Of a stretch of DNA of 32,504 nt, positions 1-32,504 are shown piece by piece. The position numbers and the translations under genes are program-made. Within the stretch, counting starts at the first letter, position 1, and every line of letters begins with the position of its first letter. Source of the DNA: Spirochaetota bacterium (GTDB lineage Bacteria > Spirochaetota > UBA12135 > COTS27 > JAFLEE01); the NCBI GenBank assembly GCA_017302015.1, contig JAFLEE010000057.1, forward strand, positions 1-32,504, read 5' to 3'. A model generated the notes under the pieces. It searched no databases. It had not been told where the DNA came from and worked only from the letters and a program-made list of their open reading frames with translations.

Positions 1-794
1 GGCGTGCTCCATTTCTGGTAATCGATGTCGTAGACGCGGTCGCGGGAATCGGTGCGGGCGAGCAGGTTGAAATAATCCTTGGCCGAGTCGCGCAGGTTGA
101 ACTTGGAGCGCACGAGGCCCAAGTAGAGGAGCGCGTCGTTGTAGTAGGGCGTATCCGGGAGCTTCTCCACCACGTAGCGCAGGGGCTGGGAGGTGGTCTC
201 GAGGTCGTAGGTGGCCCCGCGGAATTTATACCGGGTGATGCCGAGCCAGAGGTAGGCGCGGGCCTTGCGGGTCTTGTCGGTCTCGATCTTCCCGGCGGCC
301 AGGAAATGCTTCTCGGCATTGGCGACGAGCTTCTCGCGGGCGTCGGATTTGGTCATGAGGGCCGTGACGAAATAGGCGTTCCCGGTGTAGTAGAGCGCCG
401 TGGCGTTCTTGGGATCGATCTTGGCCGCGAGGACCTTGCTGTACTGGTGGAGCGAGATCCACTTGACGATGTCCTTCTCCGAGGCGTACTTCACGGCCGG
501 CGCGGGGGCGACGGGTGCTTTGCCCCGGGGGGCGCTCGGGGCGGCGAAGGTCGGTTCCCCCTCTTCGGCCATCACCCCGGCGGCGGATTTGTTCGTCGAG
601 CGCGAAGCGCCGCGGGCGCCGTCTTGGCCGCCGACCCCTTCGTTCTCCTTCAGGAGCGTGAGGGCCTGGTCTCCGGCGCCGCTTTTGCCCCGGTCCCCCA
701 GCAGGCGATCGAGGCTATCCCCGCCCCTTTTGCAGGAAACCGCCAGGAAGGCCAGCGGGATGGCGAGGAGCAGAATTCGTTGTAGTTGGACCAT
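1..794 (-). CDS. TPR-like lipoprotein, C-terminus beyond window edge
   Basis: Reading the minus strand from the ATG at 794 gives an open frame of 264 codons that is still open at base 1, so the gene is partial. The N-terminus is a lipoprotein signal: a basic start, a hydrophobic stretch, then LAVSC with the lipidated Cys at residue 21. About residues 22-100 are a low-complexity Gly/Ala/Ser/Pro-rich linker. From residue 105 onward there are repeated helical pairs with Tyr, Ala and Leu spacing typical of TPR-like repeats (for example 'NATALYYTGNAYF' and 'NDALLYLGLVRSKF'). A GGAGG site lies 7 nt before the ATG. It is divergent from the kinase gene, which also carries TPRs. Likely an envelope-anchored scaffold or assembly protein; the precise role is not visible. 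Confidence 0.75.
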   Translation of the reverse strand, partial: MVQLQRILLLAIPLAFLAVSCKRGGDSLDRLLGDRGKSGAGDQALTLLKENEGVGGQDGARGASRSTNKSAAGVMAEEGEPTFAAPSAPRGKAPVAPAPAVKYASEKDIVKWISLHQYSKVLAAKIDPKNATALYYTGNAYFVTALMTKSDAREKLVANAEKHFLAAGKIETDKTRKARAYLWLGITRYKFRGATYDLETTSQPLRYVVEKLPDTPYYNDALLYLGLVRSKFNLRDSAKDYFNLLARTDSRDRVYDIDYQKWST

Positions 795-853
795 GGCAAT
801 CCTCCGGGGAGGGTCTCTGTCCTTGATTAACGGAGCGGAAGCCCGGGGACGTT

Positions 854-881
854 AGTAAAAAACCGGTGTTTTTACTATAAT
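854..881 (+). promoter_or_regulatory. Kinase promoter -10 with overlapping inverted repeat
   Basis: A perfect TATAAT (876-881) ends 5 nt before the kinase ATG, which places transcription start at or next to the start codon. No Shine-Dalgarno sequence is present, so the mRNA is probably leaderless. An inverted repeat with 8-bp perfect arms, AGTAAAAA (854-861) and TTTTTACT (869-876), spans the -35 to -10 interval and touches the first base of the -10. This is where a repressor or activator would bind, so I read it as a candidate operator. No convincing -35 hexamer is seen. Confidence 0.55.
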
Positions 882-886
882 CCGGG

Positions 887-3364
887 ATGGCCCACGGGGA
901 TGTTTCCGAGGATCTGGCGGCCCGGCTCGACGCCAACCAGACCCTCCTCCATTACCGCATCATCGACCTCCTGGGGGAGGGGGGCGCCGGGGTCGTCTAC
1001 AAGGCCCGGGATACCCGCCTCGACCGCATCGTGGTGGTGAAGATCCTGAAGAATAGCTTGGCCAGCCAGGAAGGCGGGCGGGAACGATTCCTGAGGGAGG
1101 CCCGCCTCGCCTCGGCCCTCGACCACCCCAATATCGCCGGCATCTACAATATCCACGAGTGGAACGGCACCGACTTCATCGTCATGCAATATGTCGAGGG
1201 GGTGCCGCTGAATCGCATCCTCGCCGAACGGAAATTGGACCTCCCCACCGCCCTCTCCATCATCCTCCAGGTCGTCGACGCCCTCTCCCACGCCCATGCC
1301 CGGGGCATCGTCCACCGGGACATGAAGCCCTCCAATATCCTCATCACCGAATCCGGGCAGGCCAAGATCCTCGACTTCGGCCTGGCCAAGCGCAGCGAAC
1401 GCGAGGGCACCGAGTCCGCGGAACCGGAGCGCCAAAGCGGGCTCATCGGCACGCCGCTCTTCATCTCCCCCGAACTCGCCCGGGGCGAGGCCGGCGATGC
1501 CCGCACCGACATCTTCTCCACGGGCATCGTCCTCTACCAACTCCTCACCGGCAAACTCCCCTTCACCGGGAATAACCGCGCCGAGGTCCTCGAGGCCGTC
1601 ACCCGCCAGGAGCCCGCGCGGCCGACCCTCGTCAATAGAAGCCTGCCCGCCCGCTTCGACGCCGTGGTCCTCAAGGCCCTCGCCAAGCGTTGCGAAGACC
1701 GCTACCAGTCGATGAAAGACTTCCAGGACGACCTGGAGGACCTCGGCCGCGACCTCTTCCAGGAGGGGGGCTCGGATCCCACCGGTACGGGGAGCATCGC
1801 CCGCAAGCTTTTCCGCCGGGCCGAGACGCGCCGAGCCGAGGGCCTCCTCGGACGCCTCATGGGCCGCGTCTTCCATTGGAACGACGGGGGCGAGGGGCGC
1901 CAAGCCCCGCTACTTCCCGACCTCGCCCGCGAACGGCGGCGTTTCACCTCGGTGGCCGTGCTGCCCTTCTCGGGCGTGGGGGCCGATACCGGGGGAGCCT
2001 CCTTCGGAACCGCCCTCAGCGACCGCCTCTCCGCCGAATTGGGCCGCCCGGGCGGGCTCTCCGTCACGCCCTGGGTCATGGTCGCCGCGGCGATCCGGGA
2101 GAACGGCGATCCCCTGGTGGCGGGCCACCAGCTCGGCGTCCAGACCGTGCTCACGGGCACCTTCTTCCATACCGCCAAGGGGCTGCGCCTCTCCCCCCAA
2201 CTCCTGCGCGTCGAGACGGGCGAGACCCTCTGGAGCGACGCCCTCGACCTCGCCGGCGGCGACGCCCTCGCCCTGGCGGACCAGGCCAGCGCCCGCATGG
2301 CGCGGGTGCTGCGCGAGATGCACCTGGGCAAGGCCCGCAGCCGCGACGAGACGGAGCAGGCCGAGGCCTACGAGTGCTCGCGGCGAGGGAAGTACCTGCA
2401 ACTCCGGGTGAACACCTTCGCCGGGCGTCGAAAGGAACTCGACCTCGCCGTGGAACTCTACAAGCGGGCCGTCGACCTCGATCCCGCCTACGCCAAGGCT
2501 TGGGGCGAACTCGGGGTCTGCCAACTCACCTATATCTTGCGCGGCTACGGCGACGATTCCCACGCCGACCTGGCCGAGTTCTATTTCGACAAGGCCCTGA
2601 AACTCGACGGCGAACTCTTCGAGCCGGCCCTCTTCCGCCTGCCGCTGCTGCTTCGCGCCGGCCGCAAGGAAACCGCCCGGGCCCAATGGCGCCTGCTCTC
2701 CCGGGAGTATTCCGGCGACCCGCGCCTTCTCACCCTCTCGGTGATGCTCGGGCGCTATGACGGGCTCTACGAGCCCGCGGTCCGCGCGACGCACCTGCGG
2801 GACCGCATCTACCCCCTCGCCGCCGCCGAGGGCCACCTCGACCGCGCCCGCCTGCTGCTGTGCCAGAACAACCCGCGGGAAGCCCTGGAGGAACTCGCCA
2901 AGGGGCTCTCCATCGAGCCGGGCCACGCCGACCTGCGGGCCTTCCACGGGTACGCGCTCTACGCCAAGGGCGAGATCCAGGCGGCCACCGAACTCCTCGC
3001 CCGGCTGGCCAAGGAAGACGACGAGGCCATCCTCCCCCGCATCTTCCTCGCCATGGCGGCGGTGCGCCTGGGCAACCACCGCCAGGCCTTCAATCTCCTC
3101 GATCGGCGCATGATGGGCTTCGGCCGCGTCTGCGGCGAGGCGGCCTATTGGATCGGCGGCATCTACGCGGCGCTCTTGGAGAAGCCCGAGGCGCTGGCCT
3201 GGCTGCACCGGGCCGTCGCCATGGGCTACGAAAATTATCCGTGGTTCGCCATGGACTTCAACCTGCTCTCCCTCCGCCAGGAGACCGGTTTCGTCGCGCT
3301 GCTGGCGGAACTGCGCCAGAAATGGACCATGCTCCGCGACCAGCGCCTCGACGAGACCCTGTAA
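887..3364 (+). CDS. Ser/Thr protein kinase with TolB-like and TPR domains
   Basis: This is an 825-residue soluble protein. Residues about 23-290 form a Hanks-type kinase: Gly-rich loop GEGGAGVV (30-37), the lysine of VVVK (52), catalytic loop HRDMKPSN (143-150, Asp145), DFG (163-165) and SPE (194-196). All catalytic residues are present, so it should be active. Residues about 352-475 resemble the TolB/FlgO-like domain ('VAVLPF', 'LGVQTVLTG', 'GETLWS') that often links kinases or cyclases to TPRs. Residues about 510-800 are TPR-like helical repeats. No transmembrane helix is evident, unlike many PASTA kinases. This kinase-TolB-TPR order is common in Acidobacteriota and Myxococcota. Substrates are unknown; the divergent TPR lipoprotein is a possible partner by position only. 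Confidence 0.9.
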   Translation: MAHGDVSEDLAARLDANQTLLHYRIIDLLGEGGAGVVYKARDTRLDRIVVVKILKNSLASQEGGRERFLREARLASALDHPNIAGIYNIHEWNGTDFIVMQYVEGVPLNRILAERKLDLPTALSIILQVVDALSHAHARGIVHRDMKPSNILITESGQAKILDFGLAKRSEREGTESAEPERQSGLIGTPLFISPELARGEAGDARTDIFSTGIVLYQLLTGKLPFTGNNRAEVLEAVTRQEPARPTLVNRSLPARFDAVVLKALAKRCEDRYQSMKDFQDDLEDLGRDLFQEGGSDPTGTGSIARKLFRRAETRRAEGLLGRLMGRVFHWNDGGEGRQAPLLPDLARERRRFTSVAVLPFSGVGADTGGASFGTALSDRLSAELGRPGGLSVTPWVMVAAAIRENGDPLVAGHQLGVQTVLTGTFFHTAKGLRLSPQLLRVETGETLWSDALDLAGGDALALADQASARMARVLREMHLGKARSRDETEQAEAYECSRRGKYLQLRVNTFAGRRKELDLAVELYKRAVDLDPAYAKAWGELGVCQLTYILRGYGDDSHADLAEFYFDKALKLDGELFEPALFRLPLLLRAGRKETARAQWRLLSREYSGDPRLLTLSVMLGRYDGLYEPAVRATHLRDRIYPLAAAEGHLDRARLLLCQNNPREALEELAKGLSIEPGHADLRAFHGYALYAKGEIQAATELLARLAKEDDEAILPRIFLAMAAVRLGNHRQAFNLLDRRMMGFGRVCGEAAYWIGGIYAALLEKPEALAWLHRAVAMGYENYPWFAMDFNLLSLRQETGFVALLAELRQKWTMLRDQRLDETL

Positions 3365-3365
3365 T

Positions 3366-3395
3366 AAAAAACCCGGCCAGAGCGGCCGGGTTTTT
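3366..3395. terminator. Bidirectional intrinsic terminator
   Basis: A 7-bp perfect stem CCCGGCC (3372-3378) / GGCCGGG (3384-3390) has a 5-nt loop. It is flanked by A6 on the left and T5 on the right, so it reads as stem plus U-tract on both strands. It lies just after the kinase stop and between two convergent genes, as expected for a shared terminator. Confidence 0.9.
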
Positions 3396-3431
3396 CGCGC
3401 CGGGAAGGCCCGGCGAGGATTGAAAAAGGGA

Positions 3432-3770
3432 TCAGTAACGGCCGCCGCGGTCTCCGCCGCCGCCGTAACCGCCACGGTCGCCGCCGCCGCGGGGGGGACG
3501 ATCGCCTCGGGGAGCGAACCCGCCCTCGGTCTTGGGGCGGCTTTCGTTGATGCGCAGCGCGCGGCCGCCCACTTCTTTGCCGTTCAAATTCTTGATGGCA
3601 TTGTCGCCCTCTTCGCGGTTCGGCATTTCGACGAACCCGAAGCCGCGAGACTGGCCCGTGAATTTATCGGTGATGATCTTCACCGAAGCCACGGCGCCAA
3701 ACTGTTCGAACTCGGCCTGGAGACCTTCTTCGGTCGCCGAGTAGGCGAGATTGCCCACATAGATGTTCAT
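3432..3770 (-). CDS. RRM-domain RNA-binding protein with Gly/Arg-rich tail
   Basis: This 112-residue protein has one RNA recognition motif at residues 2-78. RNP2 is IYVGNL (3-8) and RNP1 is RGFGFVEM (42-49), both carrying the aromatic residues that stack on RNA. Residues 82-112 are a Gly/Arg-rich tail with repeated GGxRGG-type units. This is the layout of bacterial (cyanobacterial-type) Rbp proteins and plant glycine-rich RNA-binding proteins, which bind single-stranded RNA and are often cold-induced. A GGAG site precedes the ATG. Its 5' leader is about 100 nt and could be regulatory. It converges on the kinase and is divergent from purL. Confidence 0.93.
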   Translation of the reverse strand: MNIYVGNLAYSATEEGLQAEFEQFGAVASVKIITDKFTGQSRGFGFVEMPNREEGDNAIKNLNGKEVGGRALRINESRPKTEGGFAPRGDRPPRGGGDRGGYGGGGDRGGRY

Positions 3771-3877
3771 TTGAACTCCAAGAAAAAAAAGATTTTTGAA
3801 GGGAAGAGTGAAGGACTTAACAAGGTCGAACGAGTATTGGTCGGCGCGGTTAAGGCATCCCCTGCCTTTCGGGGCTA

Positions 3878-3906
3878 ATTATAAACCGGCCATTGGTCGA
3901 ACACAA
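3878..3906 (-). promoter_or_regulatory. Promoter of the RRM protein gene
   Basis: On the minus strand, TATAAT (3883-3878) is preceded at 17 nt by TTGTGT (3906-3901), a reasonable sigma-70-type pair in an AT-rich stretch. The predicted start near 3871 gives a leader of roughly 100 nt. That leader contains a possible short hairpin around 3853-3874. Confidence 0.5.
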
Positions 3907-3924
3907 GTAAAAGTTGCAAATTTT

Positions 3925-3999
3925 TATAATCACCATGGTATTTCTCCGGCCGTCAACGAGCGTTGCAGGATAAGTTTCCACGGCGCGCCAAGCGCGTGG
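3925..3999 (+). promoter_or_regulatory. purL upstream region: -10 box, 12-codon ORF and hairpin
   Basis: TATAAT lies at 3925-3930. Four bases later an ATG (3935) opens a 12-codon ORF, peptide MVFLRPSTSVAG, ending at the TAA at 3971-3973. A bulged hairpin, CCACG-g-CGC (3978-3986) with GCGCGTGG (3992-3999), follows the stop at once. This could be a leader-peptide arrangement for purL, or chance. No U-tract follows the hairpin and no purine riboswitch is recognisable. Confidence 0.35.
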
Positions 4000-4046
4000 A
4001 AGACGCCTTTCAATGGAGGAACGTGGATAGTAAGATTTTTGAACCC

Positions 4047-7046
4047 ATGGCCTCAAGAATCTCCGTTTTTTTCAAGAAACCCGAATACGATAGCGCCGCG
4101 CGCCACCTCACCAAGGAGATGCGCCAGGCCTTCCCCTCCCGCAAGGGGGTGAGCGCCGAAACCGCGCGCACGTTCCTGGTGGAGGGCCCCGGCGACCGGG
4201 CCTTCCTGGGCGAGGCCGCCGCCCTCATCTTCGCCGACCCCATCATCGAGACCGCCGAACTGGGAACCTGGCCCGAGAAGCGCTTCGATTTCGCCGTTTC
4301 CGTCGGCTACAAGCCCGGGGTCACCGATAACACGGCGCGCACCGCCGCCCAGGCCCTCGCCGACTATGCCGAAACCCGAAAGATCCCGGGCGAGTGGAAC
4401 GTCGCCTATTCGCGCCTCTTCTTCCTGCGCGGCTTCGCCGACGCCGGCGAGGTCAAGGCCTTCATCACCGGGAACGTCCTCAACGAACTCATCGAGCAAT
4501 TCGAGCTCATTTCCGCCGGCGATTGGAAGGCCGGGCGGCGCTTCTCCGATACGCTCCAGGCGCCGCATTTCGAGCGGGGGGCCCCCTACGAGACCCTCCC
4601 CTTGGATATCGAGGATCCCCTCCTCACGCGCCTCTCCCGCGACCGCATCCTCTCCCTCTCCCTCGAGGAGATGAAGGCCATCCAGGGGTACTTCGCCGCC
4701 GCCGGGGAACGGCGGGAGAAGCGAGCCGCCCACGGCCTGGGCCCCCACCCCACCGACGTCGAACTCGAGGCCATCAGCCAGACCTGGAGCGAGCATTGCA
4801 AGCACAAGATCTTCGCCGCCCGCGCGTTCTACCGCGACAGCCATAGCGGCGAGCAGCGCACCATCGACGGCCTCTTCAAGACCTACATCAAGGCCACCAC
4901 CGAGCAGATCGCCAAGACCCGCCGCGACCTCCTCTCGGTGTTCACCGACAACGCGGGCATCGTGGCCTTCGACGACGAGTACGCCTACGCCCTGAAAGTC
5001 GAGACCCACAATAGCCCCTCGGCCCTCGACCCCTACGGCGGGGCCATGACCGGCATCGTCGGGGTCAACCGCGACATCCTGGGCACGGGCCTCGGCGCCC
5101 GGCCCATCTTCAATACCGACGTCTTCTGCTTCGCAGACCCGTCCTACGACGGCAAGGTGCCGGCCAAGCTCATGCACCCGAAGCGCATCTTCCGCGGCGT
5201 CCACCGCGGCGTGAAGGACGGCGGCAACGAGTCGGGCATCCCCACCGTCAACGGGGCCATCGTCTTCCATCCGCGCTTCCTGGGCAAGCCCCTGGTCTTC
5301 TGCGGCACCGGCGGGCTCCTGCCGCGCACGGTGCGCGGGCGCGATGCGGTGGAAAAGCCCGTGCCCCCCGGCTCCCTCATCGTCATGGTGGGCGGGCGCA
5401 TCGGCAAGGACGGCATCCACGGCGCGACCTTCTCGTCGGCCGCCCTCACCGAGGCCTCCCCCACCAGCGCGGTGCAGATCGGCGACCCCATCACCCAGAA
5501 GAAGATGACCGAGTTCCTCATGGCGGCCCGCGACCGGGGGCTCTATATCGGCCTCACCGACAACGGCGCCGGGGGCCTCTCCTCGTCCCTCGGCGAGATG
5601 GCCCAGACCAGCGGGGGATGCCGCATCGATCTCGACCGGGCCCCCCTCAAGTATCCCGGCCTCAAACCCTGGGAGATCCTCATCAGCGAAGCCCAGGAGC
5701 GCATGTCCCTTTCGGTCGACCCCGCGCGGTGGGAAGACCTCCTGGCCCTGGCCCGCCTCCACGAGGTCGAGGCCTCGGTCGTCGGCGAGTTCACCGACTC
5801 GGGCTATTTCCACTGCACCTTCGAGGGGAAGACGGTGTGCCTCCTCGAACTCGAGTTCCTCCACCACGGCCTCCCGCGCCTGCACCTGCGCGGCGTGTGG
5901 AAGCGCCCCACCCTCGCCCCGCCCGATCCCAAGATCCTCCAGGTCGAGAACCAATTGGCGCTGCTGAAGAAGATGCTCGTGCGGCCCAATATCGCAAGTA
6001 AGGAGCATTGGGTTCGACAGTACGACCACGAAGTGCAGGCGAGCACCGTGGGCAAGCCCTTCACCGGCGTCGACCGCGACGGGCCGGGCGACGCGGCCGT
6101 GCTCAAGCCGCGCTTCGACTCTTGGCAGGGGCTCGTGGTCTCGTGCGGCCTCGCCCCGCGCTATAGCGACATCGATGCACGCGCCATGACCCTCGCCGCC
6201 GTTGACGAGGCCATGCGCAACCTCATCGCGGCGGGCGGCGACCCCGCCACCGCCGTCGGCCTGGATAATTTCTGCTGGCCCGACCCGGTCTCGGGGGAGG
6301 ACAACCCCGACGCCGAGTTCAAGCTGGCCCAATTGGTGCGCAGCTGCGAGGCGCTCCAGGAGGCCTGCCTCGCCTACGGCCTGCCCCTCATCTCGGGGAA
6401 AGACTCGATGAAGAACGATTACGGCCGGGGCAAGGAGCGCATCAGCGTTCCCCCCACCCTGCTCTTCACGGCCGCGGCCAAGATCGACGACGTGCGCCGC
6501 TCGGTGACCACCGACCTCAAGAAGGCCGGCAATGCCGTCTACCTCCTCGGCCTCACCCGCTCCGAACTCGGCGGCAGCGAGTTCCTCGCCGAGCGCGGGC
6601 TCCTCGGCGACCGGGCGCCCGACCTCGACGCCGCCGGGCTCAAGGCCAATCTCGCGGCCTACCGGGCCCTGCACCAAGCCATGAAGAAGGGCCTCGTGGC
6701 CTCCTGCCACGACCTCTCCGACGGCGGCCTGGCCGTGGCGGCGGTGGAGATGTGCTTCGGGGGGATGCTCGGGTTCACCCTCGAACTCGCCAAGGTCCCC
6801 GTCGAGGGCCTCCCCAGCGATACCGAAATCCTCTATTCAGAGAGCCTGGGGCGGCTCCTCGTGGAGGTACCGCCCGCCCGGGCCAAGGCCTTCGAGGCGG
6901 CCATGAAGGGCACGACCTTCGCCAAGGTCGGCCTCGTCGCCGCCAAGCCCGTCTTCACCGTCAAGGGGCGCTCCACCCGGGGCCTGCTCCTCGAGGTTCC
7001 CGTCGCCCCGCTCAAGGACGCCTGGAAGGGCGCCCTGGTCTTTTGA
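4047..7046 (+). CDS. purL: Phosphoribosylformylglycinamidine synthase, PurS-PurL fused, no glutaminase
   Basis: This enzyme carries out the ATP-dependent amidation of FGAR to FGAM in purine synthesis. It has 999 residues from ATG 4047; an in-frame GTG at 4023 after GGAGGA (4015-4020) is an alternative start, but its spacing of 2 nt is short. The N-terminal ~200 residues look like the PurS-like domain of large PurL ('ISVFFKKPEYD', 'PGVTDN'). The linker motif SEHCKHK is near residue 248. The ATP-binding part has 'VETHNSPSALDPYGGA' near 318, 'NTDVFCF' and 'GGRIGKDGIHGATFSS'. The second half is the pseudo-symmetric AIRS-like copy. The usual C-terminal glutaminase of ~1250-1300-residue PurL is missing; it is encoded by the next gene, 8 nt downstream. 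Confidence 0.93.
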   Translation: MASRISVFFKKPEYDSAARHLTKEMRQAFPSRKGVSAETARTFLVEGPGDRAFLGEAAALIFADPIIETAELGTWPEKRFDFAVSVGYKPGVTDNTARTAAQALADYAETRKIPGEWNVAYSRLFFLRGFADAGEVKAFITGNVLNELIEQFELISAGDWKAGRRFSDTLQAPHFERGAPYETLPLDIEDPLLTRLSRDRILSLSLEEMKAIQGYFAAAGERREKRAAHGLGPHPTDVELEAISQTWSEHCKHKIFAARAFYRDSHSGEQRTIDGLFKTYIKATTEQIAKTRRDLLSVFTDNAGIVAFDDEYAYALKVETHNSPSALDPYGGAMTGIVGVNRDILGTGLGARPIFNTDVFCFADPSYDGKVPAKLMHPKRIFRGVHRGVKDGGNESGIPTVNGAIVFHPRFLGKPLVFCGTGGLLPRTVRGRDAVEKPVPPGSLIVMVGGRIGKDGIHGATFSSAALTEASPTSAVQIGDPITQKKMTEFLMAARDRGLYIGLTDNGAGGLSSSLGEMAQTSGGCRIDLDRAPLKYPGLKPWEILISEAQERMSLSVDPARWEDLLALARLHEVEASVVGEFTDSGYFHCTFEGKTVCLLELEFLHHGLPRLHLRGVWKRPTLAPPDPKILQVENQLALLKKMLVRPNIASKEHWVRQYDHEVQASTVGKPFTGVDRDGPGDAAVLKPRFDSWQGLVVSCGLAPRYSDIDARAMTLAAVDEAMRNLIAAGGDPATAVGLDNFCWPDPVSGEDNPDAEFKLAQLVRSCEALQEACLAYGLPLISGKDSMKNDYGRGKERISVPPTLLFTAAAKIDDVRRSVTTDLKKAGNAVYLLGLTRSELGGSEFLAERGLLGDRAPDLDAAGLKANLAAYRALHQAMKKGLVASCHDLSDGGLAVAAVEMCFGGMLGFTLELAKVPVEGLPSDTEILYSESLGRLLVEVPPARAKAFEAAMKGTTFAKVGLVAAKPVFTVKGRSTRGLLLEVPVAPLKDAWKGALVF

Positions 7047-7054
7047 AGTTCCCC

Positions 7055-8005
7055 ATGAAAACCAAAACGCCCCCCAAGAAATCCGCCCGCCCCCGAAAAT
7101 CCCCCAAGGCCGCCCCGAGGCCCCCGGCGAAGGGGAAACCGAAGCCCTCGGCAAAGGCCGCCCGATCGAAGGGCGGAGCCCGCGCCTCGGGCGTGCGCGT
7201 CTGCCTGCTCACCGGCTTCGGCATCAATAGCGACCGCGAACTCGGCGCCTGCTTCGAGCGCGCGGGGGCCGTGGCCGTGCCGGTGCACTTAAGCGAATTG
7301 GTCTCCCAAAAAAATCCCCTCGACAGGTTCCAGATTTTCGCCATCCCCGGGGGCTTCAGTTACGGGGACCATCTGGGTTCGGGGCGCGTGATGGCCACCC
7401 GCCTGAGGCTGGGCTTGGGCGAAGCGCTCCACGCCTTCGTCGCCCAGGGGAAACCCGTGCTGGGCATCTGCAACGGCTTCCAGGTCCTCGTGAAGGCCGG
7501 GTTCCTCCCCGATCTCTCGGGGAAGGGGAACCAGGAACTCACCCTCACCCATAACGACAGCGGGCTCTTCGAAGACCGCTGGGTGCACCTCGCCGCGGCC
7601 CCCAAGAACCCGTCGATATGGTTGGCGGGCATCCGCAGCCTCCAACTCCCCGTGCGCCACGGCGAGGGGAAATTGGTGGTCCCCGACGAGGCCGCCCTCG
7701 GGGCGCTCCGCGCCGCCAAACTCGACGCCCTCCTCTATACCGATGCCGGCGGGGCCCCCACCCAAGCCTATCCGGCCAACCCCAACGGGTCCGCGGGGGC
7801 CATCGCGGGGCTCAGCGATCAAAGCGGCCTCGTCTTCGGCCTCATGCCCCACCCCGAAGCCAATATGATCCGCCAGCACGAGCCCCAATGGCAGCGGGGG
7901 AAGCCGTCCCTCATCGGGCCCGCCGCCTCCGCCCTCAAGGCCGACGACGGTTCCGGCATGGCGCTCTTCTACAACGCGGTCGCCTATTGCCGCAAAAACC
8001 TCTAA
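7055..8005 (+). CDS. purQ: FGAM synthase glutaminase subunit PurQ with basic N-terminal extension
   Basis: This class I glutamine amidotransferase supplies ammonia to PurL. It has 316 residues. The nucleophile elbow GICNGFQ places the catalytic Cys at 139, and PHPEAN supplies His266 and Glu268. 'IPGGFSYGDHLGSG' (97-110) is typical of PurQ. Stand-alone PurQ is usually about 220-270 residues; here the first ~45 are a Lys/Pro/Ala/Arg-rich tail, probably disordered. A start further in, at the GTG at 7192, would remove the tail, but no good ribosome site sits before it. The site before ATG 7055 is also poor, so coupling to purL translation (stop at 7046) is likely. Confidence 0.92.
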   Translation: MKTKTPPKKSARPRKSPKAAPRPPAKGKPKPSAKAARSKGGARASGVRVCLLTGFGINSDRELGACFERAGAVAVPVHLSELVSQKNPLDRFQIFAIPGGFSYGDHLGSGRVMATRLRLGLGEALHAFVAQGKPVLGICNGFQVLVKAGFLPDLSGKGNQELTLTHNDSGLFEDRWVHLAAAPKNPSIWLAGIRSLQLPVRHGEGKLVVPDEAALGALRAAKLDALLYTDAGGAPTQAYPANPNGSAGAIAGLSDQSGLVFGLMPHPEANMIRQHEPQWQRGKPSLIGPAASALKADDGSGMALFYNAVAYCRKNL

Positions 8006-8092
8006 AGGCGCCGCGATGGGCGAGGTTTTCGCGGGGCGGGCGGTGAGGATAAAATCGGGTCGGCCCCGTCGGCCCCCAATGGAGCACTGGTG

Positions 8093-9814
8093 ATGGACCC
8101 CAAGATCAAATCGCGTGTGGAAGCCTGGCTCAGCGGGCCGATCGATGAGCCGACCCGGGCGCAGATCCGCGCGCTCATGGCCTCCAACGAAGCCGAACTG
8201 GTGGACGCCTTCTACCGCGACCTGGATTTCGGCACCGGCGGCCTGCGCGGCGTCATGGGGCCGGGCACCAACCGCATGAACATCTACACGGTGGGCATGG
8301 CCACCCAGGGCTTCGCCGCCTACCTCAAGAAGCATGTCGCCGGCGCGATCAAGGTCGCCGTCGCCTGCGATAGCCGCAACCATTCCCCGCTCTTCGCCCG
8401 CACCGCCGCCGACGTGCTCACGGCCAACGGCATCCACGTCTACCTCTTCGACCGCCTGCGGCCGACCCCCGAACTCTCCTTCGCGGTGCGCCACCTCGGC
8501 GCCCACGGCGGCATCGTCGTGACGGCCAGCCACAACCCCAAGGAATACAACGGCTATAAGGTCTATTGGAACGACGGGGCCCAGGTGCTCCCGCCCCACG
8601 ATGTGGGGATCATCGAGGAGGTCCGCAAGGTCACCTCGCTTTCCGACGTGGCGCGCGGGGCGAACGCCTCCCTGCTCACGACCATCGGGGCGGAGGTCGA
8701 CGAGGCCTACCTGAAGCGCGTCCAGACCCTGTCGGTGAACCCGGCCGTCATCCGCAAGCACCACGACCTCCCCATCGTCTACACCTCCCTCCACGGGACC
8801 GGGGTCACCCTCGTGCCCGAGGCCATGAAGCGCTTCGGCTTCACCCGGGTGTCGGTGCTGGAGAGCCAGGCCACCCCCGACGGCGATTTCCCCACCGTCG
8901 TCTCCCCGAACCCCGAGGAGAGCGAGGCCCTGCGCCTCGCCGTCGCCGAGGCGGAGCAGCGCGGCGCCGAACTCGTGCTGGCCACCGACCCCGACGCCGA
9001 CCGCGTCGGCATGGCCGTGCGCGGCGACGACGGCAAGATGCTGCTGCTCAACGGCAACCAGGCCGCGACCTTCCTGCTCCACTACCTGCTGGGCGCCTGG
9101 AAGAGCGCGGGGAAACTCGACGGGAAGCAGTACGTCGTGAAGACCATCGTCACCACGGCCCTCATCGCCCGGCTCGCCGAGCGCTTCGGGGTCGAATGCG
9201 TCGAGGTGCTCACCGGCTTCAAGTACATCGCCGAGATCCTGCGCCTGCGCGAGGGGAAGGCCGAGTTCATCGGCGGCGGCGAGGAATCCTACGGCTACCT
9301 CGTGGGCGATTTCGTGCGCGATAAAGACGCCGTGAGCGCCTGCTGCCTGCTGGCCGAGGCGGCCGCGTGGGCCCGGGAGCAGGGCAAGAGCCCCTGGCAG
9401 ATGATGAAGGAGATCTACCGCGAGTTCGGCCTCTATAAGGAGAGCCTGGTCTCGCTGACGAAGAAGGGCATCTCGGGGGTGGAGGAGATCCGCCAGATGA
9501 TGGCCGAGCTGCGCGCCCACCCGCCCCGCACCCTCGACGGGCAGAAGGTCGTGCGCTTCTGCGATTTCGGCCAGCGCCGCGAGACCGACGCCGCCGGCGC
9601 GGTCAAGCCCATCGCCCTCCCCCAGAGCGACGTGCTCCAATTCCACTGCGAAGACGGCTCGGTCGTCACCGCCCGCCCCTCGGGCACCGAGCCGAAGATC
9701 AAGTTCTATTTCGGCGTCACCGGGAAACTCGAGGACCCCGCCCGCTTCGCCGAGGCGTGGACCGCCCTCGATACCCGCGTGGCGCGCCTGAAGAAAGAAC
9801 TCAAGCTGGGCTGA
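8093..9814 (+). CDS. pgcA: Phosphoglucomutase/phosphomannomutase, PgcA-like
   Basis: This alpha-D-phosphohexomutase interconverts hexose 1- and 6-phosphates. It has 573 residues, the length of the PgcA-type branch rather than the ~450-residue ManB/GlmM type. The phosphoserine loop TASHNPKEYNGYK has Ser146; the metal loop DPDADR is at 299-304; the sugar loop GGEESYGY and the phosphate loop RPSGTEPK follow in the right order. GGAG (8081-8084) lies 8 nt before ATG 8093; a GTG at 8090 is possible but less likely. A TAAAAT at 8050-8055 could be its -10 box. It starts an apparent operon with the UPF0200 and NeuB-type genes, suggesting sugar supply for surface glycans. Glucose versus mannose preference cannot be told. 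Confidence 0.9.
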   Translation: MDPKIKSRVEAWLSGPIDEPTRAQIRALMASNEAELVDAFYRDLDFGTGGLRGVMGPGTNRMNIYTVGMATQGFAAYLKKHVAGAIKVAVACDSRNHSPLFARTAADVLTANGIHVYLFDRLRPTPELSFAVRHLGAHGGIVVTASHNPKEYNGYKVYWNDGAQVLPPHDVGIIEEVRKVTSLSDVARGANASLLTTIGAEVDEAYLKRVQTLSVNPAVIRKHHDLPIVYTSLHGTGVTLVPEAMKRFGFTRVSVLESQATPDGDFPTVVSPNPEESEALRLAVAEAEQRGAELVLATDPDADRVGMAVRGDDGKMLLLNGNQAATFLLHYLLGAWKSAGKLDGKQYVVKTIVTTALIARLAERFGVECVEVLTGFKYIAEILRLREGKAEFIGGGEESYGYLVGDFVRDKDAVSACCLLAEAAAWAREQGKSPWQMMKEIYREFGLYKESLVSLTKKGISGVEEIRQMMAELRAHPPRTLDGQKVVRFCDFGQRRETDAAGAVKPIALPQSDVLQFHCEDGSVVTARPSGTEPKIKFYFGVTGKLEDPARFAEAWTALDTRVARLKKELKLG

Positions 9815-9819
9815 CGCGG

Positions 9820-10368
9820 GTGGCGCGCCTCCTCGCACTCGTGGGCATGTGCGGCGCCGGCAAATCGGTGGCCGCCCGTTGGTTCGAGGGCCGGGGCATC
9901 CCCGGCGTGTACTTCGGCCGCCTCACCCTCGAGGAATTGGAGCGCCGCGGCCAAGCCGTGACCCCGGACAGCGAGCGCGCCATGCGCGAGGAACTCCGGC
10001 GCGTCCACGGCATGGCGGCATTCGCCGTGCTCTCCATCCCCAAACTCCGCGCGCTACTTACGAAAGGGGGGGAGGCCTACATCGACGGGCTCTATTCGTG
10101 GGAGGAATTCCTGGCCCTGAAAAAAGAGTTCGGGCCCGTCATCCGCCTCGTCCACATCTGGACCGACCGGGCGCTGCGCTACGAGCGGCTTTCCCGGAGG
10201 GCCGAACGGCCGCTTGACGCCGCCCAGGCCGAATCCCGCGACCTCAGCGAGATCGAGAAGCTCGCCAAGGGCGGGCCCATCGCCTTCGCGGATGTCACCG
10301 TCACCAACCATGGTTCCCCCGAGGCGCTCGCGGCCGCCCTCGAGGCGGCCATCGAAGGTCTCCGCTGA
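9820..10368 (+). CDS. UPF0200 / dephospho-CoA-kinase-like P-loop protein
   Basis: This 182-residue NTP-binding protein starts at GTG 9820, 5 nt after the mutase stop; the next ATG would cut into the P-loop. The Walker A is GMCGAGKS (9-16). Later segments match the pattern of the UPF0200 (dephospho-CoA kinase-related) family as I know it: 'REELRRVHG', 'YIDGLYSWEEF', then 'AESRDLSEIEKLAKGGPIAFADVTVTNHG'. That family is known mainly from archaea, and its reaction is not established. It is not CoaE itself. The gene overlaps the next by one base in TGATG, so it is translationally coupled to the NeuB-type synthase. Confidence 0.75.
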   Translation: MARLLALVGMCGAGKSVAARWFEGRGIPGVYFGRLTLEELERRGQAVTPDSERAMREELRRVHGMAAFAVLSIPKLRALLTKGGEAYIDGLYSWEEFLALKKEFGPVIRLVHIWTDRALRYERLSRRAERPLDAAQAESRDLSEIEKLAKGGPIAFADVTVTNHGSPEALAAALEAAIEGLR

Positions 10369-11639
10369 TGGCCGGCCGCCGCCCCGCCCGAAAGGTCCGC
10401 TCCCGCCGCGGCGGCGCCTCCACGGTGAAAGATCTGTTGGGGGGACGCCGCGCCTTCGTCATCGCCGAGGCGGGCACCGCCCACAATGGTTCGCTCAAGG
10501 CGGGGCGCGAGCTCATCGACGCCGCCTGGCACGCCGGGGCCGCCGCGGTGAAGTTCCAATGGGTCATCGCCCGGGAGATCCTCCATCCCCGGACCGGGGC
10601 GGTGGATCTGCCCGGGGGGTCCATCCCGCTCTTCGAAAAATTCCGGTCCTTGGAGCGCCCCGCTTCGTTCTACCGATCGCTCCAGGCCCATTGCCAGCGC
10701 CGCGGGATCCTCTTCCTCTGCACCCCCTTCGGGCCGGAAAGCGCGCGCCTCCTGGGCGCCCTAAAGCCGCGGGCGGTGAAGATCGCCTCCCCCGAGCTCA
10801 ACTTCCGCACGCTCCTCGCGGCGGCCGCTGGACAGGGGAAGCCCCTCATCATCTCCACCGGGGTGACCACCTTCGAGGACCTCGTCAAATTGCGCCGCCG
10901 CCTCTGGGCCCTCGGCGTGCCGGCGGGCCAGGCCCAGCTGCTCCATTGCGTGACCCAGTATCCTGCCCGGGAAATGGAATACAACCTGCTGCTGCTGGCG
11001 ACCCTCCACCGCGACCTGCGCCTGGGGGTCGGACTCTCCGACCATACGACCGACCCCCATTTCCTGCCGCTCCTGGCGTACACGGTCTGCGCCCTCACGA
11101 ACCAAGCTTTCGTCCTGGAGAAGCATTTCACCCTCGACAAGCGGGGCGCGGGCCTCGACGACCCCATCGCCATCGATCCGGAGGAGCTCACCGGCCTTTT
11201 GGCCGGGCTGGGCGATCTCGTCCCCCGGACCCAGGATTTTCTGCGGCGTGAACCCTTATGGCGCAAGGATTTCACCCGGGCGCTCGAGGCGCGCGGCGCC
11301 GTGATGAAGCGCATCGCCCGGGACTTCGCCCACCGCCTGCTCCCCGAGTACGACGGGGCCCGCATCGCCGCGGCCCTGGGAGACGGCGTGAAGCGCCTGG
11401 CCCCTTGCGAGGCGCCGAATTACCATACCACCCGGCGCAGCCTGCGGGCCATCCGGCCCATCGCCTACGGCGAACGCCTCAGCGCGAAGAATACCGCTTG
11501 GCTGCGCTCCGAGAAGAACCTCGCCCCCGGCCTCCCCGCGGGGGAGGCCGAGATCTGGGGCCTCGTCACGGCGACGCGCAGTCTCGCCGACGGCGAAGCG
11601 ATCCGCGAGGGCGATTTCACCCCGGTCGCGCGCCGCTGA
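10368..11639 (+). CDS. NeuB-family nonulosonate (sialic-acid-type) synthase
   Basis: Family members condense phosphoenolpyruvate with an N-acetylated amino sugar (ManNAc or related) to give a nine-carbon acid. The protein has 423 residues. After a ~22-residue basic N-terminal tail come AEAGTAHNG (34-41), VKFQ (61-64), LHCVTQYPA (192-200), GLSDHT (222-227) and EKHFTLDK (251-258), the usual TIM-barrel signature positions. The C-terminal part (about 350-420, 'RSLRAIRPIAYGERL') is the SAF/antifreeze-like lid. The start overlaps the previous stop. No neuA, neuC, pseB or pseC homologue is next to it, so whether it makes Neu5Ac, legionaminate, pseudaminate or a spore-coat sugar cannot be decided here. 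Confidence 0.85.
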   Translation: MAGRRPARKVRSRRGGASTVKDLLGGRRAFVIAEAGTAHNGSLKAGRELIDAAWHAGAAAVKFQWVIAREILHPRTGAVDLPGGSIPLFEKFRSLERPASFYRSLQAHCQRRGILFLCTPFGPESARLLGALKPRAVKIASPELNFRTLLAAAAGQGKPLIISTGVTTFEDLVKLRRRLWALGVPAGQAQLLHCVTQYPAREMEYNLLLLATLHRDLRLGVGLSDHTTDPHFLPLLAYTVCALTNQAFVLEKHFTLDKRGAGLDDPIAIDPEELTGLLAGLGDLVPRTQDFLRREPLWRKDFTRALEARGAVMKRIARDFAHRLLPEYDGARIAAALGDGVKRLAPCEAPNYHTTRRSLRAIRPIAYGERLSAKNTAWLRSEKNLAPGLPAGEAEIWGLVTATRSLADGEAIREGDFTPVARR

Positions 11640-11664
11640 CGCGCCTGGGGAAAGTCCGGCCCGA

Positions 11665-12828
11665 TCAGGGAGGACCGGAGAGGGAAGCGTCCCAATCCTT
11701 CCACACGGGGCGGTAACCGCGCGCGGCGAGCATCCCCGCGACCTCCGCCGCGCTGCGCTCGTCGCCGGACTCGAATTGGGGGAGCACCCCGTCGCCGCAG
11801 GTATAGCCGCCCGGGTTGGTGCGGCTCCCGGCGCTCAGGTGGGTGGTCGCCAGGGGGAAGACCGCGTCGCGGAACGCGGGGGCCTCCCGGGTGGAGAGGA
11901 GGGCCTCGACGCAGGGGTCGGCGAGGCGCCAGGCGCACATGAGTTGGACGAACTCGCGGTCGGAGATGGGGACCTTCGGCTCGATCCCCCCCTCGGCCGG
12001 GCGCATGCGCGGGAACGAGATGCTGAACTCCATGCGGGGATGGCGCGCGCGCAGGAAGGCGAGATGGCGCAGGGCGAGGACGCTATCGGCGCGCCAATCC
12101 TCGAGGCCCACGAGCACGCCCAGGCCGAATTTCCGGATGCCGGCGCGGGCCGCGCGCTCCGGGGTGCCCAGGCGCCACTCGAAGCGCGATTTATTTCCGG
12201 CGGGATGGTACTCCCGCCAGGTGGCGCGGCGGTAGGTCTCCTGGTAGAGCGAGACCGCATGGAGGCCGGCGGCCCCCAACGCGGCGTAGTCCGCCTCGTC
12301 GAGGGGTTGGCTCTCCAGGGTGATATGGTCGAAGATCGGCCGGGCCAGGGAGAGCGCGTTGAGGAAATACGGCAGGCGGACTTCGTTGGATTCCCCGGTG
12401 ACGAAGAGCACGTGTCGGTAGCCCATCGCCCGCACGGCGCCGCACTCGGCGCGGATCTGCGCATCCGTGAGGATCACCCGGGGGATCTCGTTGCCCAGGG
12501 CGAAGCCGCAATAGCGGCAGCGATTATGGCAAACGTTTGAAAGATAGACGGGGACGTACATCCGCACCGCCCGGCCGAACCGCCGCAGGGTGCTCTCTTG
12601 CGCGGCGCGCGCCATCGCCTCGAGGTAGGGCGCGGCCGACTCGGAGACGAGGGCCTTGAAGTCTTCCACGCTCCGCGCGCGTCCCCCCTGGAGGGCGCGC
12701 TCCACGTCCGCGGCCGTCTTCGCGCGGATGCTCTCGGCTTCCCGGTCCCAATCGAGGGCGGCCAGCGCCTCGGCGAAGGAGGCGGGTCCGGCCGCCACCG
12801 GGCGGGAGGGCCCCAGCGCGCCCATCAT
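11665..12828 (-). CDS. thiH: 2-iminoacetate synthase ThiH (radical SAM)
   Basis: This radical-SAM tyrosine lyase splits tyrosine to dehydroglycine (2-iminoacetate) and p-cresol for the thiazole ring of thiamine. It has 387 residues, close to the ThiH norm (~375) and shorter than HydG (~470). The 4Fe-4S motif is C100-x3-C104-x2-C107 in 'NVCHNRCRYCGF'. 'VTGESNEV', 'SLYQETY' and 'FSISFPRMRP' are ThiH/HydG-type segments. ATG 12828 overlaps the cvpA stop (ATGA), which fixes the start and implies coupling. No thiG, thiS, thiF or thiE lies in the window, so it is an orphan here. It converges on the NeuB-type gene with a 25-bp gap and no clear terminator. Confidence 0.9.
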   Translation of the reverse strand: MMGALGPSRPVAAGPASFAEALAALDWDREAESIRAKTAADVERALQGGRARSVEDFKALVSESAAPYLEAMARAAQESTLRRFGRAVRMYVPVYLSNVCHNRCRYCGFALGNEIPRVILTDAQIRAECGAVRAMGYRHVLFVTGESNEVRLPYFLNALSLARPIFDHITLESQPLDEADYAALGAAGLHAVSLYQETYRRATWREYHPAGNKSRFEWRLGTPERAARAGIRKFGLGVLVGLEDWRADSVLALRHLAFLRARHPRMEFSISFPRMRPAEGGIEPKVPISDREFVQLMCAWRLADPCVEALLSTREAPAFRDAVFPLATTHLSAGSRTNPGGYTCGDGVLPQFESGDERSAAEVAGMLAARGYRPVWKDWDASLSGPP

Positions 12829-13292
12829 CTTTCGGCGAAGGCGCGGGAGGCCGCGAAGACGAGTTCCTGGAAGGAGCCGCGGGGATCGAAGGCCCAGGGC
12901 GGGAAGAGGCGAAGGAGCGCGAGTTGCAGGGCGTTGAGGGAGAGCCACAAATTAAAGAGCGACAGGAAAGCGCCGGCGAAGCGGTAGAGCGCCTCGGCGA
13001 GGAAGAGGTCGAGGCCCCGGGCGGCAAGTCGACCGACGAGATGGGAGAGCGCCATGAGGGCGAGAAGCAGAAGGAGGAGGACGCAAAGCGTGAGCCCCCC
13101 GCGCTCCGGGGCATGGCGGAGGAAATAGGGGGCGCCGAAGAGGAGGCGGAGGAAACCCGGGAGGAGCATGGCGAAGGCCGAGAGGGCCACCCCGAAGGTG
13201 AAGAACCCCCGGGTGACCTTCACCGCCCCGCGGCCAAACCCGACCAGGAGCGCGAGGAAGGAGAGGGCGAGGAGAACCAGATCGACGGCCAT
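12825..13292 (-). CDS. CvpA-family membrane protein
   Basis: This 155-residue protein has hydrophobic segments at about residues 3-20, 28-50, 66-85 and 103-128, the four-helix pattern of the CvpA (colicin V production) family. It opens with 'VDLVLLALSFLALLVGFGRGAVK', matching the family's start, in which a Gly-rich turn follows the first helix. CvpA proteins are inner-membrane proteins tied to envelope integrity in several bacteria; the molecular function is open. Its stop overlaps the thiH start. A GATAAT hexamer lies 5 nt before the ATG and no ribosome-binding site is seen, so the transcript may be leaderless. Confidence 0.78.
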   Translation of the reverse strand: MAVDLVLLALSFLALLVGFGRGAVKVTRGFFTFGVALSAFAMLLPGFLRLLFGAPYFLRHAPERGGLTLCVLLLLLLALMALSHLVGRLAARGLDLFLAEALYRFAGAFLSLFNLWLSLNALQLALLRLFPPWAFDPRGSFQELVFAASRAFAER

Positions 13293-13297
13293 GCCCG

Positions 13298-13326
13298 ATT
13301 ATCCCATTTCCCAAAAATCTGCTTAA
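13298..13326 (-). promoter_or_regulatory. cvpA-thiH promoter candidate
   Basis: On the minus strand GATAAT (13303-13298) is followed by 5 nt and the cvpA ATG. About 17 nt upstream is TTAAGC within a GCTTAAGC palindrome, a weak -35 match. The -10 to ATG distance equals that of the kinase and higB genes. Confidence 0.4.
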
Positions 13327-13357
13327 GCTCCCGCGGCCATGGCCGAAAAAGGGAGAA

Positions 13358-13401
13358 GATCCCGGAATTTCCGGGATCGGGCCGGGGTCATGGATGACCC
13401 C
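13358..13401 (+). promoter_or_regulatory. Two adjacent hairpins upstream of the 13424 gene
   Basis: The first is a 21-bp palindrome with perfect 10-bp arms GATCCCGGAA (13358-13367) and TTCCGGGATC (13369-13378) around one central base. Six bases later GGGGTCA (13384-13390) and TGACCCC (13395-13401) form a perfect 7-bp stem with a 4-nt loop. The second ends 12 nt before the AAGGA ribosome site. No U-tract follows, so these suit mRNA stability or translational control, or a protein-binding palindrome, better than termination. Confidence 0.55.
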
Positions 13402-13423
13402 CCGGGGCCCACAAGGATGTGCC

Positions 13424-14176
13424 ATGATTCCCAGACTCCCCCGCCACGCGCCGGGCCTCCTCTTCCTCCTCATTCTCCTTCTGCTGGCGCCCCTTCGGGC
13501 CGCCACCACCGAAATTTTCGACACGCCCAACGCCTTGGGGCGCGATAAGGGCGAGGTCAGCGTCACCATCACGGCCTACGACGCCGGCGGAGTCAACCTC
13601 AAGGCGGGCTTCGGCCTGGCGCGCTTCCTCGAATTGGGCGTGGTCGGCTACGTCAACGGCCTCATCGGCGCCGGCTCCAACCGGGTCGAGATCCCGGGCA
13701 TCTACGGCCGCATCCACGTGACCGACCAGCCCCCCGAGGGCTTCAATTTCGCCCTGGGTTACGCCCCCCTCTTCCACGGGAGTTTTACCGAGGGCACCAA
13801 CCATCCCTACGGGCCCTACCTCGCCGCGAGCAAGGGCTTCTTCATCGCCTCCTCGGTGCCCCACCTCTTCAGTTTCGGCGTGGCCTGGCCCCTCGTGCCC
13901 GACCTCGGGAAACCCATGGGCTTCGCCTCCTTGGCCATCCATTTCGGCGCCGTCGTGGAGTACGGGGTGGAGATCACCGACCTGTCGTTCCAGCCCGCGG
14001 CGCGCTACGACTTCGTGAACAACCATTCCCTGCGCGTCTCCCTCGGGGAGAACTTCCAGGTGCAATTCGTCTTCCAGGTCGCGGCCAAATCGGCCCTGGA
14101 CCCCTCCGGAGCCATCGCGCGCATGGATGCGACGACGAGCCGCAATTTGCGCATCGTCTGGCAAAACCAGTTCTAG
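13424..14176 (+). CDS. Secreted protein, possible outer-membrane beta-barrel
   Basis: This 250-residue protein is of no family I recognise. Residues 1-25 are a clear signal peptide: basic start, a long Leu/Ile run, then an Ala-rich cleavage site. The mature part alternates hydrophobic and polar residues with many Gly and aromatics ('LKAGFGLARFLELGVVGYVNG', 'HLFSFGVAWPL', 'LRVSLGENFQVQFVFQVA'), and the C-terminus ends in Phe, as outer-membrane barrels often do. An 8- to 10-strand barrel is plausible. AAGGA sits 6 nt before the ATG. It is divergent from cvpA and convergent with the FecR-domain gene. Confidence 0.7.
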   Translation: MIPRLPRHAPGLLFLLILLLLAPLRAATTEIFDTPNALGRDKGEVSVTITAYDAGGVNLKAGFGLARFLELGVVGYVNGLIGAGSNRVEIPGIYGRIHVTDQPPEGFNFALGYAPLFHGSFTEGTNHPYGPYLAASKGFFIASSVPHLFSFGVAWPLVPDLGKPMGFASLAIHFGAVVEYGVEITDLSFQPAARYDFVNNHSLRVSLGENFQVQFVFQVAAKSALDPSGAIARMDATTSRNLRIVWQNQF

Positions 14177-14255
14177 GGACCGATGTCGCGAAGCCCTTGC
14201 GCCGAGAGGATCGGTGCACCGCGCGGCGGGATGCCTCGAGTCGTTCCTCCCCGAA

Positions 14256-14274
14256 GCCTCGGGGCTCCCGAGGC
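14256..14274. terminator. Hairpin between convergent genes, possible terminator
   Basis: A perfect 8-bp stem GCCTCGGG / CCCGAGGC with a 3-nt loop lies in the short gap between two converging genes. It lacks a proper U-tract on either side, so efficient intrinsic termination is uncertain. Confidence 0.4.
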
Positions 14275-14279
14275 GCGTC

Positions 14280-14969
14280 CTATTTCGTAAACCGCTCTTC
14301 GACGAGTTTCATCATAGCCCGGAAGGCCTTGGGATCGAGGTCTTGCTTGGGCCCGATGGGGCTTTCGTCCAAAACGGAATGGTGGTGGGCCAGGCCGAAC
14401 TTCGCGAGGTCGGCGGCCGCGAGCACGACCACCCGGCCCCCGCGGGTGAAGGTGATGCTGTCCTGGTCGTGGGCGATCACTTGGCCGGAGACCGTGTTGG
14501 AATAACTCGTCTTGCCCTCGCACTGGCAGGTGCCGCTGAGGTCGCCGACGGTGAACGTATAGAAGCAGGTGCCCCTTACCCCGGCGACCGTGGTGGGCGT
14601 CTGAAGATCGAGGCGCTCGTTCTTGGCGAGCTTGTTGACCTTGAGCCAGACGTTCCCGCCGAGCACCGAAAGATCGGCCCCGGACCGCTTGGCGCTCCTC
14701 ACCAGGAAAACCGACAAGGGCTGTACTTCCGCGATCCCGAGCCCGTTGTGGAGATCCATGAGGGCGGCCCCGCTCTCGTCCGTCTCGACCCGATCTCCGG
14801 CCCGGACATGGTCCCCGGCCTTGAGCGCCACGCGCCGACCTTGCCGCACCGCGAAGACTCCCCCTTTGGCGTAAGCGATGGATCCCGCCATCTCAGGCGC
14901 GCCGAGGGAACAAGATGTAAAGATTGTGGTCGCGCATAGCAGCGCGGCGGCCAAAAAACGTCGTTTCAT
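14280..14969 (-). CDS. FecR-domain lipoprotein
   Basis: This 229-residue protein has a signal peptide ending in IFTSC, with Cys20 as the likely lipidated residue (Phe at -3 is tolerated but not ideal). Residues about 28-135 show the FecR domain: 'GDHVRAGDRVETDESGAALMDL', 'LSVLGGNVWLKV', then 'TPTTVAGVRGTCFYTF'. Unlike true FecR it has no N-terminal cytoplasmic region, transmembrane signalling helix, or FecI-type sigma gene beside it. Such stand-alone FecR-domain proteins are usually periplasmic, of unknown role. Three Cys residues at about 138-152 could form a disulfide. ATG 14969 is preceded by AGGA. Confidence 0.8.
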   Translation of the reverse strand: MKRRFLAAALLCATTIFTSCSLGAPEMAGSIAYAKGGVFAVRQGRRVALKAGDHVRAGDRVETDESGAALMDLHNGLGIAEVQPLSVFLVRSAKRSGADLSVLGGNVWLKVNKLAKNERLDLQTPTTVAGVRGTCFYTFTVGDLSGTCQCEGKTSYSNTVSGQVIAHDQDSITFTRGGRVVVLAAADLAKFGLAHHHSVLDESPIGPKQDLDPKAFRAMMKLVEERFTK

Positions 14970-15133
14970 GGGGCTTCCTGATGGTGGGATGGGCTTCAAT
15001 CTATTGAATTTCTCCCCTCCCGTCAAAAAGTTTTAGAGCCCGTGCTGGGCGATGCCAAGGAGCCCCTGAAACGACCCCGTCGATTTGATGGAGTCTCCGT
15101 CGATGGGAAAATGGATTTCTAATCGGAGGAAAC

Positions 15134-17281
15134 ATGGCCAACCGCTCCACGCCGTTTTTCATGACCCACCACGCCCCCCCGGGGGCTTGGTCGAGCCTGA
15201 CGTTTGGGGTGCCGGGGCAGGGGGTGAGCCTGAACCAGGAAGTCAATGAAGTCGACATTTCGGCGGATCTCCTGGTCGCCGTGAGCCGGGGCCCGGGAAG
15301 GGTGAGGGCCCTGCCCTTCGTCACTGGTGCCTCGGCCCTCGACCCCGAAACCCTCCAACGGGAAGCGGCTGCGGGCACACTTGATGCCCGGCCCAATGCC
15401 CCCCGGTCCCGATGGTCCTTCGCACCGGAGGATGAAATAACCCGCGCCCTGGGACCCTGTTCGGACCAATACACTTGGGAAGACCTTTCCCTCACCGTGC
15501 GGCAACGGCCCTGCGAGTTTCCCGATTTTGAAAAAACAGGGGTCCAGAAAGGGGCCGCCGGGCATTCGCTCCTGCCCGCGGTGTGGTTGGAATTATCCAT
15601 CGATAATCGCGCCTCGAAGGACCCGGCGATGGGGTTCATCGGCCTTTCGATTTTTAAGAACCGCCTACGGACCTTGGACCTCACCCACCCGGGAAAATTA
15701 TGCGGGGTCGCCTATTCGGACCGGTGGGCCCTCGCGGCGGTGCCGGTGCCCGGGGCGGTGGGGACGATGCGGGACGGGGCCATCGCCCGCCACATCGAGC
15801 AAATGCGGCCGGCCATGGAACATAAGGGCCGGGAGGGGGGCGTGTGGTGCCGGGTGCCGCCGGGTGCCCGGCGCACCCTCACCTGCGTGCTGGCGTTCTA
15901 CCGGGGCGGCGTCGCCACCCAAGGAGTGAAGGGCGTCTATGCCTATTCGGCCCATTGGCCCGAGGTCGAGGCCGTCGCCCTCGCCGCCTTGTCGGCCACA
16001 CGGGCGGTGAAAGCCGAGGCCGAGGCCCATGACCGCATGATCGCCGCGGCGGGAGGCACCGGGGAACAAAAGGCCGTCTTTGCCCAAGCCGTGCGTGCCT
16101 ATGCCGCCAATACCCAAATGACCCTGGCGGGGAAGAAAGTTCTCTATACCGTACTCGAGGGGATGTACTGCTGGCGAAATACCATGGACCTCTGCGCCGA
16201 CCATTTGCCCTTTGAACTCTGGCGCAGCCCCTGGCTGGTGCGGAACCTGTTGGATCAATTTTTGGATCGCTACACCACCCGCGACCGCCTGCGCTTCCCG
16301 GGGCAAAAAGCCGCCCGCCCCGGGGGCCTCTCGTTCACCCACGATATGGGCAGTTACACCACCTACACCCCCCCGGGTACCTCTGGATACGAGCAGCCCG
16401 GCATCACGGGCTGCTACAGTTACATGACCCAGGAAGAACTTCTTAACGGCGCGTTCCTCTTGGGCGCCTACGCCCTCACCGGGGGCGACAAAACTTGGTG
16501 GGCGAAGCGCGGCAAGGCCTTGGTTTCGGTCCTGGATTCCATGGAAAATCGAGATCACCCCGTGGCCGCCCAAAGGGACGGCATCATGAAAGGGGAAAGC
16601 CTCTTGGTGGGCGAGTCCGGGGCCGAGATCACCAGTTACGACGCGCTGGACCATAGCCTCATGGCCGCCAGGGGAAACGGCTATCTCGCCGTGAAGACCT
16701 TCGCCGCGGCCCTGGTGCTCCAGGCCGCCTTCGCCCGCCACGGGAAAAAAACCGAAGCGGCCCGGGCGGGGGCCTATGCCGCCCGGTGCGCGGCGACCCT
16801 GGAGAAAGCCTTCGACGAATCGAAAGCCATCCTCCCCGCCAACCTCTATTCCCAATCCGAGAGCCGGGTGGCCGCCGCCGTCGAGGGCCTGGCGGTGCCC
16901 CTATTCCTCGGCCTGAAAAAGGCCATCACCGCCCACCCGGGCCTAGTGGAAAAACTGAAACGCCATCTCCATACCTGCCTGGTCCCCGGCCAATGCATCG
17001 ACGCCGCCACCGGAGGATTGCGCCTGTCCAGCACCTCCCCCAATACCTGGCCCAGCAAGGGCATCCTGGTCCTTTATGTCATGGAGAATCTTTTTTCCAT
17101 GGACCTGAAGGGGCGCTACGGATCCCTCCTGCCCGAACTCGTCGCCTGGTGCCAAGTCAGCGCCAAGGACGTGACCGTCAGCGACCAGATCCTATCCGAC
17201 ACCCGCAAGACCAAAGGCGCCCACTATTACCCCCGGATCGTCACCGCGGCCCTTTGGCTCAAACCCACCCTGAAAAACTAG
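15134..17281 (+). CDS. Glycoside hydrolase family 52 beta-xylosidase
   Basis: GH52 enzymes are retaining beta-xylosidases that trim xylo-oligosaccharides. The 715-residue length is that of the family. Recognisable blocks in order: FFMTHHAPPGAWSSLTFGVPG (8-28), AFYRGG (254-259), VLEGMYCWRNTMDL (340-353) where Glu342 aligns with the known nucleophile, SFTHDMG (400-406), GITGCYSYMTQEEL (423-436), and SGAEITSYDALDHSL (495-509), which holds the acid/base Asp (503 or 506). There is no signal peptide, so it acts in the cytoplasm on imported oligomers. GGAGGA precedes ATG 15134. CCGTCGAT occurs twice in the ~60 nt upstream and may be an operator. No xylanase or sugar transporter is nearby. Confidence 0.9.
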   Translation: MANRSTPFFMTHHAPPGAWSSLTFGVPGQGVSLNQEVNEVDISADLLVAVSRGPGRVRALPFVTGASALDPETLQREAAAGTLDARPNAPRSRWSFAPEDEITRALGPCSDQYTWEDLSLTVRQRPCEFPDFEKTGVQKGAAGHSLLPAVWLELSIDNRASKDPAMGFIGLSIFKNRLRTLDLTHPGKLCGVAYSDRWALAAVPVPGAVGTMRDGAIARHIEQMRPAMEHKGREGGVWCRVPPGARRTLTCVLAFYRGGVATQGVKGVYAYSAHWPEVEAVALAALSATRAVKAEAEAHDRMIAAAGGTGEQKAVFAQAVRAYAANTQMTLAGKKVLYTVLEGMYCWRNTMDLCADHLPFELWRSPWLVRNLLDQFLDRYTTRDRLRFPGQKAARPGGLSFTHDMGSYTTYTPPGTSGYEQPGITGCYSYMTQEELLNGAFLLGAYALTGGDKTWWAKRGKALVSVLDSMENRDHPVAAQRDGIMKGESLLVGESGAEITSYDALDHSLMAARGNGYLAVKTFAAALVLQAAFARHGKKTEAARAGAYAARCAATLEKAFDESKAILPANLYSQSESRVAAAVEGLAVPLFLGLKKAITAHPGLVEKLKRHLHTCLVPGQCIDAATGGLRLSSTSPNTWPSKGILVLYVMENLFSMDLKGRYGSLLPELVAWCQVSAKDVTVSDQILSDTRKTKGAHYYPRIVTAALWLKPTLKN

Positions 17282-17521
17282 GGGGGGGAGGCACGCGTGC
17301 GCGAATGGATTCTGGGGCGCACGACTCGTGCCGCTCCTGCATGAAATTTCTCGAATCCCCCACCCCGACTCCAACCAAGGCTTTTCAATCCTCGCACCCG
17401 AGTTTGAACAAAATGACCGCGCCACAACCCTGAAACCGCCCCGGCAAGTCTTATCCGCACCCATTCGCGCCACGGCGAATCTCGACTCCATGTGGATTGA
17501 AGAAGCGAATCCCGAACCCAT

Positions 17522-17857
17522 GCGCCGTGTAGAGTCCCTGCCGAGCGCCTCAGCGCCAAACGCATGACCCGCAACCCAAGCGCCGTGCGGGAGTCCCCCG
17601 AGGAGCGCCTCAGCGCAATCGAACTACACGCATCGAATCTAACCCGCTGGCGCTGCGGCGCGGAGAATGTGTTCTGCTCAACTCTTAAATAATAACTGGA
17701 AATGCGGAGTCGTTTCGGTGGGTGCTCGATGGAGGTACCCTTGCCCCAAGCGCCGTGCGGGAGTCCCCCGAGGAGCGCCTCAGCGCCAATCGTAATACCC
17801 GCATCGGATCAAACCCGCTGGCGCTGCGGCGCGACGAGGGGGATTCCCGCACGGCGC
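17522..17857. repeat. Long palindromic repeat element: one full copy, two partial
   Basis: The full copy (17750-17857) is a 108-bp imperfect palindrome. Its outer 20-bp arms (17750-17769 and 17838-17857) match at 19 of 20 positions; inner 13-bp arms (17775-17787 and 17820-17832) match at 12 of 13. A second copy (17580-17662) lies 170 bp upstream, keeps the left and inner arms but has lost the closing arm. A third, more decayed, left-hand part is at 17522-17572. It behaves like a REP/BIME or small non-autonomous element. The rest of the gap after the GH52 gene (17282-17521) shows a GCACGCGTGC palindrome at 17291-17300 and nothing else I can support. Confidence 0.75.
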
Positions 17858-17897
17858 GGGGATGAGGCCCCCCATCGAGACCCATCTTTGCAAAATT

Positions 17898-17970
17898 GGG
17901 GCTGACACGAGTCGAACGTGCGACCTAAAGTTTAGGAAACTTCCGCTCTATCCATCTGAGCTACAGCCCC
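17898..17970 (-). tRNA. tRNA-Arg (anticodon CCU)
   Basis: On the minus strand the 73 nt fold into a full cloverleaf. The acceptor stem GGGGCTG/CAGCCCC is perfect. The D arm is GCTC-AGATGGATA-GAGC, and the anticodon stem GAAGT/ACTTT carries the loop TTCCTAA, giving CCU (reads AGG). The T arm is GCACG/CGTGT with loop TTCGACT. The 3' CCA is not encoded. AGG is a rare codon in a genome this GC-rich. No integrase or duplicated 3' end is seen beside it. Confidence 0.97.
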
Positions 17971-18041
17971 GAGGGAACCATTCTACCATTTCACAAAGCC
18001 GCGAATCCGGGAAAAAGGGGGCGGAAAAGGCCATCTGGGTG

Positions 18042-18047
18042 TATAAT
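18042..18047 (+). promoter_or_regulatory. -10 box for the GIY-YIG gene leader
   Basis: A perfect TATAAT precedes the conserved leader. No good -35 is visible at 16-18 nt. A start near 18054 would give a ~220-nt untranslated leader. Confidence 0.45.
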
Positions 18048-18088
18048 GGCTTCCCTTAACGGGCGTTTCCAGAAAGCAACCGGCTTCT

Positions 18089-18272
18089 TGCCCACGGGGA
18101 GGTTTCGCCGGAGAGACCCCTCGTTATCCGCCCTGGAGTCCGGTCGACTCCAAGTAGTTCGCCGTATTAGGCCCTTCCCAGGGCGCCATGCGGTCGCGCG
18201 AAGTTCCCCCCGGGGCCAAGATGGCCCCAAAAAACGCCGCGGCGACATGCCGCACCAGGCGTTTTAAAGGAG
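18089..18272 (+). promoter_or_regulatory. Structured 5' leader, copy A (shared with the ketosynthase operon)
   Basis: This leader shares order and sequence with the one at 21765-21892. It starts with TGCCC-n-CG..GAGGTTTC (18089-18106), has a variable middle, then a GC hairpin GGGGCC/GGCCCC (18212-18217, 18223-18228) with pentaloop AAGAT. Next is a stem AAAACGCC/GGCGTTTT (18231-18238, 18258-18265) enclosing GCGG..ACAT..CC..CACCA. AAAGGAG follows at once (18266-18272), so folding could control access to the ribosome site. The last stem plus its four U residues also looks like a short terminator. I cannot assign it to any riboswitch class I know. Confidence 0.55.
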
Positions 18273-18277
18273 TCCCC

Positions 18278-18607
18278 ATGGCCGCCGAGCAGATCACCCT
18301 CACCGCCAGCATGCTGCCCTCCCTCCCCAAAGCGAAGGGCGTCTACGCCATCTTCGCCCGCAATAAAGAGAACGGGAAGCCATGCCATTGCAAGTTCGTC
18401 GGCGAAACCGATAACCTGCGCGGCGAGACGTCCGCCCACTTTTCGAAGAACGAGCCCAACGAGGGCCTGCGCGTCTTCATGCAATCGGGCAAGACCAAAC
18501 TCCTTCTCTATCAACTCCTTCCCAATACCTCCAAGGCCGAGCGGGGCAAGACCGAGAAGGAATGGGTGAAGGAAATGAGCCCCAAGTTCAATAAGAAAGA
18601 GAGCTGA
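18278..18607 (+). CDS. Small degenerate GIY-YIG-domain protein
   Basis: This 109-residue protein starts at ATG 18278, 5 nt after AAAGGAG. GVY (21-23) and FVG (40-42) with 'ETDNLRGETSAHF' (43-55), then 'AERGKTEKEWVKEMSPKFNK' (87-106), follow the pattern of GIY-YIG domains ('GVYxI..YVGxTxnLxxR..H' and 'Exxx..P.yN'). The position of the catalytic Arg in NLxxR holds Glu50, and the second Tyr is Phe40. Nuclease activity is therefore doubtful, and it may be a binding domain. It is a single-gene unit behind the long conserved leader, so it is probably tightly regulated. The family call rests on motif order only. Confidence 0.65.
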   Translation: MAAEQITLTASMLPSLPKAKGVYAIFARNKENGKPCHCKFVGETDNLRGETSAHFSKNEPNEGLRVFMQSGKTKLLLYQLLPNTSKAERGKTEKEWVKEMSPKFNKKES

Positions 18608-18660
18608 GCCGGGCTGCAGATCCACGGGCGCGCCAACTCGCACGATGGGCGCGGCCGCCC

Positions 18661-18970
18661 GCCGGATGGCGAATCGCGCCTTCCTGGCGGCGCTATCTGG
18701 TTTTGTGTCATCCTGTCATCCGGTCGGTCGCCAGACTGGGCCCTCCTGGCGCGGCGACCGATTCATGTCTTCCTGTCATTCGGTCGGACGGCTTTTTGCC
18801 GCCTCCTGCGGCGCCGTCCGATTTGATGTCATCCCGACATCCCGCCCGACGCCTTGTCGCACCCTCCGGGTGCTGGCGCCGGGTTTAATGACCTCCTATC
18901 ATCCTGTCGGATCGCCTATCGCGCCCTCCGTGGCGCTGCGATCCGATTCATGTCTTCCTGTCATCCGGTC
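18661..18970. repeat. Tandem array of ~61-bp hairpin repeats with covarying stems
   Basis: Four intact units start at 18706, 18766, 18827 and 18889 (60, 61, 62 and 62 bp). A decayed unit precedes them (18661-18705) and a truncated fifth begins at 18951. Each opens with a conserved TGTCNTCCTGTCATCCGGTC-like segment and ends GATTNA or GTTTAA. Between lies a hairpin whose stem sequence differs in every unit but stays paired: CGGTCGC/GCGACCG, CGGACGGC/GCCGTCCG, CCCGACGCC/GGCGCCGGG (one mismatch), CGGATCGC/GCGATCCG. Near the hairpin tip a CCTCC block is kept in all units. The array abuts the 3' end of the HD-GYP gene. Confidence 0.8.
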
Positions 18971-18976
18971 CCCCCG

Positions 18977-19921
18977 TCAGGCGATTTTTTCGTGGATGCG
19001 CAGCAGCGCCTCCACCACCCGGGGATCGAATTGGGTCCCCGAATGCTTCTTCAATTCGGCGACCGCCATCGGCACGCCCAGGGAGGCCCGGTAGGGACGG
19101 TGGGAGGTGATGGCTTCCCATACGTCGGCCACGGCGATGATGCGGGCCTCCGGGAGGATCGCCTCGCCCCTTAGGCCCTGAGGGTAGCCCGTGCCGTCGA
19201 GGCGCTCGTGGTGCTGCTGGGTGATGCGCGCGATGGGGGCCTGGAACTCGATCCCCTTCAGGATGTCGAAGCCCGCCTGGGCATGCTCCTTGATGAGGGC
19301 GAACTCCACCGCCGCCAGGCGGCCGGGCTTGCTGAGGATCTCGGTGGGCACGTAGAGTTTCCCGATATCGTGGACGAGGGCGGCCATGTGGATGCCCTTG
19401 ACCTGGAAGGGGGTGAACCCCATCTCCACCGCGATGGCCGAGGCGATCTCGGCGACGCGCCCCTGGTGGCCCGCGGTGTAGGGGTCCTTCTTCCCGATGG
19501 CCGATGCCAGGGATTCCAGGCTCTCATCCAGCAGGACCTCCAGGGCGCCGGTATAGAAATAGAGGAGATTGCGCAGGGAGAGGATACCGATGATGGCCCC
19601 GTCCTCCGTCACCGGGAGATGGCGGAACCCGTGGGCCTTCATGAGCGTGATCGCCTCGAAATGCGTGGCCGAGGCGGGGATGGAGATGATGGCCGCCGTC
19701 ACATAGCGGCGCACGGGCTCGCGGGCGAGTTCCACCGGGCGGGAAAAATCGATCTTGCTAAAGAGGTCGCGTTCGGTGAAGATGCCCGCGGGTACCTCCC
19801 CTTCCACCACCAAGACGGAGGTCTTGTTCCCCCGGCGCATGCGCTCCACGGCGCTCCAGACCGAATCGTCGGGCCCCACCCGGATCATATCGGATGTGAC
19901 GAACTCGCGGATGGTCTTCAT
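18977..19921 (-). CDS. CBS-pair HD-GYP domain phosphodiesterase
   Basis: This 314-residue cytoplasmic protein has two CBS motifs (about 1-60 and 68-122), a ligand-sensing pair that often binds adenine nucleotides. They are followed by an HD-GYP domain (about 130-314). Metal and catalytic residues are present: His151 in AGHQGRV, HDIGK (184-188), HHERLDGTGYPQG (237-249) and VADVWEAITSHRPYR (265-278). HD-GYP enzymes hydrolyse cyclic di-GMP (some cGAMP), so this links nucleotide status to second-messenger levels. GGAGG precedes ATG 19921. Its 3' end runs into the hairpin array, which would form the tail of its mRNA. No GGDEF cyclase is nearby. Confidence 0.92.
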   Translation of the reverse strand: MKTIREFVTSDMIRVGPDDSVWSAVERMRRGNKTSVLVVEGEVPAGIFTERDLFSKIDFSRPVELAREPVRRYVTAAIISIPASATHFEAITLMKAHGFRHLPVTEDGAIIGILSLRNLLYFYTGALEVLLDESLESLASAIGKKDPYTAGHQGRVAEIASAIAVEMGFTPFQVKGIHMAALVHDIGKLYVPTEILSKPGRLAAVEFALIKEHAQAGFDILKGIEFQAPIARITQQHHERLDGTGYPQGLRGEAILPEARIIAVADVWEAITSHRPYRASLGVPMAVAELKKHSGTQFDPRVVEALLRIHEKIA

Positions 19922-20348
19922 GGTGCCTCCGTCCCGGGAGCCATGGCCACTGGCGCCTGATCGCCCGGACCGCCTTCCCGCGCCCGCCGGAACAACGCCC
20001 CGGCGCACCCCTTGGGCCGACCGATGGCTCGTCCAACGAACACGGGAACCTGGGACCCGAGTCGCACAGCGCTCCCGGGGTTCATTCTACCTTTCGGCCG
20101 GAAAACTTTCGGATCCCGGGTTTCCGGCCGATCCGCTCGATCCGAGCTTGCACTGGGATTGGCCCGAGCCCCATGGCCCCCCAGCATCCGCGGCCGAGTA
20201 CGGAGGGAGGCGCGCACCACAAATTTTTGGATCGGGCGGGGATCTGGAGCCTCGGATCTTGGAGCCTCCTTCAGGGGAGCTAAAACGGAACGCTTCACGG
20301 GAAAGCAAGTTTCCCCGATGGCATAATGGGCCTCCCACCGGAAACCCC
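19922..20348. other. Divergent intergenic region with inverted and direct repeats
   Basis: No gene is supported in these 427 bp. Visible structure: a perfect 10-bp inverted repeat CGGCCGGAAA (20095-20104) / TTTCCGGCCG (20121-20130) with a 16-nt loop, and a small tandem duplication GATCTGGAGCCTC (20241-20253) / GATCTTGGAGCCTC (20255-20268). CATAAT at 20322-20327 may be the -10 box for the downstream lactonase-fold gene; no good -35 partner is seen. Confidence 0.4.
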
Positions 20349-21488
20349 ATGCATCCCACTCGAATCTTTCCCCTGCTCGGCATCCTCATCCTCACGGAGT
20401 TCGCCATGGCGCAGCAATCGCGGCTTTTATTCATCGGCACCCAGACCCGCCTCGGCGGCAAGGGCATCTATTCCCTCGCCATGGATGCGTCCACCGGCGC
20501 CCTCGGCGAAGCCCAGGTGGCGGTGGAATGCGAGAACCCCACCTTCATCGCGCGCCACCCCTCGAAAGATTTCCTCTACGCGGTCGCGGAAGTCGCCAAT
20601 CGGGACGGCGGCGGGGCCGTGAGCGCCTTCCGCGTCGAGCCCGGGCAAGCCAGACTCTCCCCCCTCAATACCGTGGGCTCGGGCGGCAAGGGCCCCTGCT
20701 TCGTCTCGGTGGACGGCGGGGGCCGCTGGGCCTTCTCCGCCAATTACGGAAGCGGCGCCCTGGCCGCCCTGCCGATCCTCCCCGACGGGTCCCTGGGGAG
20801 CCCCAGTTCGGTCATCCAGGACGAGGGCAAGGGCGCCCACCCCAAGCGCCAGAGCGGGCCCCACGCCCACTCCATCAAGATGGATCCCACCGGGCGCTAT
20901 GCCTTCGCCTGCGACCTCGGCATCGATAAGGTGCTCTCCTTCAAGATCGATCCCGCCGGGCCGAAACTCGTGGCCAACGACCCCAGCGCCTTCGCGACCC
21001 ATCCCGGGGCCGGCCCGCGCCACTTCTCCTTCCACCCCTCCGGAAAATGGGTGGTCATCGCCAACGAACTCGATACCACGGTGACTTTCTGCCGCTACGA
21101 CGGCGAAAAGGGCCTCTTCACCGAACTCGCCTCGGTTCCCGCCCTGCCCAAGGAGATCGACGCCACCAATAATTCGCTCTCCGAGATCGCCTTCCATCCC
21201 AGTGGGAAATTCTTCTACGCCGCCAATCGGGGCCACGACAGCATCGCGGTCTTCGAGACCGGCGATCCCACCCTGCCCGGCTACGCTCCCCGCCTCATCG
21301 AGGCCATCCCCTGCGGGGGGAAGGTGCCCCGGCATTTCGCCCTGAGCCCCGATGGGCGCTTCCTCGTCACCGCCAACCAGAATTCGGGGAATCTGGCGGT
21401 CCTCGCCGTGGACGCCGCGACCGGAAGGCTCAAACCGACCGCCGTTTCCGTGGCCCTCCCCGGGGCCTCCTGCGTCCTGTTCTATTGA
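20349..21488 (+). CDS. Exported lactonase-family seven-bladed beta-propeller (Pgl-like)
   Basis: This 379-residue protein resembles the YbhE/6-phosphogluconolactonase family. About 20 N-terminal residues form a signal peptide ending in AMA-QQ, so it is exported, unlike cytoplasmic Pgl. The rest shows regular propeller blades: 'LLFIGTQT', 'PTFIARHPSKDFLYAVAE', 'GPHAHSIKMDPTGRYAFACDLGIDKV', 'GAGPRHFSFHPSGKWVVIANE', 'LSEIAFHPSGKFFYAANRGHDSI', 'PRHFALSPDGRFLVTANQNSGNL'. 'GPHAHS' and 'GPRHF' are hallmark segments. Export suggests a periplasmic lactone or another substrate rather than the pentose-phosphate step. It stands alone between the HD-GYP gene and the ketosynthase operon. Confidence 0.85.
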   Translation: MHPTRIFPLLGILILTEFAMAQQSRLLFIGTQTRLGGKGIYSLAMDASTGALGEAQVAVECENPTFIARHPSKDFLYAVAEVANRDGGGAVSAFRVEPGQARLSPLNTVGSGGKGPCFVSVDGGGRWAFSANYGSGALAALPILPDGSLGSPSSVIQDEGKGAHPKRQSGPHAHSIKMDPTGRYAFACDLGIDKVLSFKIDPAGPKLVANDPSAFATHPGAGPRHFSFHPSGKWVVIANELDTTVTFCRYDGEKGLFTELASVPALPKEIDATNNSLSEIAFHPSGKFFYAANRGHDSIAVFETGDPTLPGYAPRLIEAIPCGGKVPRHFALSPDGRFLVTANQNSGNLAVLAVDAATGRLKPTAVSVALPGASCVLFY

Positions 21489-21529
21489 AGGCACCCGCCG
21501 TCCATCGGGGATCCCCCGGCCAGATTTGG

Positions 21530-21558
21530 TTGAAATTTCACGGGGCATGGGGTAAAGT
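21530..21558 (+). promoter_or_regulatory. Promoter candidate for the ketosynthase operon
   Basis: TTGAAA (21530-21535), a 17-nt spacer and TAAAGT (21553-21558) form a fair sigma-70-type promoter, the best in this 409-bp gap. A start near 21565 gives a leader of about 330 nt. A small hairpin GCCTAA/TTAGGC (21675-21689) lies within it. An alternative -10, TATAGG, sits near 21791 inside the conserved leader. Confidence 0.45.
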
Positions 21559-21764
21559 AGGCCCTGGACGCGGGATTCCGCATCCACCCAGGCGGCCCTT
21601 TGCGGGGCTGTTTTGAAAGAATCGACCGGGATGGGAGCCTCTTCGCCCCTTTCTGGGTGGCGCGGCGACCCGGAGCCTAATTTTTAGGCCTTTCCACCGA
21701 GTTTCCCGCCTTTCGAACCCTTTCAAGCATCCTAGACGATTCGAGTGAGCAATCTCGGGGTCCG

Positions 21765-21892
21765 TGCCCGCGAGGTTTCTGCTTCGTTTTTATAGGTGCA
21801 CCCCCTCCCCATGGAGGGTCGACGAGATTCGGGGGGCCATGACGGCCCCCTTAAACGCCGCGGAAAACATCCCCCACCAGGCGTGCAGGAGG
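21765..21892 (+). promoter_or_regulatory. Structured 5' leader, copy B (ketosynthase operon)
   Basis: This is the counterpart of the leader at 18089-18272. TGCCCGCGAGGTTTC (21765-21779) is followed by GGTCGACGAGATT near 21818-21829. Next is a GC hairpin GGGGGCC/GGCCCCC (21832-21838, 21844-21850) with pentaloop ATGAC, then ACGCC/GGCGT (21855-21859, 21880-21884) enclosing GCGG..ACAT..CC..CACCA, and AGGAGG (21887-21892). The paired elements differ in sequence or length between copies while pairing and loop bases are kept. The shared bases sit in the loops and in CACCA next to the closing stem. Confidence 0.55.
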
Positions 21893-21897
21893 CTTCT

Positions 21898-23196
21898 ATG
21901 GACCGCCGAGTGGTCATCACCGGAATGTCGACGATCAACCCCCTCTCCGACGACCTCGAGGACTATTACGCCAAGCTCATCGCCGGGAAATCCGGGGTTC
22001 GGGCGTGGAAATCCATCGACCTCTCCAAGGTGGAGAACAAGGTCGGGGGCGACCTCGGCGACTATGATTGGGCCGCCGCCCTCGGGAAGCTTCAAGACGT
22101 GCTGGGGGACGATTTCAAGCCCGTGCGCAAACTCTTCAAATTCGGCACGTTCTCCAGCCGCCTCTCCATGCTCACCGCGCTGGGAGCCTGGAAAGACGCC
22201 GGGCTCTTCGCCCCCGGGGCGCGCAAGGGCGAAGATCCGTACCGCACCATGTCGGTGGTGGCGGGGCACAACCTAAACAGCAATTACATCGCCAAGTGCT
22301 GGGAGCAATTCCAGATCGAGCCCGAGCACATCCCGCCCCTGGCCTCCGTCGAGGCCATCGACAATAACGTCCCCGCCCTCATCACCGAACTCTTCAAGCT
22401 CCACGGGCCGGCCTACACCGTCGGCGGCGCCTGCGCCAGCGGCAATCTGGCCCTGCGCGACGCCGTGCGCGATATCCGCATCGGCGAGATCGACCGGGCC
22501 GTCGTCTGCGGCGCGGTCTTCGACGTCTCCCCCACCGACATCATGGCCTCGAGCATCATCAACTCGGTGGTGGTGAAGCCCGAACTCCAGGCCGACCCCT
22601 CCCAGGCCAGCCGCCCCTTCGACGTGAAGCGCAACGGCTTCGTCTATAGCCACGGCTCGGCCACTCTCATCGTCGAGTCCCTCGAGAGCGCCCAGGCCCG
22701 CGGCGCCCGCATCTGGGCCGAGGTGCTCGGCGTGAAGGCCAGCGCCAACGGGTGCCACCTGCCCATGCCCGGGGCCGCCCACCAGGCCTGGGCCATGCGC
22801 GGCGCCATCCAGCAGGCCGGCATCGATCCCAAGGAGATCGGCTACGCCAATTGCCACGCCACGGGCACCCCCGCCGGCGACATCGAGGAACTCCAGGCCA
22901 TGCGCGAGGTCTTCGGCAAGCACCTCTACGACATGAAGCTCAACGCGCCGAAGTCGATGCTCGGCCACACCTGCTGGGCCAGCCCCCTGGTCGAGACGAT
23001 CGGGGGCATCCTCCAGCTCCGCCACGGGCGGCTGCACCCGACCATCAACATCTCCAAGCTCGCTCCCGAGGTCGACGTCGATGTCTGCGCCAACCGGGCC
23101 CAAGACACGAAGGCCGACACCATGATCAAGAACAGCTTCGGCTTCGGCGGCCTCAATTGCTGCTCCGTCATCCGCACGTGGAAGGAGAAATCGTGA
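21898..23196 (+). CDS. Beta-ketoacyl synthase of the HMGS cassette
   Basis: This 432-residue thiolase-fold condensing enzyme follows AGGAGG with 5-nt spacing. The triad is intact: Cys179 in GGACASGN, His320 in NCHATGTPAGD and His357 in KSMLGHTCW. The GFGG loop near the C-terminus is also present. It is diverged from housekeeping FabF around the nucleophile (GGACASGN rather than the usual TACAS/T) and has an unusual region between residues 45 and 150. HMGS cassettes in polyketide clusters usually carry a ketosynthase whose Cys is replaced by Ser and which only decarboxylates malonyl-ACP. Here Cys is kept, so real condensation is possible. It overlaps the next gene by 4 nt (GTGA), so they are co-translated. 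Confidence 0.88.
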   Translation: MDRRVVITGMSTINPLSDDLEDYYAKLIAGKSGVRAWKSIDLSKVENKVGGDLGDYDWAAALGKLQDVLGDDFKPVRKLFKFGTFSSRLSMLTALGAWKDAGLFAPGARKGEDPYRTMSVVAGHNLNSNYIAKCWEQFQIEPEHIPPLASVEAIDNNVPALITELFKLHGPAYTVGGACASGNLALRDAVRDIRIGEIDRAVVCGAVFDVSPTDIMASSIINSVVVKPELQADPSQASRPFDVKRNGFVYSHGSATLIVESLESAQARGARIWAEVLGVKASANGCHLPMPGAAHQAWAMRGAIQQAGIDPKEIGYANCHATGTPAGDIEELQAMREVFGKHLYDMKLNAPKSMLGHTCWASPLVETIGGILQLRHGRLHPTINISKLAPEVDVDVCANRAQDTKADTMIKNSFGFGGLNCCSVIRTWKEKS

Positions 23197-23933
23197 ACGC
23201 GTTCATCACCGGCGGCAGCCGCGGCATCGGCCGCGCCATCGTGCTCAAATACATCCAAGAGGGTTGGGGCGTCGCCTTCACCTACGCCGGCAACAAGGCC
23301 ATGGCCGAAGAGACCCTGAGCCTCGCCCGGGCCCAGAAGCCCGGCTGCGAGATCCGGGCCTACGCCATGGAACTCAAGAACGCCGACGACGTGGAGAAGG
23401 TCTGCGACCAGGCCATCCGCGATTTCAAGACGGTCACCACCGTGGTCAATAGCGCCGCGACCCTGCGCAACGGCGCGGCGGTCATGATGAGCACCGAAGA
23501 CTGGAACGAGGTGATCGCCGTCGACCTCTCGGGACCGTTCTACGTCGACCGCTCCTTCCTCATGCACATGATCGCCAACCGCAAGGGGCGCCTCATCCAC
23601 CTCTCGAGCCTGGCCGCCGGGGGCTCCTCGGGCCAGGTCAATTACGCCGCCGCCAAGGCCGGCCTCGACGGCCTCAGCCAGACCCTGGCCAAGGAGTACG
23701 GCGCCAAGGGCATCACCTCCAACGTGATCACCGTGGGCTACGTGCCCACCGATATGACGAAAGACCACATGTCGAGCCAGCTCCAGGCCTTCTGGCTCGA
23801 GCATTGCCCCGCCCACCGCGTCGGCACCCCCGAGGAGATCGCCGGCCTCGCCTATTACCTGAGCACCGATCCGGCCGCCTTCATCTCCGGCGAGAATATC
23901 CGCGTCGTCGCCGGTCTCACCTACGCCCCCTGA
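23193..23933 (+). CDS. SDR 3-oxoacyl reductase (FabG-like)
   Basis: This 246-residue short-chain dehydrogenase starts at GTG 23193, overlapping the ketosynthase stop, with AAGGAG 6-11 nt upstream. The cofactor loop TGGSRGIG (6-13) favours NADP(H). 'VVNSAAT' replaces the usual NNAG. The catalytic set is Ser138/139, Tyr151 and Lys155 in 'NYAAAKAG', the normal YxxxK spacing. In context it should reduce the beta-keto group formed by a neighbouring ketosynthase to a beta-hydroxy group on the carrier protein. Such SDRs are hard to separate from other alcohol dehydrogenases by sequence; the neighbours make the ketoreductase role the best reading. Confidence 0.88.
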   Translation: MNAFITGGSRGIGRAIVLKYIQEGWGVAFTYAGNKAMAEETLSLARAQKPGCEIRAYAMELKNADDVEKVCDQAIRDFKTVTTVVNSAATLRNGAAVMMSTEDWNEVIAVDLSGPFYVDRSFLMHMIANRKGRLIHLSSLAAGGSSGQVNYAAAKAGLDGLSQTLAKEYGAKGITSNVITVGYVPTDMTKDHMSSQLQAFWLEHCPAHRVGTPEEIAGLAYYLSTDPAAFISGENIRVVAGLTYAP

Positions 23934-24000
23934 CCCAGATGACGAACCCCGACTTCCCCGTGCGGCCCCCGGCCGCGAAACGCCTTCCCCAGGAGACACC

Positions 24001-25230
24001 ATGAACCGCGTCGGCATCGAGAAGATCAACCTCTACGGCACCTCCATGTGCCTCGACCTCGGCGACCTCGCCGTGGCCCGCGGCAAAGACCCCCAGAAGG
24101 TCGCCCACGATTACCTCATCACCACCCGCTCGCTCAACCCCGTGTGGGAAGACGCCGTGACCATGGGGGCCAACGCCGCCTTGGGCATGCTCACCGAGCA
24201 GGACAAGAAGGACATCGGCATGCTCATCGTGGGCACCGAGGGCTCCGTGGACTTCGGCAAGCCCATCAGCACCAATATCCATTCCCTCATCGGCCTCGGC
24301 CCCCACGTGCGCAATTACGAGACCAAGTTCGCCTGCTATTCCGGCTGCGCGGCCCTCGACACCGCCGTCAACTGGGTGGCCAGCGGCCTCAATAAGGGCA
24401 AGAAGGCCCTCGTCATCGCCACCGATTTCTCGCGCAAGCACTTCAATCTGCTCGAGGAGTTCGTCATGGGAGGCGTCGGCGCGGCCTACCTCGTGAGCGA
24501 GACCCCGAAGATCCTCGAGTTCGAGACCGCCAAGAAGGGCACCTGGACGACCGACATCTACGACACCTTCCGCCCCACGGCCGTCGACGAGGTGGGGAAC
24601 AACGAGGTCAGCCTCTTCAGCTACATGGACGCGGTGACGGGCTCCTACAACGAGTACCTGGCCCAGAACACCGATACGGTGGATTTCAACACCTATTTCA
24701 GTTATTTCGTCTACCACACCCCGTTCCCGGGGATCACCTACCAGGCGCACCGCACCCTCTGCCGCGACCACGCCCCGAAGAAGAAGCCCGAATTGCAGGA
24801 CGATTTCGACCGCCGCGTCACCCCCGCCCTGCGCTTCGCCAAACGCGTGGGCTCGTGCTATGGGGCCTCCAATTTCGTCGGGCTCGCTTCGGTGCTCATG
24901 AGCAAGCCCGACATCAAGGAGGGGACGCGCATCGGCTTCTTCTCCTACGGTTCCGGCGCCCTGGGCGAGTTCTATTCGGGCAAGGTCCTCCCCGGCGCCC
25001 ACGAGATCGTGAAGGCCCAGAAGATCGACGAGGCCCTCGACGCCCGACGCCGCTGCACCGTGGCCGAGTACGAAGCCACGGAGAACCTGCGGGAAACCTA
25101 CATCGAGAACCCCAATTTCGTCCCCGATACCTCGCTCCTGGGCGGCTGGTACCAGAAACATTACGCCGGAAGCGGCCTCGTGGTGCTGAAGGAAGTGAAG
25201 GACTTCTACCGCACCTACGTCCGGGCCTGA
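24001..25230 (+). CDS. HMG-CoA synthase homologue of the beta-branching type
   Basis: Family members of this type (PksG, CurD) add an acetyl group to the beta-keto carbon of an ACP-bound chain, giving a 3-hydroxy-3-methylglutaryl-like intermediate. The protein has 409 residues, the usual length. The catalytic triad is visible: Glu80 in VGTEGSVD, Cys112 in KFACYSGCAAL and His239 in VYHTPFPG. The order GIEKINLY..., then 'SSLIGLGPHVRNYETKFACYSG'-like and 'SYGSGALGEFYSG' blocks, is as in PksG. AGGAG lies 5 nt before the ATG. It is followed directly by the ECH1 and ECH2 partners, which argues against a mevalonate-pathway role; no reductase or mevalonate kinase is nearby. Confidence 0.9.
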   Translation: MNRVGIEKINLYGTSMCLDLGDLAVARGKDPQKVAHDYLITTRSLNPVWEDAVTMGANAALGMLTEQDKKDIGMLIVGTEGSVDFGKPISTNIHSLIGLGPHVRNYETKFACYSGCAALDTAVNWVASGLNKGKKALVIATDFSRKHFNLLEEFVMGGVGAAYLVSETPKILEFETAKKGTWTTDIYDTFRPTAVDEVGNNEVSLFSYMDAVTGSYNEYLAQNTDTVDFNTYFSYFVYHTPFPGITYQAHRTLCRDHAPKKKPELQDDFDRRVTPALRFAKRVGSCYGASNFVGLASVLMSKPDIKEGTRIGFFSYGSGALGEFYSGKVLPGAHEIVKAQKIDEALDARRRCTVAEYEATENLRETYIENPNFVPDTSLLGGWYQKHYAGSGLVVLKEVKDFYRTYVRA

Positions 25231-25262
25231 GGCCCCTCCCCGGGGAAACCCGACCGGAAAGC

Positions 25263-26096
25263 ATGCAAGAGAACAGCGTTAGCTACTTAGCCGACGGCGG
25301 CCTGGGCCTCGTCACCCTCGCCGACCCCGACGGGGGAAACCGCCTCTCGGAAGCCCGCCTGACCAGCCTCAAAAAAGCGCTGGAAGCGGGCCTCCAAGAC
25401 GAATCCGTGCGGGTCCTGCTCCTGCGGGCCGGCGGCGGGCCGGGCAAGCCCTGGTGCCTCGGCATGGACCTCGACCTGCTCCAGGGCAGCCTCGCGGGGG
25501 CCTCGGGCGGCGAGCGGGAAGGCGGGGTGTCCGCTTATGCCGATCTCCTCTACTTCATCAGCACCTGCGCCAAGCCCGTCTTGGCCCTCATTGGCGGCCC
25601 GGTGATGGCCGGCGGCGTCGGCCTCGCCGCCGCTTGCGACGGGGTCTACGCCGTCGCGGGGGCCAGCTTCGAGCTCACCGAGGTCTTCTACGGCCTCATC
25701 CCGGCCAACGTGATCCCGTTCCTCCTAGGGCGGCGCATCGGCATGCAGAAGATCAAGCACCTGGTGATGAGCGCGCGCAAATGCACGGCGGAGGAAGCGC
25801 GCGCCCTGGGCCTCGTCGACGAACTCCTGCCCGCCGACGATCCCGACGGCGCGCTCAAGAAGGCCCTGCGCCCCTATTTCCGGGCCGCCCCCTCGGCCCA
25901 GAAGGCCACGAAGGAATTCCTGGAGGCCCTCGACGGCGAGACGATGGAGGAGGGCCTCGTGCGCGCCCAGCGAACGATCCTGGGCCTCATGGCCTCCGAG
26001 CCCGTCGGCCACGCCCTCGGCGCCCTGAAAGCCGGCGAGACGCCCCGTTGGTTCTCCCGCCCCCAACCCTCCCATAAACTCTTCTTCCCCGACTAA
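25263..26096 (+). CDS. ECH1-type enoyl-CoA hydratase homologue (dehydratase of beta-branching)
   Basis: This 277-residue crotonase-fold protein is of the PksH/CurE kind, which dehydrates the HMG-like intermediate to a glutaconyl-like thioester. Oxyanion-hole segments are CLGMDLD (65-71) and GGPVMAGGVGLAAACD (111-126). The segment FELTEVFYGLIPANVIPFLLGRRIG (136-160) is the strongest marker: the Glu before VFYGLIPA (140) is the catalytic acid/base, and 'GLIPA..PFL' is typical of ECH1. The first Glu of ordinary hydratases is replaced. A modest GGAAAG precedes ATG 25263. The C-terminal tail ('HKLFFPD') is not recognised. Confidence 0.87.
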   Translation: MQENSVSYLADGGLGLVTLADPDGGNRLSEARLTSLKKALEAGLQDESVRVLLLRAGGGPGKPWCLGMDLDLLQGSLAGASGGEREGGVSAYADLLYFISTCAKPVLALIGGPVMAGGVGLAAACDGVYAVAGASFELTEVFYGLIPANVIPFLLGRRIGMQKIKHLVMSARKCTAEEARALGLVDELLPADDPDGALKKALRPYFRAAPSAQKATKEFLEALDGETMEEGLVRAQRTILGLMASEPVGHALGALKAGETPRWFSRPQPSHKLFFPD

Positions 26097-26112
26097 CGCC
26101 GAGGTGGACCCC

Positions 26113-26862
26113 ATGACCAAACCCATCGACTGGGACCTGGACGACAAGAAGATCGCCACCCTGCGCATGCAGGATACCGAGAACAAGAACGTCTTCTCCC
26201 ACGCCTTCGTCGAGGCCTTCCTCGCCACCTTCGACGAGATCGAGGAGGCCGAACCGCGCGTGCTCGTCATCCGCGGCCTCGACGACGTCTTCTCCGGCGG
26301 CGCCGACCGCGAGAGCCTCATGGAACTCGCGGCGGGGAAGATCGTGGTGCGCGACCTCGTGCTCTCGGAGCGCCTCATCCACGCGCGCTTCCCGATCATC
26401 GCCGCGATGGAGGGGCACGCCATGGGCGGCGGCCTCGTCATCGGGCTCTGCTCCGACATCGTGCTGATGGCCAACGAGAGCCGCTACGGCGCGGTCTTCA
26501 TCAACATGGGATTCACCCCGGGCATGGGCACGACGACGTTGCTGCCGCTGCTCGTCGGCCCCTACCTCGCCTCCGAGATGATGATGACCGGCCGCCGCTA
26601 CCGCGGGAAGGAGCTCAAGGGCCTCGGGGTGCACGTCAACGACATCCTCCCCAAGGCCGAGGTGCTCCCCAAGGCCCGCGACCTGGCCCTCCAGATCGCC
26701 GAGAAGAACCCGAAATCCATCGCCCTCCTGAAGGCCGCCCTCAGCACGCCCAAGAAGAAGCTCCTCATCGACGCCCGGGCCCAGGAAGACCTCATGCACC
26801 ACCTGAGCTTCGGCTTCCCCGAGACCAAGGCCATCATCCACGAATTCTACGCGGGCAAATAG
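26113..26862 (+). CDS. ECH2-type enoyl-CoA hydratase homologue (decarboxylase of beta-branching)
   Basis: This 249-residue crotonase-fold protein is of the PksI/CurF-ECH2 kind, which decarboxylates the dehydrated intermediate and leaves a beta-methyl (or exomethylene) branch. Markers are FSGGADRESLM (60-70), 'FPIIAAMEGHAMGGGLVIGLCSDI' (93-116) and FTPGMG (134-139), the last being characteristic of ECH2. Lys76 and a C-terminal His-His pair (~225) are candidates for the residues that bind the leaving carboxylate, by analogy with CurF; I could not align them exactly. AGGTGG sits 5 nt before ATG 26113, which I prefer to the GTG at 26104. Confidence 0.87.
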   Translation: MTKPIDWDLDDKKIATLRMQDTENKNVFSHAFVEAFLATFDEIEEAEPRVLVIRGLDDVFSGGADRESLMELAAGKIVVRDLVLSERLIHARFPIIAAMEGHAMGGGLVIGLCSDIVLMANESRYGAVFINMGFTPGMGTTTLLPLLVGPYLASEMMMTGRRYRGKELKGLGVHVNDILPKAEVLPKARDLALQIAEKNPKSIALLKAALSTPKKKLLIDARAQEDLMHHLSFGFPETKAIIHEFYAGK

Positions 26863-26884
26863 CGCCCCGCCGCCAAGGACGACC

Positions 26885-27709
26885 ATGATCACCATCGATT
26901 TTTCCGGCAAGACCGTGCTCATCACCGGGGGCACCAAGGGCATCGGCCACGCCGCCGCCCGCAATTTCGCCCAGGCCGGCGCCCGCCTCGTGCTCACCTA
27001 CAAATGGGGCAGCGCCGACCTCGACGCGGTGCGCAAGGACTTCATGGCCCTCGGGGCCCCCGAGCCGATCTTCGTCCAGGCCGACGTCTCGGTGGACGAG
27101 GACACCGACAAGGTGATGGGCGAAATCGCCAAGGTGGCCAAGAAAGTCGACGTCTTCATCAGCAACGTGGGCTACGCCGCCACCATGCCCACCCTCGACG
27201 CCTACAAGAAGCGCTCCCTGTTCAAGACCCTGGAGTACTCCACCTGGCCGATGGTGGAGTATACCCGGGCCATCCGGAAGCATTTCGGGTCCTACCCGGC
27301 CAAGGTGGTGGGCATCTCCTCCGACGGCCCCGACCACTATTACCCCGGCTACGACTTCGTGGCGGCCAGCAAGGCCCTCCTCGAATCCCTGGGGAAGTAC
27401 CTCGCCGTGCACCTCCTCAAGGAGGGCAGCCGGGTGAACATCATGCGCTTCGGCACGGTGAAGACCGAGAGCTTCACCGCCATCTTCGGCGAGGAGTTCT
27501 TCAGCCATGTGGTCGAGGCCGGCCTCATCACCGAAGACCTGGTGCTCAAGCCCGCCGATTGCGGCAAGGCCGTCTTCGCCCTCTGCTCGGGCTTCATGGA
27601 CGCCGTCAACGGCCAGGTGCTCAACGTCGATTACGGCCTGCCCTTCTCCGACAACAGCATGAACCGTTTCATGGCGATGAAAGCCAAGGGCGGGCCGTCC
27701 AAGGCTTGA
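26885..27709 (+). CDS. SDR enoyl-ACP reductase-like protein (FabL/FabI type)
   Basis: This 274-residue protein has TGGTKGIG (14-21) for NADP(H), as in FabL rather than the altered FabI loop. The active site reads Tyr156-x6-Lys163 in 'YDFVAASKALLESLGKYLA'. The x6 spacing marks enoyl-ACP reductases (FabI, FabL), whereas ordinary SDRs have YxxxK, as in the other SDR of this cluster. It should therefore reduce an alpha,beta-double bond, either in normal elongation or after beta-branching, giving a saturated methyl branch. AAGGA precedes ATG 26885. It ends the first transcription unit, with a terminator downstream. The C-terminal ~25 residues are an extension beyond the fold. Confidence 0.8.
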   Translation: MITIDFSGKTVLITGGTKGIGHAAARNFAQAGARLVLTYKWGSADLDAVRKDFMALGAPEPIFVQADVSVDEDTDKVMGEIAKVAKKVDVFISNVGYAATMPTLDAYKKRSLFKTLEYSTWPMVEYTRAIRKHFGSYPAKVVGISSDGPDHYYPGYDFVAASKALLESLGKYLAVHLLKEGSRVNIMRFGTVKTESFTAIFGEEFFSHVVEAGLITEDLVLKPADCGKAVFALCSGFMDAVNGQVLNVDYGLPFSDNSMNRFMAMKAKGGPSKA

Positions 27710-27843
27710 TGACGGCCTTCGGCGGGTTTTTTTCCCCGTCCCTCGGAACCGCCCTCGTGCCTCCCCCCGGGTCGCGGCGACCCAGCATTGGGCTCCGGGG
27801 TCTCGGGGACGCGGGACCGCGAGGTGCGCCGTCTCGGCCGCGC

Positions 27844-27869
27844 AGCCGCGAAGGGCGGCTTTGTTTTTT
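27844..27869 (+). terminator. Intrinsic terminator after the enoyl-reductase gene
   Basis: The stem AGCCGC (27844-27849) / GCGGCT (27855-27860) has loop GAAGG and is followed by TTGTTTTTT. It separates the ketosynthase-to-reductase operon from the ACP operon. A T7 run at 27727-27733 just after the reductase gene may add a weaker stop. Confidence 0.8.
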
Positions 27870-27933
27870 CCCCCGACCCCGTCGCGCCATTTTCCGCCCT
27901 CCTGGATCCCCAAAAGCGGGGAATTCCCGGGGG

Positions 27934-27962
27934 ATGAATAAAATCCCGAAATAGTTTATACT
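27934..27962 (+). promoter_or_regulatory. Promoter candidate for the ACP operon
   Basis: TATACT (27957-27962) with ATGAAT (27934-27939) at 17-nt spacing lies in a locally AT-rich stretch after the terminator. The predicted leader is about 30 nt and holds GAGGAG (27987-27992), 7 nt before the ACP start. Confidence 0.45.
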
Positions 27963-27999
27963 TGTCGCTTCCACAGAAACCCATCCGAGGAGCCCGGGC

Positions 28000-28248
28000 A
28001 TGACCAAGCAGGAAATCGTCGACGTCATCAAGAAGAACATCGCCGACAATCTCGACGATATCGACGTGAAAGACATCGACCCCACCAAGTCCATGAAGGA
28101 CTACGGCGCCAATAGCCTCGACATCATCGAAGTCGTTTCCTGCTCCATGCGCGACCTCGACATCCGCATCCCCCGCTCCGAACTGGCCGACATCGGCAAT
28201 ATCGACCAGCTCGCCGACAAATTCCTCGAGAATATCGGCAAGAAATAA
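28000..28248 (+). CDS. Acyl carrier protein of the HMGS cassette
   Basis: This acidic 82-residue ACP carries Ser39 in DYGANSLDIIEVV as the phosphopantetheine attachment site. Housekeeping AcpP has GADSLD; the GANS form is common in carrier proteins that work with HMG-synthase homologues as acetyl donors. That, and its place beside the cassette, supports a dedicated role. It has a strong GAGGAG site and its own promoter, in line with the large amounts of ACP needed. A stable hairpin follows the stop. No phosphopantetheinyl transferase is in the window, so an unlinked one must activate it. Confidence 0.93.
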   Translation: MTKQEIVDVIKKNIADNLDDIDVKDIDPTKSMKDYGANSLDIIEVVSCSMRDLDIRIPRSELADIGNIDQLADKFLENIGKK

Positions 28249-28265
28249 ATCCTCCCGCGGCGACT

Positions 28266-28285
28266 CCGGCGGCCCGCGCCGCCGG
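28266..28285 (+). promoter_or_regulatory. Intercistronic hairpin after acp
   Basis: A perfect 8-bp GC stem CCGGCGGC / GCCGCCGG with a 4-nt loop stands between acp and the oxoamine synthase gene, with no U-tract. It could stabilise an acp-only transcript 3' end and so raise ACP over the downstream enzymes. Confidence 0.5.
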
Positions 28286-28308
28286 GGCTCCCGCCCCCCG
28301 GTGACCCC

Positions 28309-29601
28309 ATGGCCGATTCCAAAGCGACGAATTACAGTCTCGCAGATTTCCACTTCAACGACAGCAAGGACGTGCTGGCCGCCCCCGCCGATTTCGAGGC
28401 GTGGATGGCCCACCCGGACGTGAAGCAGGCCTTCGCCTTCTTCTTCCAGCAATTCCTCGCGGCGCCCAAGGCCAACACCGAGATCCTCTCCGGCGTCGAC
28501 GGCAAGCGCCGGCGCATCGTCAACCTGACCTCCTACAATTATCTGGGTCTCGCCACCCACCCCGAAGTGCTCCAGGCCGTGAAAGACGCCGTCGACCAGT
28601 ACGGCCTCTCCGCCTCCGGCGCGCCGCTCGTTTCGGGCACCACCGACCTCCACGTGAAGTTCGCCCGCATGCTCGCCGAGTTCAAGCAGAAAGAAGACTG
28701 CCTCCTCTTCTCCTCCGGCTACGGCGGGAACGTGGGCGCCATCCAGGGCATCATGCGCAAGGGAGACGTCGTCATCATGGACGAGAAGGGCCACAAATCC
28801 CTCGTCGACGGCGTGACCCTCTCCGGCGCGCGCCTGGTCACCTTCGCCCACAACGACATGAACGACCTCGAGGCCAAGCTCGAGGCCCATAAGGGCAAGC
28901 GCCGCCTCATCGTCGTCGAGGGCGTCTACTCCATGGACGGCGACCTCGTGAAACTCCCCGAAGTCGCCGCCCTCTCCGAGAAGCACGGCGCCCCCATCTT
29001 CCTCGACGAGGCCCACTCGTCGCTCATGTTCGGCGCCGGCGGCCGCGGCGTGGGCGAGCATTTCGGCATCGAGCACAAGGTCGGCATCAGCTACGGCACC
29101 CTCTCCAAGAGCTTCGGCGGCGTGGGCGGCTTCATCTGCGGCAACGCGGGCCTCCTGCGCTACATGCGCGGCTACGCCAGCGCCTGGAACTTCTCCTGCG
29201 CCCCGAGCCCCGCCGTCGTCGGCGGCCTCATCAAGGCCCTCGAGATCGCCACCCGCGACTCCAGCTTGCGCGACAAGCTGTGGGCCAACACGAAGTACTT
29301 CAAGGATCGGCTGACCACCATGGGCCTCAATATCGGCCATTCCGAGAGCCAGGTGATCCCCATCATCGTCGGCAATTCCGGCGAACTGCTCTTCAAGATG
29401 GCCGGCGAGATGCAGCTCGCGGGGCTCTTCCTGCAGCCCGTCGACTACCCCGCCGTGCCCGCCCACGCCCGCCGCTACCGCATCTCCATGTCGTCCCAAC
29501 TCACCAAGGAAGACCTCGACATGGCCCTCAACATCATCGAGGACGTGGTGGCCAAGGGCCTCAAGAAGTCGGGCATCGATTACATGTCGATCAAGCCGTG
29601 A
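28309..29601 (+). CDS. Alpha-oxoamine synthase (PLP-dependent, AONS/SPT-like)
   Basis: This 430-residue fold-type I PLP enzyme condenses an acyl thioester with an amino acid, losing CO2, to give an alpha-aminoketone. Lys267 in GTLSKSFGGVGGF forms the internal aldimine. DEAHSS (233-238) holds the Asp under the pyridine ring and the stacking His region. 'SYNYLGLATHP' (75-85) and 'CLLFSSGYGGNVGAI' (131-145) are typical of oxoamine synthases linked to carrier proteins and of serine palmitoyltransferases; biotin-pathway BioF is less likely, since no bio genes are present. There is no clear ribosome site. The stop overlaps the dehydratase start. The ~65-residue N-terminal extension may dock the ACP. 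The amino acid used cannot be told. Confidence 0.88.
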   Translation: MADSKATNYSLADFHFNDSKDVLAAPADFEAWMAHPDVKQAFAFFFQQFLAAPKANTEILSGVDGKRRRIVNLTSYNYLGLATHPEVLQAVKDAVDQYGLSASGAPLVSGTTDLHVKFARMLAEFKQKEDCLLFSSGYGGNVGAIQGIMRKGDVVIMDEKGHKSLVDGVTLSGARLVTFAHNDMNDLEAKLEAHKGKRRLIVVEGVYSMDGDLVKLPEVAALSEKHGAPIFLDEAHSSLMFGAGGRGVGEHFGIEHKVGISYGTLSKSFGGVGGFICGNAGLLRYMRGYASAWNFSCAPSPAVVGGLIKALEIATRDSSLRDKLWANTKYFKDRLTTMGLNIGHSESQVIPIIVGNSGELLFKMAGEMQLAGLFLQPVDYPAVPAHARRYRISMSSQLTKEDLDMALNIIEDVVAKGLKKSGIDYMSIKP

Positions 29602-30140
29602 TGACCGCGGACGAGGCCGAATCCCTCCTCAAGTCCTTCCGTAAAAAGCCGCTCTTCGACGAGGGCGCCTTGCCGGTGCGCTGGCGCTACGGCGCCCGGG
29701 AAATCGAGCAACTCATCCCCCACCGCCCTCCCATGCGCATGGTCGACACCCTGCGCGGCTACGATCCCGAGGCCGGGCTCATCGCGGGCGGCCGCTTCCT
29801 CGACCCCGCCGATCCCGTCTTTTCGGGGCATTTCCCCGGTTTCCCCGTCTATCCCGGTAACCTGACGGTGGAGAGCATCGGGCAGCTCGGCCTGTGCATG
29901 TTCTATTTCGCCGCCTCCGGGAAGACCGCGATCGACGCCGCGGCCAAGCCCGCCCAGGCCCGCGCCACCCGCATCCGCGGCGCGCTCTTCATCGAGCCGC
30001 TCCTGCCCGGGGAAGAAGTCGTCCTCCTGGCCAAGAAGCTCACCCTCGACCCGTTCGGCGCCTCGGTCATCGGCCAAGCCATCGTGCGCGGCAAGGTCGC
30101 CGTGGTGTGCATCGGCGAAGTGATCCTGTTGGAGGGATGA
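29601..30140 (+). CDS. FabZ-like 3-hydroxyacyl-ACP dehydratase
   Basis: This 179-residue hotdog-fold protein starts at ATG 29601, sharing one base with the previous stop (TGATG). 'LIPHRPPMRMVD' (38-49) and 'SGHFPGFPVYPGNLTVESIGQLG' (75-97) reproduce the FabZ pattern; His77 and Glu91 are the catalytic pair. The 30-residue N-terminal extension and the 'YPGNLTVES' wording (usually PGVLxxEA) set it apart from housekeeping FabZ. It should dehydrate 3-hydroxyacyl-ACP made by the ketoreductase. Coupled translation with the oxoamine synthase ties dehydration to the chain-release enzyme. Confidence 0.88.
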   Translation: MTADEAESLLKSFRKKPLFDEGALPVRWRYGAREIEQLIPHRPPMRMVDTLRGYDPEAGLIAGGRFLDPADPVFSGHFPGFPVYPGNLTVESIGQLGLCMFYFAASGKTAIDAAAKPAQARATRIRGALFIEPLLPGEEVVLLAKKLTLDPFGASVIGQAIVRGKVAVVCIGEVILLEG

Positions 30141-30148
30141 CCCGGCCC

Positions 30149-30177
30149 TTGACTTGTTCCCAATTTGGGAATAGACT
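30149..30177 (+). promoter_or_regulatory. higBA promoter with palindromic operator in the spacer
   Basis: TTGACT (30149-30154), exactly 17 nt, and TAGACT (30172-30177) form a good promoter. The spacer holds a perfect palindrome, TTCCCAA-T-TTGGGAA (30157-30171), ending at the -10 box. This is where an antitoxin repressor would block RNA polymerase. The start codon lies 5 nt after the -10 box, so the transcript should be leaderless. Confidence 0.75.
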
Positions 30178-30182
30178 TTCTT

Positions 30183-30482
30183 ATGCGGGTGATCGCCCTC
30201 AAGACGCTCCGGAGCTTCTGGCTCGAGGCCGGCCACTCCGATGCCGAGCAGGCCCTGCGCGCTTGGCACCATGAAGCCAGGGAAGCCGAATGGAGGAATC
30301 CGCGCGATATCAAGGTCCGTTACCCGACCGCGAGCATCCTGCCAGGGAACCGGGTCGTCTTCAACATCAAAGGGAACAAGTACCGGCTCGTCGTGGCGAT
30401 CAAATACGATTTCAACCTCGTGCTCATCCGCTTCGTCGGCACCCATGCCCAATACGATCAAGTGAACGCAGGGGAGATTTAA
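30183..30482 (+). CDS. higB: HigB-type mRNA interferase toxin
   Basis: This 99-residue basic protein of the HigB (RelE-superfamily) toxin type cuts translated mRNA on the ribosome. The C-terminal half is the family core: 'GNRVVFNIKGNKYRLVVAIKYDFNLVLIRFVGTHAQYDQVNA', where 'FNIKGNKYRL', 'R-F-GTH-xYD' and the final Asp/Asn stretch are diagnostic. The toxin comes first and the antitoxin second, 2 nt apart, the order typical of higBA. No ribosome site lies upstream; ATG 30183 follows the -10 box by 5 nt. The pair sits between the dehydratase and the convergent FabF, interrupting the lipid cluster. Confidence 0.9.
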   Translation: MRVIALKTLRSFWLEAGHSDAEQALRAWHHEAREAEWRNPRDIKVRYPTASILPGNRVVFNIKGNKYRLVVAIKYDFNLVLIRFVGTHAQYDQVNAGEI

Positions 30483-30484
30483 CG

Positions 30485-30829
30485 ATGAAACCCATCAAAT
30501 CCGAATCCGATTATCATTCGACCCTGGCCAGGATCGAATCCCTTTGGAACGCCAAGCCCAATACCCCCCGGGGGGATGAACTCGAGATCCTCGGGATCCT
30601 GGTGGAGGAATACGAGCGCCGCAAGCACCCGGTGCTCCCGCCGACTCCGATCGAAGCGCTCAAATTCCGGATGGAGCAACTGAACCTAAAGAAATCGGAT
30701 ATCGCGCCCTACCTCGGCGGAAGGAATCGTGCCACGGAAGTGCTCCAAGGGACCCGTCCCTTGACCGTGAGAATGATCCGCGAGATCCACAAGCACCTTA
30801 AGATCCCCGCGGAAGCGTTGATCGGCTGA
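30485..30829 (+). CDS. higA: HigA-type antitoxin, HTH repressor
   Basis: This 114-residue antitoxin neutralises HigB and represses the operon. The N-terminal half (to ~50) is acidic and helical; residues about 66-96, 'LNLKKSDIAPYLGGRNRATEVLQGTRPL', are a Cro/CI-type helix-turn-helix of the kind found in this longer HigA branch. GGGGAG lies 8 nt before ATG 30485, so unlike the toxin it has a proper ribosome site and would be translated more strongly, as balance requires. Its dimer probably binds the palindrome at 30157-30171. Confidence 0.9.
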   Translation: MKPIKSESDYHSTLARIESLWNAKPNTPRGDELEILGILVEEYERRKHPVLPPTPIEALKFRMEQLNLKKSDIAPYLGGRNRATEVLQGTRPLTVRMIREIHKHLKIPAEALIG

Positions 30830-30845
30830 GCGCTCGCGCCGGTAC

Positions 30846-32096
30846 CTACCGGAAACGGCTGAGCACCACGCACGCGTTGTGCCCGCCGAAGCCGAACGCG
30901 TTGGAGAGGACGTGGTCGACGCCGGAGGCGTCGGTGCGCTCCTTGATGACGTGGAGGTCGATGGCGGGGTCCTGGTTCTCGACGTTCACCGAGGGATGGA
31001 TGACGCCGCGCTCGAAGCACATGAGGTCGGCGATGGCCTCCACCGCGCTGGTGCCGCCGATGAGGTGGCCGGTCATGGATTTCGTGGAGTGGACGGGCAC
31101 GCGGGAGGCGTAGGCGCCCAGGGCGTGGTGGATGGCCAGGCTCTCGATCTTGTCGCCGGCGGGGGTCGAGGTGCCGTGGCAATTGATGAGGCCCACCTGC
31201 TCGGCGGTGATGCCGGCCATGCGCAGGGAGTCGGTCATGGCCCGCGCCGCGCCGAGGCCCTCGGGATGGGGGGACACGAGATTATAGGCGTCGGAGGTGA
31301 AGCCGAAGCCGGTGAGTTCGCTGTAGATCTTGGCCCCGCGCTTCTTGGCGTGCTCCATTTCCTCGAGGCAGAGGACGCCGGCGCCCTCGCCCATGACGAA
31401 GCCATCGCGGTCGCGGTCGAAGGGGCGGCTGGCGTGCAGGGGATCGTCGTTGCGCTGGGAGAGGGCCCCCATGATCCCGAAGCAGGCCATGCTGGGCATG
31501 GTGAGCACCGATTCGCTGCCGCCGGCGAAGATCGCCTCGGCCATGCCCATGCGGATGAGGGAGGCCGCGAGGCCGAGGGCGTGGTTGGAGGAGGCGCAGG
31601 CGGAGTTCACCGAAAAGGACGGCCCCTGGAGGTTTCGCTCGATGGAGAGCACCGCCGAGGCGGTATTGGGGATGACGTTCGAGACGTAGAAGGGGCTGAT
31701 GAAATTGAGCCCCTTCTCGTTGATCTGGGTGATCTGGCCGTAATGGGTATCGAGCCCCCCTTCGCCGCTGGCGATGATCGCGCCGTAGCGGGTGGGGTCG
31801 GCGTCGATCTCGAGGCCGCTATCGGCGATGGCCTGCATGCCGGCGCAGGCGCCCAGGACGACGAAGCGGTCCATGCGGTCGAGGAGTTTCTTCTGGCGGA
31901 AGGGGGCCTGGTAGCCCGCGGGAAGGGTGACCGTCGCACCGATCTGGACGTGGAAATTTTCGAGGAGGGGATGGTCGAGGCGGCGCACCCCGGAGTGGCC
32001 CTGCTCGAGGGAATCCCAGAAATCGGCGACGTTCGTGCCGATGGGGCACACGACGCCGAGGCCGGTGATCACGACGCGCTTTTCCGTTCGACTCAT
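30846..32096 (-). CDS. fabF: 3-oxoacyl-ACP synthase II (FabF-like)
   Basis: This 416-residue elongating ketosynthase has Cys167 in NSACASSNH, His307 in NCHGTSTPAGD and His344 in KSMTGHLIGG, with GFGGHNA near the end. It is close to housekeeping FabF in length and motifs and distinct from the ketosynthase at 21898. It condenses malonyl-ACP with acyl-ACP. It is transcribed toward the cluster, with only 16 bp between its stop and that of higA. It may be the cell's general FabF or may provide normal elongation for this pathway; no fabD, fabG or acpP lies next to it. An AGAGG-like site precedes ATG 32096. Confidence 0.9.
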   Translation of the reverse strand: MSRTEKRVVITGLGVVCPIGTNVADFWDSLEQGHSGVRRLDHPLLENFHVQIGATVTLPAGYQAPFRQKKLLDRMDRFVVLGACAGMQAIADSGLEIDADPTRYGAIIASGEGGLDTHYGQITQINEKGLNFISPFYVSNVIPNTASAVLSIERNLQGPSFSVNSACASSNHALGLAASLIRMGMAEAIFAGGSESVLTMPSMACFGIMGALSQRNDDPLHASRPFDRDRDGFVMGEGAGVLCLEEMEHAKKRGAKIYSELTGFGFTSDAYNLVSPHPEGLGAARAMTDSLRMAGITAEQVGLINCHGTSTPAGDKIESLAIHHALGAYASRVPVHSTKSMTGHLIGGTSAVEAIADLMCFERGVIHPSVNVENQDPAIDLHVIKERTDASGVDHVLSNAFGFGGHNACVVLSRFR

Positions 32097-32151
32097 CGGG
32101 CAGGCCTCTTTCGCGGGACTTCCCGATTCCTTCGACGCGAACGGGAGGAGA

Positions 32152-32157
32152 ATTATA
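32152..32157 (-). promoter_or_regulatory. fabF -10 box
   Basis: On the minus strand a perfect TATAAT lies 55 nt before the fabF ATG in an otherwise GC-rich 136-bp gap. No -35 consensus is seen, so it may need an activator or belong to the upstream small gene's read-through region. Confidence 0.4.
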
Positions 32158-32232
32158 TCTTGCTTTGCGCGCGGCGCCCGCCCGCGCACCGGCGGCGTCC
32201 ACGGGCCCCCTTTCGGAGGACTCGCCGCGGAA

Positions 32233-32472
32233 TCAGACGAAATGGAGTTGGGTTCTGCGGTCGATGAGCTCGCGGGCTTCCCGGTCGTCCACCCGGCGCA
32301 GCAGCATCGTTTCGAAGGCCACCAATTGGGATTCGATGTCTTCATCCCCGGGGATATCCAGGTGGTAATCGAAGGGCTCGCCGCCCTGCTTCCCGAGGAT
32401 ATGGATGGCGCGGTGCCCCGCGTTGTCGATGCGGATTTCGTTGATGAAGCGGGGCCCTTTCATAGGTTCCAT
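32233..32472 (-). CDS. Small conserved-looking hypothetical protein
   Basis: This 79-residue protein is of no family I recognise. It is acidic, without signal peptide or membrane segment, and reads like a compact alpha/beta domain: 'PRFINEIRIDNAGHRAIHIL' then 'DIPGDEDIESQLVAFETMLLRRVDDREARELIDRR', with an amphipathic C-terminal helix. ATG 32472 is chosen; ATG 32463 and a TTG at 32481 are alternatives, and no strong ribosome site decides between them. It lies upstream of fabF on the same strand with a 136-bp gap holding a TATAAT, so it is probably a separate unit. Confidence 0.6.
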   Translation of the reverse strand: MEPMKGPRFINEIRIDNAGHRAIHILGKQGGEPFDYHLDIPGDEDIESQLVAFETMLLRRVDDREARELIDRRTQLHFV

Positions 32473-32504
32473 CTTCGGCAAATTTCCCCAATAACTGAAC
32501 CGAA

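What the first reader, a model, noticed from the sequence alone, without database searches (positions are those of the whole stretch)
21898..32096. Stand-alone beta-branching (HMGS) cassette joined to an alpha-oxoamine synthase: candidate new branched aminoketone lipid pathway
Seen: ketosynthase, ketoreductase, HMGS homologue (E80/C112/H239), ECH1, ECH2, Y-x6-K enoyl reductase, ACP (GANSLD), PLP oxoamine synthase, FabZ-like dehydratase and convergent FabF in about 10 kb. Known: HMGS/ECH1/ECH2/ACP installs beta-methyl branches in trans-AT polyketides, normally acting on modular synthases. Here there is no megasynthase, acyltransferase domain or NRPS. The set would suffice, with housekeeping malonyl transfer, for a discrete iterative line that builds a chain, adds a methyl at a beta carbon, saturates it and releases it on an amino acid as an aminoketone. 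That combination is not one I know from a described pathway.
Basis: partly seen in the sequence, partly recalled or inferred. Interest (0 to 1): 0.9.

Follow-up and report, generated by a model that had tools for sequence, protein, structure and literature searches.

The report
PKS-free branched sphingolipid-like lipid gene cluster
A spirochaete genome, and at least a dozen relatives plus bacteria of several other phyla, carry a compact ten-gene set that probably builds a methyl-branched fatty chain with enzymes so far known mainly from giant antibiotic-making synthases and then joins it to an amino acid, the first step of a sphingolipid; I found no description of such a pathway.

Summary
In detail: all ten genes lie where stated, with intact catalytic residues. 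The host is a Spirochaetota MAG. The set KS1-KR-HMGS-ECH1-ECH2-ER-ACP-AONS-DH is syntenic in Spirochaetota, Aminicenantes, FCPU426 and a Chlamydiae MAG, and in rearranged form in Bacteroidota, Alphaproteobacteria and Myxococcota. HMGS belongs to the beta-branching (CurD/PksG) side, not to MvaS; stand-alone HMGSs form their own clade, sister to those of trans-AT PKSs. ECH2 is PksI-type and the ACP CurB-type. KS1 is sister to the decarboxylating KS0 of PKS cassettes but keeps the active Cys that KS0s lack. Most cluster AONSs form one clade beside serine palmitoyltransferases. In 393 Spirochaetota genomes HMGS and AONS occur together in 12, apart in 2; 13 of 14 carriers also have a bCerS-like N-acyltransferase, adjacent in some; only 2 of 19 carriers searched have a type I PKS domain. 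Best reading: a PKS-independent type II beta-branching acyl synthase released by an SPT-like enzyme as a methyl-branched 3-keto sphingoid base, then probably N-acylated. Branch position, amino acid and product are inferred. The window's own genome holds an unlinked AT-less PKS fragment, so action in trans there is not excluded.

The parts
21898..23196 (+). KS1: FabF-fold ketosynthase, sister of the KS0 of trans-AT beta-branching cassettes but with intact Cys179/His320/Lys352/His357
   Evidence: best model PRK07103, below cut-off; C/H/K/H invariant in 31; five KS0 controls have S/S/S/S/M; tree
23193..23933 (+). KR: FabG-type 3-oxoacyl-ACP reductase
24001..25230 (+). HMGS: beta-branching-type HMG-ACP synthase (E80/C112/H239; C-terminal part matches CurD/PksG, not MvaS)
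25263..26096 (+). ECH1: crotonase-fold protein, inferred dehydratase of HMG-ACP
   Evidence: between HMGS and ECH2 in clade A loci; shares conserved positions with four trans-AT ECH1
26104..26862 (+). ECH2: PksI/CurF-type decarboxylase of the crotonase fold
   Evidence: PRK07110 259 bits, cut-off 215; PksI 2e-42; His of PksI motif MMHE invariant in 29
26885..27709 (+). ER: SDR-type enoyl reductase (FabL/FabI-like, Y-x6-K), gene next to ECH2
28000..28248 (+). ACP: donor-type carrier protein, closest solved relative CurB; phosphopantetheine site Ser39
   Evidence: best PRK07117, below cut-off; CurB 1e-10, next ACP 2e-4
28309..29601 (+). AONS: PLP alpha-oxoamine synthase (Lys267), clade beside serine palmitoyltransferases
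   Evidence: best solved: SPT 3a2b; tree
29601..30140 (+). DH: FabZ/FabA-like hydroxyacyl-ACP dehydratase (His77, Glu91)
30846..32096 (-). FabF2: ordinary FabF, convergent; frequent neighbour in clade A but probably not core
   Evidence: groups with own-genome FabF on C105

Best explanation
A dedicated, PKS-independent type II acyl synthase with a built-in beta-branching cassette, ended by an SPT-like oxoamine synthase. Proposed steps (inferred from homology): KS1 (perhaps with FabF2) condenses malonyl-ACP units supplied by FabD; ordinary cycles are processed by KR, DH and ER; in at least one cycle the beta-keto group is instead taken by HMGS (acetyl nucleophile, probably from acetyl on the donor-type ACP), dehydrated by ECH1, decarboxylated by ECH2 and saturated by the neighbouring ER, leaving a methyl branch. 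AONS condenses the finished branched acyl thioester with an amino acid (serine is my guess from its place beside SPT) to a branched 3-keto sphingoid base, which a bCerS-type GNAT enzyme, encoded in the cluster in some relatives and elsewhere in this genome, would N-acylate to a ceramide-like lipid. Shown: gene content, catalytic residues, synteny across phyla, phylogenetic placement, co-occurrence. Inferred: all reactions, branch position, amino acid, product.
For: Conserved synteny; HMGS clade sister to trans-AT HMGS and apart from MvaS (85); ECH2 = PksI type; ACP = CurB type; KS1 intact; cluster AONS clade A16+B8 (SH-aLRT 99) beside SPT (69); HMGS/AONS co-occurrence 12/1/1/379, Fisher 7e-21, and bCerS-like in 13 of 14 carriers vs 84 of 379 others, 7e-8; bCerS-like gene adjacent in L041, L054, L059, L062, L063, L068 and Bacteroidota loci; that family sits in a Caulobacter-like phosphosphingolipid locus in two Alphaproteobacteria (61, 62; PMC11324152); FabD in many clusters; FA hydroxylase, desaturase, PAP2 and an SDR after AONS in Bacteroidota versions; 17 of 19 carriers without type I PKS domain over cut-off.
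Against: No product, transcript or enzyme assay. The only ACP resembles a donor ACP and lacks the Trp known (from memory) from acceptor ACPs, so the carrier of the growing chain is unknown. The bCerS-like gene is unlinked in this genome, 38% identical to the clustered one, and the family is broad. The window genome has an AT-less PKS fragment. ECH1 has no dedicated model. Enterobacterial relatives lack AONS. Fisher values ignore shared ancestry, although carriers span seven families.
Confidence: 0.62

Rival explanations
1. The HMGS cassette only makes a branched starter: acetoacetyl-ACP to HMG-ACP to 3-methylcrotonyl-ACP to isovaleryl-ACP, which is then elongated, so the product is an ordinary iso-branched sphingoid base (a leucine-independent route, like the myxobacterial Aib pathway in logic).
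For: Needs only KS, HMGS, ECH1, ECH2, ER and ACP, all present; Aib precedent with MvaS/LiuC/AibABC (PMC9131029). Compatible with all sequence data.
Against: KR and DH are in the cluster and clade B clusters carry two ER paralogues, one next to ECH2 and one after the ACP, which fits full elongation plus branching cycles in the same system; the enzymes are PksG/PksI type, not MvaS/AibAB.
Confidence: 0.22
2. The final product is a small released aminoketone or natural product (signal, alkaloid precursor) rather than a sphingolipid-like membrane lipid.
For: AONS enzymes also make CAI-1-type signals and PKS off-loading products (general knowledge); Enterobacterial relatives without AONS show the acyl module serves other ends; the bCerS-like gene is unlinked in this genome.
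Against: AONS clade lies beside SPT, not with KBL/ALAS-type enzymes (tree), and CqsA scores far lower; the bCerS-like family co-occurs and is adjacent in several phyla.
Confidence: 0.09
3. The cassette works in trans on the AT-less PKS on contig C151 of this genome, and AONS releases that PKS product.
For: C151 carries a KS-DH-KR-ACP-KS protein without AT that runs off the contig.
Against: Unlinked; KS1 keeps Cys unlike KS0 of true PKS cassettes; HMGS is outside the trans-AT HMGS clade; 17 of 19 carriers lack a type I PKS domain over cut-off; the PKS fragment shows a single ACP, no tandem.
Confidence: 0.05
4. A HMGS-based mevalonate or degradation gene set that happens to adjoin an oxoamine synthase.
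For: HMGS also matches the bacterial HMG-CoA synthase model, below cut-off.
Against: HMGS tree, ACP/ECH2 families, no HMG-CoA reductase or thiolase in the cluster, conserved synteny.
Confidence: 0.02

Closest known systems
HMGS/HCS beta-branching cassettes of trans-AT PKSs and curacin-type PKSs (PksF-PksG-PksH-PksI-AcpK; CurB-CurC-CurD-CurE-CurF; VirC/D/E)
   Same: Homologous HMGS, ECH1, ECH2, donor-type ACP and KS; inferred same chemistry (PMC10006238)
   Different: No modular PKS, no KS0: KS1 keeps its active Cys; KR, ER, DH and an oxoamine synthase in the same cluster; HMGS and KS form sister clades to the PKS ones
PKS-derived sphingolipids of Pseudomonas fluorescens MYb115 (PfSgaA/PfSgaB)
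   Same: Dedicated chain-building machine released by an SPT-like alpha-oxoamine synthase (PMC12134224)
   Different: SgaA is an iterative type I PKS and no beta-branching genes are mentioned there
Bacterial ceramide pathway of Caulobacter (AasR, AcpR, Spt, CerR, CerS/bCerS)
   Same: ACP next to SPT-like enzyme; CerS-type N-acyltransferase family associated
   Different: There AasR loads a ready-made fatty acid on AcpR; here an acyl-building, branching set takes that place; AONS is a distinct clade, and two Alphaproteobacteria carry both types
Myxobacterial alternative isovaleryl-CoA (Aib) pathway
   Same: HMG formation, dehydration, decarboxylation, reduction give a branched acyl unit for lipids
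   Different: CoA-based, MvaS and AibA/B decarboxylase, no dedicated ACP or oxoamine synthase

Membership tests
trans-AT PKS HMGS (beta-branching) cassette | HMGS of PksG/CurD type rather than MvaS | tested here: met
trans-AT PKS HMGS (beta-branching) cassette | ECH2 decarboxylase of PksI/CurF type | tested here: met
   (over cut-off)
trans-AT PKS HMGS (beta-branching) cassette | ECH1 dehydratase of PksH/CurE type | tested here: inconclusive
   crotonase; PksH is only a middling PDB hit; conserved positions shared with trans-AT ECH1
trans-AT PKS HMGS (beta-branching) cassette | donor ACP | tested here: met
   CurB best hit
trans-AT PKS HMGS (beta-branching) cassette | decarboxylating KS0 without active-site Cys | tested here: not met
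   Cys in all 31 KS1, Ser/Met in five KS0 controls
trans-AT PKS HMGS (beta-branching) cassette | acts on a modular PKS encoded with it | tested here: not met
   none in or beside the cluster; 17/19 carriers without PF16197 over cut-off
serine palmitoyltransferase / alpha-oxoamine synthase | fold family, PLP lysine and placement with SPT rather than KBL/ALAS | tested here: met
serine palmitoyltransferase / alpha-oxoamine synthase | serine as amino-acid substrate | not testable with these tools
   needs assay
Caulobacter-type ceramide pathway | CerS-type N-acyltransferase in the genome | tested here: met
   C78:26879-28069, 38% to the clustered homologue L041; family identity by synteny only
Caulobacter-type ceramide pathway | AasR acyl-ACP synthetase and CerR | not tested
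   no AasR in the cluster; genome not searched
mevalonate HMG-CoA synthase | groups with MvaS | tested here: not met
PfSgaAB-type PKS sphingolipid cluster | iterative type I PKS with AOS | tested here: not met
   discrete enzymes only

The most novel reading that the evidence does not exclude
The synthase beta-methylates repeatedly, every second cycle, and so builds isoprenoid-like (phytanyl-like) multi-branched sphingoid bases from acetate without isoprenoid enzymes, in a lineage that keeps the intact-KS form from which the PKS beta-branching cassettes may have descended.
Probability: 0.1. Interest if true: 0.95.

Novelty: new variant of a known kind. Interest (0 to 1): 0.78.

Why it matters
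Beta-branching by HMGS cassettes is described as an add-on of polyketide assembly lines. Here the same enzyme set, with a ketosynthase that has not lost its cysteine, stands alone with a fatty-acid-like reductive set and an SPT-like enzyme, in Spirochaetota and several other phyla. If confirmed it would add a class of branched sphingolipid-like lipids to bacteria not known to make them, show beta-branching outside PKSs, offer a small discrete system for studying how a branching cassette chooses its cycle, and bear on where the PKS cassettes came from.

Tried and rejected
Mevalonate-type HMGS: rejected by tree and C-terminal match. KS1 as KS0 decarboxylase only: rejected by invariant Cys with five controls. 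FabF2 as core gene: not supported. The PksI Lys (chain 99) as a conserved catalytic residue: it varies in cluster ECH2s and among trans-AT controls, only the His is invariant. Deriving the amino acid from family scores: AONS, KBL, BioF and SPT models score too alike. No solved structure for the bCerS-like family. Several AONS alignments failed through frame ends; a three-row alignment was used. The ER tree is poorly resolved inside clade B. Literature searches found no description of such a cluster in the open-access library; subscription papers were not searchable.
Full report
WHAT IS THERE. The window is bases 1-32504 of a 35,723-base contig (G000:C119) of a 5.43 Mb, 93% complete draft genome whose phylum mates are named Spirochaetota. 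KS1 to DH are on one strand with mostly short gaps; 290 bases separate ER and ACP and hold a terminator-like site, so ACP-AONS-DH could be a second transcription unit. A HigB toxin gene with a HigA-like partner sits between DH and the convergent FabF. Upstream genes are unrelated (kinase, PurL-like, phosphohexomutase, NeuB, radical SAM, GH52, lactonase); downstream of the window come an open frame read by me as proB and a membrane protein.

CONSERVATION. HMGS homologues at 59-75% identity lie in the same gene order in Spirochaetota of several families, Aminicenantes, FCPU426, Firestonebacteria and a Chlamydiae MAG (call this clade A). A second form (HMGS about 40%) with order DH-KS1-KR-HMGS-ECH1 and then ECH2/ER, ACP, a second ER paralogue and usually AONS occurs in Bacteroidota, Alphaproteobacteria and Myxococcota, and without AONS in Yersinia similis and on Serratia plasmid pSF001 (clade B). 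Many loci also carry a FabD-type acyltransferase, an Sfp-type PPTase and a ~375-residue GNAT protein.

HOMOLOGY OF THE CASSETTE. HMGS: best solved relatives are CurD and PksG over the whole length, whereas MvaS match only to about residue 360-370. In the tree with seven HMGSs from trans-AT plasmid clusters, CurD, PksG and MvaS, stand-alone HMGSs are one clade (98/95) sister to the PKS ones (100/99) and MvaS are apart (100/100). ECH2 passes the PksI-type model and is nearest PksI and CurF. The ACP's nearest solved relative is CurB, the curacin donor ACP, at 1e-10, the next ACP being at 2e-4. KS1 is sister (95/91) to the KS0 of trans-AT cassettes; those five controls have Ser or Met at the active site, while all 31 KS1 have Cys, both His and Lys. 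As FabF relatives have Cys, loss in KS0 is the derived state; that the stand-alone form resembles the ancestor is inference.

THE OXOAMINE SYNTHASE. Best solved relative is Sphingobacterium SPT. In a tree, AONS from clade A (16) and from Bacteroidota, Alphaproteobacteria and one unnamed clade B clusters (8) form one clade (99), next to SPTs including canonical alphaproteobacterial ones, apart from KBL and ALAS-type enzymes; one myxococcal AONS (L081) falls elsewhere on a long branch. Two Alphaproteobacteria have both a canonical SPT-like gene near a ceramide-type locus and the cluster AONS.

INDEPENDENT CO-OCCURRENCE TEST. Because the loci were found through HMGS, AONS was searched separately in the same 393 Spirochaetota genomes: high-scoring hits (over 590 bits; next 430) fall in 13 genomes, 12 of which are among the 13 with clade A HMGS (Fisher 7e-21; shared ancestry inflates this). 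The two mismatches are 73% and 81% complete drafts. In a single-contig genome (G202) GNAT, HMGS and AONS lie within 10 kb, so the set is not a binning artefact. The GNAT family occurs in 13 of 14 carriers against 84 of 379 others.

WHY SPHINGOLIPID-LIKE. In two alphaproteobacterial genomes the GNAT family sits in a locus that in the one scanned (L130) holds DAGK, CDP-alcohol transferase, LptF/LptG, metallophosphoesterase, two NTP transferases and an ABC flippase. This is the gene set of the Caulobacter phosphosphingolipid region, whose CC_1154 is the ceramide synthase CerS (PMC11324152; PMC11087976). Bacteroidota clusters add an SDR right after AONS, a PAP2 protein and, in some, a fatty acid hydroxylase and a desaturase. 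The window genome has one GNAT homologue, unlinked.

PKS QUESTION. The window genome contains an AT-less KS-DH-KR-ACP-KS protein at the end of contig C151, and only one AT domain was found. A type I PKS marker (PF16197) is over cut-off in only two of 19 carriers, this genome and one other. The cassette therefore does not in general need a PKS.

MECHANISM. Best supported: ordinary elongation cycles (KS1, KR, DH, ER) plus at least one branching cycle (HMGS, ECH1, ECH2, ER), then AONS release to a branched 3-keto sphingoid base and N-acylation by the bCerS-type enzyme. All reactions are inferred from homology. Open points: branch position and number, the carrier of the growing chain (the only ACP is donor-type), amino acid, and final lipid.

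NOVELTY. No such cluster was found described in the open-access library. Closest are PfSgaAB type I PKS sphingolipids (PMC12134224), the Caulobacter AasR/AcpR/Spt route, PKS beta-branching cassettes (PMC10006238; NaPDoS2, PMC9582728, describes the cassette KS as decarboxylating) and the Aib pathway (PMC9131029). It works like a beta-branching cassette joined to an SPT route but fails two defining features of the PKS cassette, so I file it as a new variant.

Noticed in passing
30165-30829: HigB-type toxin gene (PF09907, E 2.5e-31) and a HigA-like partner between DH and FabF.
   Followed up: partly
L036:4300-11028 (G000:C151): AT-less type I PKS fragment (KS-DH-KR-ACP-KS) running off the contig, preceded by a ParA-like gene.
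   Followed up: partly
15134-17281: Glycosyl hydrolase family 52 gene (E 1.8e-84), an uncommon family, next to a FecR-domain gene.
   Followed up: no
L075 and L151 (Serratia fonticola plasmid pSF001): Stand-alone HMGS cassette with FabD but no AONS in Yersinia similis and on a Serratia plasmid; in Yersinia it includes a 165-aa protein of unknown type and lies near phage-tail-like genes.
   Followed up: partly
L024, L025, L027: KR-HMGS pair without ECH1/ECH2 in other spirochaetes; its HMGS branches at the base of the stand-alone clade.
   Followed up: no
L023:3005-7246: About 4 kb with several extra ORFs (210-302 aa) between HMGS and ECH1 in one spirochaete.
   Followed up: no
L042:5400-8563: In a Spirochaetaceae MAG three unidentified ORFs (177, 269, 548 aa) follow the ACP where AONS is expected.
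   Followed up: no
G000:C90:6952-7851: The genome's only acyltransferase (FabD-like) match is reported with two TGA stops inside the matched stretch, perhaps a frameshift or assembly error.
   Followed up: no
L150 (NZ_CP134637.1): A PKS cluster with an HMGS cassette on a conjugative IncFII plasmid of Enterobacter ludwigii from a gull.
   Followed up: no
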